A DNA stretch of 59,368 nucleotides from the NCBI GenBank assembly GCA_013538855.1, contig JABXJS010000188.1:1-59368 (forward strand), in the 5' to 3' direction. A program made the translations under genes and the position numbers. This stretch comes from Herpetosiphonaceae bacterium. Lineage in GTDB: Bacteria > Chloroflexota > Chloroflexia > Chloroflexales > Herpetosiphonaceae. This document shows positions 1-59,368 of the stretch, in pieces (the first letter of the stretch is position 1; each line of letters begins with the position of its first letter). The notes under the pieces were generated by a model. The model made no database searches, had not been told where the DNA came from, and was given only the letters and a program-made list of their open reading frames with translations.

Positions 1-2
1 CA

Positions 3-173
3 CCTGGCGCACAACCACGGCGCAGCCTTTCCGCCCGCAGCCTCAGCCCACGGCGCTCGCCATCGCACGCCAGCCCCGCGCTGCGCCACCGAGCGCCACG
101 CATTCTGCGCACGGGACGCCGCACCAGCTCGCGCCCGCAGCCACTCCTGGCGCACAACCACGGCGCAGCCTTT
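3..173. repeat. Direct repeat, 28 bp, two copies 143 bp apart
   Basis: Positions 3-30 and 146-173 are identical over 28 bases (CCTGGCGCACAACCACGGCG followed by CAGCCTTT), and similarity continues imperfectly for about a dozen more bases. The stretch 1-252 lies downstream of tex and holds no convincing gene; it is GC-rich and repetitive. No terminal inverted repeats or transposase are visible, so this looks like local duplication in intergenic DNA. Confidence 0.7.
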
Positions 174-252
174 CTGCCTGCGCCTTGTGCTTGAACAGCG
201 TGCGACTACGCGCAAACGATTAACCTGGCCACTGCACCGATGTATGTCAAAC

Positions 253-283
253 AAAAAAAGCCGCCTGGCACAGACCAGGCGGC
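253..283 (-). terminator. Intrinsic terminator of tex
   Basis: A perfect 9-bp stem (260-268 with 275-283, arms GCCGCCTGG/CCAGGCGGC) and a 6-base loop are followed on the minus strand by seven Ts (259-253). It lies 18 bases after the tex stop. Confidence 0.9.
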
Positions 284-301
284 GCAGCAGATTGCGTAGA
301 G

Positions 302-2422
302 CTAGGCGAGGCTCAGGCCGATGCGCCCGCGCTCTGGCTCCAGGCGCTCGATCACGACCGAGATCACATCGCCAACGTTGAGATCGACGCCAGGCGGCAG
401 CTGTGAGCGATGCAGCAGGCCATCGTTTTTGACGCCGATATCGACGAAGGCCCCAAAGTCCACCACGTTGCGCACGGTGCCCTGCAGGCGCATACCCTCG
501 CGCAAATCCTCTAGGGCCAGCACATCGCTGCGCAGGATGGGCGCAGGCAGATCGGCGCGCGGATCGCGGCCTGGCCGGATAAGCTGCTCAAAGACATCCT
601 CAAGCGTCGGCAGGCCCGCCTCTAGCTCCAGCGCCAGCAGCTCCAGGTCGGTCGCGTGGCGCAGCTTCTCGATAAGCACCGCGCGGTGATCGCGGCCAGT
701 CTTGGGGTTGATGCCAGCGCGCTTGATCAGCGCCTGCGCCAGCTTGTAGCTCTCCGGGTGGATGGCGCTGGCATCGAGCGGCTGATCGCCGCCGTGGACG
801 CGCAGGAAGCCTGCGGCCTGCTCGAAGGACTTCGGCCCCAGGCCCTTGACCTTCTTGAGCGCCTGGCGATTGGCAAACGGCCCGTGCTCCTCGCGGTGGG
901 CCACGATGCGCTCGGCCAGCTTGGGGCCGATGCCCGCCACATGCTCCAGCAGCGCTGGCGAGGCGGTGTTGACATCAACGCCAACATTGTTGACCACGCT
1001 CTCGACCACGTCGTCCAGCGCCTCGGTCAGCTCGCGCTGGTTGACATCGTGCTGATAGAGGCCCACGCCGATCGACTGCGGATCAATTTTGACCAGCTCG
1101 GCCAGCGGGTCCAGCACACGCCGTGCGATCGAGACCGCGCCGCGGATGCTCACATCGAGGTCGGGTAGCTCGGCGCGGGCCAGCGGGCTAGCGCTGTAGA
1201 CGCTCGCGCCAGCCTCGTTGACGATGAGATAGCGCGTCGTCGGCAGCTGGCGAATCAGCTCAGCGGCCAGCTTCTCCGTCTCGCGCGAGGCGGTGCCGTT
1301 GCCGATGGCGATCACATCGACGCTGTGGCGCTGTACCAGCGTGCCCAGCACACGCAGCGAGGTGGACCACTCGCGCTGCGGATCGTGGGGGAAGATCGTT
1401 GTGGTGTGCAGCACGCGGCCGGTCGCATCGACGACGGCCACCTTGCAGCCAGTGCGAAAGCCCGGATCGAGGCCAAGCACGGCGTTCACCTGCAGCGGCG
1501 GCTGGCTCAGCAGCGCGCGCACATTGCTGGCAAACACGCGGATGGCGTGCTCCTCGGCCTGCTCAGTGAGCGTGCGCCGCAGATCGCGCTCGATGGATGG
1601 CAGCAGCAGCCGCTCGGCGGCATCGCTGATCGCGAGGCGCAGCTGCTCGATCCACGGCGAGCCAACGTGCGGACGATAGACAGTCGTGATCGCCGCACGC
1701 CAGTCGCGCTCAGGGATATCGAGGCGCACCTTGAGCACGCCGTCGCGCTCGCCGCGGTTGATCGCCAGCACCTGGTAGGGCCGCAGCCGGTCCACGCGCT
1801 GCTCAAAGGCGGTATAGGTGGCGTATAGCCCGCGCTCATCGACCGCATCGGGCACCTTATCGACGACCAGAAAGGCCCAGCGCGCAGCGCGCTCGCGGGT
1901 CATACGGCGCACATCCGGGTCGCTGCTGATCATCTCGGCCACGATGTCGCGTGCGCCGGCGAGCGCAGCATCGGGCGTGGGCACCTCGGCGCTCAGGAAC
2001 TGGGCAGCAGCGGACTCGACCGCCTGGCGGCCTTGCTCAACGATCAGCTCGGCCAGCGGCTCGAGTCCGCGCTCGCGGGCGATGGTGGCGCGGGTGCGGC
2101 GCTTCTGCTTAAACGGCGCGTACAGGTCCTCCAGCTCGGTCAGGGTCGTCGCCGCATCAAGCTGTGTCTGGAGGCCCGGCGTGAGCGCACCCTGCTCGGT
2201 GAGGGCGGCGATGATGCTGGTGCGGCGCTCGGCGAGGGCGCGCAGGCGGCCTAAGCTTTTCTCCAGCGCGCGCAGCTGCTCCTCGTCCAGCCCGCCGGTG
2301 ACCTCTTTTCGATAGCGGGCGATAAAGGGCAGCGTATTGCCTGCATCAAAGAGATCAATCGTGCGCTGAACCTGCTGCTGCGTGAGCTGGAGCTGTTCAG
2401 CGATTAACTGTGCTTCAAGCAT
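302..2422 (-). CDS. tex: Tex family RNA-binding transcription accessory protein
   Basis: The 706-residue product matches the Tex/YhgF family in length and domain order. The N-terminal third is helical. A YqgF/RuvC-like domain begins near residue 315 (VLGLDPGFRTGCKVAVVD). Tandem helix-hairpin-helix motifs lie near 480-560 (LEHVAGIGPKLAERIV, KVKGLGPKSFEQAAGF), and a C-terminal S1 domain follows at about 640-705 (GTVRNVVDFGAFVDIGV). Tex binds nucleic acid and has been linked to transcript processing and stress or toxin expression, but its exact role is not settled. The gene stands alone, with its own terminator downstream and a 107-bp inverted-repeat element just upstream of its ATG. Confidence 0.95.
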   Translation of the reverse strand: MLEAQLIAEQLQLTQQQVQRTIDLFDAGNTLPFIARYRKEVTGGLDEEQLRALEKSLGRLRALAERRTSIIAALTEQGALTPGLQTQLDAATTLTELEDLYAPFKQKRRTRATIARERGLEPLAELIVEQGRQAVESAAAQFLSAEVPTPDAALAGARDIVAEMISSDPDVRRMTRERAARWAFLVVDKVPDAVDERGLYATYTAFEQRVDRLRPYQVLAINRGERDGVLKVRLDIPERDWRAAITTVYRPHVGSPWIEQLRLAISDAAERLLLPSIERDLRRTLTEQAEEHAIRVFASNVRALLSQPPLQVNAVLGLDPGFRTGCKVAVVDATGRVLHTTTIFPHDPQREWSTSLRVLGTLVQRHSVDVIAIGNGTASRETEKLAAELIRQLPTTRYLIVNEAGASVYSASPLARAELPDLDVSIRGAVSIARRVLDPLAELVKIDPQSIGVGLYQHDVNQRELTEALDDVVESVVNNVGVDVNTASPALLEHVAGIGPKLAERIVAHREEHGPFANRQALKKVKGLGPKSFEQAAGFLRVHGGDQPLDASAIHPESYKLAQALIKRAGINPKTGRDHRAVLIEKLRHATDLELLALELEAGLPTLEDVFEQLIRPGRDPRADLPAPILRSDVLALEDLREGMRLQGTVRNVVDFGAFVDIGVKNDGLLHRSQLPPGVDLNVGDVISVVIERLEPERGRIGLSLA

Positions 2423-2442
2423 AGTGGCATCTTCTTACATAC

Positions 2443-2549
2443 CAATTCACGTTGAACAGCGCCCATCCTGAGTGCAGAGCGGCACCCTGCCGGGGATGTG
2501 GGGCTGCGCCCCAGCCCGCCCAGTAGTCGTGTGTATTCAACGTGAATTG
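2443..2549. repeat. 14-bp inverted repeat enclosing a hairpin-rich 79-bp core
   Basis: The arms CAATTCACGTTGAA (2443-2456) and TTCAACGTGAATTG (2536-2549) are perfect reverse complements. The core contains a short hairpin (TGGGGC TGC GCCCCA). The element fills the gap between the FMN dehydrogenase stop and the tex start, so it could be a small non-autonomous repeat, a folded 3' UTR, or an operator pair. No clean target-site duplication is visible. Confidence 0.6.
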
Positions 2550-2591
2550 ATCATACATCAACAAGATCAAACGCAACGGCGACGCAGGCGG

Positions 2592-3686
2592 CTAGCTACT
2601 CCAGTGGGCGGGCAGCTGGACAGCGGAGGCATCGAGGGCGGCGACGGTTGGGCGGCCCAACAGCGCCATGGCGCGCTCCAGCTCGGCGCGCAGCAGCTCC
2701 AGCACCGCCGTAACGCCTGCGCTGCCGTTGACCGCTAGGCCCCACAGCACTGGTCGTCCAACGAGCACAGCGCGTGCGCCCAGCGCCAGCGCCTTGGCCA
2801 CATCGGTGCCGCGGCGCACGCCGCCATCGAGAAAGAGTTCGCAGCGCCCGGCCACCGCCGCCGCAATCGACGGCAGCGCCTCGATGGTGGCCAGCGCGCC
2901 ATCGAGCTGCCGTCCGCCATGGTTCGACACCACGATGCCATCGACGCCGTGCTCGACGGCCAGCAGCGCGTCCTCGGGTGTCAGCACGCCCTTGACCAGG
3001 ATCGGCAGCTTGGTGATCGAGCGCAGCCAATCGACCGCCTCCCAAGTCAGCGTCTGGTCAAACATCGCATCAGCGTGCAGCGCCAGGCCCGACGCGCCAG
3101 TCTGCTGGGTGTGGGCGGTCGCATCGCTATTGTCGGTGAAGTTGGCCATGTGCAGGTGCGGCGGCAGGCCGAAGCCGTTGCGCACATCGCGCTCGCGCTG
3201 GCCAAGCCGGGGCGCATCGACCGTGAGCACCAGCGCGCGGTAGCCCGCCGCCTCCGCCCGCCGCACCAGCGCCTCGGACAGCACGCGGTCGCGGTAGACG
3301 TAGAGCTGAAACCACAGCGGCCCACTGGCCGCCGCCGCCACATCCTCCAAGCGTCGATTGCCCAGCGTGCTTACGGTCATCAGCGTGCCGGTGGGGCCGA
3401 CGCCGCGCGCCGTCGCACACTCGCCATCGGCGTGGGCTAGGCCGTGGTAGGCCGTTGGAGCTACGAGGATCGGCATACTCACCGGCGTGCCCAGCACCGT
3501 GGTCGCCAGATCGATCATGCTCACATCGACCAGAACCCGTGGGCGCAGCCGGATCGGCTCAAAGGCAGCGCGGTTATTGCGCAGCGTCACCTCATCGTCG
3601 GCCCCAGAGCGATAGTAGTCGCGGGCCAGCGGATCGAGGATCTGCAGCGCGCGCTCCTCGTAGTCGAAGATGTTGATCAGCGTCAT
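2592..3686 (-). CDS. FMN-dependent alpha-hydroxy-acid dehydrogenase/oxidase
   Basis: This 364-residue TIM-barrel flavoprotein belongs to the L-lactate dehydrogenase/glycolate oxidase family, which oxidises 2-hydroxy acids to 2-oxo acids using FMN. The family signature SNHGGRQLDG is at residues 254-263, with catalytic His256 and substrate-binding Arg259. The FMN/phosphate-binding stretch FLDGGVRRGTDVAKAL follows, and a tyrosine motif (FQLYVY) lies near 126-131. The substrate cannot be named from sequence alone; lactate oxidase, glycolate oxidase and isopentenyl-diphosphate-isomerase-like relatives share this fold, but the signature favours a hydroxy-acid enzyme. The ATG overlaps the der stop by 4 bases (ATGA), so translation is probably coupled at the end of the operon. 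Confidence 0.9.
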   Translation of the reverse strand: MTLINIFDYEERALQILDPLARDYYRSGADDEVTLRNNRAAFEPIRLRPRVLVDVSMIDLATTVLGTPVSMPILVAPTAYHGLAHADGECATARGVGPTGTLMTVSTLGNRRLEDVAAAASGPLWFQLYVYRDRVLSEALVRRAEAAGYRALVLTVDAPRLGQRERDVRNGFGLPPHLHMANFTDNSDATAHTQQTGASGLALHADAMFDQTLTWEAVDWLRSITKLPILVKGVLTPEDALLAVEHGVDGIVVSNHGGRQLDGALATIEALPSIAAAVAGRCELFLDGGVRRGTDVAKALALGARAVLVGRPVLWGLAVNGSAGVTAVLELLRAELERAMALLGRPTVAALDASAVQLPAHWSS

Positions 3687-5044
3687 CGCCGACCTCCCTG
3701 GCGCGGGTCCTCCGAGCGACCCTTGAAGACCAGCACAATTGGTGTGCCGATAAAGCCGTACTGCTCACGCAGCTTATTTTCCAGGTAGCGCTTGTAGCCA
3801 AAGTGAATCTGCTGCGGCGCGTTGGAGAAGAACAAGAACACCGGCGGATCAACCTGCGCCTGGGTGGCGTAGTAGATGCGCAGGTGTGCGCCTTTATGGA
3901 TCGAGGTCGGCGGATGCTCAAAGATCGCGCGCTCCAGCATATCGTTGAGGTCCGAGGTGGGCACGCGCTTGTTGCGCTCGCTCTCGATCAGCAGCGCTGT
4001 GTCGAGGACCTTCGAGACACGCTGGCCAGTCAGCGCCGAGATAAAGACCAGCGGCGCGTAGCTGGCGAAGTGGAACACCTCGTGCACCACGCGCGTCGCC
4101 TCCTCGAACGAGAAGACCTGCTTGTCGATCAAGTCCCACTTGTTGACCAAGATCGCCAGGCCCTTGTTGGCCTCCAGCACCATGCCAGCCACGTGCGTGT
4201 CCTGGGCGGTCGGGCCTTCGTCGGCGTCGATCAGCAGCAGGGCCACATCGCAGCGCTCGATGGCCTTCATCGACCGCAGCACGCTGTAGCGCTCGATGCC
4301 CTGATCAATCGAGCCACGGCGGCGAATACCCGCAGTATCAATCAGCGTAATCTCACGCCCTTTGAACGTGAGCTTGGTGTCGATCGAGTCGCGCGTAGTG
4401 CCCGGCACCGCGCTGACCACAACGCGATCCTCGCCAACGAGCTTGTTGAGCAGGCTCGACTTGCCGACATTCGGGCGGCCGACAATCGCGATCTTGAGCG
4501 ACGTGTCGTCCTCGTCCTCCTCCAGCCCTGGCGGCAGCGCCTCCACCACCGCATCGAGCAGATCGCCAGCGCCGGTGCCGTGGTAGGCGCTGAGCGGAAT
4601 TGGCTCGCCAAGGCCCAGATTATAGAACTCGACCGCGTTCAGGCGGCGCTCCTCCGTCTCGGCCTTGTTGACGCCAAGAATAATCGGCTTGCTGGAGCGG
4701 CGCAGCAGGTCCGCGACCTCGGTATCGGCGGAGACCAGGCCATCTTTGACATCAACGAGGAAGATGATCACATCGGCCTCATCGATGGCCAGCTGGGCCT
4801 GCTCGTGGGTGCGCCGCACGATCTCAGCCAGCGGCAGATTGGGGTCATCGTCGCCGACCAGCAGACCAGCGGTGTCAACAATCGTCATCTGGCGACCGTT
4901 CCACTCGGTGGTTCCATACAGGCGGTCGCGGGTGGTGCCGGCCTCATCGGCGATGATCGCCTGCCGCTCGCCAATGAGCTTATTGAAGAGGGTTGACTTG
5001 CCCACGTTTGGGCGACCCACGATTGCAACGATCGGTTTTGGCAT
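3683..5044 (-). CDS. der: Ribosome biogenesis GTPase Der (EngA)
   Basis: The 453-residue protein has the tandem GTPase architecture unique to Der, which acts in 50S subunit maturation. G1 motifs GRPNVGKST (10-18) and GRPNVGKSS (189-197) and G3 motifs DTAG (57-60 and 237-240) are intact, and a KH-like domain occupies the C-terminal ~100 residues. The second G4 motif is canonical NKWD (301-304). The first reads NKAE (126-129), so the guanine-specifying Asp is replaced by Glu; the codons AAC AAG GCC GAG confirm it. The gene is the fourth of an apparent five-gene minus-strand operon and ends overlapping the FMN dehydrogenase start. Confidence 0.97.
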   Translation of the reverse strand: MPKPIVAIVGRPNVGKSTLFNKLIGERQAIIADEAGTTRDRLYGTTEWNGRQMTIVDTAGLLVGDDDPNLPLAEIVRRTHEQAQLAIDEADVIIFLVDVKDGLVSADTEVADLLRRSSKPIILGVNKAETEERRLNAVEFYNLGLGEPIPLSAYHGTGAGDLLDAVVEALPPGLEEDEDDTSLKIAIVGRPNVGKSSLLNKLVGEDRVVVSAVPGTTRDSIDTKLTFKGREITLIDTAGIRRRGSIDQGIERYSVLRSMKAIERCDVALLLIDADEGPTAQDTHVAGMVLEANKGLAILVNKWDLIDKQVFSFEEATRVVHEVFHFASYAPLVFISALTGQRVSKVLDTALLIESERNKRVPTSDLNDMLERAIFEHPPTSIHKGAHLRIYYATQAQVDPPVFLFFSNAPQQIHFGYKRYLENKLREQYGFIGTPIVLVFKGRSEDPRQGGRR

Positions 5045-5105
5045 GGTGGACTTCCTATCTTTATGCTATAGCGCAGACTGCTGCGCCAGAATATTTCTCG
5101 TGGTG

Positions 5106-6347
5106 CTAGGCGCGCCGTTCTATTTGAAAAATGGTGGCCGTCTGGCCCAAGATGGTGATGTCCTGCTGGCGGCGAATGCGCAGGCTCGGCAGATCGGCCA
5201 GCACATCGCGCACAATCTGCACCTCGCTGGCCAGGGCCACGATCAGACCGCCGGGCTTGAGCACCCGCGCCCACTCCTTGAACGCCTCGGTGTACAGCAG
5301 CATCAGCTCATCGGGGTGGTTCACCTGCTGTCCAAAGGGCAGATTAACGGCAATCTTGGAGATTTCGCCATCGTGGAAGGGCAGATTTCCGGCCTCGAGC
5401 CGCCGTATCGCCAGATCGCCGCCAAGCGGCTGCAAGTTTTTCGTCAGCGCCTGCACCGCCCCGCGGCTCCGATCACCAGCGATCAGCTGGCCATATGGCC
5501 CAAACGCCGCCCGCTCAACGATGATCGTGCCCGTGCCGGCCATGGGATCAAGAAAAATATCATCGTCGGCTGGCTCGGTCAGGCGCACCATCGCCGCCGC
5601 CACCGCTGGGCGCAGCGCCGCCGGGCGCTCAATCGCGCGCTGATCGCGATGCCGCTTCGAGGCATCGGAGAGCCGCAGAGCCACCACGAGTTCGCTGCCG
5701 AACAGCGTGGCCCACACCTCGACCTGCTCGTTCTCGCTGACAGCCTCCCACTTGGTCGGCCAGGCGGCGCTGATCGCATCGGCCACCGCCTTGCCCATGG
5801 CCTTGCGCGGAAAATCTTGGCGGCCAGCGGCGCGCGCGATCACGCGAAAGGTGGTTGTGTGCGGCAGCGAGCCGCCAGCGGCGGTGTATGTTTGCAGCGC
5901 CGCCGTCACGTGCGGACCACGGCTCACAGCAGCATAAATCTGCTTGAGGCCGGAGGGGTCGCTGCTGATCTTGAAGGCGCGCACAGCGACAACAAACACA
6001 TCTTCGACCGTGCGCAGCTCCTCTAGCACCAGCTCGGCCGGGCTAGAGGTTTGAAACATCAGCATATCGTCTTTGTGCGGCAGCGAGCGCTCGGCGACAA
6101 GCGTTGGGCGGCGCAAGGTTGCCGTGATCTCGTCCCAGGCCAGGCGTGCGACGCCCGGCTGCGTCTGAACCAAATACAAGGGCCGCCCGGAGGCGACCTG
6201 GCTGGCCGAGAGCTTCTTGGTTGGCTTCGATTTGGCAGGCCCGCGCTCTGGGCGCTGGCTCGCACGCCCTGTAGGGCGGCCAAGCCGCGACTGAGCGGCG
6301 CGTGATCCAGGGCGCGGGGTGCGGCGAGCAGGTTTACGTGGAGGCAT
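5106..6347 (-). CDS. THUMP-domain SAM-dependent RNA methyltransferase
   Basis: The 413-residue protein has a basic Pro/Arg-rich N-terminal tail (1-50), a THUMP-like RNA-binding region (about 95-220) and a C-terminal Rossmann methyltransferase domain. The SAM motif DPMAGTGT is at 267-274 and the catalytic motif NLPFG at 335-339. This matches the UPF0020/TrmN group, which makes N2-methylguanosine in tRNA or rRNA; NLPF in place of NPPY is typical of the tRNA m2G6 (Trm14/TrmN) branch, but the modified base is inference. It lies between the HD-GYP gene and der, on the same strand. Confidence 0.85.
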   Translation of the reverse strand: MPPRKPARRTPRPGSRAAQSRLGRPTGRASQRPERGPAKSKPTKKLSASQVASGRPLYLVQTQPGVARLAWDEITATLRRPTLVAERSLPHKDDMLMFQTSSPAELVLEELRTVEDVFVVAVRAFKISSDPSGLKQIYAAVSRGPHVTAALQTYTAAGGSLPHTTTFRVIARAAGRQDFPRKAMGKAVADAISAAWPTKWEAVSENEQVEVWATLFGSELVVALRLSDASKRHRDQRAIERPAALRPAVAAAMVRLTEPADDDIFLDPMAGTGTIIVERAAFGPYGQLIAGDRSRGAVQALTKNLQPLGGDLAIRRLEAGNLPFHDGEISKIAVNLPFGQQVNHPDELMLLYTEAFKEWARVLKPGGLIVALASEVQIVRDVLADLPSLRIRRQQDITILGQTATIFQIERRA

Positions 6348-6371
6348 AGAGTCGTTTCTTTCCTTAAAACC

Positions 6372-8081
6372 TTAGGCGGAGCTAACAGCTCCAGCGTTTG
6401 AAAGTTCGGAGGTTGGCTGCTGATCGGTCTGGCGCAGCGCAGCGCGCTCCTTCTGCGTCCTCACCAGGCCGCTAGAGTACGCTTTCCAGAGCGCTTCGAC
6501 ACAGCTGCTATCAAATTCGGTACCAGCGCCAGCGCGCAGGCGGCGAAAGGCCTCTTCGACTGGCAGCCCAGCGCGGTACGGACGATCCGAGGTGATCGCA
6601 TCGAAGGCGTCGGCCACGGCGGTGATGCGCCCGCCAAGCGAGATAGCCTGGCCCTGCAAGCCCTCGGGATAGCCAGAGCCATCGAGGCGCTCGTGGTGCT
6701 CGATGATCACCGGCAGCTCCTCCTGCAGCGTGCGAATGTGGCCCAGGATGGTCTGGCCAATCACCGGATGCAGGCGCATCTCGGCAAACTCCTCTTCGGT
6801 CAGATAGCCGGGCTTCTTGAGCACCTGATCGCTGACGCCAATCTTGCCCACATCGTGCAAAATCGCGCCGATGCGCAGATGGTGGATAAAGTCAGGTGAG
6901 CAGTTGAGCTGCTGCGCGATGGCGACAGCAAACTCGGCGACGCGCTGCGAGTGGCCCTCGGTGTACGGGTCTTTGGCGTCAATCGCAGCGGTGAGCGCCT
7001 GGATAACATCAAGAAATAGCTCGTTGACATCGGCGTAGAGCTTCGCCACCTCCAGCACCGTCGCCGCCTGGCGCGCCAGCGTCTGCAGCAGCAGCACATC
7101 GTCGTCATCGAAGGTGCCCTCGATCTTGTTCAGCGCCTCGATGCAGCCGATATTGTGCTCGCGCCAGTGCTCGCGCTCGCTGCCCAGCGAGATCGTGCGC
7201 GTGGACAGCGGCACCGCTAAAATGGAGCGCGTGGCAAAGCCGCTCTGCTGATCGGCCTGCGCGTAGTGGCGCGAGTCCTGACTCACATCCTTGACCAGCA
7301 CCGTCTCGCCGGTCTCGGTGACATAGCCGGCGATGCCCTGGCCCTTGGGCACGCGCATGGCCGCGATCTTCTCGTGCAGCGGCCCGCTGGAGACGTGCAG
7401 CACCAGATCGCCGGACTCCGGGTCGAGCAAGAACAGCGAGCTGGCCTCGGTGCCCAGCAGCCGCCGCGCGTTGTGCATGATCACCTCAAGCAGCTGCGTG
7501 CGATCAAGCGTCGAGCCAATGTGGCCGATGATCTCGATCAGGGCGCTCAGGCGTGCCTCGCGCTCTTTGGCCCGCTCCAGCAGCCGAGCCTTCTCTAGCT
7601 CGGAGGCCATGCGGTTGCCAAGCAGCTGCAGCAGGCGCGCCTCGTGGTGCACAGGATTAAACAGCTGGATTGCGCCGACGGCCTGGCCTTGCAGCAGCAG
7701 CGGCAGCGACAGCACCGAGCGCAGCTCGACATTTTGTAGCTCGCCCAGCGAGCTGTCCCAGCGCGCATCAGCGGCCAGATGCTCGACCCACAGCGGGCGG
7801 CCAGCGGCGAACGTATCGTTGAGCAGGCCAGCGGTGCGTGGGCGACGTGCGCCAATCAACGCACAGCTGGCCTCATCGCCCTGCACGGCGCTGAGCACAA
7901 CGCTTTCGTCCTCAACAAGATACAGCGTGCCAGCCTCGGCCTCGGCGATCTCGATCAGCAGCGCCAGCATCTGCTGAATAAGCTCATCGAGCGCCGTTGA
8001 GCTGGCGATGGCGTCAGCCCGTTCCAACAAAGCCAGTGTTCGTTCCAACTCATGCGCAATAGCAAGATCAGATTGGGACAT
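6372..8081 (-). CDS. GAF-GAF-HD-GYP cyclic-di-GMP phosphodiesterase
   Basis: The 569-residue soluble protein carries two GAF sensor domains (about 25-165 and 190-345) and an HD-GYP domain (about 360-545). The metal-binding HD pair is at 409-410 (GAILHDVGKIG) and the GYP signature (HHERLDGSGYP) at 462-472. HD-GYP proteins hydrolyse cyclic di-GMP. The GAF domains should bind a small ligand or chromophore, and no transmembrane segment is seen, so cytoplasmic sensing is likely. No diguanylate cyclase lies nearby. The gene follows the DUF512 gene by 44 bases and precedes the methyltransferase by 24, consistent with an operon. Confidence 0.92.
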   Translation of the reverse strand: MSQSDLAIAHELERTLALLERADAIASSTALDELIQQMLALLIEIAEAEAGTLYLVEDESVVLSAVQGDEASCALIGARRPRTAGLLNDTFAAGRPLWVEHLAADARWDSSLGELQNVELRSVLSLPLLLQGQAVGAIQLFNPVHHEARLLQLLGNRMASELEKARLLERAKEREARLSALIEIIGHIGSTLDRTQLLEVIMHNARRLLGTEASSLFLLDPESGDLVLHVSSGPLHEKIAAMRVPKGQGIAGYVTETGETVLVKDVSQDSRHYAQADQQSGFATRSILAVPLSTRTISLGSEREHWREHNIGCIEALNKIEGTFDDDDVLLLQTLARQAATVLEVAKLYADVNELFLDVIQALTAAIDAKDPYTEGHSQRVAEFAVAIAQQLNCSPDFIHHLRIGAILHDVGKIGVSDQVLKKPGYLTEEEFAEMRLHPVIGQTILGHIRTLQEELPVIIEHHERLDGSGYPEGLQGQAISLGGRITAVADAFDAITSDRPYRAGLPVEEAFRRLRAGAGTEFDSSCVEALWKAYSSGLVRTQKERAALRQTDQQPTSELSNAGAVSSA

Positions 8082-8125
8082 TGTACTACTCCAGCTTGTG
8101 TAGCGGGAACCGCGCCAACCGCTAG

Positions 8126-9700
8126 CTACGCAGCCTTGGCCCGATCACGGCGTAGACGACGGATTACCCGGAGAATTTCGTAGGGCATACGCGCCATTGC
8201 CACAGGAGCCTGGAGCGCGTCGGTGATTTGCTCCACAGTCCACTCGTCGATCGTGCGTGTGCCACTATGATCAAACATCACTTTTGGCAACAGCACAAGG
8301 TCCGCTGGACCGACTTGGCGCAGCGCGCCGACAACATCGCCGCCGGTAAGCAGACCAGAGACCGTCACCATCTCGCCGAAAAATTCATTGGTCACCGGAT
8401 ACAGCTCAACGCTTAAGTTTTGGATCTGGCTCAGCCGCTGGGCCACTGGCTCTAGCACGGGCGCGGCCAAGGTCCCGCAGGCCATCACCACCCTGGTTGG
8501 CTGAGCTAGAGACGCCGGGAGCTGCCCCTCGACTTCCGCCCACTCATCTTGGAACTGGCGCACAAGACCGACGCCGTTCTCCAGCTGATCGTAGCCCTCG
8601 TACAGCTCACCCTGGGGCTGTGGCCGCCCGGCGAGCAGATAGAACTCATCAGAGGGATAGACCAGCGGCGTGCCATACTCGGTCATAAAGTACTCTTGGA
8701 ACGGCTCGCACAGGTCGATGACCGCAGCGGCCTCCTCGGGCCGGTAAGGGCGCAGCTCCACCTCGGTGGCTGCGCCGAGCCGCGCACAGAAGCCCAGATC
8801 GCCAGCCTGTACGGCCTGCATCAGCTCGCTGGCCACCGGCTGCTCTTCCTGCCACAGCGGCTGCTGCTCCCAGTTGGTGTCGATCCACTCTGGCGTCTCG
8901 TGGACGCGGATAGCGGCTTTGATCGACTGCGGCTTTTTGCCCTCGAAGCGATAGCGCGTGAGGCCCACCGGCACGGCCGCGATGCTCTGCACCGTTGGGT
9001 AGAGCTGGCCTAGCTCATGGATGGTCTGGGCCAGGGCGGGGCCGTCATTGAGCTGCGGGCAGCAGACGATCTGCGTGTGCACGTCGATACCCAGCGACCC
9101 AAGGCGGCGGATGTCGGCCAGCACATCGGGCACATCGGGCTTGCCGAGCAGGATCGCGCGCAGCGTGCGGTCGGTCGCATGCACCGAGACGTACATCGGG
9201 CCAAGGCGCTGCTCCTCGATGCGCTGCCAGTCCTCCTCTTTGAGGTTGGTGAGCGTCACGAAGTTGCCATACAAAAACGAGAGGCGATAGTCGTCGTCTT
9301 TGAGATACAGCGTCTTGCGAAAGCCCTTGGGCATCTGGGTGAGGAAGCAGAATGGGCACTTGTTGTTGCAGGTGCGCAGACGGTCAAACAGCGGCTCGAT
9401 GAAGTCGATGCCGAGCATATCGTCGAACGATTTGGCAAGCTGGATGCTGCGTCGCTCGCCGGACTGCATCACGGTGAGCGCCACCTGCTCCTCGGTCATG
9501 GCGAAGCGATAGTCGATCACATCGCGCACAACCTGCCCGTTGACCTCCAAGATGGCATCGCCTGGCTGCAGGCCAAGGCGCTCGCCGGTGCTGCCGGGCA
9601 TCACGGCGGCGATCACCCCGCCGTTGCCGGCGCGAATATTTTTGAGATTTGGTTGATATTCCATAAATTCACGCATAAAAGGCGCACCGCTGTGCGCCAT
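8126..9700 (-). CDS. DUF512 / TIGR03279-type radical SAM protein with PDZ domain
   Basis: The product has an N-terminal PDZ-like segment (GSTGERLGLQPGDAILEVNG), then a CNNKCPFC cysteine cluster (CxxxCxxC) that can hold a 4Fe-4S cluster, followed by FLTQMPKGFRKTLYLKDDDY and a long DUF512 domain. This is the signature of a widespread radical-SAM-like family of unknown function, common in Cyanobacteria, Firmicutes and Chloroflexota and often found beside der, as here. Start choice is uncertain: ATGs at 9700, 9676 and 9664 all lack a clear ribosome site; I give the longest. The gene probably opens the operon leading to der. Confidence 0.85.
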   Translation of the reverse strand: MAHSGAPFMREFMEYQPNLKNIRAGNGGVIAAVMPGSTGERLGLQPGDAILEVNGQVVRDVIDYRFAMTEEQVALTVMQSGERRSIQLAKSFDDMLGIDFIEPLFDRLRTCNNKCPFCFLTQMPKGFRKTLYLKDDDYRLSFLYGNFVTLTNLKEEDWQRIEEQRLGPMYVSVHATDRTLRAILLGKPDVPDVLADIRRLGSLGIDVHTQIVCCPQLNDGPALAQTIHELGQLYPTVQSIAAVPVGLTRYRFEGKKPQSIKAAIRVHETPEWIDTNWEQQPLWQEEQPVASELMQAVQAGDLGFCARLGAATEVELRPYRPEEAAAVIDLCEPFQEYFMTEYGTPLVYPSDEFYLLAGRPQPQGELYEGYDQLENGVGLVRQFQDEWAEVEGQLPASLAQPTRVVMACGTLAAPVLEPVAQRLSQIQNLSVELYPVTNEFFGEMVTVSGLLTGGDVVGALRQVGPADLVLLPKVMFDHSGTRTIDEWTVEQITDALQAPVAMARMPYEILRVIRRLRRDRAKAA

Positions 9701-9757
9701 TGTGTAGGGCGTTCAGCGTCAGCGCCAAACGCAGGTAGAGCTACGTCGTCTCATAAC

Positions 9758-9766
9758 ATTATAACA
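9758..9766 (-). promoter_or_regulatory. Extended -10 promoter of the DUF512-der operon
   Basis: On the minus strand TGT-TATAAT (9766-9758) is a perfect extended -10 lying about 58 bases before the DUF512 start. No good -35 is seen, because that position falls in the terminator hairpin of the preceding gene. Confidence 0.5.
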
Positions 9767-9777
9767 GATTAAACACA

Positions 9778-9809
9778 CGTCGCCCCATCATGGTGTTGAT
9801 GGGGCGACG
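9778..9809 (-). terminator. Terminator of the sigma-like gene
   Basis: A perfect 13-bp stem (CGTCGCCCCATCA/TGATGGGGCGACG) with a 6-base loop lies 22 bases after the 9832 stop. The minus-strand tail reads TGTGTTTAATC, not a plain T-run. Confidence 0.85.
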
Positions 9810-9831
9810 CGGTCCAACGAGCACATTCGGC

Positions 9832-10692
9832 TTAGGCAGCTTCCTCCTGCTGCAAGCGCCATGCGGCCAAGATCGGACGGATGCGGCGCACCAGTCGGCG
9901 CTTGATGCGGTTCATCACCGGCACCTGGATGCCGTAGCGCGTCGCCAGGCTCGGCACGCTCTGCCGCTCAAGCAGCAGCTCGCGCCAGACAGTCTGAATG
10001 AGATCAAAGTGGGTGTCGTCGGTCATCTTGGCGACCTCGGCGGCGATCTCGGCGACTAAGATCTGCGACTCGGCCACGCCGATCAGGTCAAAGTCCTCGG
10101 CCACCGCCTCCACCATCGGCTTCGATGGATCGATCACCGAGGGCTGGCTGAGATAGTACACGCGCTGATAGTCGCTGATGCGCTGCGGGTCGGCCAGCCG
10201 CCGCTGCTCCGCGCTGGAGATGCCCGGCCCGCCGCGCTTGCGCGTGGCCCAGGCCCGCCGCCACTCCTTTGCGGCCTTATCGGTGACCACCTGAATGTAG
10301 GTCGAAAAGCGACAGCCAAAGTAGAAGCGCGGCAGCGTGCGCTTCAGCGTCGCAAAGGCGCAGATGTCCGGCGAGTACTCGTTGAGCTGGATGGCATCGT
10401 GCAGCGGAATACGCCGCTGACCAAGATAGATTTTGATCTCGCTGTCAATGGCCAGCCATTCAGTTTGATAGCCGGGATCACTGGCATCGAGGGCGCGCTG
10501 CACACGGTGGCGATCCAGGTAGTAGTTGGCGATGATACTCTGCAGCACAGCGCTCGTCTGCTGCTTGCTGCGCCGATAATGCTGATCTACCGCTTGGCAA
10601 AAGGACCCCCACTCGTCGCGTGCTACCTCCCATTGGTTTTGTTGGCACAGCCCGGCAACCGCCTGCTCTACCTGAAGAAGTGAAGAAAACAT
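9832..10692 (-). CDS. Divergent sigma-70-like DNA-binding protein
   Basis: This 286-residue protein is not an obvious family member but looks like a sigma factor. A region-2-like stretch (FYFGCRFSTYIQVVTDKAAK then EWRR, about residues 123-146) resembles the core-binding and -10 recognition helices. The C-terminus (LATRYGIQVPVMNRIKRRLV) resembles the region-4 helix-turn-helix that contacts the -35. Many Chloroflexota carry divergent ECF-type sigma factors. The start is supported by AGGAGG 8 bases upstream. No anti-sigma gene is adjacent, and the preceding Flp pilin gene has its own terminator. A non-sigma HTH regulator remains possible. Confidence 0.5.
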   Translation of the reverse strand: MFSSLLQVEQAVAGLCQQNQWEVARDEWGSFCQAVDQHYRRSKQQTSAVLQSIIANYYLDRHRVQRALDASDPGYQTEWLAIDSEIKIYLGQRRIPLHDAIQLNEYSPDICAFATLKRTLPRFYFGCRFSTYIQVVTDKAAKEWRRAWATRKRGGPGISSAEQRRLADPQRISDYQRVYYLSQPSVIDPSKPMVEAVAEDFDLIGVAESQILVAEIAAEVAKMTDDTHFDLIQTVWRELLLERQSVPSLATRYGIQVPVMNRIKRRLVRRIRPILAAWRLQQEEAA

Positions 10693-10928
10693 TGAAAAGA
10701 CCTCCTGAGTCTCTCAATAATAGAGTCTCAGTCCCAAAAAAGAATAAAATAATGAATGAATAGCCCAATGGTACTATTTTATTTGCGAATTTAATGCGAA
10801 TACGGGGGATAGAGCACAACACTGGTGTAGTCCTATCGGGCTATCTGCTGGTGTAACTTGGGGACAGCGCCAGCACCAGCGCCGACAAGGAGGCGCAAGC
10901 CATGCATAGACACCATGGCCAGCGATCT

Positions 10929-10968
10929 AAAAAACAGCGCCGCCGCAAGGCTGAGCCTTGCAGCGGCG
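10929..10968 (-). terminator. Terminator of the Flp pilin gene
   Basis: A long GC-rich stem (10938-10952 with 10954-10968, one mismatch) is followed on the minus strand by CTGTTTTTT. It lies 24 bases after the pilin stop. Confidence 0.9.
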
Positions 10969-10992
10969 TGGTGAGATAAGGAAATACCGAGA

Positions 10993-11220
10993 TTAAGGAC
11001 AGTTCGCTGGATCGCCGGTGCCGGCCTCGTTGACCTGGCACTGGATGTTGTCGAACCGCTCCTGGTTCACACGGCCCACAGTCGAGAGAATACCGAAGAC
11101 AACAACAGCAATCAAAAACAAGATGAGTGCGTACTCTGTCAACCCTTGAGCTATGGCTTTGCGTCGCTGTGGCAACCAACGCCGAAACCAAGCCCAGAAG
11201 GCTGCAAGATAGTACATCAT
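10993..11220 (-). CDS. Flp/Fap-type pilin
   Basis: The 75-residue product has a basic N-terminal leader (RRWLPQRRKAIAQG), then GLTEYALILFLIAVVVFGIL, which is the Flp prepilin signature: a Gly before the processing site, a Glu-Tyr pair and a hydrophobic helix. Such pilins are cleaved by TadV/PilD-like peptidases and assembled by Tad machinery into thin adhesive pili. No tad genes are in the window, so assembly proteins must lie elsewhere or it is an orphan. The start is set by AAGGAGG five bases before ATG (an ATGATG pair); the longer reading frame upstream lacks a ribosome site. The C-terminus has two cysteines (Cys60 and Cys74). Confidence 0.85.
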   Translation of the reverse strand: MMYYLAAFWAWFRRWLPQRRKAIAQGLTEYALILFLIAVVVFGILSTVGRVNQERFDNIQCQVNEAGTGDPANCP

Positions 11221-11288
11221 GCCTACCTCCTTACAAGACCGGAATAAATAGGGAGAACAATACTTTAATTGTAGGCGATGCTGCAAAG

Positions 11289-11377
11289 TTAAAACCTGGT
11301 ACTCAAGTCCTTTATTATCCATGACTTTAGTACTAAAAAGTACTAGAATCGTGGATTGGAGCGAGTCCAGGTTTTAA
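11289..11377. repeat. Nested inverted repeats upstream of the pilin gene
   Basis: Outer arms TAAAACCTGG (11290-11299) and CCAGGTTTTA (11367-11376) are perfect complements and extend imperfectly. Inside sits a second palindrome, TAGTACT-AAAA-AGTACTA (11328-11345). The segment lies between the ubiD stop and the pilin start, and could be an operator region, a folded 5' leader or the ubiD terminator. It is AT-rich compared with its surroundings. Confidence 0.55.
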
Positions 11378-11421
11378 TTTTTAGTCTGGTCGCAGCTAGT
11401 ACTTGCTCTCCCCTGGTAGCA

Positions 11422-12906
11422 CTACGTATCCAGGCCCAGCTCCTTCCAGCGGCGACTAACGCGCGCGCTGATCTCCGGCGTCATGCGGATGTCCTGCGGC
11501 CACTCACGCGGGAAGCGGTCGATATCCTGGCGCTTGCGCGTCGCGTCGATGCCCATCTTGTGGCCATAGGCGAAGTGATCCGCCGAGTGATCGAGCGCAT
11601 CAAGCGGCCCCTCCACAATCACGGTGTCGCGCTGCGGATCGACGTTGGAGGTGACGTGAAACAGGACGGCGTTCAAATCTTGCACATCAACGTCGTCATC
11701 AACCACGATGATAAACTTCGACAGCGACATCAGCATCAGGCCCCACAGGCCGTACATCACTTTGCGCGCTTGGCCGGGAAACTTCTTCTTGATGCTCACG
11801 ATCACCAGGTTGTGAAAGGTGCCCTCGGCGGGCATGTTCACATCGACAACCTCGGGCACCACCAGCTGCATCAGCGGCAGAAACAGGCGCTCGGTGGCCT
11901 TGCCCAGCCAGTAGTCCTCCTGCGGCGGATAGCCAACGATGGTCGTGGGGTAGATCGGCTTCTTGCGCATGGTGATCGCCGTTACATGCATGACCGGGTA
12001 CTGATCGGCCAGCGAGTAGTAGCCGGTGTGATCGCCGAACGGCCCCTCCAGGCGGCTCTCCGCCGGATCGACGTAGCCCTCCAGAATAATCTCGGCGTTG
12101 GCGGGCACCTCAAGGTCGATGGTTTTGCACTTGACCATCTCGACGCGCTCACGGCGCAGCCAGCCCGCCAGCATAATCTCGTCGATGCCTGGCGGCAGCG
12201 GCGCAGAGCCAGAGTAGATGGTGGCGTAGTCGCCGCCTAGAGCCACGGCGATCGGCAGCTTGACGCCACCCTTGCGCAGCGCCTCGCGCTGGTGCTCGGT
12301 GCCGCCTTTGTGTATTTGCCAGTGCATGCCGACGGTGTTTTTGTCGTACACTTGCACGCGGTACATGCCCACGTTGCGCGTGCCTTTGAAGGGATCGCGG
12401 GTGATCACCGTCGTCAGCGTGATGTAGCGCCCGCCATCATCGGGCCAACACTTGAGGATGGGCAGCTTGTTCAGGTCAACCTCGTCGCCGGTCCAGACGA
12501 CCTCCTGGCATGGCGCGCTGCTGACGGTCTTTGGGCGATAGCGCAGCACCTCGGATAGCTCGCCGAGCTTTTTTACTTTATCCAAGACGCTCTCGGGCAC
12601 CTCGGGCTTTACCAGGCTGCCGAGGCGCTCGCGGAGCTGGTCGAGGTGCTCTAGGCCCAGCGCCCAGGCCATGCGCTGCTCGGTGCCGACGGCGTTGATC
12701 AGCACCGGCATGTCCGAGCCGATGACGTTCTCGAACAGCAGCGCCACGTTGCCCTGGCCAGCCTTGCGCTTGGAGATGCGGTCGGTGATCTCGGTGATCT
12801 CAAGATCGGCGGAGACGGGAGCCTTGATGCGCTTCAGCTCGCCTCGCTTCTCTAAAAATGCGATAAACTCGCGTAGATCAGCAAATGTTGTTGGTATTTT
12901 GCTCAC
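11422..12906 (-). CDS. UbiD family decarboxylase
   Basis: From the chosen GTG the protein is 494 residues, the normal UbiD length. UbiD enzymes use prenylated FMN to (de)carboxylate aromatic or alpha,beta-unsaturated acids, for example 4-hydroxy-3-polyprenylbenzoate in ubiquinone synthesis or the equivalent step of futalosine-route menaquinone synthesis. Recognisable segments include FADLREFIAFLEKRGELKRI at the N-terminus, GMYRVQVYDKNTVGMHWQIH, and the catalytic region with RLEGPFGDHTGYYS. The GTG at 12906 has GGAG nine bases upstream; longer readings run into the divergent gene's leader. No UbiX (prenyl-FMN synthase) gene is nearby, so the pathway is not decided by context. Confidence 0.92.
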   Translation of the reverse strand: MSKIPTTFADLREFIAFLEKRGELKRIKAPVSADLEITEITDRISKRKAGQGNVALLFENVIGSDMPVLINAVGTEQRMAWALGLEHLDQLRERLGSLVKPEVPESVLDKVKKLGELSEVLRYRPKTVSSAPCQEVVWTGDEVDLNKLPILKCWPDDGGRYITLTTVITRDPFKGTRNVGMYRVQVYDKNTVGMHWQIHKGGTEHQREALRKGGVKLPIAVALGGDYATIYSGSAPLPPGIDEIMLAGWLRRERVEMVKCKTIDLEVPANAEIILEGYVDPAESRLEGPFGDHTGYYSLADQYPVMHVTAITMRKKPIYPTTIVGYPPQEDYWLGKATERLFLPLMQLVVPEVVDVNMPAEGTFHNLVIVSIKKKFPGQARKVMYGLWGLMLMSLSKFIIVVDDDVDVQDLNAVLFHVTSNVDPQRDTVIVEGPLDALDHSADHFAYGHKMGIDATRKRQDIDRFPREWPQDIRMTPEISARVSRRWKELGLDT

Positions 12907-12995
12907 GGCGGTTTTCTCCACAGAGGTTGATTCGTTCTTTGTGGATTGTATCACGAGTGTTTGTTGCCCACCCGCCCTAATCAGGAGGCCCCCCG

Positions 12996-13625
12996 ATGCA
13001 CCAGCCACAGCCACCAGACTGGTTTGTGCCCGCCGTGCCGCCGCTGCCACCAAAGCTCTCGAAGCTGGGCCTTGTAGCGCGCTGGGTCGCCGCGCAGTGG
13101 GGCAGCCTCATCTGCATCGTCGCCTGCGTGGAGCTGGCCGACCAGATGAATCCCGACAGCGCTGTAGCCAGCGCGATTGTGTACAGCAGCGGGTTTGCCG
13201 CAGCGGGCGCGCTCCAGTGGCTGGCGCTGCGGCGGCTCTTCGGGGTTGCTCTGGCGCAGTGGACGCTCGCCACCAGCGCTGGCTACTGGTTAATTGTGGG
13301 CTACTGGATGCTGCGCAGCAGCGGCTCGGCGCTAGCGCGTGAGCTGCATCCAGAGTGGCTGGACATCGGCGGGGTCAGCCTGGCCATGGTGCTGGCGCTG
13401 GCGCTGCCGCAGGCGCTGATGCTGCGGCCGCTGCGCTCCGTTGGCTGGACGTGGATCGCCGGGCAGGTGGTCGGCGCACTCGGTGTGCTCATCCCTACGC
13501 TGAGCGTCAACACCGTCAACAGCGATGTGGCCTTGGGCATCTATATCATCGGCGGGCTGACGCTCTATCCGCTCATCAGCATGCTCGTGCTGCTGCGCCT
13601 GCTTGCAGCGCGAGCGCCACGCTGA
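12996..13625 (+). CDS. Multi-pass membrane protein of unknown function
   Basis: This 209-residue protein has a proline-rich N-terminus (residues 1-22) and about five or six hydrophobic segments, including WGSLICIVACVEL, GYWLIVGYWML, VSLAMVLALALPQALML and IYIIGGLTLYPLISMLVLL. I do not recognise a family. The ATG is preceded by AGGAGG (12982-12987). It is transcribed divergently from ubiD across an ~90-bp gap, and no catalytic motif is visible. Confidence 0.75.
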   Translation: MHQPQPPDWFVPAVPPLPPKLSKLGLVARWVAAQWGSLICIVACVELADQMNPDSAVASAIVYSSGFAAAGALQWLALRRLFGVALAQWTLATSAGYWLIVGYWMLRSSGSALARELHPEWLDIGGVSLAMVLALALPQALMLRPLRSVGWTWIAGQVVGALGVLIPTLSVNTVNSDVALGIYIIGGLTLYPLISMLVLLRLLAARAPR

Positions 13626-13792
13626 GCCATCACGCGGCGGTGGCGCAACCACGGCGGTTGGCATCACGGGCGGCGGACCACGCCGACGCTGCACACCGTG
13701 CGCCGACTGTGCACGAAGCACGGATGGCAGCAGCACCACCGCCGCTGCACCAGCAGCTAGCCTTCCCACCGGCAACGCGGCGCACAGCGCGC

Positions 13793-14794
13793 TCAGAGCT
13801 GCGCGGCGAGCGTGGTGAAGTCGAAGTCGATATAGGGTGCGCGGCGGTCGATCTTGGCCTTGCGGCCGCGCATGTAGCGTGCGCACCACCAGTCATCAAT
13901 GGTGTGCACATCGAAGTCGCGGTGCATCAGCGCGTAGAGCTCCAGCTCGCGCAGCTTGAGAAAGGTGGGAATCTCCGCCAGCCAGCGGGGATCGAGCTGG
14001 TTGTGCTGGCGGTAGCCGGCGAGAAAGTGGCGCAGAAACTCGAGGGTAAAGGCGGGCACGTCCTCGGCGTCCATCACCATGTAAAACAGAATAATGGCGA
14101 TATCGTTGATAAACCAGCTGTAGATGCAGTCGTCGAAGTCGAAGAGTGTGATCTGGCCAGCGGCATCGACGAAAAAGTTGCCAGGATGGGCGTCCTGGTG
14201 GATCAGGCCGTAGGATGCGCGATCCTGCGGCAGTGTGCGCATATGGGCGCGCAGCTCGCGGTAGTGGCTCAGCGCGGCGGTCTCGCTGGCGGGCAGGTAG
14301 CGCTCGACATACTCAAGCAGCGCCGCGTCCCAGCCTGGGCGACGCCAGCGCTCGTCGGCGGGCTGATAGCGCTGGGTGCGGGCGTGCAGTGCGCCGATCA
14401 GCCGCCCATAGGTCGTGTAGAGCGCTGGCGACCAGCCGACCTCCCAGGCCGGGCGGCCAGCAGCGCGCACAAAGGCGGTGGCGAGCCAGTGCGCCCCGTG
14501 GCCGTCGGCGATGGTCTCGACCAGCGCGCCGCGCTGCGAGGGCACAGCCTGCGCCACGGGAACGCCACCAGCCGCCAAGAAGTTAACCCAATCGACCTCG
14601 CCGTGGATCAACTCGACGCTGCGGCGCTCGCTGTGGCCGACGCGCAGGATGAACGGCGCGTCATCGCGCTCGAAGGCATAGATGAAGCTCTCGAAGGCGT
14701 CGAGGGCGCGGATGTTGGCCGGGGCAATCGCGTAGCGCTCCAGCAGCTCGTCGAGCACGGCTGCGCTGTAGCGCTGCTTAATTGACTGTTCCAT
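13793..14794 (-). CDS. APH-family phosphotransferase, candidate thiamine-salvage kinase
   Basis: The 333-residue protein has the aminoglycoside/choline kinase fold. The Brenner-type catalytic loop HQDAHPGNFF and the metal-binding LFDFDDC are both present, with a plausible nucleotide-binding N-lobe (FILRVGHSERRSVELIHGE). It is the third gene after thiB- and thiP-like genes on the same strand, 69 bases behind the permease, under a TPP riboswitch. E. coli thiamine kinase ThiK belongs to the APH superfamily, so a kinase for thiamine or a thiamine precursor is a reasonable inference. Homoserine kinase-like or choline kinase-like activity is the alternative. The fold is certain; the substrate is not. 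Confidence 0.8.
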   Translation of the reverse strand: MEQSIKQRYSAAVLDELLERYAIAPANIRALDAFESFIYAFERDDAPFILRVGHSERRSVELIHGEVDWVNFLAAGGVPVAQAVPSQRGALVETIADGHGAHWLATAFVRAAGRPAWEVGWSPALYTTYGRLIGALHARTQRYQPADERWRRPGWDAALLEYVERYLPASETAALSHYRELRAHMRTLPQDRASYGLIHQDAHPGNFFVDAAGQITLFDFDDCIYSWFINDIAIILFYMVMDAEDVPAFTLEFLRHFLAGYRQHNQLDPRWLAEIPTFLKLRELELYALMHRDFDVHTIDDWWCARYMRGRKAKIDRRAPYIDFDFTTLAAQL

Positions 14795-14863
14795 CGGGGA
14801 GCCTCCAAATGCTAGGCGCGATGGCCATAGGCGCGCAGCCTAGCGGTCACGGCAGCGGGCGGC

Positions 14864-16543
14864 CTAGAACTCGGCACCGGGGCCGCGCAGGCGCTCGATG
14901 ACAGCGAAGCTGACCAGCGTCACCAGCATCAGCAGCGTGCTCATCGCCAGCGCCTGGCCGTAGTTGACCGCGCCTGGCCGCCCGAGAAACTGATAGATAA
15001 CCACGGGCATGGTAGCGTTGTCTGGCCCGGTCACCGCCAAAATGAGCGCCGCGCCGAAGTCGCCAAGTGAGACGGTGAAGGCGAACATTGCCGACACGAT
15101 CAGGGCTGGGAGCAGCAGCGGCAGGTCGATCTCGCGCCAGACGCGCAGCGGGGGCGCGCCCAGCACAGCCGCCGCCGCGCGCAGCTGTGGATCGAGCCGC
15201 CGCAGGGCTGGCAGCATAGTGCGAATCACGAAGGGCAGCGCCAGCAGCGTGTGGGCCACCGGCAACAGCCACGCCGAGCGGCGCAGGTCGGGCACGCGCA
15301 GGCCCAGCGGCAGCTCGTAGGCGTGGAAGGCGATGATATAGCCAAAGCCCAGCGTCACCGCCGAGGTGCCCAGCGGCAGCATAAACAGCGGATCGAGCAG
15401 CCGCGTCAGCCACGAGCGCGGGCGCGCCAGCAGGTAGGCGGCGGGCACGCCGCACAGCAGCGCCAGCAGTGTTGTCAGCCCGGCGAAGCGCAGCGAGTTG
15501 AGCATCGCACGCTCCGGTGGCACAAACGCAAACACGCCGCGCTGATTGACGCGCAGCAGCTCAAAGTAGCGCAGCGTCCAGCCATCGGGGCCGCCGAGCG
15601 CGCCGATGACCAGCGCAGCCAGCGGCACCACGATCAGCAGCACAAGGCTGGCACACACGCCCAGCACAGCGAGGCGCAGCGGCCACGAGTGCACGCGCCG
15701 CTCCGGCTGCGGCCGGGTGGTCTGCGGCACCGCCGCCCGGCGCTGGAGGCGCGTGTACACCACAGTGAGCGTCAAGGTGGTGGCCATCTGCAGCAGCGAC
15801 AGCACCGCCGCTGTCGGCAGGTTGAACAAATTCACGGCCTGCTCGTAGATCTCGACCTCGACGGTGCGGTAGCCTGGGCCGCCGAGGATCAGGACCGTGC
15901 CGAAGGCGGCGAAGGTAAACGTAAACACCAGCAGCGCCGCCGCCAGCAGCGCCGGGGCCGCGAGCGGCAGCGTGATCTCGCGCCACACGCGCCAGCGGCT
16001 GGCACCGAGCACCCGCGCCGCCTCCTCTAGCCGCAGGTCGGCGCTGCTCCAGTAGCCGCCGACGATGCGCAGCACAACGGTATAGTTGTAGAAGACGTGC
16101 GCCAGCAAAATCAGGGTCAGCGAGTTTTCCAGGCGCAGCGGCGGGCTGGACAGGCTGAGCCAGTCCATCAGCCAGCGGTTGAGCAGGCCGCGCTGGTTGA
16201 AGAGTGCGCCAAAGGCCAGCGCCACCACCACGGTTGGCAGCACAAACGGCACCGCCGCCAGCGCGCGCAGCCAAGTCTTGCCGGGCACACGGTAGCGCGC
16301 AAAGATGTAGGCGGCTGGCAGCGCGGCGAGCACGGTCAGCAGCGTCGATAGCGCCGCCTGCCAAGCGCTAAACCAGACCACGCTCCAGGTGGCGCGCGTG
16401 CGCAGCACCGCCAGCGCCTGATCCAGCATCAGCTGGCCGTCGGGCCACAGCGCACGCTGAATAATCGCCGCCAGCGGCACCACAAAAAAAAGGCTGCCAA
16501 ACAGCAGCGGCAGCGCGTACCAGCTTGTTCGCCAACGCTTCAC
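14864..16543 (-). CDS. thiP: Thiamine-type ABC transporter permease (fused ThiP-like)
   Basis: The 559-residue membrane protein is a duplicated permease with about 12 helices. Each half has the EAA loop that docks the ATPase: AARVLGASRWRVWREITLPL in the first half and AAVLGAPPLRVWREIDLPLL in the second. This is the FbpB/ThiP architecture used for ferric iron, thiamine or TPP. The TPP riboswitch upstream favours thiamine. No ATPase gene (thiQ) follows; the next gene is a kinase, so the ATPase must be encoded elsewhere or shared. The gene lies 56 bases after the binding protein gene, with a 9-bp hairpin in that gap. Confidence 0.88.
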   Translation of the reverse strand: MKRWRTSWYALPLLFGSLFFVVPLAAIIQRALWPDGQLMLDQALAVLRTRATWSVVWFSAWQAALSTLLTVLAALPAAYIFARYRVPGKTWLRALAAVPFVLPTVVVALAFGALFNQRGLLNRWLMDWLSLSSPPLRLENSLTLILLAHVFYNYTVVLRIVGGYWSSADLRLEEAARVLGASRWRVWREITLPLAAPALLAAALLVFTFTFAAFGTVLILGGPGYRTVEVEIYEQAVNLFNLPTAAVLSLLQMATTLTLTVVYTRLQRRAAVPQTTRPQPERRVHSWPLRLAVLGVCASLVLLIVVPLAALVIGALGGPDGWTLRYFELLRVNQRGVFAFVPPERAMLNSLRFAGLTTLLALLCGVPAAYLLARPRSWLTRLLDPLFMLPLGTSAVTLGFGYIIAFHAYELPLGLRVPDLRRSAWLLPVAHTLLALPFVIRTMLPALRRLDPQLRAAAAVLGAPPLRVWREIDLPLLLPALIVSAMFAFTVSLGDFGAALILAVTGPDNATMPVVIYQFLGRPGAVNYGQALAMSTLLMLVTLVSFAVIERLRGPGAEF

Positions 16544-16562
16544 GGCTTCCTCACAGATGGGC

Positions 16563-16590
16563 GGGCAGGCGACGCAGCGGCCGCCTGCCC
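16563..16590 (-). promoter_or_regulatory. Intercistronic hairpin between thiB and thiP
   Basis: Arms GGGCAGGCG (16563-16571) and CGCCTGCCC (16582-16590) form a perfect 9-bp stem with no T-run. It probably sets relative mRNA stability of the binding protein and permease, as such hairpins do in other ABC operons; that role is inference. Confidence 0.5.
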
Positions 16591-16599
16591 CAGGTGCGG

Positions 16600-17739
16600 C
16601 TAGCGCACCACGATGTCGGTCCAGGCATCGATCCAGGCATCGCGCTGCGCGGCGATGCGCTGCGGATCGAGGTTGTTGGTGGTGCTGGGCACGCTGGCGT
16701 ACTTGGTAAACTCAGCGGGCACGCTAGCGCTCGGCAGCACCGGGTACACAAACATCTGGCCGCCGATGTCGCTCTGGAAGGTATCGCTGAGCATAAAGTC
16801 CATCCAAGCCTGGGCCAGCTCTGGCTGCTGGGTGCCCTGCAGGATGCCGGCGAACTCGATCTGCCGAAAGACGCCGCCGGACAGCAGCAGATTACCAGTT
16901 GGCGCGTCGTCCAGCGGCGTCTCGCTGAAGATCACCGCCGCCGCCGGGCTGGTCGCGTAGCTCACGACCAGCGGCGCAGCGCCGCCAGCGCCACCGCCGG
17001 CGAACTCGTTGTAGTAGGCGTCCTCCCAGCCAGCGGTGACCTTCACGCCATTGGCGCGCAGGTCGCGCCAAAAGTCGCGCCAGGTGTAGTCGCCATCCTC
17101 GCCGAAGTGGTCGATGGTGGCCAGCAGGAAGGCGAGGCCCGGCGATGAGGTGGCCGGATTCTCGACCACCAGCTTGCCCTGCCACTCCGGCTTCGTCAGA
17201 TCACGCAGGTCCTGCGGCGGGGTCAGGCCCGCCTGCGCCAGCGCCGCCTTGTCGTAGTTGATGTTGACGTAGCCGAAGTCGATCGGCACCAGCCGATTCT
17301 GCGCGTCGAGCTTGAGCTCAGCGGGCACTTGGTCAAGGTTCTTCGGCGCATACGGTGTGAAGATGTCGGCCTCCAGCGCGCGGCTGAGGAAGGTGTTGTC
17401 GATGCCGAACTGCACATCGCCAAGCGGCGCGCCCTTGGCGAGGATGCTCTTGTTGAGCGCAGCGCCAGCATCGCCAGCGCTGACAACCTGCACCTGTGCG
17501 CCGGTCTGCGCGGTAAACGCCTGCAGCACGCTGTCGCTGATGGCGAAGCTATCGTGTGAGACGAGCACCAGGGTCTTGCCGGCGAAGGGCTGGCTTGCGC
17601 CGCTTGACGCGGTGGCCGCAGGCGCGGCGGTGGCGGGTGCGGGGCTGGCGGTAGGCGTGGCTGTCTCGCCGCAGGCGGCCAGCAGGCCCAGCAGCACAAC
17701 GAGCAGCAGAAAGGCCCCAAATCTTCGTGTATGGTTCAT
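16600..17739 (-). CDS. thiB: Thiamine-type ABC transporter substrate-binding lipoprotein
   Basis: The 379-residue protein starts with a lipoprotein signal (hydrophobic core then LLAACG, Cys23), followed by a Thr/Ala/Pro linker to about residue 50. The body resembles ThiB/iron-type binding proteins: DVQFGIDNTFLSRALEADIF, then YVNINYDKAAL. It should capture thiamine, TPP or a precursor outside the membrane and deliver it to the fused permease. The start ATG has GGAG upstream and follows the riboswitch and its terminator directly. Confidence 0.88.
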   Translation of the reverse strand: MNHTRRFGAFLLLVVLLGLLAACGETATPTASPAPATAAPAATASSGASQPFAGKTLVLVSHDSFAISDSVLQAFTAQTGAQVQVVSAGDAGAALNKSILAKGAPLGDVQFGIDNTFLSRALEADIFTPYAPKNLDQVPAELKLDAQNRLVPIDFGYVNINYDKAALAQAGLTPPQDLRDLTKPEWQGKLVVENPATSSPGLAFLLATIDHFGEDGDYTWRDFWRDLRANGVKVTAGWEDAYYNEFAGGGAGGAAPLVVSYATSPAAAVIFSETPLDDAPTGNLLLSGGVFRQIEFAGILQGTQQPELAQAWMDFMLSDTFQSDIGGQMFVYPVLPSASVPAEFTKYASVPSTTNNLDPQRIAAQRDAWIDAWTDIVVR

Positions 17740-17772
17740 AGCAGTGCTCCTACAAACGCGCTAGGGGCCATT

Positions 17773-17794
17773 AAAAAAACCCGCGCTGGGCGGG
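17773..17794 (-). terminator. Riboswitch-controlled terminator before thiB
   Basis: The stem CCCGC/GCGGG (17780-17784 with 17790-17794) is followed by seven Ts on the minus strand. It lies between the TPP aptamer and the thiB start, so it is the expression platform: TPP binding should favour termination. Confidence 0.85.
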
Positions 17795-17802
17795 CCAGGC
17801 CG

Positions 17803-17884
17803 CTTTCCTCCGCTCGTGCTAACGAGATCAGGTTCAAGGGTTCCTCGCGCTGGCGAGATCTCAGCCTCAATGGCCCCCCTAGCG
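17803..17884 (-). promoter_or_regulatory. TPP riboswitch (THI element)
   Basis: Read on the minus strand, the hallmark blocks appear in order: GGGGGGCC, CTGAGA, ACCCTTGAACCTGATCTCG and GTTAGCACGAGCGGAGGAA. These match the conserved core of the thiamine pyrophosphate aptamer. It precedes the thiB-thiP-kinase operon and is followed at once by an intrinsic terminator, so the operon should be switched off by TPP. The 5' strand (17884-17869) can also pair with 17759-17772 downstream of the terminator. Confidence 0.95.
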
Positions 17885-17902
17885 GTGATTAAATTCGGCT
17901 TA

Positions 17903-17911
17903 AGCATACCA
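17903..17911 (-). promoter_or_regulatory. Extended -10 promoter of the thiamine operon
   Basis: TGG-TATGCT on the minus strand (17911-17903) places a start site about 10 bases before the riboswitch. No strong -35 is present. Confidence 0.5.
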
Positions 17912-18288
17912 CAAAAGCACAGCGGCGAAAAATCGCTGCGCACCGTCGCCCCTGCGCGCCACCAGCGCACGCCCGAAATTAGCCCACTGCTTAAGCCATC
18001 GCACGCTGGCGTAGGGCAGCACCAACTAGGCCCTGCGCCCTCAGCGAGCGAGCCGCCGCCGTCGGCGCGCTTGGCTGCACAGCTGAGGATTAACCACGCC
18101 CGTAGGTTCAACAATACCTGCGCACCGTAGCGCCTGATCTACCAGAGACAGCCCCAGCACAGCCGTGTGCCGCAGTTTTGAAAAAAAGCGCTGTGCTAGC
18201 CTGCCTACAGCTCAGACAGCAGGGTCGGCTCCGTGCTCAGCCGCTGCTTGCCGTGAGGCTGCGCCGCGTGCTGGCGCGTTAAACACCG
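17912..18288. other. Intergenic stretch with no gene seen
   Basis: About 380 bases between the thiamine operon promoter and the M23 peptidase terminator. Both strands have only short, weakly coding frames without ribosome sites, and I see no folded RNA or promoter I can defend. Confidence 0.5.
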
Positions 18289-18316
18289 CTGCGCCACCGA
18301 TGGCACGGTGGCGCAG
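18289..18316 (-). terminator. Terminator of the M23 peptidase gene
   Basis: A perfect 11-bp stem (CTGCGCCACCG/CGGTGGCGCAG) with a 6-base loop, 19 bases past the stop. The minus-strand tail is CGGTGTTTAACG. Confidence 0.85.
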
Positions 18317-18335
18317 CGAGCCGACGAGCACTGGG

Positions 18336-19976
18336 CTACTGGCAGGCGCGATTGTCGAGCGGCCCGCCGAACTGAATGCGCTCCTGGTTGTTGAGGTCGC
18401 CCTGGCAGAAGTGGCGACGGCCGCCGAGCACCTCCAGCTGGGTGGTGAAGTAGCTGAGCATATCGTTGCTGAAGTAGTCGATCGGGTTCAGCGCATAGCC
18501 TGGATTGACCGGCTTCTGGCGCGGGTCTTGGTTGGCGATGGTGCTGGCAGGCACTGGGCGCAGCTCAAAGTGCAGGTGCGGCGCGCTGGGGTAGCCCGAC
18601 TTGGCGATCTCCTGGCCGGGCGCGACGATCTGGCCCGGCGACACCAGCTCTACCGAGGTGTGGCCATACAGGGCGTAGATATTGCCGTAGCGCACAATCA
18701 CGCTTTTTGGCCCGGCACCAAACGAGGTGCCGCTCACATTGTTGCCGGCCCACACCACCAGGCCATAGTCGATAGCGTAGAGCGACGTGCCAACCGGCAC
18801 CGAGAAGTCCACGCCAGAGTGGCGGCCCTGCGTCTGTGTGTAGAGCGAGCGGCCGTTGCCTGCCGAGTAGCGCGTGTAGCCATAGAACTGAGCGATCGGC
18901 GGCTGGCCGGCCACCGGCAGCATGTTGAACAGCGGCGTGCGATCGGCCAGTGCGTCGGTTGGCTCGGGCAGATCAGGCGTCACCGTCTCGGTGATGCTGA
19001 AGGCGGGCTTGGGCAGGCTGCTCTGGCGCAGCACCGCGCCGTCTGGCTCGGCGAAGAGCGTGTCGCTGGTCCAGACCTGCACATCGACGGCGTGGCCCTC
19101 AAAGTTAGTGCGATACACGCCGGTGAGCGGCACGCCGATGCCGGCCTCCAGCGCGGCCTGCTGAAACTTCGAGGCCGGATCGTAGGCGCTCTTGGCGCTG
19201 CGCTGGTAGACCTCGCTCCAGATCGCCTCGCGCAGTGCGCCGCTGGGAGCCTGGCTAAGGCGTGTGATCTCGCTATACTTGCCAACCGGGCTGTAGAGCG
19301 CATCGAGGCCGAAGATCTGCACATCGTACTGCCCGCCATCAACCGTGATGGTGAAGCCTTCGCTGAGCGACGGCCCGAGGCCCTCGCGCACCACATACTG
19401 TGCAAACGCCTGATCGGCGTGCAGCGTGCCACCACAGGCGGTAAAGGCAGCGTCGAGCACCAGGAAGCCCAGGCCAGCGGCGGGAATGCTGGTGCCGACC
19501 AGCTCGCGCAGGCTCTGGATCTCTGTCCAGCGCGGGATAACATTGAACAGGACATCGCCGGCGAAGGGCTGGAAGCCATAGGACTGCGCGCCAAACTTAA
19601 TCTGCTGATCGCTACGGGCGCTGAGCGCCAGCGGCATGCCGAGGTTTTTGCTGGCGGCGAGCATATGGAAGGCCCAGTCGGCGCGAAAGCCCTCGCCGCG
19701 CTGGCGGAAGGCCTCTTGCTGCAGAAAGTTCCACAGCCGTTCGCCGCCGTCGAGGTCGCGCATCGGCTCGCTGCCCGAGTTGGGCAGGTTGAGCGGGGGC
19801 GGCTCGGGAGTTGGCGGCGGCACACACTGCACATCGTCCTCGCGCGTGCCCGGCGCGGCCTCAGCGTCCGCCGCTGCGCCACCGCCATCGGCGCTGAGCG
19901 CGAGCAGCCATCCAAGAGTACCCAGCAACGACATACCGGCCAGCCATCCAAAGCCGAATGTAGCAGGCTTGCGCAT
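18336..19976 (-). CDS. Secreted M23 family metallopeptidase (peptidoglycan hydrolase)
   Basis: From the ATG at 19976 the product is 546 residues. An N-terminal signal or anchor helix (FGFGWLAGMSLLGTLGWLLAL) is followed by a proline-rich linker and a ~300-residue domain I do not recognise. The C-terminal LytM/M23 domain has zinc ligands in GRHSGVDF and HLHFEL plus the YGHTS motif. M23 enzymes cut peptide cross-links of the cell wall. The start is chosen for GGAG seven bases upstream of ATG; a longer frame reaching 20030 lacks one. The large middle domain presumably recognises a substrate or positions the enzyme. Confidence 0.9.
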   Translation of the reverse strand: MRKPATFGFGWLAGMSLLGTLGWLLALSADGGGAAADAEAAPGTREDDVQCVPPPTPEPPPLNLPNSGSEPMRDLDGGERLWNFLQQEAFRQRGEGFRADWAFHMLAASKNLGMPLALSARSDQQIKFGAQSYGFQPFAGDVLFNVIPRWTEIQSLRELVGTSIPAAGLGFLVLDAAFTACGGTLHADQAFAQYVVREGLGPSLSEGFTITVDGGQYDVQIFGLDALYSPVGKYSEITRLSQAPSGALREAIWSEVYQRSAKSAYDPASKFQQAALEAGIGVPLTGVYRTNFEGHAVDVQVWTSDTLFAEPDGAVLRQSSLPKPAFSITETVTPDLPEPTDALADRTPLFNMLPVAGQPPIAQFYGYTRYSAGNGRSLYTQTQGRHSGVDFSVPVGTSLYAIDYGLVVWAGNNVSGTSFGAGPKSVIVRYGNIYALYGHTSVELVSPGQIVAPGQEIAKSGYPSAPHLHFELRPVPASTIANQDPRQKPVNPGYALNPIDYFSNDMLSYFTTQLEVLGGRRHFCQGDLNNQERIQFGGPLDNRACQ

Positions 19977-20118
19977 TCCAAATCTCCTTGTTACGATGGG
20001 CTGTCGTTTGTGGCCCTTATTGTGGCACAACTTGGCAGGGCTGTACAGCCCCGCATCTAGCGCCAGCGCCGCTTATGGTATGATCAAAGCTAGTCCCGCT
20101 ACACTCCATGAGGCACAT

Positions 20119-21768
20119 ATGCTTAACGTTTGCGATTTGCGCGCTTTTGAAGGCCCAAACCTGTACGATCTCGTGCCTGTGACCGTTCTGCGCTACGTCG
20201 GCCCATCAGCCGACATCGACCCGCTGCTCAACCGCCTGGCCCACGAGCAGGAGCAGCTGGGCATGCCGATTGCCACCGCTACGTTTCATGGGCCATCGGC
20301 GCTTGGCGAGCACGCGGTTAGCTGGCGCACGCCCTACCCCGAGACGCTGCGCGCGCTGCTAGAGCACATCCTGAGCCAGCCCAATGCCCCCAGCATGGCC
20401 GCCGTGCGCGCCGAGCTACAGCGCGAGAAGATCGATCCATCCTTGGCCGCGACGCTTGTGCTAGCGCAGGATCGCGACCTGCCGCTGCTGCGCACGTCGC
20501 TGGGCTGGCGCATCGGCCATGGCGTGCGCTCGTGGGAGTGGACGCCCGACCAAGCGCCGCCGTGGGATACGCTTGGCCGCATTCCGATTGTCGCCATCAC
20601 TGGCACCAACGGCAAAACCACCACCACACGGCTTATCGATCACACGCTGCGCACCGCTGGCGTGCGCACCGGCCGCACCGACACCGACGGCATCTGGATC
20701 AACGGTCAACTCAGCGAGGGCGGCGACTGGACTGGCTATGGCGGGGCACAGCGCATCCTCGCCAGCCCCGATGTCGAGACGGCGGTGCTGGAGACGGCGC
20801 GCGGCGGTCTGCTGCGCCGTGGCATCGCCTTCGACCGCTGCAGCGTGGCTGTGCTCACCAATGTCGCCGAGGATCACCTGCCTGACCGCGGCATCGGTAC
20901 GGTCAGCGAGATGGCGCGCGCCAAAGCCACCGTTGTGCGCGTGCTGAGCAGCTCAGGGCGGGCTGTGCTCAACGCCGACGACCCAACCCTTGTAGCCACG
21001 GTTGCGCCGCTCTCACCTGCGCCGATTATCTGGTTCAGCCTCCACGGAAACAACAGCACGATCGCTGCGCATCGCTTAGCTGGCGGCACCGCCGTCTGCC
21101 TCCACGATGAGATGATCTGGCTGGTCGAGGGCAGTGCCGAGCACGAGCTCATCGCCGTTGCGCAGCTGCCGGTCGCCTTTGGCGGCTTAGCGCGCCACAA
21201 TATTGCCAATACCCTGGCGGCGGCGGCGGCGCTGCACGCGCTGGGGCTATCGCCAGGGCAGATCGTGCTTGGGCTGGCCTCCTTCCGCCCCGACCCGCTA
21301 ACGAACCCCGGCCGCATGAATATCTTCAGCCACGCAGGCATCACGGTGGTGCTCGACTACGCCCACAACAGCGATGGCCTGCGCGTGCTGCTCGAAAGCA
21401 TTGCGCCGCTCCGTGGCACAGACGGCCGCATCTACGTTATCTACAGCGGCACTGGCGACCGCACCGACGCGCAGATCATCGACCAGTCGGCGATCATCGG
21501 CTCCAGCGCCGACCGCTTCATCATCAAGCGCGACCCGGTCTTCCTGCGCGGCCGCCCGCCTGGTGAGATCGAGCCGCTGATGTGGCAGGGCGCACAGCAG
21601 GCCGGCATGGCCGCAGCGGCGATCAGCGAGGTCGATGGCGACGACGCTGCGCTTGACCTGGCCTTGGCCGAAGCCACAGCTGGCGATGTCATCGTCTTCA
21701 CCGTGCATAAAGATCGCACGCGACAAATCGAACGGCTACAGCGCTGGGAAGGTGGCAATGGCGAATAG
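20119..21768 (+). CDS. Cyanophycin-synthetase-like Mur ligase without ATP-grasp domain
   Basis: The 549-residue protein starts with a segment like the cyanophycin synthetase (CphA) N-terminus (LRAFEGPNLYDLVPVTVLRY). It then goes directly to a Mur ligase domain with P-loop GTNGKTTTT at about 162-170, TNVAEDHLPDRG, a GGLARHNIANTLAAAAA segment and the C-terminal domain beginning VVLDYAHNSDGL. CphA normally has an ATP-grasp domain for adding Asp between these parts; here it is absent. The reaction is probably ATP-dependent ligation of an amino acid to a carboxylate, substrate unknown. The start has GAGG five bases upstream. The last 11 bases overlap the next gene, so the two are co-translated. 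Confidence 0.8.
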   Translation: MLNVCDLRAFEGPNLYDLVPVTVLRYVGPSADIDPLLNRLAHEQEQLGMPIATATFHGPSALGEHAVSWRTPYPETLRALLEHILSQPNAPSMAAVRAELQREKIDPSLAATLVLAQDRDLPLLRTSLGWRIGHGVRSWEWTPDQAPPWDTLGRIPIVAITGTNGKTTTTRLIDHTLRTAGVRTGRTDTDGIWINGQLSEGGDWTGYGGAQRILASPDVETAVLETARGGLLRRGIAFDRCSVAVLTNVAEDHLPDRGIGTVSEMARAKATVVRVLSSSGRAVLNADDPTLVATVAPLSPAPIIWFSLHGNNSTIAAHRLAGGTAVCLHDEMIWLVEGSAEHELIAVAQLPVAFGGLARHNIANTLAAAAALHALGLSPGQIVLGLASFRPDPLTNPGRMNIFSHAGITVVLDYAHNSDGLRVLLESIAPLRGTDGRIYVIYSGTGDRTDAQIIDQSAIIGSSADRFIIKRDPVFLRGRPPGEIEPLMWQGAQQAGMAAAAISEVDGDDAALDLALAEATAGDVIVFTVHKDRTRQIERLQRWEGGNGE

Positions 21769-23083
21769 CAACGAGCATCCGTTCGATCCCAACCCTAGCC
21801 CCAACCGCACGCCCACCGAGCTACCGCCGCCAGCGCAGGCATCCAGCGGCGACCAGCCCAGCGGCGAGTTTGTCTGGGACTCGCCGCGCGAGCGCCGCCC
21901 GCCACGCCGCCCGCTGGTCGAGATCGGCTGGGTGGTCATGGGCCAGCTCGACAAAATCGACGAAGCGGCGATTCGCGCCGCCCGTGAGCGCAGCCGCGAG
22001 TACCTGCGCCACGTGCTGCCGCAGTTCTCATGGCGCATGCCGCTGATCTTCCGCTCCGACGCGACCACGCCGATGATCCAAGCCGAGCCGATCAACTTGA
22101 TCGATCAGGCGGTCGCCGAGCGCCAGTCGAAGGGCTGGGATTTCTCAATCGCCTTCACCGCCGCCGATCTGCGCGCGCTGCGCAAGTCCTACACCTTCGG
22201 CACGCCATCACAGGGCCTCGACGCCGCCGCGATCTCCACCGCGCGCCTCGATCCGGCCGCCCAGCGCTCGGTCGTCAACAAGTCCGAGCGTGAGGCCATT
22301 CTCACACAGCGCATCTGGGCGCTGTTCTGCCATCTCGTCGGCGACCTGATCGGCCTGCCGCACAGCGACGACACCACTAGCCCAATGCACACGCCCAACC
22401 TCGCCGAGGACCTCGACGCCGTGCAGGGCTACACCGCCGACGAGCTGCAGCAGCTTGGCGAGCAGCTCACCGACGTCGCCGATCTGCGCGTGGAGGAGAC
22501 CCGCGGCTCCCCCCGTGGGCGCTGGCGCTTCACTCTGCGCGTGATCGCCCGCTCTGGCTGGGAGATCTGGGCAGCGGTGTGGCGCAATCAGCCCTGGACA
22601 CTCGTGTGGCACCTGAGCAAGTTCACGGCGGCAGCGCTCTCAACAATGCTGATTTTGCTGATGACCGCCGAGGTATGGGATGTTGGCGTGCGCCTGCCGC
22701 TCATCGGCGTCGTGCTCGCGCTCGGGCTGGTGCTCGTCATCACCACCGCCTTTGTGGTCACCCGCCAGCGCCTGCTGACTCGCCGCACCCGTGAGCGGCT
22801 CACCGAGCAGGTCGTGGTCACCGATCTGGCGATTGTGCTCACCGTGCTTGGCGCGATGCTCTCGATGGCGCTCACGCTGATCCTGCTCTCGCTCGGCATC
22901 ATCTGGGTTATGCCCGAGGTGCTGGCCGCCCGCTGGACCGCCATCACCGTGCTGGACTGGCATCAGAATCTCGCCCTGGCTGGCACGGTGACAATCGTGG
23001 GCCTGATCATCGGCGCGCTCGGTGCCAGCATCGAGGAGCAGACCACCTTTCGCCACGTGGCCTTTATCGACGAAGAAACGTAA
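21758..23083 (+). CDS. Membrane protein with degenerate metzincin-type domain
   Basis: The 441-residue protein has a polar proline-rich N-terminus, a soluble domain (about 60-260) and four C-terminal transmembrane helices (about 285-420). The soluble part ends in HLVGDLIGLPHSDD (192-205) followed by SPM (208-210). This mirrors the metzincin zinc site HExxHxxGxxH and its Met-turn, but the catalytic Glu is Leu and the second His is Asp, so it should not be an active protease. The start is set by GGAAGG before ATG and overlaps the end of the CphA-like ligase gene by 11 bases. Function unknown; a binding or scaffold role for the ligase product is conceivable. Confidence 0.75.
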   Translation: MANSNEHPFDPNPSPNRTPTELPPPAQASSGDQPSGEFVWDSPRERRPPRRPLVEIGWVVMGQLDKIDEAAIRAARERSREYLRHVLPQFSWRMPLIFRSDATTPMIQAEPINLIDQAVAERQSKGWDFSIAFTAADLRALRKSYTFGTPSQGLDAAAISTARLDPAAQRSVVNKSEREAILTQRIWALFCHLVGDLIGLPHSDDTTSPMHTPNLAEDLDAVQGYTADELQQLGEQLTDVADLRVEETRGSPRGRWRFTLRVIARSGWEIWAAVWRNQPWTLVWHLSKFTAAALSTMLILLMTAEVWDVGVRLPLIGVVLALGLVLVITTAFVVTRQRLLTRRTRERLTEQVVVTDLAIVLTVLGAMLSMALTLILLSLGIIWVMPEVLAARWTAITVLDWHQNLALAGTVTIVGLIIGALGASIEEQTTFRHVAFIDEET

Positions 23084-23308
23084 GCTATCACGCCCACGCT
23101 AGGCGGGGTATTCTGCGCCAACCAGCCCATGGCCAGCTGATTGATGCACGCGCACTCACTCAGCCGCCTGCTCAGCACCCATCGCGCCGCCTGTGCCGCC
23201 GCCCAAGTCGCGCCACGCCAGCCCGCACCCTGATGCCGTGAGCCGCGCCGTTTTGTTCGAGTAGGCGCTAGGGGCAGCGGCGTTCCATGTAGATGCTAGG
23301 TTAAATAG

Positions 23309-23348
23309 CAACGGCCTGCGCTAATCTGAGATTTAGCGCAGGCCGTTG
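23309..23348. terminator. Strong hairpin terminator between convergent genes
   Basis: A perfect 16-bp stem (CAACGGCCTGCGCTAA with its complement) with an 8-base loop. On the minus strand, 22 bases after the oxidoreductase stop, the tail is CTATTTAACC. It could stop transcription from both sides. The 225 bases before it hold no gene that I can see. Confidence 0.8.
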
Positions 23349-23370
23349 TGTACCATCGGTAGGGCAGGAG

Positions 23371-24519
23371 CTAGAGCGCAGCCCCCATCAGCCTGCGGGC
23401 CATAAATAGCTCGGCTGTGCCGCCTGCTAGCTCGCTAAGCAGCTCTTCGGCGGCCATAATGCCGAGGCCAAGGCCATGGCCGTTGAAGCCGACGGCAAAG
23501 GCGATGCGCTCATCGCGCCGCAAGCGCCCGACGAGCGGCAGCCCATCGCTCGTGAAGGCCATTGTGCCTGACCAGCGCCGCTCAATCGGCACAGCGACCA
23601 ACTCGGGGAAGTAGCGCGCCAAGAACGCCTCCAGCTGCTCCTGAATCAACGCCGTCGTCTGATCGGCGTACGTGCGCTCCTGCTCAAAGGCCAGATTGCG
23701 GTAGCCGCCAAGCACAAAGCGTTTGTCCGGAGTCTGTTGGAAGTACACAAATCCATAATCGCAGTAGGCGGAGTGCTGGAGCACAGGTGGTGCAGGGGCG
23801 GTGGCGAAGACCTGGCCGCGCCCAGGCACGATCAGATCGGCGAACTCCGGCAGCAGCAGCGGCGTCCAGGCGTTGGTCGCCAGCACGACGCGCTGGGCCA
23901 AAAAGGCATGGTCGCGAGCGCGCACGAGCACGCCATTGGCCTGTGACTCGAGCGCATAGACCTCGCAGGCCGAGATCAGCTGAGCGCCACTCTCGCGCAG
24001 TAGGGCGGCGGTCAGCAGTGCCGGCTGAATAGCCCCATCGGCAGCATTGACAATGCCGCCAAGGAAGCCGCGGTTAAGTGGATCATCGGCGTGCCACTCG
24101 GCGTCGGTGAAGCCATCGGCGTGCATGAGTGCCACCGACTCGCGCAGCTCCTCGGACTCTGCATCGCTACATGCCAAGATCGTTGAGCCGCAGCGGCGCA
24201 CCGGCGTGCCCAAACGTTGCGCGGTGGCGATCATCGCCTCGCGGTTGCGCAGCGTCACCTGCCACAGCGCCCGCGTGGTCGCGTGGCCATACTGCTGATA
24301 GGCCGCCGCGTAAGAGTGGGCGATGCCGGTGAGCAGCAGACCGCCGTTGCGCCCAGAGGCCCCGCCAGCGACATGGCGGGCATCGAGAACAACCAGCCGC
24401 TGATTAGCCTGCGCGAGCCGTGCAGCTAGGTAGGCCCCGATCAGCCCAGCGCCGATGACCACGGTGTTCACCGCTTCAACGGCAGGCTCCGCCGGAGTTT
24501 GCCACAGACCAACGCTCAC
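23371..24519 (-). CDS. FAD-dependent amine/amino-acid oxidoreductase (DAO family)
   Basis: The 382-residue protein has the dinucleotide-binding GAGLIGAYLAARLA near residues 23-36, then the family motif GGASGRNGGLL and a C-terminal FAD contact GFNGHGLGLGIMAAEEL. These mark the D-amino-acid oxidase/glycine oxidase/PuuB superfamily, which oxidises amines or amino acids with transfer to oxygen or an electron carrier. The substrate cannot be set. The start codon is GTG and overlaps the stop of the receiver-protein gene as GTGA, so the two are translationally coupled. Confidence 0.85.
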   Translation of the reverse strand: MSVGLWQTPAEPAVEAVNTVVIGAGLIGAYLAARLAQANQRLVVLDARHVAGGASGRNGGLLLTGIAHSYAAAYQQYGHATTRALWQVTLRNREAMIATAQRLGTPVRRCGSTILACSDAESEELRESVALMHADGFTDAEWHADDPLNRGFLGGIVNAADGAIQPALLTAALLRESGAQLISACEVYALESQANGVLVRARDHAFLAQRVVLATNAWTPLLLPEFADLIVPGRGQVFATAPAPPVLQHSAYCDYGFVYFQQTPDKRFVLGGYRNLAFEQERTYADQTTALIQEQLEAFLARYFPELVAVPIERRWSGTMAFTSDGLPLVGRLRRDERIAFAVGFNGHGLGLGIMAAEELLSELAGGTAELFMARRLMGAAL

Positions 24520-24902
24520 GCGCGCCCCAGCACTTCTTTGATGATCTGCTCAAGGCGATCGAGCGAGAAGGGCTTGGTCAAGAAGTAATCGACGCCCGCA
24601 GAGCGTGCTGTGCGCTCGACCTCGGGGGTGGCGTAGGCTGTAATGATGATTACGCGGGTTTCGGGATAATCCGTCTTGACCTTTTGCGTCAGCTCGGTGC
24701 CGGTCATGCCAGGCATATTGTGGTCGGTGATCAGCAGCGGGCATGAGCGGTCGGTCAGCACATCAAGAGCATCTTGAGCACTGTTGACGGTCACAATATC
24801 GTAGCCGCCGGTAAGGTCGCGCATAATGCGATGAAGGATGATGAGGATATCTGGTTCATCTTCCACCAAGACAATGGCGGGATTGCGTGTAGGATTCGTC
24901 AT
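24516..24902 (-). CDS. Single-domain response regulator (CheY-like)
   Basis: The 128-residue protein is a receiver domain only. Acidic residues in IVLVEDEPD, the phospho-acceptor Asp in LLITDHNMPGMTG, the Thr/Ser switch in IIITAYAT and the Lys in YFLTKPF are all intact, so it should be phosphorylated. It has no output domain. The start is chosen at ATG with GGAGG eight bases upstream. Coupling to the oxidoreductase gene is unusual for such proteins, and no histidine kinase lies in the window. Confidence 0.9.
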   Translation of the reverse strand: MTNPTRNPAIVLVEDEPDILIILHRIMRDLTGGYDIVTVNSAQDALDVLTDRSCPLLITDHNMPGMTGTELTQKVKTDYPETRVIIITAYATPEVERTARSAGVDYFLTKPFSLDRLEQIIKEVLGRA

Positions 24903-25044
24903 CGGGACAGCCTCCAAACTGAAAATAACTACCGGCGTTCGAGTCGTACCTTCAGGCAAGTGAAGGTGCAGCGAGCTACGTGGGCCGTACTATCGTCCTA
25001 TTGTACATTAACCATGACGTTTTTTTAACCAAGACTAAAAGTCC

Positions 25045-25419
25045 TTAGCGCTCGCTGCGTGCAAGCGCTTCGACCAGCAGTGGTAGATCACTGCTAAACT
25101 TCGAGTTGGCCACCACCCGATCACAGCCAGCCTGGCGGGCCGCCTGTTGGCGGGCCACATCAACGTGTGAGCCAAACGCGAGCACAGGCAGCGTGGCATC
25201 AAACGCCTTAATCTGGGCGACAAAGGCGGCAGTTGCATCGATCGGCCCCCGCAGATCAAGGATCACCAGCGCGAGATCAGGCTGGAGCGCAGCTTGGGCC
25301 GCAGCGGTGGTTTCAAACACCAGCGGCGTGTAGCCGAGCTGCTGGAGCACATCGCGAACACGGGTGCCGAACATCATATCGGGTATCAGCGCCAGAACAG
25401 CGCGCGACGATTGGCTCAT
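25045..25419 (-). CDS. Atypical receiver-like protein lacking the acidic pocket
   Basis: The 124-residue product folds like a CheY receiver by pattern: alternating hydrophobic strands and helices, with an Asp in the acceptor position (LVILDLRGPID). The usual N-terminal acidic pair is replaced (VLALIPDMMFGTR), and the C-terminal Lys of KPF is absent (VVANSKFSSD). It probably cannot be phosphorylated normally and may act by protein contact. It lies 15 bases after the small membrane protein gene on the same strand. GAGG precedes the ATG. Confidence 0.7.
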   Translation of the reverse strand: MSQSSRAVLALIPDMMFGTRVRDVLQQLGYTPLVFETTAAAQAALQPDLALVILDLRGPIDATAAFVAQIKAFDATLPVLAFGSHVDVARQQAARQAGCDRVVANSKFSSDLPLLVEALARSER

Positions 25420-25434
25420 CACCACCTCTTATGT

Positions 25435-25827
25435 CTACTTTACTCGTCGTCGCCAGCGGGCCACAAGCGTAGCGGCTAGACCAGCCGCCACAACAGCGAC
25501 ACACTGCGCAACAATCCACACGAGGCCATAGCGATCAGTTTGATCAACACCATCGAGCAGCAGCAGCACCAGGCCCCAGCCGCCAACAAGCGCACCGGCC
25601 TCGAAGGCATCGTCACTTGCCAGCGCGCCAGCGACACCGCCACCGATAACGGTCATCAGCACAGGCAGAATGATACCGACGATAACATGCCACGGATTGG
25701 AAAAAACTAATTCTTTATCGCTTTCGATATGGAGTATGGCAAAGAGTGTACCGACAATCAATAGTGTAAGCAATGTATCGACAAACCAGCCGACTATCGA
25801 TGCCCACACGAGCCTTAATCCGCGCAT
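25435..25827 (-). CDS. Small four-helix membrane protein, unknown function
   Basis: 130 residues with four hydrophobic segments (TLLTLLIVGTLFAILHI, VIVGIILPVLMTVIGGGVAG, ALVGGWGLVLLLL, LVWIVAQCVAVVAAGLAATL) and a basic C-terminus (RWRRRVK). I recognise no family. A GGAGG site lies four bases before the ATG. It is followed closely by the receiver-like gene, so the two may work together. Confidence 0.7.
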   Translation of the reverse strand: MRGLRLVWASIVGWFVDTLLTLLIVGTLFAILHIESDKELVFSNPWHVIVGIILPVLMTVIGGGVAGALASDDAFEAGALVGGWGLVLLLLDGVDQTDRYGLVWIVAQCVAVVAAGLAATLVARWRRRVK

Positions 25828-25886
25828 ATCACCTCCAACCCATCCAAGCGCGGGCTGATTCTACCACATTCCTGTTTACTTAAACA

Positions 25887-25919
25887 TATCACCGGTGAGT
25901 AGCTTACTCACCGGTGATA
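25887..25919 (-). terminator. Terminator of the chl-S1 operon
   Basis: A perfect 15-bp stem (TATCACCGGTGAGTA/TACTCACCGGTGATA) with a 3-base loop lies 70 bases after the S1-protein stop. The minus-strand tail is TGTTTAAG. Confidence 0.85.
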
Positions 25920-25988
25920 GAGCTGCAAACCAAGCTCGCACAGCTTACATCAAGCCAAGACGACGAGCGAGCTTAGCGTGCACCAGCA

Positions 25989-27728
25989 CTAGTACTCTTC
26001 GTGATCGCGAAGGGTACGGCGGATTGCATCGCGGCGCGCGCGGGACTCGCGGCTTTCGCCATCGTCCTCCTCTTCCTCGTCACGCTCATAGCGACGAGTG
26101 CGGCGGCTGGAGCGCCCAGGCTCGGCGTACTCGGGGCTATACTTCGACAGCAGATCGTCGAGGGTCGCGTTACCGCTGTAATCCTCTTCTTCTTCCTCTG
26201 CACCGAAGGTATAGACCTCTGGCTCGCGGGCTGGGCGATCCTGGCGATCGCCACGGCGGCCCTTGCGCGGCTGACGGTCATCAGAGCGCTCCTCACCACG
26301 CAGGGCTGGGTTCGTCCAGTCACGATCCAAGCGCGAGGAGCCGGAGGTTGAGACGGGGCCGACCGGCACCTCTAGGCGCATTGAAAGACTGATGCGCTTC
26401 GAGCCGGGATCGACTTCGAGCACACGCACCTTGACCTGATCGCCGACGGTAACGACGTCCTCGACCTTGCCAACGCGGCCCTCGCTTAGCTCAGAGATGT
26501 GCACGAGGCCATCGCGACCGACGCCCAAGTCCACGAAGGCACCAAACGGCGCAATGCCGCTGACAGTACCATCGAGGATCATGCCTGGAGCGATCGCATC
26601 CAGGTTAACCTCACGGCGGCGTGAGCGCGAGCGCTCCTGATAGCCTTCCTGAGCGCGGCGCAGGCTTAGGCTAATGCGCTGTCCTTCGGCGTCAACCTCC
26701 AGCACGCGGAACGTGTGGCTCTCGCCGACCTGCACAGCGTCCTCTGGGCGCTCGACGCGGCTATCCGACAGCTCGGAGATATGCACCAAGCCGTCTTTAC
26801 CAACCCCGATGTCAACGAACACACCAAACGGTGCAATACCGTTGACGGTGCCATCGACCAGGTCGCCTGGATTCAACTCACCGAGGCGATCATGATCGAT
26901 CTCGGGGCGGCGGGGACCGCGGCGACGGCGCTCGCCATCGCCTTTGGAGCGCATGGTCAAGCTGATGCGGCGCGCCTCTGGATCGACGCTCTTGACGCGC
27001 ACCTTAACCGTATCGCCGATCTGCACGAGATCGGTGGGCGACTCAATGCGCTGATCGCTCATCTCAGAGATGTGCACCAGGCCGTCGCGGCCCACGCCGA
27101 TATCGACGAACACGCCGTACAGCGCGGTGCTCGTAACGCGGCCCTCAAGCTCCATGCCTGGCTCAAGATCGTTCAAGCGGCGCGGCACGGTTGTGTCGTC
27201 GTCCTGAGTTGGCTCGAATACCGCGCCCTCTTCGCTGTCTGCTGTTTCGGCAGCGGGAGCGGCGCTCGCCTCGGCCTCAGCAGCGGGGGCTTCAGGAGCC
27301 TCTGCTTCAGCAGCGGGAGCGGCGCTCGTCTCGGCTTCAGCAGCGGGAGCGGCGCTCGTCTCGGCCTCGGCAACGGCAGCCGCAGCGGATGTCGTCTCGA
27401 CAGGTGCAGCAGTCGTTGCTTCAGGCTCTGAGGCAGCTTCGGCCTCCGCCGGAGCCGCGGCGGTAGCCTCTGTGTTGTCAGCAGCGGGAGCGGCGCTGCT
27501 GACATCGCTCTTGGCGTCGTCATCAGTGTCGTTGTCATCGTCATCGTCATCATCTTTGAGACCGATGCGCTCAGCCACTTCCTCGACAACATCTTCCAGT
27601 TTTTCGGCAACATCTTCAACCATGTCGCCGATCCGTTCGCTGGTCGCCTTGGCGGCATCCACCAATTTCTCGACCATTCCTTCCGACTTTTCCGACTGAC
27701 CCTGCTGAGTCTGCGACTCGTCCGTCAT
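25989..27728 (-). CDS. Three-S1-domain RNA-binding protein with acidic/Ala-rich N-terminus
   Basis: The 579-residue protein has a helical acidic N-terminus (KLEDVVEEVAERIGLKDDDD), a ~110-residue Ala/Glu/Pro low-complexity linker, then three S1 domains at about 185-260, 275-350 and 370-445. Each has the core (G)VFVDIGVGRDGLVHISE or close variant. A charged Arg/Asp/Glu tail follows. It resembles short S1/RpsA-like proteins that bind RNA, but it has only three S1 repeats and is not certain to be ribosomal protein S1. The linker DNA contains a perfect 30-bp tandem duplication (27306-27335 and 27336-27365). The start follows GGAGG, 38 bases behind the ChlD stop. Confidence 0.8.
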   Translation of the reverse strand: MTDESQTQQGQSEKSEGMVEKLVDAAKATSERIGDMVEDVAEKLEDVVEEVAERIGLKDDDDDDDNDTDDDAKSDVSSAAPAADNTEATAAAPAEAEAASEPEATTAAPVETTSAAAAVAEAETSAAPAAEAETSAAPAAEAEAPEAPAAEAEASAAPAAETADSEEGAVFEPTQDDDTTVPRRLNDLEPGMELEGRVTSTALYGVFVDIGVGRDGLVHISEMSDQRIESPTDLVQIGDTVKVRVKSVDPEARRISLTMRSKGDGERRRRGPRRPEIDHDRLGELNPGDLVDGTVNGIAPFGVFVDIGVGKDGLVHISELSDSRVERPEDAVQVGESHTFRVLEVDAEGQRISLSLRRAQEGYQERSRSRRREVNLDAIAPGMILDGTVSGIAPFGAFVDLGVGRDGLVHISELSEGRVGKVEDVVTVGDQVKVRVLEVDPGSKRISLSMRLEVPVGPVSTSGSSRLDRDWTNPALRGEERSDDRQPRKGRRGDRQDRPAREPEVYTFGAEEEEEDYSGNATLDDLLSKYSPEYAEPGRSSRRTRRYERDEEEEDDGESRESRARRDAIRRTLRDHEEY

Positions 27729-27766
27729 TCCTGCGGCCTCCATTGTGGTAACTAGGCGTTTCCTAC

Positions 27767-29832
27767 TCAACGATCAATATGGACAGTTTCCAGCTGCGAG
27801 CGAACTAACTCGGCTAGGCCGACATTTAATTCTTCGAGCTGGTAGTATGCAGCGTTTAGATGATCAGCGAGCTCTTTCGCCAATCCTCGGTAGAAGTTTG
27901 GTAGCTCTGTATCGATCACAACCGCCGGGATCTTCTGGGCGGCGATAAAATCGGCCAGCTGATAGGCCTCTTGCTGCGGGGGCATGTTCGTCATTGCGAC
28001 ATTCGCATGGCCATCGGTCAGCAGCACCATCAGCGGCAGTATCTCACGATCACGGGCGCGGGCGCGCGCGAGCACTTCAAAGCCCAAGAGCATACCACGG
28101 CTTAGCGGCGTCTTGCCGCCAGTGGGCATTGTGCGCAGACGGCGCTGTGCCAGCTCGGCGCTGTTGGTCAGCGGCAAGAGCACAGTTGCCCGATCACGAC
28201 TGAAGCTTACGAGGCCAACCAGATCGCGGCGCTGGTAGGCATCGCGGAGCAGCGATATCACCGCTGCCTTTGTGGCCTGCATACGCGTCTCGGCCGCCAT
28301 CGACCAGCTCGCATCGACCACGAAGCACACCGCGTTGCGCGTCCGCCGCACGCGAATCTTCTCGCGCAGATCGCTGCGCTTCAGAATAACAGCGCGCTTG
28401 ATGTGTGGTCGCCGCCGCTCGCGCTGGAACGGCGCGGCCGCGCGTAGTGTTGCATCAAAGGCGACATCATTCACTTGGCCACGCGGTAGCCGACTAGCAA
28501 TATAGCGGCCTTGCTTGCGCTCGGTGCGCGTGCGCGTGCGCCGACCAGCCGCCTTGCGCCGAATTGAGTCCGCCTGCGTCTCCAGCCGCCGTGGGCGAAA
28601 CTCCTGATTGATATTAAAGATCTTGCCCTCACCACCTTGGGCCTCGCTGCTGGTTGGCGGTGGTGCCCCTTTGGGCGACCCCGTCGGTGGTGTATCGTCG
28701 CCAGCCTCGCTGGCTGGCTCAGCGTCCTCCGACGGGGTTAGGCTTTTTTTGGCGACTCAACCCCATCTAGGCCGCTGTCGAAGCCTTCGCGCTGGGCGGC
28801 AGCGCGCTGCAGCACATCAGAGAGCTGGGCCTCATTGAGCTGCACCTCGCTGAAAGGCTGCCGCCGCATACGGTGCGGCAGCGCAAGCTGCGCAGCATCG
28901 CGAATATCGTTCAGCGAAATGCTTGTGCGACCAGCGAGGGCCGCAACAGTGCGCGCTGTCTCGAGGATGGCAAGATCGGCGCGGTGGCCATCGACCTGTA
29001 GCTCTAGCGCCAGCATCGCCACAGCGGCGATATCTTGCGCCGTGATCTGCACCTGCGGCAGCAGCGCCTTGGCAGCAGCGACCTGCTCGGTGATAGTGTG
29101 CTCGGCAGCATCCCAGTGCTCAGCAAAGCCAACTGGATCGGACTCATAGGCCATGCGCCGCTGCACCACGGCAACACGATCGCGCACATTTTGCAGTCCA
29201 GCGATCTCGACCACGAGACCAAAGCGATCAAGCAGCTGCGGGCGCAGCTCGCCCTCCTCAGGGTTCATCGTGCCAACCAAGATAAAGCGGGCTGGATGTG
29301 AGACCGACACACCTTCGCGCTCGACGGTGTTGACCCCCATCGCTGCAGCGTCAAGCAATATATCGACAAGATGATCATCGAGCAGATTGACCTCATCGAC
29401 ATACAGCAGGCCCCGGTTAACCTGAGCAAGCAGCCCAGGCTCGAAGCGCCGCTGACCTTCGACAAGCGCATGCTCAAGATCAAGCGAGCCAACCAAGCGA
29501 TCTTCGGAGGCGCTCACCGGCAGCTCAACCAGCCGCGTTGGACGCTCAACCACCGGCAGCGTTGCCCCCGCCTCGAAGCGCTCGCGGCACTGCGCACACA
29601 TCCGCTCGGGCTGATCTGGTGGGCAACTATACGGACAGTCAGCAACAACTTGGATGGTTGGGAGCAGCCGCGCCAGCGCACGCACAGCTGTTGATTTAGC
29701 TGTGCCTTTCTCACCGCGAATCAGCACACCACCAATCCGTGGATTGACGGCATTCAACAGCAGCGCTTGCTTGAGACGCTCCTGGCCAACCAGGGCGCTA
29801 AATGGATAAGTCGGACGAATATGTTGTTTCAT
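27767..29832 (-). CDS. chlD: Mg/Co-chelatase D-type subunit made by -1 frameshift (ChlI-ChlD fusion)
   Basis: Reading through the slippery site gives a 688-residue protein: an AAA+ ATPase (1-330), an acidic/proline linker, and a VWA domain. The VWA part has the MIDAS motif DASWSM, TPLSRGM and LLTDGHA. The conserved pre-VWA sequence ([16 protein letters not shown], then [16 protein letters not shown]) lies in the -1 frame upstream of any ATG, GTG or TTG, and that frame is open from 28756. So the VWA domain can only be made whole as a fusion. This is the classic ChlD layout. D and I subunits form the ATP-driven motor that inserts Mg or Co into tetrapyrroles with a large CobN/ChlH subunit, which is not in this window. 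A GTG at 28474 could start a VWA-only product but would cut the conserved linker. Confidence 0.8.
28679..28764 (-). promoter_or_regulatory. -1 programmed frameshift signal: A7 slippery site plus stem-loop
   Basis: Minus-strand order: GGGG (28764-28761, weak SD-like), 10-base spacer, slippery A AAA AAA (28750-28744), a 6-base spacer that includes the zero-frame TAA, then stem CCCCGTCGG (28737-28729) pairing perfectly with CCGACGGGG (28687-28679). A 6-bp inner hairpin (GCCAGC/GCTGGC, 28700-28714) sits in the loop. Tandem slippage of Lys-Lys moves reading to the -1 frame encoding the linker and VWA domain. Confidence 0.85.
28738..29832 (-). CDS. ChlI-type AAA+ ATPase, zero-frame product
   Basis: Ending at the zero-frame TAA gives a 364-residue protein the size of a free ChlI/BchI subunit. 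Walker A is GEKGTAKST (40-48) and Walker B LLYVDEVN (142-149). The [16 protein letters not shown] segment lies near 190-205 and a four-Cys cluster (CPYSC, CAQC) at 66-82. The same gene can therefore yield both I and D subunits. The ATG at 29832 was chosen because the preceding TTG frame start is weak; the ribosome site is poor (AAAG). Transcription begins at a good promoter about 180 bases upstream. Confidence 0.85.
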
Positions 29833-30014
29833 ACCGATCGTTTTCTTTAGCTGAGGAGAGGGCAACAAAAAATGCGCCCACGCAACGGAGGTCGCAGAAG
29901 ACGTGCTCGCGGAAATTCTTTTCTGGAAATAGTGGAGGTGAAGCCGCCAACGCGATCAGTCCAAACTTCATGTTGCCTACAGTCTGGGCCTTCCAGACAT
30001 TTTTAAGTATTGCT

Positions 30015-30043
30015 ATTATCGCACACAGTACTCGGTCCGTCAA
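30015..30043 (-). promoter_or_regulatory. Promoter of the chl-S1 operon
   Basis: Minus-strand TTGACG (30043-30038), a 17-base spacer and GATAAT (30020-30015). It gives a leader of about 175 bases before the ATG at 29832. That leader has no aptamer I recognise. The rest of 29833-30242 is AT-richer divergent intergenic DNA leading to tatA. Confidence 0.75.
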
Positions 30044-30189
30044 CCAAATTTTAGATCGATCAGATCAGGTCAAGAAACAACAACAAGAGAGAAGGAGATC
30101 AACACTGCGCAGCGTCTACCATCAAAGTACTATAGCCAAGGATTACGCTTGGCACTTGTCGATTAAAGCTCGCGCTCGCCATAATGTAG

Positions 30190-30195
30190 TATAAT
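30190..30195 (+). promoter_or_regulatory. -10 element of tatA
   Basis: A perfect TATAAT lies 48 bases before the tatA ATG. No convincing -35 is found at 16-18 bases. Confidence 0.45.
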
Positions 30196-30242
30196 AAAAT
30201 CAGCCATGTGCAAACAGGGCGGATCTTCAAGGAGGCAAACTC

Positions 30243-30419
30243 ATGTTCGGATTAGGTGTACCTGAACTGCTCATCATCTTAGCGATCCTGGTGTTATTAT
30301 TTGGCGCATCACGCTTGGCCGATCTTGGCGGCTCAATGGGTCGCGGTATTCGCGAATTCCGCCGCGGGCTGCGCGATGAAGACGCACAAGCAGGCACGGA
30401 AAATAAAGAATCCAAGTAA
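30243..30419 (+). CDS. tatA: Sec-independent translocase subunit TatA
   Basis: The 58-residue protein has the TatA plan: a short N-terminus (MFGLGVPELL), one membrane helix (IILAILVLLFG), the hinge, an amphipathic helix (ADLGGSMGRGIREFRRGLRD) and a short polar tail. TatA forms the pore-like assembly that moves folded twin-arginine proteins across the membrane. GGAGG lies nine bases before the ATG. No tatC is adjacent. It is short even for TatA but complete. Confidence 0.9.
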   Translation: MFGLGVPELLIILAILVLLFGASRLADLGGSMGRGIREFRRGLRDEDAQAGTENKESK

Positions 30420-30513
30420 ATCTAACCACGTACAGCTGCACAACCATCAACCTGCATAATGTGTGCGTGTCTTCAAGTGTCAGTCGGCCACCATGACCGC
30501 TGGCATTTGTATT

Positions 30514-30870
30514 TTAGATGATCACGAGGGCGATGATCACAAGCACCACCACTACAAATATAATAATCTCCGCAGGCCGCAGCGGACCGTACAGCGTGCG
30601 CGGGTCAAGCCGATAGCGCGCATTGCAGCTTGCGCAGGTATCAACACGTGCAAGTCGATGCTGACGCCCAACCCCCCAGCTCGTGGCAAAGGTTGGCTTC
30701 AGCAGCGTCGAGCCACAGCGCGGGCAGTACCCCTCTTTGCTGGTCAGGAGCACACCATCGGCACCCACACCGCTAAGCAGGTCCGTCGCTTCACCAAACA
30801 GTGACGGCACATGATACTGTGGCCCGTGCGATTCGTCTTTTTCCGTCTCAGGATTAGAGGATGTGTTCAT
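30514..30870 (-). CDS. Zinc-ribbon protein with C-terminal membrane anchor
   Basis: The 118-residue protein has a polar N-terminus and two CxxC pairs (CPRCG near 49 and CASC near 80) that should bind one zinc. It ends in a C-terminal hydrophobic helix (IIIFVVVVLVIIALVII), so the ribbon faces the cytoplasm if tail-anchored. I do not recognise a named family. Its ATG shares two bases with the ATG of the divergent RNase H fusion gene, leaving no intergenic space, so each gene's promoter must lie inside the other. Confidence 0.75.
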   Translation of the reverse strand: MNTSSNPETEKDESHGPQYHVPSLFGEATDLLSGVGADGVLLTSKEGYCPRCGSTLLKPTFATSWGVGRQHRLARVDTCASCNARYRLDPRTLYGPLRPAEIIIFVVVVLVIIALVII

Positions 30871-31639
30871 GGATCTCACCCACTTTGAGGCAGTTCGCGC
30901 CTTTCACCACGCCATCGGCAACCCTGGCCCTGCTGAGCCAACGCTGCCGCCAGCCGAGGTTGTCGCGCTCCGCCAAACACTGCTACACGAAGAGTTCAAC
31001 GAACTGCTTAACGCGGTTGCTGCTAACGACCTGACCGCCATCGCCGGGGAGGCGATTGATGTATTATATGTGACATACGGTCTGTGCGTCGCCTATGGCA
31101 TCGATGCCGATGCTGTCTTCGCTGTCGTGCAGCAGGCCAACATGGCCAAGGTCGCCGGCCCACGCCGCGCCGATGGTAAAATTCTCAAGCCAGCCAACTG
31201 GACGCCACCTGATATCGCTGGGGTGCTCGCCCGGCAGGTCGCGAAGCCCGTCAGCGTTATCCTCGTGTTCGATGGCGGATCACACGGCAATCCTGGCCCG
31301 GGCTACGGATCGTACCACCTCCAGATTGATCAGCACATCGAACCAGCAACGCGCCTAAGCTTCGAGCACGTCATGACCAACACGCAAGCTGAGTATCGCA
31401 CGCTGATCACGGCGCTGCAAGCACTGCATAGCCACCAGCAGATTCATGCGCACCAGATAGATCTGCAGATCTACGGCGATAGCCGCCTGGTCATCAACCA
31501 GCTTACGCAGCAGTTGCAAGCGCAAGAGAGCCATATGGCAGCCCTGCATGATGAAGCCCAGCAGCTGCTTAAGCAGTTTGGCTCATGGCAGGCGCACTGG
31601 CAGCCACGCCAGCATAGCGTCGAGCGGCTAGGCCACTGA
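30869..31639 (+). CDS. Fusion of MazG-like NTP pyrophosphohydrolase and RNase HI domain
   Basis: The 256-residue protein has an all-alpha NTP-pyrophosphatase domain (1-120), with EEFNE (41-45) and EAID (61-64) as the metal-binding ExxE/ExxD pattern. A type I RNase H domain follows (129-256): Asp135 in FDGGSHGNPGPG, Glu175 in TQAEYRTL and Asp204 in YGDSRLV. The fourth carboxylate, usually Asp in NxxADxLA, is Glu252 in HSVERLGH. The first half would clear noncanonical nucleotides and the second would cut RNA in RNA-DNA hybrids; pairing in one chain is inference. A GTG six bases earlier is an alternative start. The stop overlaps the next ATG (TGATG). Confidence 0.8.
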   Translation: MDLTHFEAVRAFHHAIGNPGPAEPTLPPAEVVALRQTLLHEEFNELLNAVAANDLTAIAGEAIDVLYVTYGLCVAYGIDADAVFAVVQQANMAKVAGPRRADGKILKPANWTPPDIAGVLARQVAKPVSVILVFDGGSHGNPGPGYGSYHLQIDQHIEPATRLSFEHVMTNTQAEYRTLITALQALHSHQQIHAHQIDLQIYGDSRLVINQLTQQLQAQESHMAALHDEAQQLLKQFGSWQAHWQPRQHSVERLGH

Positions 31640-33792
31640 TGCACACTGCACTTGTCGATTGGAGCACAATCCAGCGCCAGCTTAAAACCCGCAGCGGACA
31701 AGCATTTGGCCTGCTGGTGCTTGGGCTAGCGCTGTGGACCTGGATAGGCTATCTACCACCGCTTGCGAATACCAACGCAGGTGAGCAGGCGGTACGGCAG
31801 GCGCACCAACAGGTTGAAGCCCAGGCCGCCCTGCGCCTTGAGGCCACCTCCAGCGCCAGCATCCTTGATGGCCCACGCGGCGACTTTGAGCGCCGAGGCG
31901 CGCTGCTGCCCGAGCTGACACCCACCAAGCGCCAGGAGTCGGCCCAGAGCCTGGCCGCCGATGCTGATCTGCTAGCTGCCGTCGCCAGCAGCGCCGCCGC
32001 CGAGCGCCAAGCGCTACAGAGCTACGATGCTGCGCTTATGGCGCGCACCCGCGACCTTGGCCCTTTAGCAGAAACACTCCGTCCTGCCACATGGCCAATT
32101 GTCGAACATCTCAAGCTCTACCCACCACCGATCGGCGGTCGCTTCGATTGGCACCCACCTGATGCAAACTTTTTCACTCAGCGCGCCATGATCTTGCGCA
32201 GTGGTCCGCTCGACGCCCAAGTTCAGGCCGCAACCGAGATCGGACGCTCGACCTATGCGCTGCGCCAGCTGCGCGAGCTTGACGCAACCTATCGCCAGCT
32301 CCTCGACACCTATGCGGATACGCTCCAAGCTAAGCAAGCGCAATCAGCCCACCAGCCGACCAGCACAGAGATCGGCATAGCAGCGTTCGTTACGCTCTTG
32401 GGCTACGGTCTCCTCTTGCTGGCTGGACTTACGCTGCTGCCGCAGCTTGGCAGCTGGCGCACGCTCAGTGCAATTGTGCTACTTGGCCTGTGGTGGATGC
32501 TGCCATGGCTGCCGCTGGCGCTGCTTAGTGCCGCGCTGCTCGTCGGCTTCGTGGCCTGGCGACCAGGGCTGACGGGGGTGCTGCCGCTGATCAGCGTACC
32601 GTTGTACTACCGCCCGCGCACGCTGAACGAGCTGAGCTTCCCCCTTAATGAAACGCTCTTTGGGATCTGCGGACTAGGCTTGGCGCTGCATGCTTGTTGG
32701 GCTTGGCAGCGCGGGTGGCGACCGCCAGCTGGCTGGGCAAGCAGCCTATGGCGACGCTACAGCTGGGCTGGGTTGCTTAGCGTGGGGGTGATCGCCGCCG
32801 GAGCGCTCAGTCTCACAGCGCCGCTGTTGGTCGAGCAGCGCGTCGCACTGCGCGAGCTGCGCCGAACGATCATAGAGCCAGCGCTATGGGCAGTGGCTCT
32901 GCTTGTGCTCCTGCACCATGGCTATGTGCGCCGATCACAGCTGATCTGGGCCTTCACCGGCATGCAGGCATGGATTGCCACCGATGGCATTGTGCGGTTT
33001 ACGCTTGGGGAGGGGCGCTGGGCCACCGGCAGCATCCCGCGCATGATCGGCATTCTGCCTAGCTCAACAGCGCTCGGCGTCGAGCTAGGAGCAGCGTGCG
33101 CTGTTGCGCTAGCGCTGGCAGCGTGGCGTAGCGCTGGACCACAGCAGCGTGCCGCCCGGCTTGTGCTGCCAGCACTCGCGTTGGGCACGCTGCTCACCTT
33201 TACACGCGGGGCTTGGCTTGGTGTAGCGCTTGTCGGCGCAGGCAGCCTGCTGTTGACCCAGCGCTGGCGTGTTATCCTGGGCCTAGGCGGTAGTGCAGCC
33301 AGCGTTAGCCTTGCTGTAGCGCTGCTGCGGCCGGAGCTGCTCGGTCGCGTGCTGCGCTTAAACGAAGATACCGGCTCGGCCCGCCAAGAGATCTGGACCG
33401 GGGCCTGGAACGCCATCCAAGCTGCACCGTGGCAAGGCTCAGGGCTGGATCAGTTCGCCTATCTCGATGCACAGCGATTTAACATCCCACAGCTGCGCTT
33501 TCTCACTCTGGCGCACCCGCATAACCTTGTGCTTGACGTATGGCTCCAGCTTGGGCTAGCTGGGCTAGTGGTCGTTGGAGTGCTCATCGGGAGCAGCGGC
33601 TGGCGACTGTGGCACCAGCGCCGCAGTATGTGGTCATGGGCCGCGCTAGCGCTGCTAACCCAGCTCACGCTGCATGGAATGGTTGATCAAACCATGCTCG
33701 GTGGTGATGTATTCTATGTCTGGTGGATGCTTGTTGTGCTTGCTGCATGGCCAATGGCCGACGAGCGTAGTTTTGAACAGGAGGATGTATGA
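31639..33792 (+). CDS. O-antigen ligase/polymerase-like membrane protein
   Basis: The 717-residue protein has one N-terminal helix and a ~190-residue helical, probably extracytoplasmic domain rich in Ala, Gln and Arg (about 45-240). About ten further membrane helices follow. The Wzy_C family motifs are present: TFTRGAWLG near 525, then SARQEIWTGAWNAIQAAPWQ and LAHPHNLVLDVWLQLGLAG. Such enzymes join polysaccharide chains to lipid or protein on the outer membrane face. The large N-terminal insert is not typical of WaaL. It overlaps genes on both sides (TGATG and ATGA). Confidence 0.82.
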   Translation: MHTALVDWSTIQRQLKTRSGQAFGLLVLGLALWTWIGYLPPLANTNAGEQAVRQAHQQVEAQAALRLEATSSASILDGPRGDFERRGALLPELTPTKRQESAQSLAADADLLAAVASSAAAERQALQSYDAALMARTRDLGPLAETLRPATWPIVEHLKLYPPPIGGRFDWHPPDANFFTQRAMILRSGPLDAQVQAATEIGRSTYALRQLRELDATYRQLLDTYADTLQAKQAQSAHQPTSTEIGIAAFVTLLGYGLLLLAGLTLLPQLGSWRTLSAIVLLGLWWMLPWLPLALLSAALLVGFVAWRPGLTGVLPLISVPLYYRPRTLNELSFPLNETLFGICGLGLALHACWAWQRGWRPPAGWASSLWRRYSWAGLLSVGVIAAGALSLTAPLLVEQRVALRELRRTIIEPALWAVALLVLLHHGYVRRSQLIWAFTGMQAWIATDGIVRFTLGEGRWATGSIPRMIGILPSSTALGVELGAACAVALALAAWRSAGPQQRAARLVLPALALGTLLTFTRGAWLGVALVGAGSLLLTQRWRVILGLGGSAASVSLAVALLRPELLGRVLRLNEDTGSARQEIWTGAWNAIQAAPWQGSGLDQFAYLDAQRFNIPQLRFLTLAHPHNLVLDVWLQLGLAGLVVVGVLIGSSGWRLWHQRRSMWSWAALALLTQLTLHGMVDQTMLGGDVFYVWWMLVVLAAWPMADERSFEQEDV

Positions 33793-34145
33793 GTGATGGA
33801 TACTGGTCACTACAGTGTCGGGTCACGCTGCCAGTCGAGCAGCGCGATCGGCTAGAGCGCCTGTGCCGCCAGCGCGGTCAGGAGATCAGCGATGTAATCA
33901 GCGAGATTGTGCTTGCCCACCTTGAGGAGATCAGCGAAGACCAGCTCGCCGAGCCGCTGCAGAGTCCACCTGAAATGTCCCTGCCCGAGCAGCTGCGCCA
34001 GCATGAGCGCGAGCTGCGCCGACTGCGGATGCGCCAAAGTACCCTTGGCAGCGCTGCCCCAAGCTGGCTGGCTGGCTACATCAAAGACATTGAGCTGGAG
34101 ATTGTGGACCTGCGCCAGCGCATAGCCGAGCAGAGCGCATCATGA
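33789..34145 (+). CDS. Small RHH-like/coiled-coil protein
   Basis: The 118-residue product has an N-terminal segment (LQCRVTLPVEQRDRLERLCR, then EISDVISEIVLAHL) that looks like a ribbon-helix-helix DNA-binding fold. A charged coiled coil follows (QLRQHERELRRLRMRQ) and a C-terminal helix. It could be a transcription regulator or structural partner. Start and stop each overlap the neighbour by 4 bases (ATGA). Confidence 0.6.
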   Translation: MSDGYWSLQCRVTLPVEQRDRLERLCRQRGQEISDVISEIVLAHLEEISEDQLAEPLQSPPEMSLPEQLRQHERELRRLRMRQSTLGSAAPSWLAGYIKDIELEIVDLRQRIAEQSAS

Positions 34146-34933
34146 GCCTACAGGATCAGGTGGCGCTTGTTACCGGCGCGTCGAGCGGGATTGGTGCAGC
34201 GGTTGCTCGGCATCTCGGCCGAGCTAACGCCAAGGTTGTGCTTGCCGCACGCAACCAGAGCGCACTTGCGCGTGTCGCCCGCGAAGTTGTAGCCCTTGGT
34301 GGTCAGGCGCTGATCCAGCCCACCGATGTGCGCGACGCTACGCAGTGCCAGCGGCTAATCCAGCGTGCGCAGGAGCAGTGGGGCCGTCTCGACATCCTCA
34401 TCAACAATGCCGGCTTAGGCTTCAGTAATCCTGTTGGTCAGCTCGATCCAGACGAGGTGCGGCAACAGATCGAGACAAATCTCCTTGGGGTTATTTGGTG
34501 CAGCAATGCGGCAGTGCCGCTCATGCGCCAACAGCGTAGCGGGACAATCATTAATATCGGATCAGTTGCAGGACGCATTGGCATGCCCACAACCAGCGTC
34601 TACAGTGCGACGAAGTTTGGGCTTGATGGATTCACCCAAAGCCTGCACAGTGAAGTAGCAGCGCATGGCATCGACGTTGTGCTACTTAACCCAGGCTTTG
34701 TAGCCACCGACTTCAGTCGACGAGCGTCGCGCGGCGGCCCAGACGACCGTCTGCGGCCAGGCCCAGAGCTGACTGCAGACGAAGTTGCACTGGCGGTGAT
34801 GCGGCTGATCGAACATCCACAGCGCCAGCAAGTCATTAGCTGGCACTATCGGCTAATCACCGGGGTGCAGCGCTTTGCACCAGGGGTGGTTGCGCAAATT
34901 TTAGCGCGGGTTGGGCGGCGCATTGCCGGTTAA
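34142..34933 (+). CDS. Short-chain dehydrogenase/reductase
   Basis: A 263-residue classical SDR: NAD(P)-binding TGASSGIGAAVA (13-24), NNAG, catalytic Ser in INIGSVAGRIG, and YSATK with Tyr and Lys. C-terminal residues resemble the DltE/YdfG-type group. The Arg in LAARNQS after strand 2 suggests NADP preference. Substrate unknown. It ends the four-gene overlapping operon and is followed by a bidirectional terminator. Confidence 0.9.
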   Translation: MSLQDQVALVTGASSGIGAAVARHLGRANAKVVLAARNQSALARVAREVVALGGQALIQPTDVRDATQCQRLIQRAQEQWGRLDILINNAGLGFSNPVGQLDPDEVRQQIETNLLGVIWCSNAAVPLMRQQRSGTIINIGSVAGRIGMPTTSVYSATKFGLDGFTQSLHSEVAAHGIDVVLLNPGFVATDFSRRASRGGPDDRLRPGPELTADEVALAVMRLIEHPQRQQVISWHYRLITGVQRFAPGVVAQILARVGRRIAG

Positions 34934-34939
34934 AGAAAG

Positions 34940-34970
34940 CCCGCGCGATGGAAATCCCCCATCGCGCGGG
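34940..34970. terminator. Bidirectional terminator between SDR and surface protein genes
   Basis: A perfect 11-bp stem (CCCGCGCGATG/CATCGCGCGGG) with a 9-base loop, 7 bases after the SDR stop and 30 after the opposing stop. Tails: TTGCTTG on plus, CTTTCTTTAACC on minus. Confidence 0.85.
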
Positions 34971-34999
34971 TTGCTTGATCTAGCCTAGCAGGGTTGCGC

Positions 35000-37900
35000 T
35001 TAGGGCTGAATCGGCGTGTATGGCAGCAGCGGAATATACGACTTAATGGGGATCGTATAGGTTGCTGCGGCGTGTTGTATATCGATCGCCACAGAGCTTT
35101 GCGTGATCTCGGCGGTGTTCGTGTACGTGGTAAACGCAGTATCGGCCGAGTCAATCCGCGCTTTGAAGATCAAGACCACCGAGCCATAGATCGGCGAGCC
35201 AGTCGGCGGATCAACCCGCGCTGGCACCGTCACATTCCACGTTAGCGTGCCACCACTAATGGTCGGTTGATCGCCCTGCACCATGCTCACAAACGACATA
35301 TTAGCCGGGAGCACATCGCGCACCGAGGCCGTGATTGTTTCAAAGTTAGGATTGGCGATGACAATCTGGTAGATCATATCGTCGCCCACCTCGCCGATTG
35401 GCGATGCAACCGCCTTAGACAGTGATGGAGACGTTGGGCAGAGCCGAATTGTTGGCTCTTCCACGCCCTCTTTGCGTGGAATGATGCCGTAGGGCGTCGT
35501 CGCGTCAACAGCTGTTTGCAAGTTAGCCCACGTATTGCCAACCTCGATCTGGGCCTCCATGAAAATTTGGCCGGCGTTGCCGCCAGTCTCTGCAGGCACA
35601 TCAAGGTTGTACCAGCGCAGCAGGGTCGAGCCATCAGCCTGTGGCAGCGCCATTGGCACACGTCGGCCTGTAGTGCCAATATACTTCAGACCAATGGGTA
35701 AGCGGACAGTCACATCTGTCTGCGGATAGTTATGCACATTGGTGTTATAGAGCGTCACACGATAGGTGCGCCGATCACCAGGCACAGCGCACGCCGTGTT
35801 ATCCAGCACCGGCTCCGACGTAATCAATGCGGCCACATTGATCTTGGGGGCGGCCATGTTAATCGTTTGACCATTGTACTCTTGCATCAGGCAGGTGCCG
35901 ATACAGTCAGTGGTGGCCGCCACGCCGGTTGCATACATCAAAGCCTGAATATTGCTGACCACCGTTTGCGACGAGCGCACAAGCACCAAGACCTGAGCGG
36001 TTGTATCAGGGGCAACGGAGTCCAGTAGCCAGTTGAGGCGCACAGCACCACCAGGCTCAACCGCTTGCGTTGGCGCAGTCTGGATAGGCGATCCGGGGGC
36101 AATCCCAACATACTCAAAATCTAAAGGCAGGATCATGGTCACAGCCATTGTGCCAGAAGAGAGGGTATCGTCAAGATTTTGTAGCGAGATGCGGTAGAAG
36201 AACTGATCACGCAGACCGACCACAGGCCGCTCGGGGTCCAAGCGATAGCGCACAAACGCATTATCGCAGACCAGGCTCACAGTTGCTCCGACAGGCGGAA
36301 CAAAATGAATAATGGTACCTTGATCAACATCGAACACTGCTTCATTGAACAGATCGGCAGGAACGCACGCAGTGGTGGATATCCGCGCCACAAAGACTAC
36401 TTGAATCGTCTCACCGGGGGAAACATTGACGACAGGCCAATACACCCTAGAACCAGTCACAGTTGGTGTCAGGGAGTAGCCACTGACGGTATGATCATAG
36501 ACCATACGCGTGGGCAGGTAATCGACAATACCCGCGATGTAGTCGGTCAGCTCATTATTGGTGAGCGTCAAGGTAAACTCCACCATGTCATTTGGCCCGG
36601 CTGAAGCCACATCGGCCGTCTTGGTCATGGTGATATTGGGGTTGATCTTTAAGCACAACCGATTCTTACTGCCACTGACATCTATCGACTCGGGATCTTT
36701 CTCGGCTAAGGCGTAAAAGCAGTAGTTGATATAGTCTCTGCCGGCATCCACCAAAATGTTGAATGTGATAATGACAGTACCGTTGGCTGGCACCACAATG
36801 CCACCCACCCACTCGATCTTGCCCGCCGACCCATTGACGACAGTATCTGGCTCACGCGCCGCGCCAGCCACCACCGCCGAGCCAGCCACATAGCTAAAGT
36901 TTGCGTCGCTTTCGGTGGGAAAATTCAGCCACACACGATCAAGCGCAGCATCGATAGGCGCAAGATTATTAATCATGATGGTCATGGGGAAGCTATCGCC
37001 CCTGCGAACCGAGTAGACCCCCGTCGAAATCATCTGATCAGTTGCTGGCGATGTGAGTGACACAACCAAGCGCGGCTTAAGATTAACTTTCACTTCCACT
37101 GGCACGCTGCTACACGCCGCAGGCACAGGGCTTGGCACAACAAGGTGCGCGCTGCCCACCAAGTCGGACTGATACCCCGCCTGCAGGCGCAGTGTGAATA
37201 TACGCTCTTGGTACTCGGTTCTCGAAGCGGCCGGCATATCGAACGTCCAGACGGCTGTTCCGTTCGGTGGTGAAGGGTCTGTCGAGAGCGCAGGTATCGC
37301 CGACCCGCTCACATAGCTAGCATTATCTTGGATATCATACTCAAGCCGCACGCCGGTCAGCGGCTGCTCCCAGTTGCTGCGAACTTTGAGCGTGACCGTG
37401 GTGTACTGTCCATAAATAATATTATTGGGACTGTATGCGGCGGGCATCAGCGTTAAAGGAAGAACAACCCCGATCGTGGCTGTTTTACCATAGATCGCTG
37501 TTCGCGAGCTGTTGACAACAGGCATTTCTGCGCTAGTAACATAGTAGGTCTTATTATCCATCGAGAGACAGTTACGATTCGACGGGTACACATCAAGCCG
37601 CCGATACGTTACGGTGTACTGAACGCTCGCACCGATTGGCAGCGACCCTACATTCCATGTCACCGCCGAGGATGAGACATCGGGATTGCCAGTGGCTGCG
37701 ACATACTCGCTGGCGATTGGCACAACATCGGTGAGCACTGTATTGGTAGCATTGATCGCATCAATACGGCTCATATTCTTGAGCGTAATCGTAAACGTGC
37801 CCGTCTCAAGCGGAAAGATTTTTAAGTTCGGCGCTGCCGTTTTTTCGATGATAAACAGCGGCCCCATCAGCGTTGAGGAGTTGGTAGCCTGAACAGCATT

Positions 37901-38656
37901 TTGGCCACCCTCGGTCAATACGGCCGAGCCAGCCGGTCGCAAGGGATCACGTTCAGCCAGCGGAATCGTCTTCAGTGAAGCATTAAGCCGCACAACAAAG
38001 CTCCCACGTTGATTGGGAGCCAGGCTGCCAATTGAGAACTCAAGCCCGATACCACCCGTTCCTGAGCTACGCTGGATAAATGTGACCTGTGGCCCCACAA
38101 CACTTTCAGGGATAAACCCACACTCGGTTGCGGGCAGCGCACAGAACAGCACTTTCCCAGTAGTCTCAGTATAGTTAAAGTCACTCCATGTTGTCCGCAA
38201 GACTAAATTCTCTAGCGGTGCACCAGTTGTATTGGTATAGATATATGTGTAGCTCACCACGTCGCCTGGACGAATCTGCGGGCTAACCGCAATGGCAAGC
38301 TTACTGGTATCCACGTGAATATCCGCTGGTAGGGCTGGAGCGCTCGCGGCAGGCTGTGCTGCTGGGGGCACAAGCGGCTGCGCAGTTGGCTGCACGTGCG
38401 CTGGCTGGTCGGTCTCAACCACACGATCAATCAGCGTGGTTGTAGCTGTCATTGGGGTCGATGGAGCCGCCGCTGAGGTTTTGGTTGATGCCCCAACGCT
38501 CGCGTTGGGCTGGGGTGAGTCGATCAGAGTAGACGCTACCTGAGCCTCTAATGGCTGCGCCTGAGCAACAAAGGCTCCTTGCGCTAGCGATACAAGTAGT
38601 ATCAACATTAGCACCATTGAACTTAGGCGCTGAATACGGCGAGAACGGATGTTCAT
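35000..38656 (-). CDS. Large secreted DUF11-repeat surface protein
   Basis: The 1218-residue protein starts with a signal peptide (basic NIRSRR, hydrophobic MVLMLILLVSL, AQA cleavage site), then an Ala/Pro/Thr-rich linker. At least six DUF11-type beta-sandwich repeats follow, typified by TVTYRR, VEFTLTLTNN and YQIVIANPNF and often containing TKT or SKA at the repeat start. These domains are common in bacterial cell-surface or sheath proteins. No LPXTG motif, SLH domain or membrane anchor is seen. The C-terminus IPLLPYTPIQP is proline-rich. The start has GGAGG before ATG, and lower GC content than its neighbours is visible through much of the gene. Confidence 0.85.
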   Translation of the reverse strand: MNIRSRRIQRLSSMVLMLILLVSLAQGAFVAQAQPLEAQVASTLIDSPQPNASVGASTKTSAAAPSTPMTATTTLIDRVVETDQPAHVQPTAQPLVPPAAQPAASAPALPADIHVDTSKLAIAVSPQIRPGDVVSYTYIYTNTTGAPLENLVLRTTWSDFNYTETTGKVLFCALPATECGFIPESVVGPQVTFIQRSSGTGGIGLEFSIGSLAPNQRGSFVVRLNASLKTIPLAERDPLRPAGSAVLTEGGQNAVQATNSSTLMGPLFIIEKTAAPNLKIFPLETGTFTITLKNMSRIDAINATNTVLTDVVPIASEYVAATGNPDVSSSAVTWNVGSLPIGASVQYTVTYRRLDVYPSNRNCLSMDNKTYYVTSAEMPVVNSSRTAIYGKTATIGVVLPLTLMPAAYSPNNIIYGQYTTVTLKVRSNWEQPLTGVRLEYDIQDNASYVSGSAIPALSTDPSPPNGTAVWTFDMPAASRTEYQERIFTLRLQAGYQSDLVGSAHLVVPSPVPAACSSVPVEVKVNLKPRLVVSLTSPATDQMISTGVYSVRRGDSFPMTIMINNLAPIDAALDRVWLNFPTESDANFSYVAGSAVVAGAAREPDTVVNGSAGKIEWVGGIVVPANGTVIITFNILVDAGRDYINYCFYALAEKDPESIDVSGSKNRLCLKINPNITMTKTADVASAGPNDMVEFTLTLTNNELTDYIAGIVDYLPTRMVYDHTVSGYSLTPTVTGSRVYWPVVNVSPGETIQVVFVARISTTACVPADLFNEAVFDVDQGTIIHFVPPVGATVSLVCDNAFVRYRLDPERPVVGLRDQFFYRISLQNLDDTLSSGTMAVTMILPLDFEYVGIAPGSPIQTAPTQAVEPGGAVRLNWLLDSVAPDTTAQVLVLVRSSQTVVSNIQALMYATGVAATTDCIGTCLMQEYNGQTINMAAPKINVAALITSEPVLDNTACAVPGDRRTYRVTLYNTNVHNYPQTDVTVRLPIGLKYIGTTGRRVPMALPQADGSTLLRWYNLDVPAETGGNAGQIFMEAQIEVGNTWANLQTAVDATTPYGIIPRKEGVEEPTIRLCPTSPSLSKAVASPIGEVGDDMIYQIVIANPNFETITASVRDVLPANMSFVSMVQGDQPTISGGTLTWNVTVPARVDPPTGSPIYGSVVLIFKARIDSADTAFTTYTNTAEITQSSVAIDIQHAAATYTIPIKSYIPLLPYTPIQP

Positions 38657-38845
38657 AACACTCCTCCACAAAATGTGTTTTGGATAGCAGGCAGCTCTCC
38701 ACCTAAGATAGATACACAGCTAATCATGCCAGCAATGCCTCTTCCCATCAGAACGATGGCCTGCGTCTAAACGCAAGCCGGCTAGCCCGCAAGCTAGCAA
38801 CAGTATGCACCTCTTCGGTGCCCGTATGGAATTTTGACGCATGTA
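38657..38845 (-). promoter_or_regulatory. Structured 5' leader of the surface protein gene
   Basis: The minus-strand leader holds four successive hairpins: GCACC/GGTGC, GCTAGC/GCTAGC, GGCTTGCGT/ACGCAGGCC with loop TTAG, and CCATC/GATGG. It runs about 190 bases from a predicted start site to the ATG. It does not match a riboswitch class that I can recall; c-di-GMP-I, glycine and cobalamin cores are absent. A cis-regulatory RNA or mRNA-stabilising leader is likely. Confidence 0.5.
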
Positions 38846-38861
38846 GCTCGAATGGTATCAT
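38834..38861 (+). promoter_or_regulatory. tlyA: Promoter of tlyA
   Basis: TTGACG (38834-38839), 16-base spacer, and extended TGG-TATCAT (-10 at 38856-38861). Its -10 overlaps the -10 of the opposing promoter. Confidence 0.65.
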
Positions 38862-38879
38862 GGCTGTAGAATCTGTCAA
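38852..38879 (-). promoter_or_regulatory. Promoter of the surface protein gene
   Basis: On the minus strand TTGACA (38879-38874), a 16-base spacer and TACCAT (38857-38852), with TGA just before the -10. It faces the tlyA promoter, and the two -10 hexamers share two bases. Confidence 0.6.
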
Positions 38880-38924
38880 CTATACGCTAGTACGGTCCAT
38901 CTGTGTTACAGGAATAGCACCGCT

Positions 38925-39743
38925 ATGAAAAAACAACGGCTCGATGTGGTTCTCGTCCAGCGTGCGCTAGCGCCCAGTCGCGCCAAGGCGCAGGCATTAA
39001 TTATGGCTGGAGCAGTGCAGGTCGAGGGCCAGCCGCATGTCAAGGCTGGCCTCTTGGTCGATCCGGCTGTGCCAATCCACATCCGTCAGTCGCTGCCGTA
39101 TGTCGGGCGCGGCGGCCTGAAGCTTGCCCATGCCCTGGACGCTTTTCAGCTTGATCCTAGCGATGTTGTGGGGCTTGACGTTGGTGCATGCACTGGTGGC
39201 TTTACCGATGTGCTGCTGCAGCGCGGGGCGCGGCGTGTGTATGCTGTTGATGTGGGCTATGGTCAGCTTGACTGGCGGCTGCGCCAGGATGCGCGAGTTG
39301 TGGTCCTAGAGCGCACCAATATTCGCTATCTTGAGGCGCTACCAGCAGATGCAGCGACAGCCGAGCCTGTGCAAGCCGACTGCGGCGTTGTTGATGTATC
39401 CTTTATCTCACTGGCGCTTGTACTCCCTGCCATGCAGCGGCTGCTTACACCAACGGCTTGGATTGTGGCGCTGATCAAGCCGCAGTTTGAGGCCGGCCCA
39501 GAGCATGTTGGGAAAGGCGGCATCGTGCGTGATCCAGCCATCCATCACATGGTGCTCACGCACGTTCAAGAGCAGGCAGCGCGCCTCGGCCTCGCGATGG
39601 CCCAGCTGACGCGCTCGCCGATCACCGGCGCAGAGGGCAACGTCGAGTTTTTGGCGCACTTTGCACCTGCACCCACACCAAGCGTGAGCGCCGCCAGCAT
39701 TGAGCAATGCGTGCAGCCGCCACAAACGACAGCACAGCTATAA
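38925..39743 (+). CDS. tlyA: TlyA family rRNA 2'-O-methyltransferase
   Basis: The 272-residue protein has an N-terminal S4 RNA-binding domain (RLDVVLVQRALAPSRAKAQA) and an FtsJ-like methyltransferase domain. SAM motif LDVGACTGGFTDVLLQ is near 85-100, and the K-D-K-E tetrad is traceable in GRGGLKL, DVSFIS, LIKPQFE and GAEGNVEF. TlyA 2'-O-methylates cytidines in 16S and 23S rRNA, which affects capreomycin sensitivity in mycobacteria. It carries a ~30-residue C-terminal extension rich in Ala, Pro and Thr. The M50-like peptidase gene follows by 32 bases. Confidence 0.93.
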   Translation: MKKQRLDVVLVQRALAPSRAKAQALIMAGAVQVEGQPHVKAGLLVDPAVPIHIRQSLPYVGRGGLKLAHALDAFQLDPSDVVGLDVGACTGGFTDVLLQRGARRVYAVDVGYGQLDWRLRQDARVVVLERTNIRYLEALPADAATAEPVQADCGVVDVSFISLALVLPAMQRLLTPTAWIVALIKPQFEAGPEHVGKGGIVRDPAIHHMVLTHVQEQAARLGLAMAQLTRSPITGAEGNVEFLAHFAPAPTPSVSAASIEQCVQPPQTTAQL

Positions 39744-39775
39744 GCTAGCCGCAGCTAGCAGGCGTAGGAGATTGT

Positions 39776-40429
39776 ATGCTACCACAAGGTTTTGACCCGG
39801 CCGCCCAGATTGGGCCACCACGCAACGAGCTTTTGGAGTTTGCGAAGGCTTGGGTCGGCACCACGATTGCCTTTACCTTACTCTACCGCAACAGTGATTT
39901 CACAGCCTATACAAGCTTGACGTTTGTGGCGATCACGATGGCCATCGCCGCCGGAGCCGGTATCATCCTGCATGAGCTTGGTCATCGCGTCATGGCACGC
40001 CGCTTCGGCAGCCAAGCCCACTTTGTGGCCAACGATCAGATGCTGGTCATCTCCATCCTACTGGCCTTCACCGGGTTTCTGATCGCAGCCCCTGGCGCGG
40101 TCTGGCACCGCCGACTGCCCAAGCGCGAGACAGGTATCATCGCCGCTGCTGGCCCTGTGGTGAATATTGTGCTGGCGGCCTTCTTTTTAATCGGACTGCC
40201 GCTATTCAATCAGCTCGACAACATCTATCTTTGGTCGATCTGCTACTTTGGATACTCAATCAACGCCTTGCTGGGGGTGTTTAACCTCATCCCGCTAGGG
40301 CCGATCGATGGTGCGAAGATTCTTAACTGGGATCTGGCTGTGTTTATCGGGCTGGCGGCAATCGGTGGGCTGTTGTTTGTGCTACCCTATCTCGCGTTTG
40401 CGAAAGATTTGTTCGCCTTTGGATTTTGA
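39776..40429 (+). CDS. M50 (site-2 protease-like) membrane metallopeptidase
   Basis: The 217-residue protein has about six membrane helices. The zinc motif HELGH is at 66-70, and the second M50 motif with the third zinc ligand reads NLIPLGPIDGAKIL. These define short site-2-protease-like enzymes that cut substrates in the membrane. No PDZ domain is present. The substrate is unknown. tpiA follows 13 bases later, so it is probably co-transcribed. Confidence 0.85.
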   Translation: MLPQGFDPAAQIGPPRNELLEFAKAWVGTTIAFTLLYRNSDFTAYTSLTFVAITMAIAAGAGIILHELGHRVMARRFGSQAHFVANDQMLVISILLAFTGFLIAAPGAVWHRRLPKRETGIIAAAGPVVNIVLAAFFLIGLPLFNQLDNIYLWSICYFGYSINALLGVFNLIPLGPIDGAKILNWDLAVFIGLAAIGGLLFVLPYLAFAKDLFAFGF

Positions 40430-40442
40430 AAAGGAGTTCTGC

Positions 40443-41203
<761 letters not shown>

Positions 41204-41207
<4 letters not shown>

Positions 41208-42379
41208 CCGACTGCTGCCAATGTGCGCCGTGCCACCGCATCCCAGCGACACTCACGGCGCACAAACTGCTGGCCCGCCGCACCCATCGCCTGGCGCAGC
41301 GGCGCATCATCAAGCAGCCGCTCCAGAGCGGCACCCCACTCGGCAAAGCCAGCCCACGGTATGCCGCCGCCTGAGCGCAGGGCAAAGTCGCTGGTCACCG
41401 CACATGCAGCGTTGACCAGCGCGGGGGTGGCCTGCAGCCAGCTCTCCATCAGCACAATCGAAAAGCTCTCGATCGTCGAGGGCTGACAGAAGACGGTGGC
41501 AGCAGCATAGGCGTCATGCTTCGCCTGCGGCTCCAGAAATCCCAGATCAACAACCCAGTCGCCAAGCGCACGCGGGATGGGCAGCTCGCCCGGCCCCGGC
41601 AGCAGCAGCGTCAGCTCACGGCCTGTCTGGGCCTTCCACTCGCGGAAGTAGCTGAGCAGCAGCGGGACATTCTTGCCAAAATCGCGCCGACCAACGTAGA
41701 GCAGCGTCGGGCCACTGATGCCAGTTGTGGACTGAAAGCGCCCTGCATCGCCAACCCAGTCGAGGTCGATGCCCTCGCCAGCCACCACCGCCTGCTCTGG
41801 GTTCAGACCATAGAGGCGCAGGGCCAGATCACGCTCGGGAGCGCTGTTGAACAGCACGCGCTCGGCGCGTAGCAGCATGGCCTTATAGGTTGAATAGTAG
41901 GCGTAGGGTTCGTCGTGGAGACATGGCACATGGTAGGCTCGCCCCTGAGCCAAGAAGCTGCCCCAGTACGAGAGGCCCATCGGATACGGAATAAAGATAC
42001 AGCGGCGCTCGGGATGGGCCACAAGGTGCTCGTAGAGGCCGGCGCTGTTGGGCAAACTCGCCAGCAAGTTGATCTCGTGGGCTGGATGCTGGGGCAGGCG
42101 CAGTTTCAACCGACGCGCCAAGCGCTGGACCATCGGCGGCACGCCTAGGCCCGGCTCATCGAGCAGCCAGCGCCGCACGGCAATGCCATCAACCAGGTTG
42201 AGGCCAGGCGGGTAGTGGCTAGCAGTGCGCGGGCTAAAGGCATCGCGGCTGGTGCTTGTCCAAACCTCAAGGTCAGCGCCTTGGGCCAAGAGTGCTGCGG
42301 CAAGCTGCCGCGCCTGATTTTCAGCACCACCACGAGTGTCGGGGCCATACCAAGGGGTCACCAAGGCGATTGGGGTCAT
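41204..42379 (-). CDS. GT4-type glycosyltransferase
   Basis: The 391-residue protein has the GT-B fold: an N-terminal GGAENQARQLAAAL loop (residues 17-30), FNSAPERDLALRLYG before the linker, and a C-terminal nucleotide-sugar site with LLYVGRRDFGKNVPLLL and the EX7E-type motif in STIESFSIVLMESW. It transfers a sugar, donor unknown, likely for exopolysaccharide or a lipid glycan. Its start overlaps the stop of the upstream small gene (ATGA), and its stop overlaps that of tpiA. Confidence 0.9.
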
Positions 42380-42792
42380 GATTGCGAGCGCTCCTGCGAC
42401 TGCTCTAGGTGCACAATGCGCGCGCGCAGCCTGGCGATCAGCGCTTGCTGCTCCTCGACGGTGGTCACGAGGCCATGCAGCGCCCGCACGATCGCATCGT
42501 TGGCGGCGTTTTGCTGCTCGGCAATCGGGTTGATATACCAGCGCAGATAGCGGCGCACAACTTTATTAATCAGCGCAATCACCCGCTGCAGCGCTGTCTC
42601 GCCCTGCAGCGGCCAGTGGACACTCACCACACGCGTCGCCTCGACCTCGCTCAGCAGACGACGCAGATCGATATCGCTCAGGGCCGGCTCATCGGTTAAG
42701 GCTGCAGGCATGCTGGCGCGGCGCTGCTCGACGCTGGCACGTATCTCGGCCAACACGGCAGCAACATCAACAGGCGGAGTCTCCGATGCCAT
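42376..42792 (-). CDS. Small helical/coiled-coil protein coupled to glycosyltransferase
   Basis: The 138-residue product (from the ATG at 42792) has an N-terminal acidic helix (VAAVLAEIRASVEQRRA), a central RRYLRWYINPIAEQQN segment and a C-terminal coiled coil (VEEQQALIARLRARIVHLEQ). Similar segments occur as N-terminal regions of glycan-modifying enzymes, so it may dock to the glycosyltransferase encoded right after it. No enzyme motif is seen. AAAGGA precedes the ATG, and a good promoter lies 27 bases before the start. Confidence 0.65.
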   Translation of the reverse strand: MASETPPVDVAAVLAEIRASVEQRRASMPAALTDEPALSDIDLRRLLSEVEATRVVSVHWPLQGETALQRVIALINKVVRRYLRWYINPIAEQQNAANDAIVRALHGLVTTVEEQQALIARLRARIVHLEQSQERSQS

Positions 42793-42824
42793 GGCTTGTT
42801 CCTTTCCACGATGAGTGCGCGGGC

Positions 42825-42853
42825 AGTATACGCTGCCACCACGCATCCGTCAA
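42825..42853 (-). promoter_or_regulatory. Promoter of the small gene-glycosyltransferase operon
   Basis: Minus-strand TTGACG (42853-42848), 17-base spacer, TATACT (42830-42825). Confidence 0.75.
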
Positions 42854-42863
42854 TGTGATCGAG

Positions 42864-42869
42864 TATAAT
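42864..42869 (+). promoter_or_regulatory. -10 element for purD
   Basis: A perfect TATAAT 143 bases before the purD ATG. The expected -35 position falls in the spacer of the opposing promoter and is weak (ACGCAT). No purine riboswitch is recognisable in the leader. Confidence 0.4.
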
Positions 42870-43012
42870 CGAGGCCAACATCCAACGGCGAATAGTACAA
42901 GCCACGGTGTTGGACGCGCGCCGCGCGGCGCTGCTGCGGAGCACCTCAGCCTTGCCCGCGCCCAGCGCGATTCAGCTCCATTGTGTAAGCTGGAGTCATA
43001 GGAAACAAACTC

Positions 43013-44266
43013 ATGCGAATTCTTTTGGTCGGTTCAGGCGGTCGGGAGCACGCACTAGCGTGGAAGTTGGCCCGCTCGGCACGCTGCGAGCAGCTCTGGA
43101 TTGCTCCAGGCAACCCTGGCACAGCCGAGATCGGGATTAATGTTGAGCTAGACGCCAGCGACGCCGCCGGTATTGTCGGCCTGGCCACACGTGAGCAGAT
43201 CGATCTTGTCGTAGTTGGGCCAGAGGCTCCGCTGGTCGCTGGCATCAGCGAAGTGTGCGAGGCCATCGACGTGCCGGTCTTCGGGCCATCCTCGCAGGCC
43301 GCCCAAATCGAGGGCAGCAAGGCGTTTGCCAAGGCGCTCATGGCCGAAGCTGGCGTGCCGACCGCCGCCCACCATGTCTTTGAAGATGCGGCCGCAGCCC
43401 ACGCCTTCGTCGCCGATCAAGGCGGAACATGGGTCGTCAAGGCCGACGGTCTAGCCGCCGGCAAGGGCGTTGTCGTGCCCGCCGACCATCGCGAAACGCT
43501 CGCCGCGATCAGCACAGTTGCCGCGACCAAGGCTGGCACCCGGCTCATCCTCGAAGAAAAACTCAGCGGCCCCGAGGTCTCGCTGTTGGCCATCTGCGAT
43601 GGTGAGCATGCTGTGCCGCTGCTCGCCGCACAAGATCATAAGCGCATCGGCGAGGGCGACACTGGCCCCAACACTGGCGGCATGGGGGCCTACGCGCCAA
43701 CACCGCTGCTGCCTGCCGATCAGGCGCAAGCGCTGGTCGATGTCGTGTTCACCCCCATCTTGCGCACCATGGCCAGCCGCCAGATTCCCTACCGCGGCAT
43801 CCTCTACGCTGGCCTGATGCTCACCCCCGACGGCGTGCGCGTGCTGGAGTATAACGCTCGCTTTGGCGACCCAGAGACCCAGGCGCTGCTGCCGCTGCTC
43901 AAGTCCGATCTCGTTGATCTAGCCTGGCGCGCGGCCACCGGCACGCTCAAGGATGTGCAGCTGAGCTGGGAGGCGGGCGCAGCAGTCTGCGTGGTGCTGG
44001 CTGCCGCCAACTATCCCGACACTCCGCGCACCGGCGATCCAATTCAGGGCCTCGACACGCTGCCAGCTGATGTGCTCGCCTTTCACGCCGGAACACGCCG
44101 CCGCGCTGATGGCGCGCTGGTGACCGCCGGCGGGCGCGTGCTGGGCATCACAGCTGTGGAGGCTGATCTGGCCCAGGCGCGCCAGAAAGCCTATGCCGCC
44201 GTGGACCAAATCCACTTTGACGGCATGCAGGTGCGCCGCGACATCGCCGTCCAGGGGGTGCGCTGA
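43013..44266 (+). CDS. purD: Phosphoribosylamine-glycine ligase
   Basis: The 417-residue ATP-grasp enzyme makes GAR from phosphoribosylamine and glycine, the second step of purine synthesis. Recognisable PurD segments: LLVGSGGREHALAWKLARS at the N-terminus, VVGPEAPLVAGI, the ATP-grasp core VVKADGLAAGKGV, HKRIGEGDTGPNTGGMGAYA and EYNARFGDPETQALLPLL. Length is standard. The stop overlaps the purN start by one base (TGATG). Confidence 0.97.
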   Translation: MRILLVGSGGREHALAWKLARSARCEQLWIAPGNPGTAEIGINVELDASDAAGIVGLATREQIDLVVVGPEAPLVAGISEVCEAIDVPVFGPSSQAAQIEGSKAFAKALMAEAGVPTAAHHVFEDAAAAHAFVADQGGTWVVKADGLAAGKGVVVPADHRETLAAISTVAATKAGTRLILEEKLSGPEVSLLAICDGEHAVPLLAAQDHKRIGEGDTGPNTGGMGAYAPTPLLPADQAQALVDVVFTPILRTMASRQIPYRGILYAGLMLTPDGVRVLEYNARFGDPETQALLPLLKSDLVDLAWRAATGTLKDVQLSWEAGAAVCVVLAAANYPDTPRTGDPIQGLDTLPADVLAFHAGTRRRADGALVTAGGRVLGITAVEADLAQARQKAYAAVDQIHFDGMQVRRDIAVQGVR

Positions 44267-44898
44267 TGCCGCTGCGACTCGTCGTGATGATCTCAGGCAG
44301 CGGCTCCAATCTGCAGGCGCTCATCGACGCGCAGCGAGCTGGAGACCTACAGGCCAGCATTGTTGGCGTCGTCTGTGACCAGCCACGGGCCGCGGGCATT
44401 CAGCGGGCGCTCAGCGCACGCATCCCCCTGATCTGCGTGCCGCTGGCGAAAGGGGCCGACCGCAGCGCGTGGGCTGCGCTGCTCGCGGAACTCATCGCAC
44501 CGCTGCGGCCTGATCTTGTGCTCATGGCAGGCTGGATGCGCATTATGCCAGCGACGTTTGTTGAGCGCTGGACGCCCAACCTGCTCAACCAGCATCCGGC
44601 GCTGCTGCCAGACACGAACGTCGACACCTACACGCTCAGCGATGGTCGCCCTATTCCGGCGATTCGTGGCCCCCATGCCGTGCGTGATGCGCTACAATTA
44701 GGCGTACCGATGACTGGCTGTACAGTTCATCGCGTGACACCGCTGGTCGATGTTGGCCCGGTGCTGGCCCGCCAGGAGGTGCCAGTGCTGCCAGACGACA
44801 GCGAGGCCACACTCCACGAACGCATAAAAGTTGCCGAGCGTCGCCTGATCGTTGAGGTGATCAACGAGCTGGCGACAGAGCTACACCTACGTGTTTAA
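44266..44898 (+). CDS. purN: Phosphoribosylglycinamide formyltransferase
   Basis: The 210-residue enzyme formylates GAR using 10-formyl-THF, the step after Pur[11 protein letters not shown] binds the phosphate, LNQHPALLP carries the active Asn and His, and [15 protein letters not shown] the catalytic Asp. Between LLP and the usual GxH segment there is an extra ~15-residue insertion ([18 protein letters not shown]) compared with the E. coli enzyme, which has a short loop there. Operon position with purD fits. The carboxylase gene follows by ten bases. Confidence 0.93.
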
Positions 44899-44908
44899 GG
44901 AAGTTGAT

Positions 44909-46456
44909 ATGACGACCGCACAAAAGTTAGAAGAACTTCGTCGCCGTCGCGCAGAAGCCACCACCACCGATCCGCAGGCGGCGGAAAAACAACATAGCCG
45001 CGGCAAGCTCACCGCCCGTGAGCGCATCGAGCGGCTGCTCGACCCTGGCTCCTTTATCGAGCTAGATGCCTTCGCTGTTCATCGCTCGCACAACTTCGGC
45101 CTCGACCGCAAAAAAATCCTTGGCGATGGCGTGATCACCGGCCACGGCACCGTTGATGGTCGGCCGATCTGTGTTTTCGCCCAGGACTTCACCGTGTTCG
45201 GCGGCTCGCTCGGCGAGGTGTTTGCCGAAAAGATCGTTAAAGTGATGGACCTTGCGCTACGCATGGGCGTGCCCTGCATCGGCCTCAACGATAGCGGCGG
45301 CGCACGCATCCAAGAGGGTGTGGTGGCGCTTGGTGGCTACGCCGAGATCTTCTACCGCAACGTGCTCTCCTCGGGCGTGATCCCGCAGCTATCGGTGATT
45401 GCCGGCCCGTGTGCTGGCGGTGCCGTCTACTCACCAGCCATGACCGACTTCATCATGATGGTCAAAGGCTCGTCGCAGATGTTCATCACCGGCCCCGATG
45501 TCATCCGCACGGTCACAGGCGAGGAGGTCACCCATGAGCAGCTCGGCGGAGCCGTGACACACAACACGCGCTCGGGCGTAGCCCACTTTGCCGCCGACGA
45601 CGAGGACGAGTGCTTCGAGCAGCTGCGCACACTGCTGGCGTTCCTACCGCTCAACAATATGGAAGACCCACCCTACAGCGCGCCAGCCGACGATCCTGAG
45701 CGCATGGAGGCGGCGCTCCAGACGATCATCCCTGACAATCCTAAAAAGCCCTACGACATGAAGGCGGTTATCGAGCACATTGTTGACGATGGCTTCTTCT
45801 TCGAGGTGCAGGCGATGTACGCGCAGAACATCGTGGTTGGCTTCGCACGCCTCGACGGCCATGTTGTCGGCGTGGTTGGCAATCAGCCTGCCGCCATGGC
45901 GGGCACGCTAGACATCGACTCCTCGGTCAAAGGCGCGCGCTTTGTGCGCTTCTGCGATGCGTTTAACATCCCGCTGCTCACCTTCGTCGATGTGCCCGGC
46001 TTCCTGCCAGGCACGCATCAAGAGTACGGCGGCATTATTCGCCATGGAGCCAAGCTGCTGTATGCCTACTGCGAGGCCACCGTGCCGAAGCTGACGGTGA
46101 TCACCCGCAAAGCCTACGGCGGGGCCTACGACGTGATGGCGTCGAAGCACATTCGCGCTGACTTTAACTTTGCCTGGCCCACCGCTGAGATCGCCGTGAT
46201 GGGCGCAGGCGGCGCAGTGTCGATCATCTTCCGCAAAGAGATCGCCAGCGCCAGCGATCCGGTCGCCACGCAAACCGAGCTTGTGCAAGACTACGAGGAG
46301 CAGTTTGCCAACCCGTATGTTGCCGCCGAGCGCGGCTACATTGACGCCGTGATCGAGCCGCGCGAAACCCGGCCAACGCTGATCCGCGCGCTGCGCTTGG
46401 CACGCACAAAACGCCAGAGCCTGCCACCGCGCAAACATGGCAATATCCCGCTCTAG
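44909..46456 (+). CDS. Acyl-CoA carboxylase carboxyltransferase (beta) subunit
   Basis: The 515-residue crotonase-fold protein matches propionyl-CoA carboxylase beta/AccD5-type subunits. It has [20 protein letters not shown], the acyl-CoA oxyanion loop GGARIQEGV, and [12 protein letters not shown]; the biotin site is at [11 protein letters not shown]. It transfers carboxyl from biotin to acetyl- or propionyl-CoA. No biotin carboxylase/BCCP gene is nearby. A natural role is fatty-acid synthesis or propionyl-CoA carboxylation (also part of the 3-hydroxypropionate cycle of some Chloroflexota); which one is open. The start has AAGGAAG upstream. Confidence 0.93.
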
Positions 46457-46499
46457 CAGTACTGGTAGCAGGTAGCACCAACAGCCCTAGAAAGATCGC

Positions 46500-46529
46500 T
46501 TGCATAGGCTGTGACGCTTATGGTATAGT
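46500..46529 (+). promoter_or_regulatory. Promoter of the rsbW-STAS cluster
   Basis: TTGCAT (46500-46505), 18-base spacer, and extended TGG-TATAGT (-10 at 46524-46529), 38 bases before the ATG. Confidence 0.65.
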
Positions 46530-46567
46530 GGTGATCAGCATCTTTGCTGCTATCCCACCGAGGTTTT

Positions 46568-47032
46568 ATGAGCGATTCGCCCCCCCCGACTGGAGACGAA
46601 GGGCGCGTGATCGAACTTCATCTTCCAAGTCGCTTAGGCTATGAAAAAGTAGCGATGGACACAGCCAGCGCCATGGCCAAACGCATGGGCTTTGCCACTG
46701 ATCGCGTCGACTCATTGCGTACAGCAGTAAGCGAAGCGGTGACCAACGCCATCGAACATGGCAACCAACACGATGCAGCAATGAAAGTTGTCGTGATCTT
46801 CACCGGCAGCGAAGAGGGGCTAACCATCGATGTTGCAGATCAGGGGCGTAAACGGCTCGATGCAGCGGCGATCGATCGCCTTCCCGACATTCATCAGGTT
46901 ATCCACAGCGATAACGATGACAAAGGCGGCTGGGGCATCTGGCTAATCAAGGAACTGATGGACGAAGTTCAATTTTCGGTTGCGCCAACTGGCGGCAACC
47001 AGCTTCGTATGGTTATTCATTTAGATCGTTGA
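46568..47032 (+). CDS. RsbW-like serine kinase/anti-sigma ATPase, first copy
   Basis: A 154-residue GHKL ATPase. The N-box SEAVTNAIEHGNQ is intact; the G1 region reads DVADQGRKRLD and the G2 region KGGWGIWLIKELMDEV. RsbW proteins bind and inactivate a sigma factor and phosphorylate a STAS antagonist. The start is the ATG at 46568 after GAGG. A close paralog of equal length follows eight bases later, and a STAS gene after that, giving a compact partner-switch set. No sigma factor is adjacent. Confidence 0.88.
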   Translation: MSDSPPPTGDEGRVIELHLPSRLGYEKVAMDTASAMAKRMGFATDRVDSLRTAVSEAVTNAIEHGNQHDAAMKVVVIFTGSEEGLTIDVADQGRKRLDAAAIDRLPDIHQVIHSDNDDKGGWGIWLIKELMDEVQFSVAPTGGNQLRMVIHLDR

Positions 47033-47040
47033 GTGTATGC

Positions 47041-47505
47041 ATGGCCCACACTGCGCAAGTGACGATTGAATTGATGTTTCCCAGTGAGCTTGGGTACGAG
47101 AAGATCGCCCGGGATGCCATCGGTACGCTCGCCACGCGCATGGGCTTTGATGCTGAGCGTGTTGAAGACCTGCGCACGGCGCTGAGCGAAGCCTGCATCA
47201 ACGCAATTGAGCATGGCAATCAGCGCCAGTCGCACCTGCGCATCCATATTGCGTGCACGATCTCTGCTAATCGTTTAGTGATCGTTGTAAGCGATGAGGG
47301 GCTGCGCTTTCATCCAGCCTCACTCAATGAGCCAGCCTCAATTGAAGAAAAGCTGGCCGGCCTGGCATCGGCCCGCGGGATGGGGCTGATGCTGATCGGC
47401 CAATTGGTCGATGAGTGTGGGTTTTTACCGTCACGCCCCGGCCAGGGCAATCACTTTCGCTTAGCTATCTATAATCCGCCGCGCCGTAATGCAGTTCCTG
47501 CATAG
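47041..47505 (+). CDS. RsbW-like serine kinase/anti-sigma ATPase, second copy
   Basis: A 154-residue paralog of the preceding gene. Both share LGYEK, RMGF, RVEDLRTA (or close variants) and SEA-x-x-NAIEHGNQ. G1 reads VSDEGLRFHP and G2 SARGMGLMLIGQLVDEC. Divergence outside these motifs suggests different partners. The ATG is chosen; a TTG at 47029 inside the preceding stop region is less likely. The STAS gene follows 33 bases later. Confidence 0.88.
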   Translation: MAHTAQVTIELMFPSELGYEKIARDAIGTLATRMGFDAERVEDLRTALSEACINAIEHGNQRQSHLRIHIACTISANRLVIVVSDEGLRFHPASLNEPASIEEKLAGLASARGMGLMLIGQLVDECGFLPSRPGQGNHFRLAIYNPPRRNAVPA

Positions 47506-47538
47506 TCCCATCTCACGGCAGCAGGGCAAGGAGTTCGC

Positions 47539-47928
47539 ATGATCGATGATGAATTGAAAGTTAGCACTCGCCAACGCGACGGTGTGTGGATTATCGACCT
47601 GGAAGGCGACGTCACCACGTTCGCCGAAGATGCCATCACGAGCGCCTACGAGGAAGTGACTCGCGAGGGGGCCAAGTACATTGTGATGAACTCGCGCCAG
47701 AGCGACTATATCAACAGTGCCGGCATCGCCATCCTCATCGGCGTGGTCACCGAGGTCAATCGCCAAGGCCAAAAGCTGGCGATCAGCGGCCTCAGCGCCC
47801 ACTTCCAGAAGATCTTCCGCATGGTCGGCCTGGCTCAATACGCCGACATCTACGCCAGCGAGGACGAGGCTGTGTCAGCCATGAAGCAGCTGGCCGCGCA
47901 AAGCCAAGAGGAATCTGCCTCGGCCTAG
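47539..47928 (+). CDS. STAS anti-anti-sigma factor (RsbV/SpoIIAA-like)
   Basis: A 129-residue STAS protein with the phosphorylatable Ser in DYINSAGIAILIG. It should bind unphosphorylated to one or both RsbW-like kinases and release their sigma factor. AAGGAG lies seven bases upstream. The cluster ends with a terminator 17 bases after the stop. Confidence 0.9.
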   Translation: MIDDELKVSTRQRDGVWIIDLEGDVTTFAEDAITSAYEEVTREGAKYIVMNSRQSDYINSAGIAILIGVVTEVNRQGQKLAISGLSAHFQKIFRMVGLAQYADIYASEDEAVSAMKQLAAQSQEESASA

Positions 47929-47944
47929 CCGCACTGATACACGC

Positions 47945-47985
47945 AACAGGCGCGCCCGCTCTGGGCACGCCTGTTTTTGTTTAAG
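47945..47985 (+). terminator. Terminator of the rsbW-STAS cluster
   Basis: Stem AACAGGCG/CGCCTGTT (47945-47952 with 47968-47975) extended inside by GCCC/GGGC. Tail TTTTTGTTTAAGC on the plus strand. Confidence 0.88.
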
Positions 47986-48000
47986 CTGGCGCTGAGCCAG

Positions 48001-48045
48001 GATTAAACAAGTTCGCCACCGGCCAAAGGGGGGGTCGGTGGCGAA
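48001..48045 (-). terminator. Terminator of the candidate small RNA
   Basis: Stem TTCGCCACCG (48012-48021) with CGGTGGCGAA (48036-48045); minus-strand tail CTTGTTTAATC. It backs onto the STAS terminator, the two tails sharing a GTTTAA...TTAAAC inverted arrangement. Confidence 0.75.
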
Positions 48046-48191
48046 TGAGGTTTTATGAGCTGCCACACTGGCGCGGCAGAGAGGTTGCGTTTCGTCGGTC
48101 GTCGATCGAAGAGAATGAAGGTGTTCTCTTCCAAGCTCCCACCTCTCCACATTCAATCCTGAGAGTGGTTCACTTGTACCGAGCGAGGTTT
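48008..48191 (-). ncRNA. Candidate ~180-nt free-standing small RNA
   Basis: A promoter and a terminator enclose 180 bases without a supported ORF. Internal hairpins include GAAGAGAA/TTCTCTTC (48108-48131), CTGCC/GGCAG and a segment where GAGAGGT can pair with either of two ACCTCTC-like partners, which suggests alternative folds. The size and the small separate unit recall 6S RNA, but I cannot confirm its consensus; it does not look like RNase P, tmRNA or SRP RNA. It sits between the STAS cluster and the TPR gene. Confidence 0.5.
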
Positions 48192-48197
48192 CCAAGA

Positions 48198-48226
48198 GCT
48201 ATATTAGCGTGCACAGATGAGTGCAA
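48198..48226 (-). promoter_or_regulatory. Promoter of the candidate small RNA
   Basis: Minus-strand TTGCAC (48226-48221), exact 17-base spacer, TATAGC (48203-48198). Start site expected near 48191. Confidence 0.6.
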
Positions 48227-48623
48227 GATGAAGCAAGGGTAAAAGGCGGTTAAAAGAGTGCCGCCAAGCAAGCACCTGCGCTGGAGCAGCAGGCAAATAA
48301 GGTTGGGGAACCGCTACGCTGTAGTTAATTTGCGCACCAGCTGCATTGGTCAGCGCTGGTGCCCAGCAACCGCTCACGCTGCGACCATGAAGCGGCAGCC
48401 AGCCTTCGATGAAGGCGTCAGGGTGATGTCCAGCAGGGGCGCGGCAGCGGGGCAGCCAGCCAGTGGCGCAGTGAGCTGGTCCGACCGCGCTCACCCAACG
48501 CCGATCATTAAAGCGTGGGCAGCAGCACAGCCTGGCCCTAGCGGCTGAGCTGCTGCAATAAACCACAAACGACTCTTTTTCTATCTATTAACCAGCCAAG
48601 CGGCTACCGAGGGGCGCTGGTGG
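48227..48623. other. Intergenic stretch with no gene seen
   Basis: About 400 bases between the small-RNA promoter and the TPR gene stop. An 8-bp hairpin (GCACCAGC/GCTGGTGC, about 48334-48362) is visible. Open frames on both strands lack ribosome sites and coding character. Confidence 0.5.
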
Positions 48624-51600
48624 CTACTTCTCCAGCTCCTGCAGCTGCTTCGCGATCGTATCGAGCTGCTGCTGATTGGTAGTGAGGCTCTGGGCCTGTA
48701 GCAGCAGCTCGCGGGCCTGGTCGGTCTCGCCAAGCAGCGAGTGGGCGACCGCTTGATTTTGCAGCGCCGCACTGCGCGGCAGAGCTTGATTAAAAATTTG
48801 GAGCGCCGCAGCCTCATTCTCGATCACGCTGCGTAGGTCGGAGCAGCGCGCGGGAACCGCCTGGCGCATGCACTGCTGGAGCTGAATCGTCGCCAAATTA
48901 TGGTAGGCCACCGCCTGCTCATTCGTGTTGGCTAAATCTGGATTGTTAATCACGCCTGTATAGAGCTGCTCAGCAGCCTGCCAGTCACGATTTTTCGTTT
49001 GGACAAGCGCCTCATTGAGGCTGCCCTGCGACGATGAGCCTAAGAGCGCGCCCTCTGGCTCCAGCTCGGCAGACTTGATCTGATCCTCGGCGGCATTCGT
49101 GTCATCATCTTGAACGCGATAGACTTCGGAGCGCGCCTTGTAGAACTCACGGACCACAACAGGATAGGTATAGAGCGAGATCACCAGCAGGAACAGCACC
49201 TCAATTGAGAGCAGCAGGCGCAGCAAGCGACGGCTCCAGCGGCGCAAAAACCCACGGTGATAGAGCGTCTCAAACACAATGTACAAACCCATCAGCAGCA
49301 GCGAGAGGCCAAAGATGGGCATGCGGTGCCAGATATCTTTGACCAACACATAGGCCACAATCGCCGCAAGGCCACCGAGGGCCAGCCAGACTGGGATATG
49401 GCGCTCGGTGCCGAAGCGGCGGCTGGTCTGCAGCGGCTGCACGCCGGTCCAGTAGGCGATGGGCACAAAGATGAGCAGGCCGCTGTAGGTAATGAGATTA
49501 AGCACCGCATACAGCGATGGCGGCAGCACCTCCGTTAAGGCCATAATCCAGCCGTTGCTGCTAGCGATAAAGACGCCGAGCAAAGCCAACCCTAGCAGCA
49601 TTGACCAGCCCATGGGGCTGCGCATATAGATCGTGTCGGCGTGTTTGACCTCGACGGAGGGGTTATGCTCTTGGGCGCGACGGTAGCAGAGGGCGACCAT
49701 CGAGTTATACCAGCCAGTGGTGCCAGGAACCAGCACTTGGGCACCAGAGCGTGTGGTAAACAAGGTACGTGAGAAGGCGGCAAGCGGACGACGCCAAATG
49801 CAGCGATCAATTGTGGTGATACGGCTAAAATCCTCCCACCGCAGCGACTGGGTCAGCGTGCCGTTAGGATCGATATAGTCGAGATGGTCGCTGTGAACAT
49901 CGATGATGTCGGGCTGATTGCGCTCAAGGCGCTCCAGGGGCATGCGCCAGAGCACACTGAGGCCGAGCAGCGTATAGCCTGCGGCCATCACAAACCACAT
50001 AATCAGGCCCGAGCCGATCAGGCGCGACAGCGGAAAGTGGAACACATTGGGGCCGGGGATGAGGAATGAATCGGCCAGAATAAAGGTTTGGCCCTGGAGC
50101 TTGGGCGTGATCAAGGCGGCGACCAAAAGCAGGCCAGGGATCATCACCGTTTGGCCGAGCTGAATAAAGGGCAGCAAGAATGAAGGGATGCGGCTAACGA
50201 AGCGCTGGCTTGGCTCGTCGCGCAGCAGCTGATCGACGGCGGGCAGCGGCTGGTGCGAGGTGCGCCGCCAAGCGCGCAGGGCGTAGAGAATACGCTCGCG
50301 ACTGAGCACGGAGCCAGTCTGGCGGGCCAGCTCTAGGCCCTCGCGGTAGGTAGCCAGCGCGGCATCGGGCACATTCTGGCCAATCTGGATGCGGCCCAAG
50401 ACCGTGAGCGCGCGGGCGATCCAGCGCACATCATCGAGGGTGCGCAGCACCGCGAGCGACTGATCGATCAGCTGGCGGGCCTCGGCGTACTCGCCGACCT
50501 CACCGAGCGCGTGGGCGAGGTTGACCTGGATGCGCGCGCGGCGATAGGAGTCGATCGGCACGTCTGGCTCCAGCATCCGGCGACCGCGCTTGATCGCCGA
50601 CTGGTGGAGGCTGAACTGGACATCGTTATCGATGAGGCGCATGGTGCAGCGGGCGATATTGGCCTCATCGTTGCGCTCACGGTAGATCTTACGGGCAGTA
50701 AGCACCTCCTCGCGGGCGGCGCGGAAGATGCGCACGAGCCACCAGTTTTGGTAGTGGACAAGCACCATGGCGGGCGGCACAGTGGTGCCAACGCGGCGCA
50801 GCACCCACACCAGCACCAAGATCGGAATAATCACCAGGGCCAAAAAGACGCGGTAGCCAATGCGCAGCATCGGCCGATAGCGCGACGAGGGCAGGTGCCA
50901 GCCGCCAGAGCTAATGGCAATCTCGGTGTAGGCATCGGCGAGGCCCAGATGGATCGCGGCCTCCTGGTTGGGCTGGAGGTTGGGCAGGGCTAGGGCGGCC
51001 TTATAGGCACGGATCGCCGCCGACCAAGCGCTGGTCTCCACGAGCACATCGCCGAGGCGAATCAGCGAGAGGATGCGCAGCTCTGGGGAGAGGGCGGGAT
51101 GCTCCAGCAGCTCCTCAAGCCGCTCGCGCGCCGAGTCAAAGCGCAGATCGGCGTGATCCAGGCCAGCGCGGAAGTAGCTGAGCCAGGATTGGAGCCGCGG
51201 ATCGAGCATCGAGCTATTTTCCTCGGCGGCCTGCAGCAGGGCCTCGGCCTCGGCAAGGCGATGGCTTTGCAGCGCCTCCTCGACAGCGTGGCGAAAGCGC
51301 AGCAGCGCGGGGTCGGGCGTGGTGGAGGGTGGATCGACCGACTTGGCAATCGGCGACGCCGCCAGCATGAGGCCGTAGGTAGTTACCTCGCGCAGCCAGG
51401 TGGCGCGCTCGGCATCGGCGTGGGTTTCGAGCTGGTGCTGGAAGTAGTCGAGCAGGCGCTGCTGAATGGGGCGGAAGTCGTCGGGGCGGTCGCGCCACTG
51501 CTCCAGCAGCAGCTCGCGCACATCGGTGTTGAAGTTATAGCGGCCGGGGGCGACCTGGCGCACAAAGCTATACTCGCCGAGCTGCTCAAGGATGCGGGCG

Positions 51601-51854
51601 TTCGTGTCGTCGTCGGGTCGATCGCGCAGCACAGCGAGGATCTGACGGTCGAACCAGCGCGGGATAGCGCAGCGGCGAATCACCTCGGCCTGGCCGGGCT
51701 TGAGCGAGTTCAGCAGCTGCTCGATGGAGATACGCAGGCCATTGCTAATCGCTGGCAGGACGGGCGTGCCACACTCGGGGCAGAACAGCGCCGTTGGGCG
51801 CAGCGGCGTAGCACACTCGGGGCAGCGGCGCTCGGCATCAGAGCCAGTCATCAT
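48624..51854 (-). CDS. Zinc-ribbon, winged-helix, TPR and membrane-domain protein (STAND partner)
   Basis: The 1076-residue protein opens with a zinc ribbon (Cys11, 14, 25, 28). A winged-helix-like segment follows (about 35-160, with AEVIRRCAIPRWFDRQILAV and YNFNTDVRELLLEQ), as found after the ATPase in STAND proteins. TPR-like helical repeats occupy about 190-560, with a membrane helix near 330-350, then about seven membrane helices (570-930) interrupted by a soluble PH-like segment, and further TPRs to the end. It starts inside the last 17 bases of the frameshifted NTPase gene. Together they look like one STAND-type signalling protein split in two. Function unknown. Confidence 0.7.
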   Translation of the reverse strand: MMTGSDAERRCPECATPLRPTALFCPECGTPVLPAISNGLRISIEQLLNSLKPGQAEVIRRCAIPRWFDRQILAVLRDRPDDDTNARILEQLGEYSFVRQVAPGRYNFNTDVRELLLEQWRDRPDDFRPIQQRLLDYFQHQLETHADAERATWLREVTTYGLMLAASPIAKSVDPPSTTPDPALLRFRHAVEEALQSHRLAEAEALLQAAEENSSMLDPRLQSWLSYFRAGLDHADLRFDSARERLEELLEHPALSPELRILSLIRLGDVLVETSAWSAAIRAYKAALALPNLQPNQEAAIHLGLADAYTEIAISSGGWHLPSSRYRPMLRIGYRVFLALVIIPILVLVWVLRRVGTTVPPAMVLVHYQNWWLVRIFRAAREEVLTARKIYRERNDEANIARCTMRLIDNDVQFSLHQSAIKRGRRMLEPDVPIDSYRRARIQVNLAHALGEVGEYAEARQLIDQSLAVLRTLDDVRWIARALTVLGRIQIGQNVPDAALATYREGLELARQTGSVLSRERILYALRAWRRTSHQPLPAVDQLLRDEPSQRFVSRIPSFLLPFIQLGQTVMIPGLLLVAALITPKLQGQTFILADSFLIPGPNVFHFPLSRLIGSGLIMWFVMAAGYTLLGLSVLWRMPLERLERNQPDIIDVHSDHLDYIDPNGTLTQSLRWEDFSRITTIDRCIWRRPLAAFSRTLFTTRSGAQVLVPGTTGWYNSMVALCYRRAQEHNPSVEVKHADTIYMRSPMGWSMLLGLALLGVFIASSNGWIMALTEVLPPSLYAVLNLITYSGLLIFVPIAYWTGVQPLQTSRRFGTERHIPVWLALGGLAAIVAYVLVKDIWHRMPIFGLSLLLMGLYIVFETLYHRGFLRRWSRRLLRLLLSIEVLFLLVISLYTYPVVVREFYKARSEVYRVQDDDTNAAEDQIKSAELEPEGALLGSSSQGSLNEALVQTKNRDWQAAEQLYTGVINNPDLANTNEQAVAYHNLATIQLQQCMRQAVPARCSDLRSVIENEAAALQIFNQALPRSAALQNQAVAHSLLGETDQARELLLQAQSLTTNQQQLDTIAKQLQELEK

Positions 51855-52729
51855 CGCCTGCTTTCGACTGCGAGCGCAGAATATTCTCGGCCAGCATCGC
51901 CAGCAGCTGTGGCTGGCCGGTGCTGGCCTGGAAGAGAGCTTTCACAACACTTTCCTCAATATTGCTCAGGCCACAGCGCTGAATCAAATACTCGCTCACG
52001 TGCTCGAGCTTGAGCAGATCCAGGCCGGTGCGCGCCACCACGCTATCCCACCCAGACGGAGTCGAGGGTGGGCACTTGGCGACCAGCCACCACCACCACA
52101 ACATTGGAGAGCAGCCCCTCGCGAATGCGCGGCAGCAGCTGCGTCACCAGCCAGCTCTCGGCCTCCAGGGTAACTTTATCGTAGGTATCGAAGAAAAAGC
52201 AGAGTGGGCCGCGCTGGGTGAGGGCGCTAAGGCACTCAAAAAACACCCCTGTCAGCCGATCCTGAATGGCCTGACGCACCACAGGACTATCGGTGTTGAG
52301 CACAAACGAGTTATCTTTGATCACCGTGCCGACATCGCCAACGCTGACATTGGCGCTAGAGAACGCATTGTTGGAGCCAAGATCGACGGTGGCCGCTGTG
52401 CTGCCGACCGTCTCCAGCCGCAGCGTCGGCTGCGCCAGCTCGTTGATCGCCTGCGTCAGCGGGTTGAAGATTGGGTCGGCGAAGCTATCGCGGGCGCGGC
52501 GCAGCAGCGTCAGGAAGTCGTAGACGGTGCCGTCGGCGAAGTCGATCTCGACGTTGGGCACTTGGCGGCGCTGGCACTCGGCGCGCATGTACTCGATCGT
52601 CCATGACTTGCCGAGGCCGCCAGGGGCCTCGATGAGCATGACGCGCTTGGGCGTGCCGCCATCAAGGATTTTACCAAACCCGGCGGTCTGTTTCTCGCGA
52701 TCGACGAAAAGTTGAGTCAGGGTAGCCAT
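51838..52729 (-). pseudogene. STAND/NACHT-type NTPase, interrupted by a one-base frameshift
   Basis: The N-terminal part (to the TAG at 52043) is 228 residues, with Walker A GGLGKS (37-42), Walker B LCFFFDTYD (176-184) and AGRQVP (215-220). The family's next segment (WDSVVARTGLDLLKLEHVSE, then YLIQRCGL and a helical tail) is in the +1 frame and ends at 51838. Removing one G from GGG near 52051-52058 restores a continuous 296-residue protein (SVWWDSVV). This may be a sequencing error, a young pseudogene or, less likely, recoding. The FAD oxidoreductase gene lies 46 bases upstream on the same strand, and the TPR protein start overlaps its end. Confidence 0.65.
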
Positions 52730-52775
52730 AGGCAAAAAAGACGGCGCTGACGGGCAGCCCCGAAGCTAAGGCCAA

Positions 52776-53933
52776 TCAGATAACGTTTTGTTCGGCGTGC
52801 AGATTGCCGTGCTTGAAGCGCTCGATGCGCAGCTCGCTGATGTCAATCGAGTGCGCCTGGCCGTCGAGGATCTCCTCGGCGATCAGCAAGCCAGTGGCGG
52901 GCGCATGCATCACGCCGTGGCCGCTGAAGCCGGCGGCGTTGACCCAGTTTGACACAGCGGGCATGCGGCCCAAGATCGGCAGGTGATCGGGCGTGATCTC
53001 GTATGATCCGGCCCACGACTGGCGCTCAGAGAGGCCAGCGCGCTCTAGGATAGGAAAGCGGTTCAGCATCGCCTCAAGCACTGTATCGAGCCAATCCCAG
53101 TCGACCGAGGTGCTATGGGAGGCTGGCTCATCCTTGCGGCTCAGGCCGAGCAGGACATTTTCGTTTTCCTTGCGGATATAGGCACCGGTGGCCATATCGA
53201 TGGTCAGCGGAATGGTGCGCGGCAGAGCTGGGAACGGCTCGGTGACATAGATATTGCGGCGGTAGGGCTTGATCGGCACATCGAGCTGCGCGAGCGCGGC
53301 GACCTCGCCAGCGTAGGGACCAGCGGCGTTAACCACAACATCGCAGGTCCAGCGCTGCTCGGGAGTGCTGACCGCCTGTACCTTGCCGTTGGCGATCTCG
53401 AAGCCAGTGGCGGGCGTGGCGCGCAGCAGGCGCACGCCTAGCTCGCGGGCGCGGGCCAGGTAGCCCATGGCGATGCCGTGGGGATCGACAAAGCCATCGT
53501 CGGGGCAGAAGGTCGCGCCGACCAAGTCGCTGATGTTCAGCTCGGGAATAAAGCTGGCGGCCTCGGTGGGATCAAGCGTTGCGACATTGACGCCAAGCTC
53601 GCGCTGCAGCGCGATAGTTGGCTGATACGCGTGCCATTTTTGGGCATCATTGAACAAAAAGAGATAGCCATATTGATGCAGCTCGGCGTGACCGCCAACT
53701 TCTGTGCTGAAGTGACGAAAGCGCTCGATACTGTACTTTGAGAGCAAGATATTGGTTCGCGATGAAAACTGATGCCGCACACCTGCTGCTGATCGCGCCG
53801 TAGAGCCACTAACCTCAACAGACTCCTTCTCCAAGATCACGACATCGGCACAGCCGCGTGCAGCCAAATGGTAGGCGATCGATGCACCAACGATCCCGGC
53901 ACCAATAATTACGACCTGGGCATGTTCGGCCAT
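52776..53933 (-). CDS. FAD-dependent oxidoreductase, sarcosine oxidase beta-like
   Basis: The 385-residue protein has an N-terminal FAD site (VVIIGAGIVGASIAYHLA, residues 7-24), the STARSAAGVRHQF segment, and the C-terminal GFSGHGVMHAPATGLLIAEE contact. These place it with sarcosine oxidase beta/glycine oxidase/DAO enzymes acting on secondary amines or amino acids. No alpha, gamma or delta sarcosine oxidase subunits are nearby, so it may be a monomeric enzyme. It has an extended -10 promoter 33 bases upstream. The STAND module follows on the same strand. Confidence 0.88.
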   Translation of the reverse strand: MAEHAQVVIIGAGIVGASIAYHLAARGCADVVILEKESVEVSGSTARSAAGVRHQFSSRTNILLSKYSIERFRHFSTEVGGHAELHQYGYLFLFNDAQKWHAYQPTIALQRELGVNVATLDPTEAASFIPELNISDLVGATFCPDDGFVDPHGIAMGYLARARELGVRLLRATPATGFEIANGKVQAVSTPEQRWTCDVVVNAAGPYAGEVAALAQLDVPIKPYRRNIYVTEPFPALPRTIPLTIDMATGAYIRKENENVLLGLSRKDEPASHSTSVDWDWLDTVLEAMLNRFPILERAGLSERQSWAGSYEITPDHLPILGRMPAVSNWVNAAGFSGHGVMHAPATGLLIAEEILDGQAHSIDISELRIERFKHGNLHAEQNVI

Positions 53934-53965
53934 TGCAGTTTCCTTTGCGCTATGTGGTGGTCTCT

Positions 53966-53974
53966 ATTGTACCA
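53966..53974 (-). promoter_or_regulatory. Extended -10 promoter of the oxidoreductase gene
   Basis: Minus-strand TGG-TACAAT (53974-53966), 33 bases before the ATG; -35 weak. Confidence 0.5.
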
Positions 53975-54132
53975 AACTCAGGCCGCCACAGCGAGCCTAG
54001 ACCGATGATGGCACACGCTTTGCTTTACCAGATTGTAGCTGAAGATGGCTGGGCTGTGGAGATCAGGCAACCTGGAATAAATCGGCAAGACCCAGCTAAA
54101 CCACCCCAACAATGAACAAAGGAGACGATACT

Positions 54133-55401
54133 ATGACAACCACCGTCGTTGGTGTATTTCAAACCGAACAATCGGCTCAAACTGCGGTCAACAACCTGCG
54201 CGACATGGGTGTGCCCCTTGAGGATATCTCGGTGATTGCGCGTCCGCAGGGCGATATCTACAACGAGCGCGGTGAGGTGATCAACGTCACCGACGAGCAC
54301 ATGACTGCTGGCGAAGGTCTAACCGTTGGCGCGGTCTGGGGCGGTCTCGTTGGTCTTGCAGCGCTGGCGCTGCCAGGCATTGGCCCGCTCGTGACCAGCA
54401 ATATCTTTACAGCGGCGCTGACCGGCGCGGTGGCTGGCGCGGCCACTGGCGGCATCGCGGGGGCCTTGATCGACGCGGCGAGCGTGCCGGAAGAGCACGC
54501 CAATGTTTACGCTGAGCGCGTGCACGCTGGCAGCACGCTGGTAACGGCACAGGTTGACGACAGCCTAGCCGCCCGCGCCCGCTCGGTACTGCACACCGCT
54601 GGCGCAGAGCGCTTCGACTGGAACAGCAGCACTCCGGGCGCGGGCATAGACAGCGATAGCGAGAACTACGCCGAAAGCTCGAAGGTCGGCACCGTCGGCG
54701 GCGGCACTGTTGGGGCCATGACCGGCGCGGCGATGGGCGCGGCGGGCGGCCCGGTCGGCGCGGTGGTCGGCGGCATCGCCGGTGCAGCGGTCGGCGGCAC
54801 CGTCGGCGCAGTTGGCGATACAGTTGGCGAAGCGACCGAGGATGCCTACGTCAACGACTACGAGCGCGACACAACCAACGTCGCCCCTGCCGACCGCTCA
54901 GTCCCGCGCCAGACTGATCGACCAACAATGATGACTGGAGCCGACGCCGACCTGAACCGTCTCGACGAGGCGGGCTACGTGGCCGGTGGCCTCAACCGCG
55001 ATAACGACAGCCCCGCGGAAGACTATGCCGAAAGCTCGAAGGTGGGCACCGTCGGCGGCGGCACAGCGGGAGCGGTCACTGGTGCGGCGATGGGCGCGGC
55101 GGGCGGCCCGGTCGGCGCGGTGGTTGGCGGCATCGCCGGCGCAGCAGTCGGCGGCACGATCGGCGCGGCTGGCGATACGCTCGGCGAAGAGGCGCAGGAC
55201 AGCATGGATGCAACCACCACGCCTAACCGCGCGCTCAACACCACGCCAGATCAGACGCGCAGCGTTGGCGACTACACCCGCAATGACAGCCGCGACCTCG
55301 GCGACAAAGCCAAAGACAAGCTCGCCGACGCCGGCAACGCTGTCGAGCGCGGACTCAACACCGACATTGATCGTGATGGCGACATTGGCCGCCGCGGCTA
55401 G
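54133..55401 (+). CDS. Glycine-zipper protein with stress-protein (YflT-like) N-terminus
   Basis: The 422-residue protein begins with a general-stress-protein 17M/YflT-like domain (VVGVFQTEQSAQTAVNNL, VPLEDISVIAR). A membrane-prone glycine-zipper region follows, then two near-identical ~60-residue zipper repeats (AESSKVGTVGGGT, then GAAMGAAGGPVGAVVGGIAG) spaced 119 residues apart and joined by polar linkers. Glycine zippers insert in or pack against membranes. The C-terminus is polar and Asp-rich. AAGGAG lies nine bases before the ATG. It is monocistronic with a strong terminator. A role in envelope stress is inference. Confidence 0.8.
   Translation: MTTTVVGVFQTEQSAQTAVNNLRDMGVPLEDISVIARPQGDIYNERGEVINVTDEHMTAGEGLTVGAVWGGLVGLAALALPGIGPLVTSNIFTAALTGAVAGAATGGIAGALIDAASVPEEHANVYAERVHAGSTLVTAQVDDSLAARARSVLHTAGAERFDWNSSTPGAGIDSDSENYAESSKVGTVGGGTVGAMTGAAMGAAGGPVGAVVGGIAGAAVGGTVGAVGDTVGEATEDAYVNDYERDTTNVAPADRSVPRQTDRPTMMTGADADLNRLDEAGYVAGGLNRDNDSPAEDYAESSKVGTVGGGTAGAVTGAAMGAAGGPVGAVVGGIAGAAVGGTIGAAGDTLGEEAQDSMDATTTPNRALNTTPDQTRSVGDYTRNDSRDLGDKAKDKLADAGNAVERGLNTDIDRDGDIGRRG
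54727..55124 (+). repeat. Internal 41-bp identical repeat within the glycine-zipper gene
   Basis: Positions 54727-54767 and 55084-55124 are identical, within longer (~175-bp) near-identical segments starting near 54658 and 55016. Offset 357 bases, exactly 119 codons, so recombination between copies would keep the frame. Confidence 0.85.
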
Positions 55402-55422
55402 TGCCTACGTCCACAAACCCTG

Positions 55423-55464
55423 GGCCGCCCATCAACCGTATTGATGGGCGGCCTTGCTTTTAAT
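55423..55464 (+). terminator. Terminator of the glycine-zipper gene
   Basis: Perfect 13-bp stem (GGCCGCCCATCAA/TTGATGGGCGGCC), 5-base loop, tail TTGCTTTTAATG. Confidence 0.88.
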
Positions 55465-55487
55465 GTTTGAGCGACAGCGGCCAGCAG

Positions 55488-56690
55488 CTAGCTGCGCAGC
55501 GAGCGCCAGACATCGCGCAGGCTCAGACGGCCGTTGATACGCTCAAGGCCAGTGCGCACAATCCGGCCAGCCAAGAGCATAATCAGCCCAGCCGCAATCC
55601 AGAGCCACACAACCAGCGCAACGACCTGCCACAGTGGCACGGCGGTGGCCAACACACGCTGCACCAGGGTGATGGGGGCCGTGTACGGGATGATCGAGAA
55701 GATCGTGGCCAGCCAGCCATTGGGGCTGCGCACGAGCAGCGGCAAAAACCAGAGCGGCAATGTTGACAGCAGCGTCACAATGCCAGTGAGCTGCTGCCCC
55801 TCCTGCACGCTGCTCACCGCCGCGCCGATGGCCGCAAGCGTGCCAGCGATGATAAAGTAGGTGGGCACAAATACCGCCAGACCGATCCAGAGCACCGCTG
55901 GCGACAACCCCTGCTCGCCGATCACACCAAGCTGCGTGGCCGCAATGATCGCTAGCGCCACCGCGCCGCCAGACCAGATCAGCAGCTGCGTGAGCGCGAG
56001 CGCACCAAGGCCGATAATCTTGCCGGCCATCAGCTGCTCCGGCGAAAGCGAGCTGGCCAGAATTTCGATGATACGATTCTCCTTCTCTTCGGCGATCGAG
56101 GTCATCAAGTACGAGCCGCCGGCAAACGTTGCGCCAAGCAGAATAAAGCCAAACACCAGCGGCACCACCAAGCTCAGCGTCGGGCTGTGGCGCGCGGCCG
56201 GTGGCGCATCAAGAATCACCGAATTAAGCTGTGTGATCGGCTCAATCACGCGTGGGTTGGCTTCGTCGATCAGGTTGTACGCGACGGCGGCGCGCAGCAA
56301 CGTGTTAAAGTACTGCTCGGCCAGCGTCGAGACCGACTGGAGCGCATAGGCGTTGACCTTGCCAGTGGCCAGATAATCGGCAGGAATAAGAAACAGCACA
56401 TCGATCGAGGCCGACTGGAGCGCAGCGGTACCCGCCTCCAGATCGGTGTAGCGCTGCATGGTCACAGACCCAAGCGTTGTTTCCCAATCTAAGGTCGGGG
56501 GTGCGATGTCGAGCAAGCTCGACTGATCGACATAGCCAATCGTCTTCACCTGTGAGCCAACGAGCAGCAGCACCACGACAAGACCAAACACGAGCAGCAG
56601 CACAATCGGCATCACAAATGTCGCCGCCAGAAAGCCGCGGCGACGAAAGTGCTGCCAGTACTCGTGGCGCGCAACGATCCATACCTTCAT
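55488..56690 (-). CDS. ABC-2 type (NatB/YhaP-like) transporter permease
   Basis: The 400-residue protein has one helix near the N-terminus (FVMPIVLLLVFGLVVVLLLV), a ~160-residue extracytoplasmic domain, then five or six C-terminal helices. The cytoplasmic motif ENRIIEILASSLSPEQLMAGKIIG is typical of ABC-2 exporters related to sodium exporter NatB. No partner ATPase gene is next to it; upstream are a lipoprotein and an amidohydrolase on the same strand. The substrate is unknown. Confidence 0.85.
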   Translation of the reverse strand: MKVWIVARHEYWQHFRRRGFLAATFVMPIVLLLVFGLVVVLLLVGSQVKTIGYVDQSSLLDIAPPTLDWETTLGSVTMQRYTDLEAGTAALQSASIDVLFLIPADYLATGKVNAYALQSVSTLAEQYFNTLLRAAVAYNLIDEANPRVIEPITQLNSVILDAPPAARHSPTLSLVVPLVFGFILLGATFAGGSYLMTSIAEEKENRIIEILASSLSPEQLMAGKIIGLGALALTQLLIWSGGAVALAIIAATQLGVIGEQGLSPAVLWIGLAVFVPTYFIIAGTLAAIGAAVSSVQEGQQLTGIVTLLSTLPLWFLPLLVRSPNGWLATIFSIIPYTAPITLVQRVLATAVPLWQVVALVVWLWIAAGLIMLLAGRIVRTGLERINGRLSLRDVWRSLRS

Positions 56691-56700
56691 GCATCACCTT

Positions 56701-57360
56701 CTAGGGCGACAGTCTGCGCAGTGCCGCAGCATCTACCGTCAGACTCGCCTCCATGGGCTGTTTGAAAAGGTCAACGAAGTCGGGCCACAGCTGCGTAGGA
56801 GCCAGCCACGACTGTAAGATTAACACACCAGCGTCGGTCTGCTCAAGGCTCACCTCAATCGTAGTGGGCGTGCCAGTGAGCGTAGCTGTGCCACGCAGCA
56901 CATAGCGCCCAGTCGCTGGATCGCTGGCGGCGCTGAAATCCGGCGCTTGAACCAGATATGGATCGAGCAGGCTATTTTTAATCTCCTCAACGATCTGAGC
57001 CTGGCGTGTGGCCGAGAGCGGCTCATCAAGCAGCGCCAGCGAGAGCAAATAGCGGGCTGTCGCATTAAACGCGGTCGCTGTCACCCCGACGCCCTCGGGC
57101 AGCGCACGGCGATTCCAGTTCTCGGGCAGCTCGATGGTGAAGCCGCCGCGGGCATCGCGATAGAGCACAAACGTTGGCGACAGCGGCGTCGTTGGCGTTG
57201 GTGGCAGCGGGCTAGGCACAGGCGTGTCCGTCGTCTTAGGCGGCGGTGCGGCCTGGGCCACAGGCGGTGGCGTCGCGCTCGGCACAGGCGTGGTGGGCGA
57301 TGACTGCGCGCCGCAGGCGGTCAGCAGCACAGCCAGCAACAGCAGGATACGCTTCATCAT
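56701..57360 (-). CDS. Secreted lipoprotein of unknown function
   Basis: The 219-residue protein has a lipoprotein signal (LLLLAVLLTACG, Cys16), a Pro/Thr-rich linker to about residue 63 and a folded domain starting YRDARGGFTIELPENWNRR, like PsbP/DUF1795-type lipoproteins. It is probably anchored outside the membrane. The start ATGATG overlaps the amidohydrolase stop, and the ABC permease starts 10 bases after its stop, so the three are likely co-transcribed. Confidence 0.8.
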   Translation of the reverse strand: MMKRILLLLAVLLTACGAQSSPTTPVPSATPPPVAQAAPPPKTTDTPVPSPLPPTPTTPLSPTFVLYRDARGGFTIELPENWNRRALPEGVGVTATAFNATARYLLSLALLDEPLSATRQAQIVEEIKNSLLDPYLVQAPDFSAASDPATGRYVLRGTATLTGTPTTIEVSLEQTDAGVLILQSWLAPTQLWPDFVDLFKQPMEASLTVDAAALRRLSP

Positions 57361-59009
57361 CCGCGCTCCATGACCGCCATGCCGCCCACAAAGGTGTAGT
57401 CAACCTGGACATCGGCCAGATCAGCCGGGTCAGCGGCGCTAAGATCACGGTCAACGACGATCACATCGGCCAGCTTGCCAGCGGTCAGCGTGCCTTTCTG
57501 CGCCAGCTCGCCGGAGGCAATCGCCGGCCCGACAGTGTAGCCCCAGAGCGCCTCATCGAGGCTTAGGCGCTGCTCGGGATACCAGCCGCCGCTGGGAACC
57601 CCGCCGCGCTGCTGGCGTGTGACCGCCGCGTGGATACCCCACCATGGATTCCAAGACTCAACCGGCGCATCGGAGCCACAGGCCAGCACAACACCGGCGT
57701 CAATCAGGGTGCGCCAGGCGTAGGCATAGCGGCTGCGCTCGCCCCACAGTTGATCGGCAACAACCATGTCGGCGGTGGCGTGGACAGGCTGCACCGATGC
57801 GATCACGCCCAGCTCGGCAAAGCGCCGCACATCGTGGGGGTTGACGATCTGAGCGTGCTCGATGCGGTTCGGGATCTGGGCCATGTAGGCGGGCTGCTGA
57901 TCGGGCTGGCGCGGCCCGCTGGCCGACGTGATCGGCAGATGGAAGCGCAGGGCCTGATCGATCGCATTGAGCACATTGCGGTTCGCCGCATCGCCGATGG
58001 CGTGCACGGTCACGCTAATCCCGTGGGCGATAGCGCGCGCCACCAGCCGATCCAGCTCAGCTGGCTCGAACATCGCCATGCCGTAGGATGCAGGATCATC
58101 GAGCGCCATGCCCTCGTACGGCTCGAGCATATGTGCGGTGGCTGAGCCAAGCGAGCCATCGCTGAAGATCTTCACGCCGCCGATGCGCAGCCACTCGTCG
58201 CCGATGCCTGAGCGCAGGCCAAGCGCGATGGCGGCATCGAGACCGCCGAGGTGCAGGTGGTGCAGCACGCGCATATTCAGCTCGCCGCGATGGTAGAGCG
58301 CGCCAACCGCAGCCATGCAGTCAGGGCCTTCGGGGGCGTGAACGCTGGTGATGCCAGCAGCCAGCAGATCGTGGATCAGCGCGGTGATGGTGCGCTGATC
58401 GTCGGCGGCAGTGGGCGTAGGAATAAGGCGCTGAACCAGCTGGATAGCATGCTCGAACAGCATGCCGCTCAGCTCGCCGCTGGCGCTGCGGCCAAGGCTG
58501 CCGCCAGGCGGGTCGGCGGAGTCAGCGGCGAGGCCAGCGAGCTGCAGCGCGGCTGTATTGCAGCAGGCCGAGTGCAGATCCTTGCGCGACAGCAGGGCTG
58601 GCCGACCACCAGTCACCTGATCGAGATCGGCGGCGGTGGGCCAGCGATGGTTCCACAGCGAGTGATCCCAGCCGTAGCCGAGCACCCAGGCCTGCGGCGG
58701 CAGGCTGGCCGCGTGCACACGTACGCGCTCCAGCGCCTCGGCCAAGCTCGCAGCACCCTCGAGATTAACCTGCGCCGCCATCCGCGCCGTCCACAGCAGG
58801 TGAATATGGGCATCGCACAGCCCGGGCAGAGCCGAACGCCCGGCAAGATCGATGATCTCATAGCCAGGCCGGGCGGCAGCGCGCACCTGCGCGGCATCAC
58901 CGACGGCGGCAATGCGGCCAGCGCGGATCAGCACAGCCTGTGCAGTAGGCAGCGCCGGATCGAGCGTCACAATTGAACCATTGAACAAAACAATATCAGG
59001 AGTTGGCAT
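57357..59009 (-). CDS. YtcJ-like metal-dependent amidohydrolase
   Basis: From the ATG at 59009 the product is 550 residues. It has an N-terminal beta part (IVLFNGSIVTLDPALPTAQA), the metal motif CDAHIHLLW, HAIGDAANRNVLNAI, and GSDAPVESWNPWWGIHAAV with the final metal Asp. This is the amidohydrolase-3/YtcJ group, which hydrolyses amides or related bonds, exact substrate unknown. GAGGG lies eight bases upstream; the frame extends further but that start is weaker. It heads an operon with the lipoprotein and ABC permease. Confidence 0.9.
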   Translation of the reverse strand: MPTPDIVLFNGSIVTLDPALPTAQAVLIRAGRIAAVGDAAQVRAAARPGYEIIDLAGRSALPGLCDAHIHLLWTARMAAQVNLEGAASLAEALERVRVHAASLPPQAWVLGYGWDHSLWNHRWPTAADLDQVTGGRPALLSRKDLHSACCNTAALQLAGLAADSADPPGGSLGRSASGELSGMLFEHAIQLVQRLIPTPTAADDQRTITALIHDLLAAGITSVHAPEGPDCMAAVGALYHRGELNMRVLHHLHLGGLDAAIALGLRSGIGDEWLRIGGVKIFSDGSLGSATAHMLEPYEGMALDDPASYGMAMFEPAELDRLVARAIAHGISVTVHAIGDAANRNVLNAIDQALRFHLPITSASGPRQPDQQPAYMAQIPNRIEHAQIVNPHDVRRFAELGVIASVQPVHATADMVVADQLWGERSRYAYAWRTLIDAGVVLACGSDAPVESWNPWWGIHAAVTRQQRGGVPSGGWYPEQRLSLDEALWGYTVGPAIASGELAQKGTLTAGKLADVIVVDRDLSAADPADLADVQVDYTFVGGMAVMERG

Positions 59010-59202
59010 GGAGTCAGCCCTCAGCATCTAACCCCACCAGAGCGGCGGGTGAAGAATCGGCGACGGAGATCGCCAGCACCATTGTATCAAAGATGCTGGC
59101 TGGCACTTATCTTGCTTGGATAATGAGAGCAGAAGCAAACCGCTGTGGCAGAAGCAGAACAGCCACAGACGCAACCAACACCTAATTATAAGGAGGAACT
59201 CA

Positions 59203-59280
59203 ATGGCAGTTAAACGCGGCGGAGGCGCACTAGCGGCGCTGGCACTTGCAGGACTAGCGTATCTATGGAAGAATCAGTAG
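59203..59280 (+). CDS. 25-residue hydrophobic membrane peptide
   Basis: An ATG with an excellent AAGGAGG site six bases upstream opens a 25-codon frame: a basic start (MAVKRGGG), a hydrophobic stretch (ALAALALAGLAYLW) and a short polar end (KNQ). It looks like a single-helix small membrane protein. A possible -10 GATAAT lies at 59119-59124. No homolog is known to me. It ends one base before the opposing stop of the following partial gene. Confidence 0.55.
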   Translation: MAVKRGGGALAALALAGLAYLWKNQ

Positions 59281-59281
59281 A

Positions 59282-59368
59282 TCACAGGATTGGCTCGGGT
59301 GGCGTGTAGGGTCGGTACGGTGCGAGCGGGATAGCCCGAACCATGCCGTAGATGGCCGTTACGGCATC
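59282..59368 (-). CDS. C-terminal end of a gene cut by the window edge
   Basis: The minus strand is open from the window end to a TGA at 59282-59284, encoding 28 residues ending IPLAPYRPYTPPEPIL. The start lies beyond the window. Too short to identify; the proline-rich tail loosely recalls the end of the DUF11 protein, but that may be chance. Confidence 0.4.
   Translation of the reverse strand, partial: DAVTAIYGMVRAIPLAPYRPYTPPEPIL

Follow-up and report, generated by a model that had tools for sequence, protein, structure and literature searches.

The 59,368-nucleotide stretch of Herpetosiphonaceae DNA analysed here (the window) carries on its minus strand a ChlI-like gene whose coding sequence extends over two reading frames. 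The zero-frame ORF (28738..29832, stop included) encodes an AAA+ protein of 364 aa with the Pfam domains Mg_chelatase, AAA_5 and AAA_lid_2, and terminates with CCA AAA AAA GCC TAA, in such a way that the heptamer A_AAA_AAA (28744..28750, minus strand) is followed by the TAA stop (28738..28740, minus strand) 3 nt past the run. The initial annotation had placed this stop directly after the heptamer and inside the spacer that precedes a downstream stem; the second statement holds, and the first has to be corrected by one Ala codon (GCC). In the minus strand at the junction (GTC GCC AAA AAA A|GCC TAA CCC CGT CGG AGG), the −1 frame is closed upstream of the run by a TGA (28757..28759, minus strand) and continues past it as an extension (27767..28744, minus strand) that adds 325 aa past the junction, made up of a linker, a conserved RKQGRY block and a DxSxS-containing VWA domain, up to the stop codon at 27769-27767. 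A one-base backward slip on the run gives the junction P K K S L T P and a protein of 688 aa in total. The first ATG, GTG or TTG of the VWA frame is GTG 28474, after 90 codons without a start, and it sits within sequence conserved across Chloroflexota. Reading of the sequence bears out the lengths proposed for the 364-residue I-type and 688-residue D-type products, and likewise a VWA domain whose −1 frame lacks a start ahead of the conserved GRY block.

The next gene downstream (25989..27728, minus strand) encodes a protein with three S1 domains, and its inferred ATG lies 38 nt beyond the end of the VWA frame, so that the chelatase-like gene does lead an S1-domain gene on the same strand, as annotated. 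On the other side, and divergent from the chelatase-like gene, lies the gene of a small TatA/E-like protein (30243-30419, plus strand). Elsewhere in the window a TPP riboswitch aptamer (17788-17890, minus strand; Rfam RF00059, 65.7 bits) was detected just upstream of an ORF (17739-16600) that likely encodes a thiamine-type ABC transporter substrate-binding protein.

The family and possible function of the products were also studied. The joined protein reaches 795.9 bits against TIGR02442 (putative cobaltochelatase), above the cut-off of 779.45, and its two parts taken separately stay below it (509 and 280 bits). The zero-frame protein gives 436 bits against TIGR02030, under the cut-off of 467, and the score against TIGR02031 (453.9 bits) is under that of 499.6. 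With an A-rich slip site where the I and D parts meet and the VWA domain in the other frame, the gene belongs to the fs-chlD group. A stand-alone second ChlI-like AAA+ gene of the same genome (L210, G000:C145:19248-20279) shows 39% identity, and neither a VWA protein nor a large subunit was found near it on that contig (C145). No phage relatives of the VWA part were found.

That both products still serve as cobalt or magnesium chelatase subunits in their own organism is unlikely. TIGR02442 is indeed the best named family, and six Herpetosiphon relatives (G002, G004-G008) have one CobN/ChlH-type gene each, with no CbiC. Against this, the own genome, 100% complete, holds no large chelatase subunit CobN/ChlH/BchH (PF02514), and CbiC/CobH (PF02570) is absent from it and from all family genomes searched, in such a way that it lacks both CobN and CbiC/CobH of a cobalt (CobNST-type) chelatase and the large subunit ChlH/BchH of a magnesium chelatase; a CbiX-like protein is present. 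The large subunit is also missing from 42 of the 50 non-Chloroflexales genomes with a close orthologue, in agreement with the stage-1 genomes of PMC9227772. The "two chelatase subunits" of the initial annotation are therefore correct as homology, for the joined protein only, and not as function: the name denotes descent here. Since CobN/ChlH and CbiC are both absent, the insertion of metal into a corrin or porphyrin is probably not the task of this motor in its own genome.

The junction was then analyzed for the parts of a −1 frameshift site. A slippery X_XXY_YYZ sequence is present in the zero frame (28750-28744), followed at about 5-9 nt by a stable structure, a stem-loop (28678..28738, minus strand) in which ACCCCGUCGG (28738-28729) pairs perfectly with CCGACGGGGU (28687-28678) over 10 bp. 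The stem had been described as a perfect one of 9 bp after a 6-base spacer; it is perfect, with 10 bp counted, and its outermost A-U pair takes the last A of the TAA stop, leaving a spacer of 5 nt, or 6 nt when that pair is excluded. The inner hairpin was confirmed as a GCCAGCC/GGCUGGC pairing of 7 bp (28718-28712/28706-28700). RNA folding of the junction gave an MFE of −44.9 kcal/mol, against −28.5 ± 3.4 for shuffled sequences (z = −4.8), none of 200 shuffles being as stable, and of 5930 positions sampled over the two strands of the window, 0.32% reached the pairing energy of nucleotides 4-14 past the run (−17.2). No internal promoter or terminator was found at the I/VWA junction. An SD-like GGGG upstream of the run is weak, as had been stated, and is not conserved in the third genus of the family (G001, GAGGGTG), for which it was dropped as a stimulator; an upstream GGGGY that could compete for the CCCC arm, present in the own genome and Herpetosiphon and absent in G001, was dropped as well.

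The window contains seven runs of at least seven A across its two strands, so that the A7 run taken by itself might be fortuitous, which does not hold for its retention in all orthologues. In the family set (n = 8: the own genome, the six Herpetosiphon genomes and the third genus G001), all copies have the A7 run, a stop 3 nt past it and the VWA domain in the −1 frame, the zero-frame stop at the equivalent position being TAG in the seven other members and TAA in the window. The downstream stem was likewise found in the eight copies. In Herpetosiphon it is formed by GCCCCGUCGG/CCGACUGGGGC, with ten pairs around one bulged U (nine pairs in G004), and this bulge shifts the outer half by one base in its pairing; because the pairs change register, the family copies do not allow covariation to be demonstrated column by column for the stem. 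The comparison of homologs called for in the initial annotation thus came out in favor of conservation of both A7 and stem, and the in-frame fusion in close relatives that would have spoken against it was not seen, as 8/8 family members share the shifted arrangement.

Both frames are under purifying selection. Compared with Herpetosiphon, the I part showed a dN of 0.17 and the VWA part a dN of 0.12, each with a dS of 2.9 that is near saturation, so that only the contrast between dN and dS is to be read. Codons 41-90 of this VWA frame, preceded by no start codon and including residues invariant in the phylum, gave a dN of 0.09 and a dS of 1.6 against one Herpetosiphon copy.

These data make it very probable that one gene gives two proteins through programmed −1 ribosomal frameshifting, the reading put forward in the initial annotation and well supported by the sequence parts and by their conservation in 8/8 family members. 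Most ribosomes would pass A_AAA_AAA and stop at the TAA one codon further on, yielding the 364-aa AAA+ ATPase (I-type). Some of them would be held by the GC-rich stem 5 nt downstream while two tRNA-Lys occupy AAA AAA, move back by one base and go on in the VWA frame, yielding the 688-aa protein with I and VWA parts (D-type). Both products share the whole AAA+ domain and probably form mixed rings, in a ratio that would depend on how efficiently the ribosomes shift. What is observed are the parts of the site and how they are conserved, the selection on both frames and the lack of a usable start; from these we infer that a shift occurs, how efficient it is and how the products assemble.

To place the gene in its phylum, distinct Chloroflexota orthologues were classified, 153 of them with enough downstream sequence for folding. 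An A-run of 7 to 10 was present at the I/D junction in 153/153 of the orthologues surveyed. The VWA part is mostly in the −1 frame, an arrangement seen beyond the own family in neighbouring families and across Anaerolineae; it is in frame +1 in four loci and in frame 0 in most Chloroflexaceae copies, and a tree of 152 rows requires no fewer than nine changes of frame relation. Two near-identical Anaerolineales loci (L088 and L155) have A10 and A9, with frame relations +1 and 0, respectively, and this single-A difference may be either real or an assembly or sequencing slip. Exact A9 runs are rare elsewhere, with 2 to 7 per genome in five genomes of Chloroflexales, and in two Chloroflexaceae genomes and one from family f3 the chelatase-like gene holds one of the few.

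The in-frame copies, which comprise Chloroflexaceae genes with A9 or A10 and a −1 stop (L015, L016, L019-L022, L025, L026, L035, L037, L038, L041, L048, L049, L053, L054, L067, L070 and others), have a −1-frame stop 0-3 nt past the run in 29 of 36 cases, where synonymous resampling of the codons predicts 6.2, the 36 copies being related and the 29 stops not being 29 independent events. These stops are TGA, TAG or TAA and arise from varied codon pairs (GCT GAG, GCT AGT, GCT AAT), supporting that it is the stop itself that persists and not a peptide motif. The simplest reading of these sequences is that the Chloroflexaceae in-frame copies would yield the long protein by default and need a slip for the short one, in such a way that the default product seems to have been swapped and the two-product output kept.

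The length of the run was also compared with the structure that follows it. Median proximal pairing energies were −12.8 kcal/mol for A7 (n = 19), −3.9 for A9 (n = 104) and −2.3 for A10 (n = 28), and an energy of −8 was reached by 16 of 19 A7 copies versus 17 of 133 copies with longer runs; the in-frame A7 copies L186 and L193 have no stem. The difference between A7 and longer runs gave a raw Mann-Whitney p of 6e-11, which is uncorrected for descent and only suggestive, and a test of the run/stem trade-off on independent pairs, with only 4-5 independent lineages, was not significant. This pattern fits a requirement of short runs for a ribosomal stimulator that long runs may do without.

Part of it also fits slippage of the RNA polymerase, which could add or drop an A in the run, whereupon some of the transcripts would code for the long protein with no ribosomal frameshift involved. 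Most orthologues have A9 or A10, and many bacteria show signs of selection against slippage at runs of this length (PMC1088944), two complete Chloroflexus-like genomes have two exact A9 runs each, one of them in the chelatase-like gene, and the existence of all three frame relations, with their repeated changes on the tree, points in the same direction. An A/T run of about nine or more, as expected for this process, is found in most orthologues outside the family but not in the window, whose run is only A7; and although an A7 could in principle slip at transcription too, the lineages with short runs usually carry a stable stem at ribosomal spacing, which would be superfluous for a polymerase. 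As the slip run is short, a ribosomal mechanism is likely, and we consider transcriptional slippage quite improbable for the window gene.

Even less probable is that the VWA part is a separate protein produced by re-initiation or from an internal start past the stop. A GGAGGA motif is found just past the stop; yet the conservation of codons 41-90 falls within the 90 codons without ATG, GTG or TTG, and the in-frame fusions of relatives show that both parts work as one chain. Finally, a sequencing error in a true in-frame fusion, or a decayed gene, has hardly any probability left: in-frame fusions do occur in Chloroflexaceae, but they retain the slippery run and the shifted-frame stop, the same arrangement is shared by eight family genomes, among them the finished one of H. 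aurantiacus DSM 785 (L046), and is thus not a sequencing error, the −1 arrangement extends to neighbouring families and Anaerolineae, and both frames are under purifying selection.

Programmed −1 ribosomal frameshifting, the preferred reading, has precedents in this very family, as the initial annotation had stated. Frameshifting in chlD was described in 2013 (Antonov 2013, PMC3711429), with a cluster of fs-chlD genes that includes a Herpetosiphon gene, and again in 2022 (Kuznetsov 2022, PMC9227772), with a discussion of Chloroflexi members that lack a large subunit and a mention that +1 cases exist; Antonov 2020, as cited in PMC9227772, also treats fs-chlD. In E. coli reporters with cassettes of this family, shifting reached 10% for A7, 40% for A9 and 63% for A11 (PMC3711429). 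The window gene shares with the known fs-chlD genes the family, the A-rich slip site, the −1 shift, the downstream structure and the output of a short I and a long D form, and differs from them by its new genus, its very stable stem and a zero-frame stop within the spacer. The phenomenon, the family and the sister genus are already described, and the window gene is a new member; its stem justifies the words "especially clear example", of a phenomenon on record since 2013. A default frame that has flipped while an alternative stop is retained, and the contrast within one phylum of A7 plus stem with A9/A10 without stem, were not found in a literature search with Antonov 2020 outside its scope.

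Two other systems are comparable. The ChlI/ChlD and CobS/CobT motors also combine an AAA+ I subunit with an AAA+/VWA D subunit, but they are encoded by two genes and act with a large subunit (ChlH/CobN), whereas here there is one gene in a genome without the large subunit. In dnaX, slippage is by the ribosome or the polymerase depending on the lineage (Larsen 2000 as cited in PMC3711429; PMC1088944). Although dnaX (DNA polymerase III tau/gamma; ribosomal in E. coli, transcriptional in Thermus) is an unrelated gene, it also produces short and long AAA+ forms from an A-rich slip site. In E. coli dnaX the zero frame leads to the long form, the opposite of the window gene and the same as in the Chloroflexaceae copies.

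With respect to the client of the motor, the best lead is the co-directional S1-domain gene. In 38 Chloroflexales loci it follows immediately and with the same orientation, being the next downstream gene in every Chloroflexales locus long enough to tell, and in 15 loci of Anaerolineae an S1 gene is found upstream on the opposite strand (divergent); six genes of the own genome match S1 domains. This repeated adjacency suggests, without proving it, a link with the AAA+/VWA pair. For the phylum as a whole we tentatively propose, at somewhat less than even chance, that the two-product output is what is selected across Chloroflexota and that the default frame and the mechanism turn over, with A7 plus stem acting on the ribosome and A9-A10 on the polymerase and/or the ribosome; that Chloroflexaceae would be long by default and would retain a stop in the shifted frame so as to continue producing the short form; and that, where CobN/ChlH is absent, as in the own genome, the products could form a non-chelatase AAA+/VWA machine, perhaps together with the RNA-binding S1-domain protein encoded next to them.

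The window gene thus represents a strong and well-conserved natural −1 frameshift cassette, and its orthologues a natural experiment in which one gene within one phylum shows runs of 7 to 10, presence or absence of a stem and each of the three frame relations. Should Chloroflexaceae indeed obtain the short form through a slip within an in-frame gene, the annotation of their seemingly ordinary fused chlD genes would be incomplete. Many genomes keep this two-product motor without a large subunit, and its role thereby becomes a testable question.
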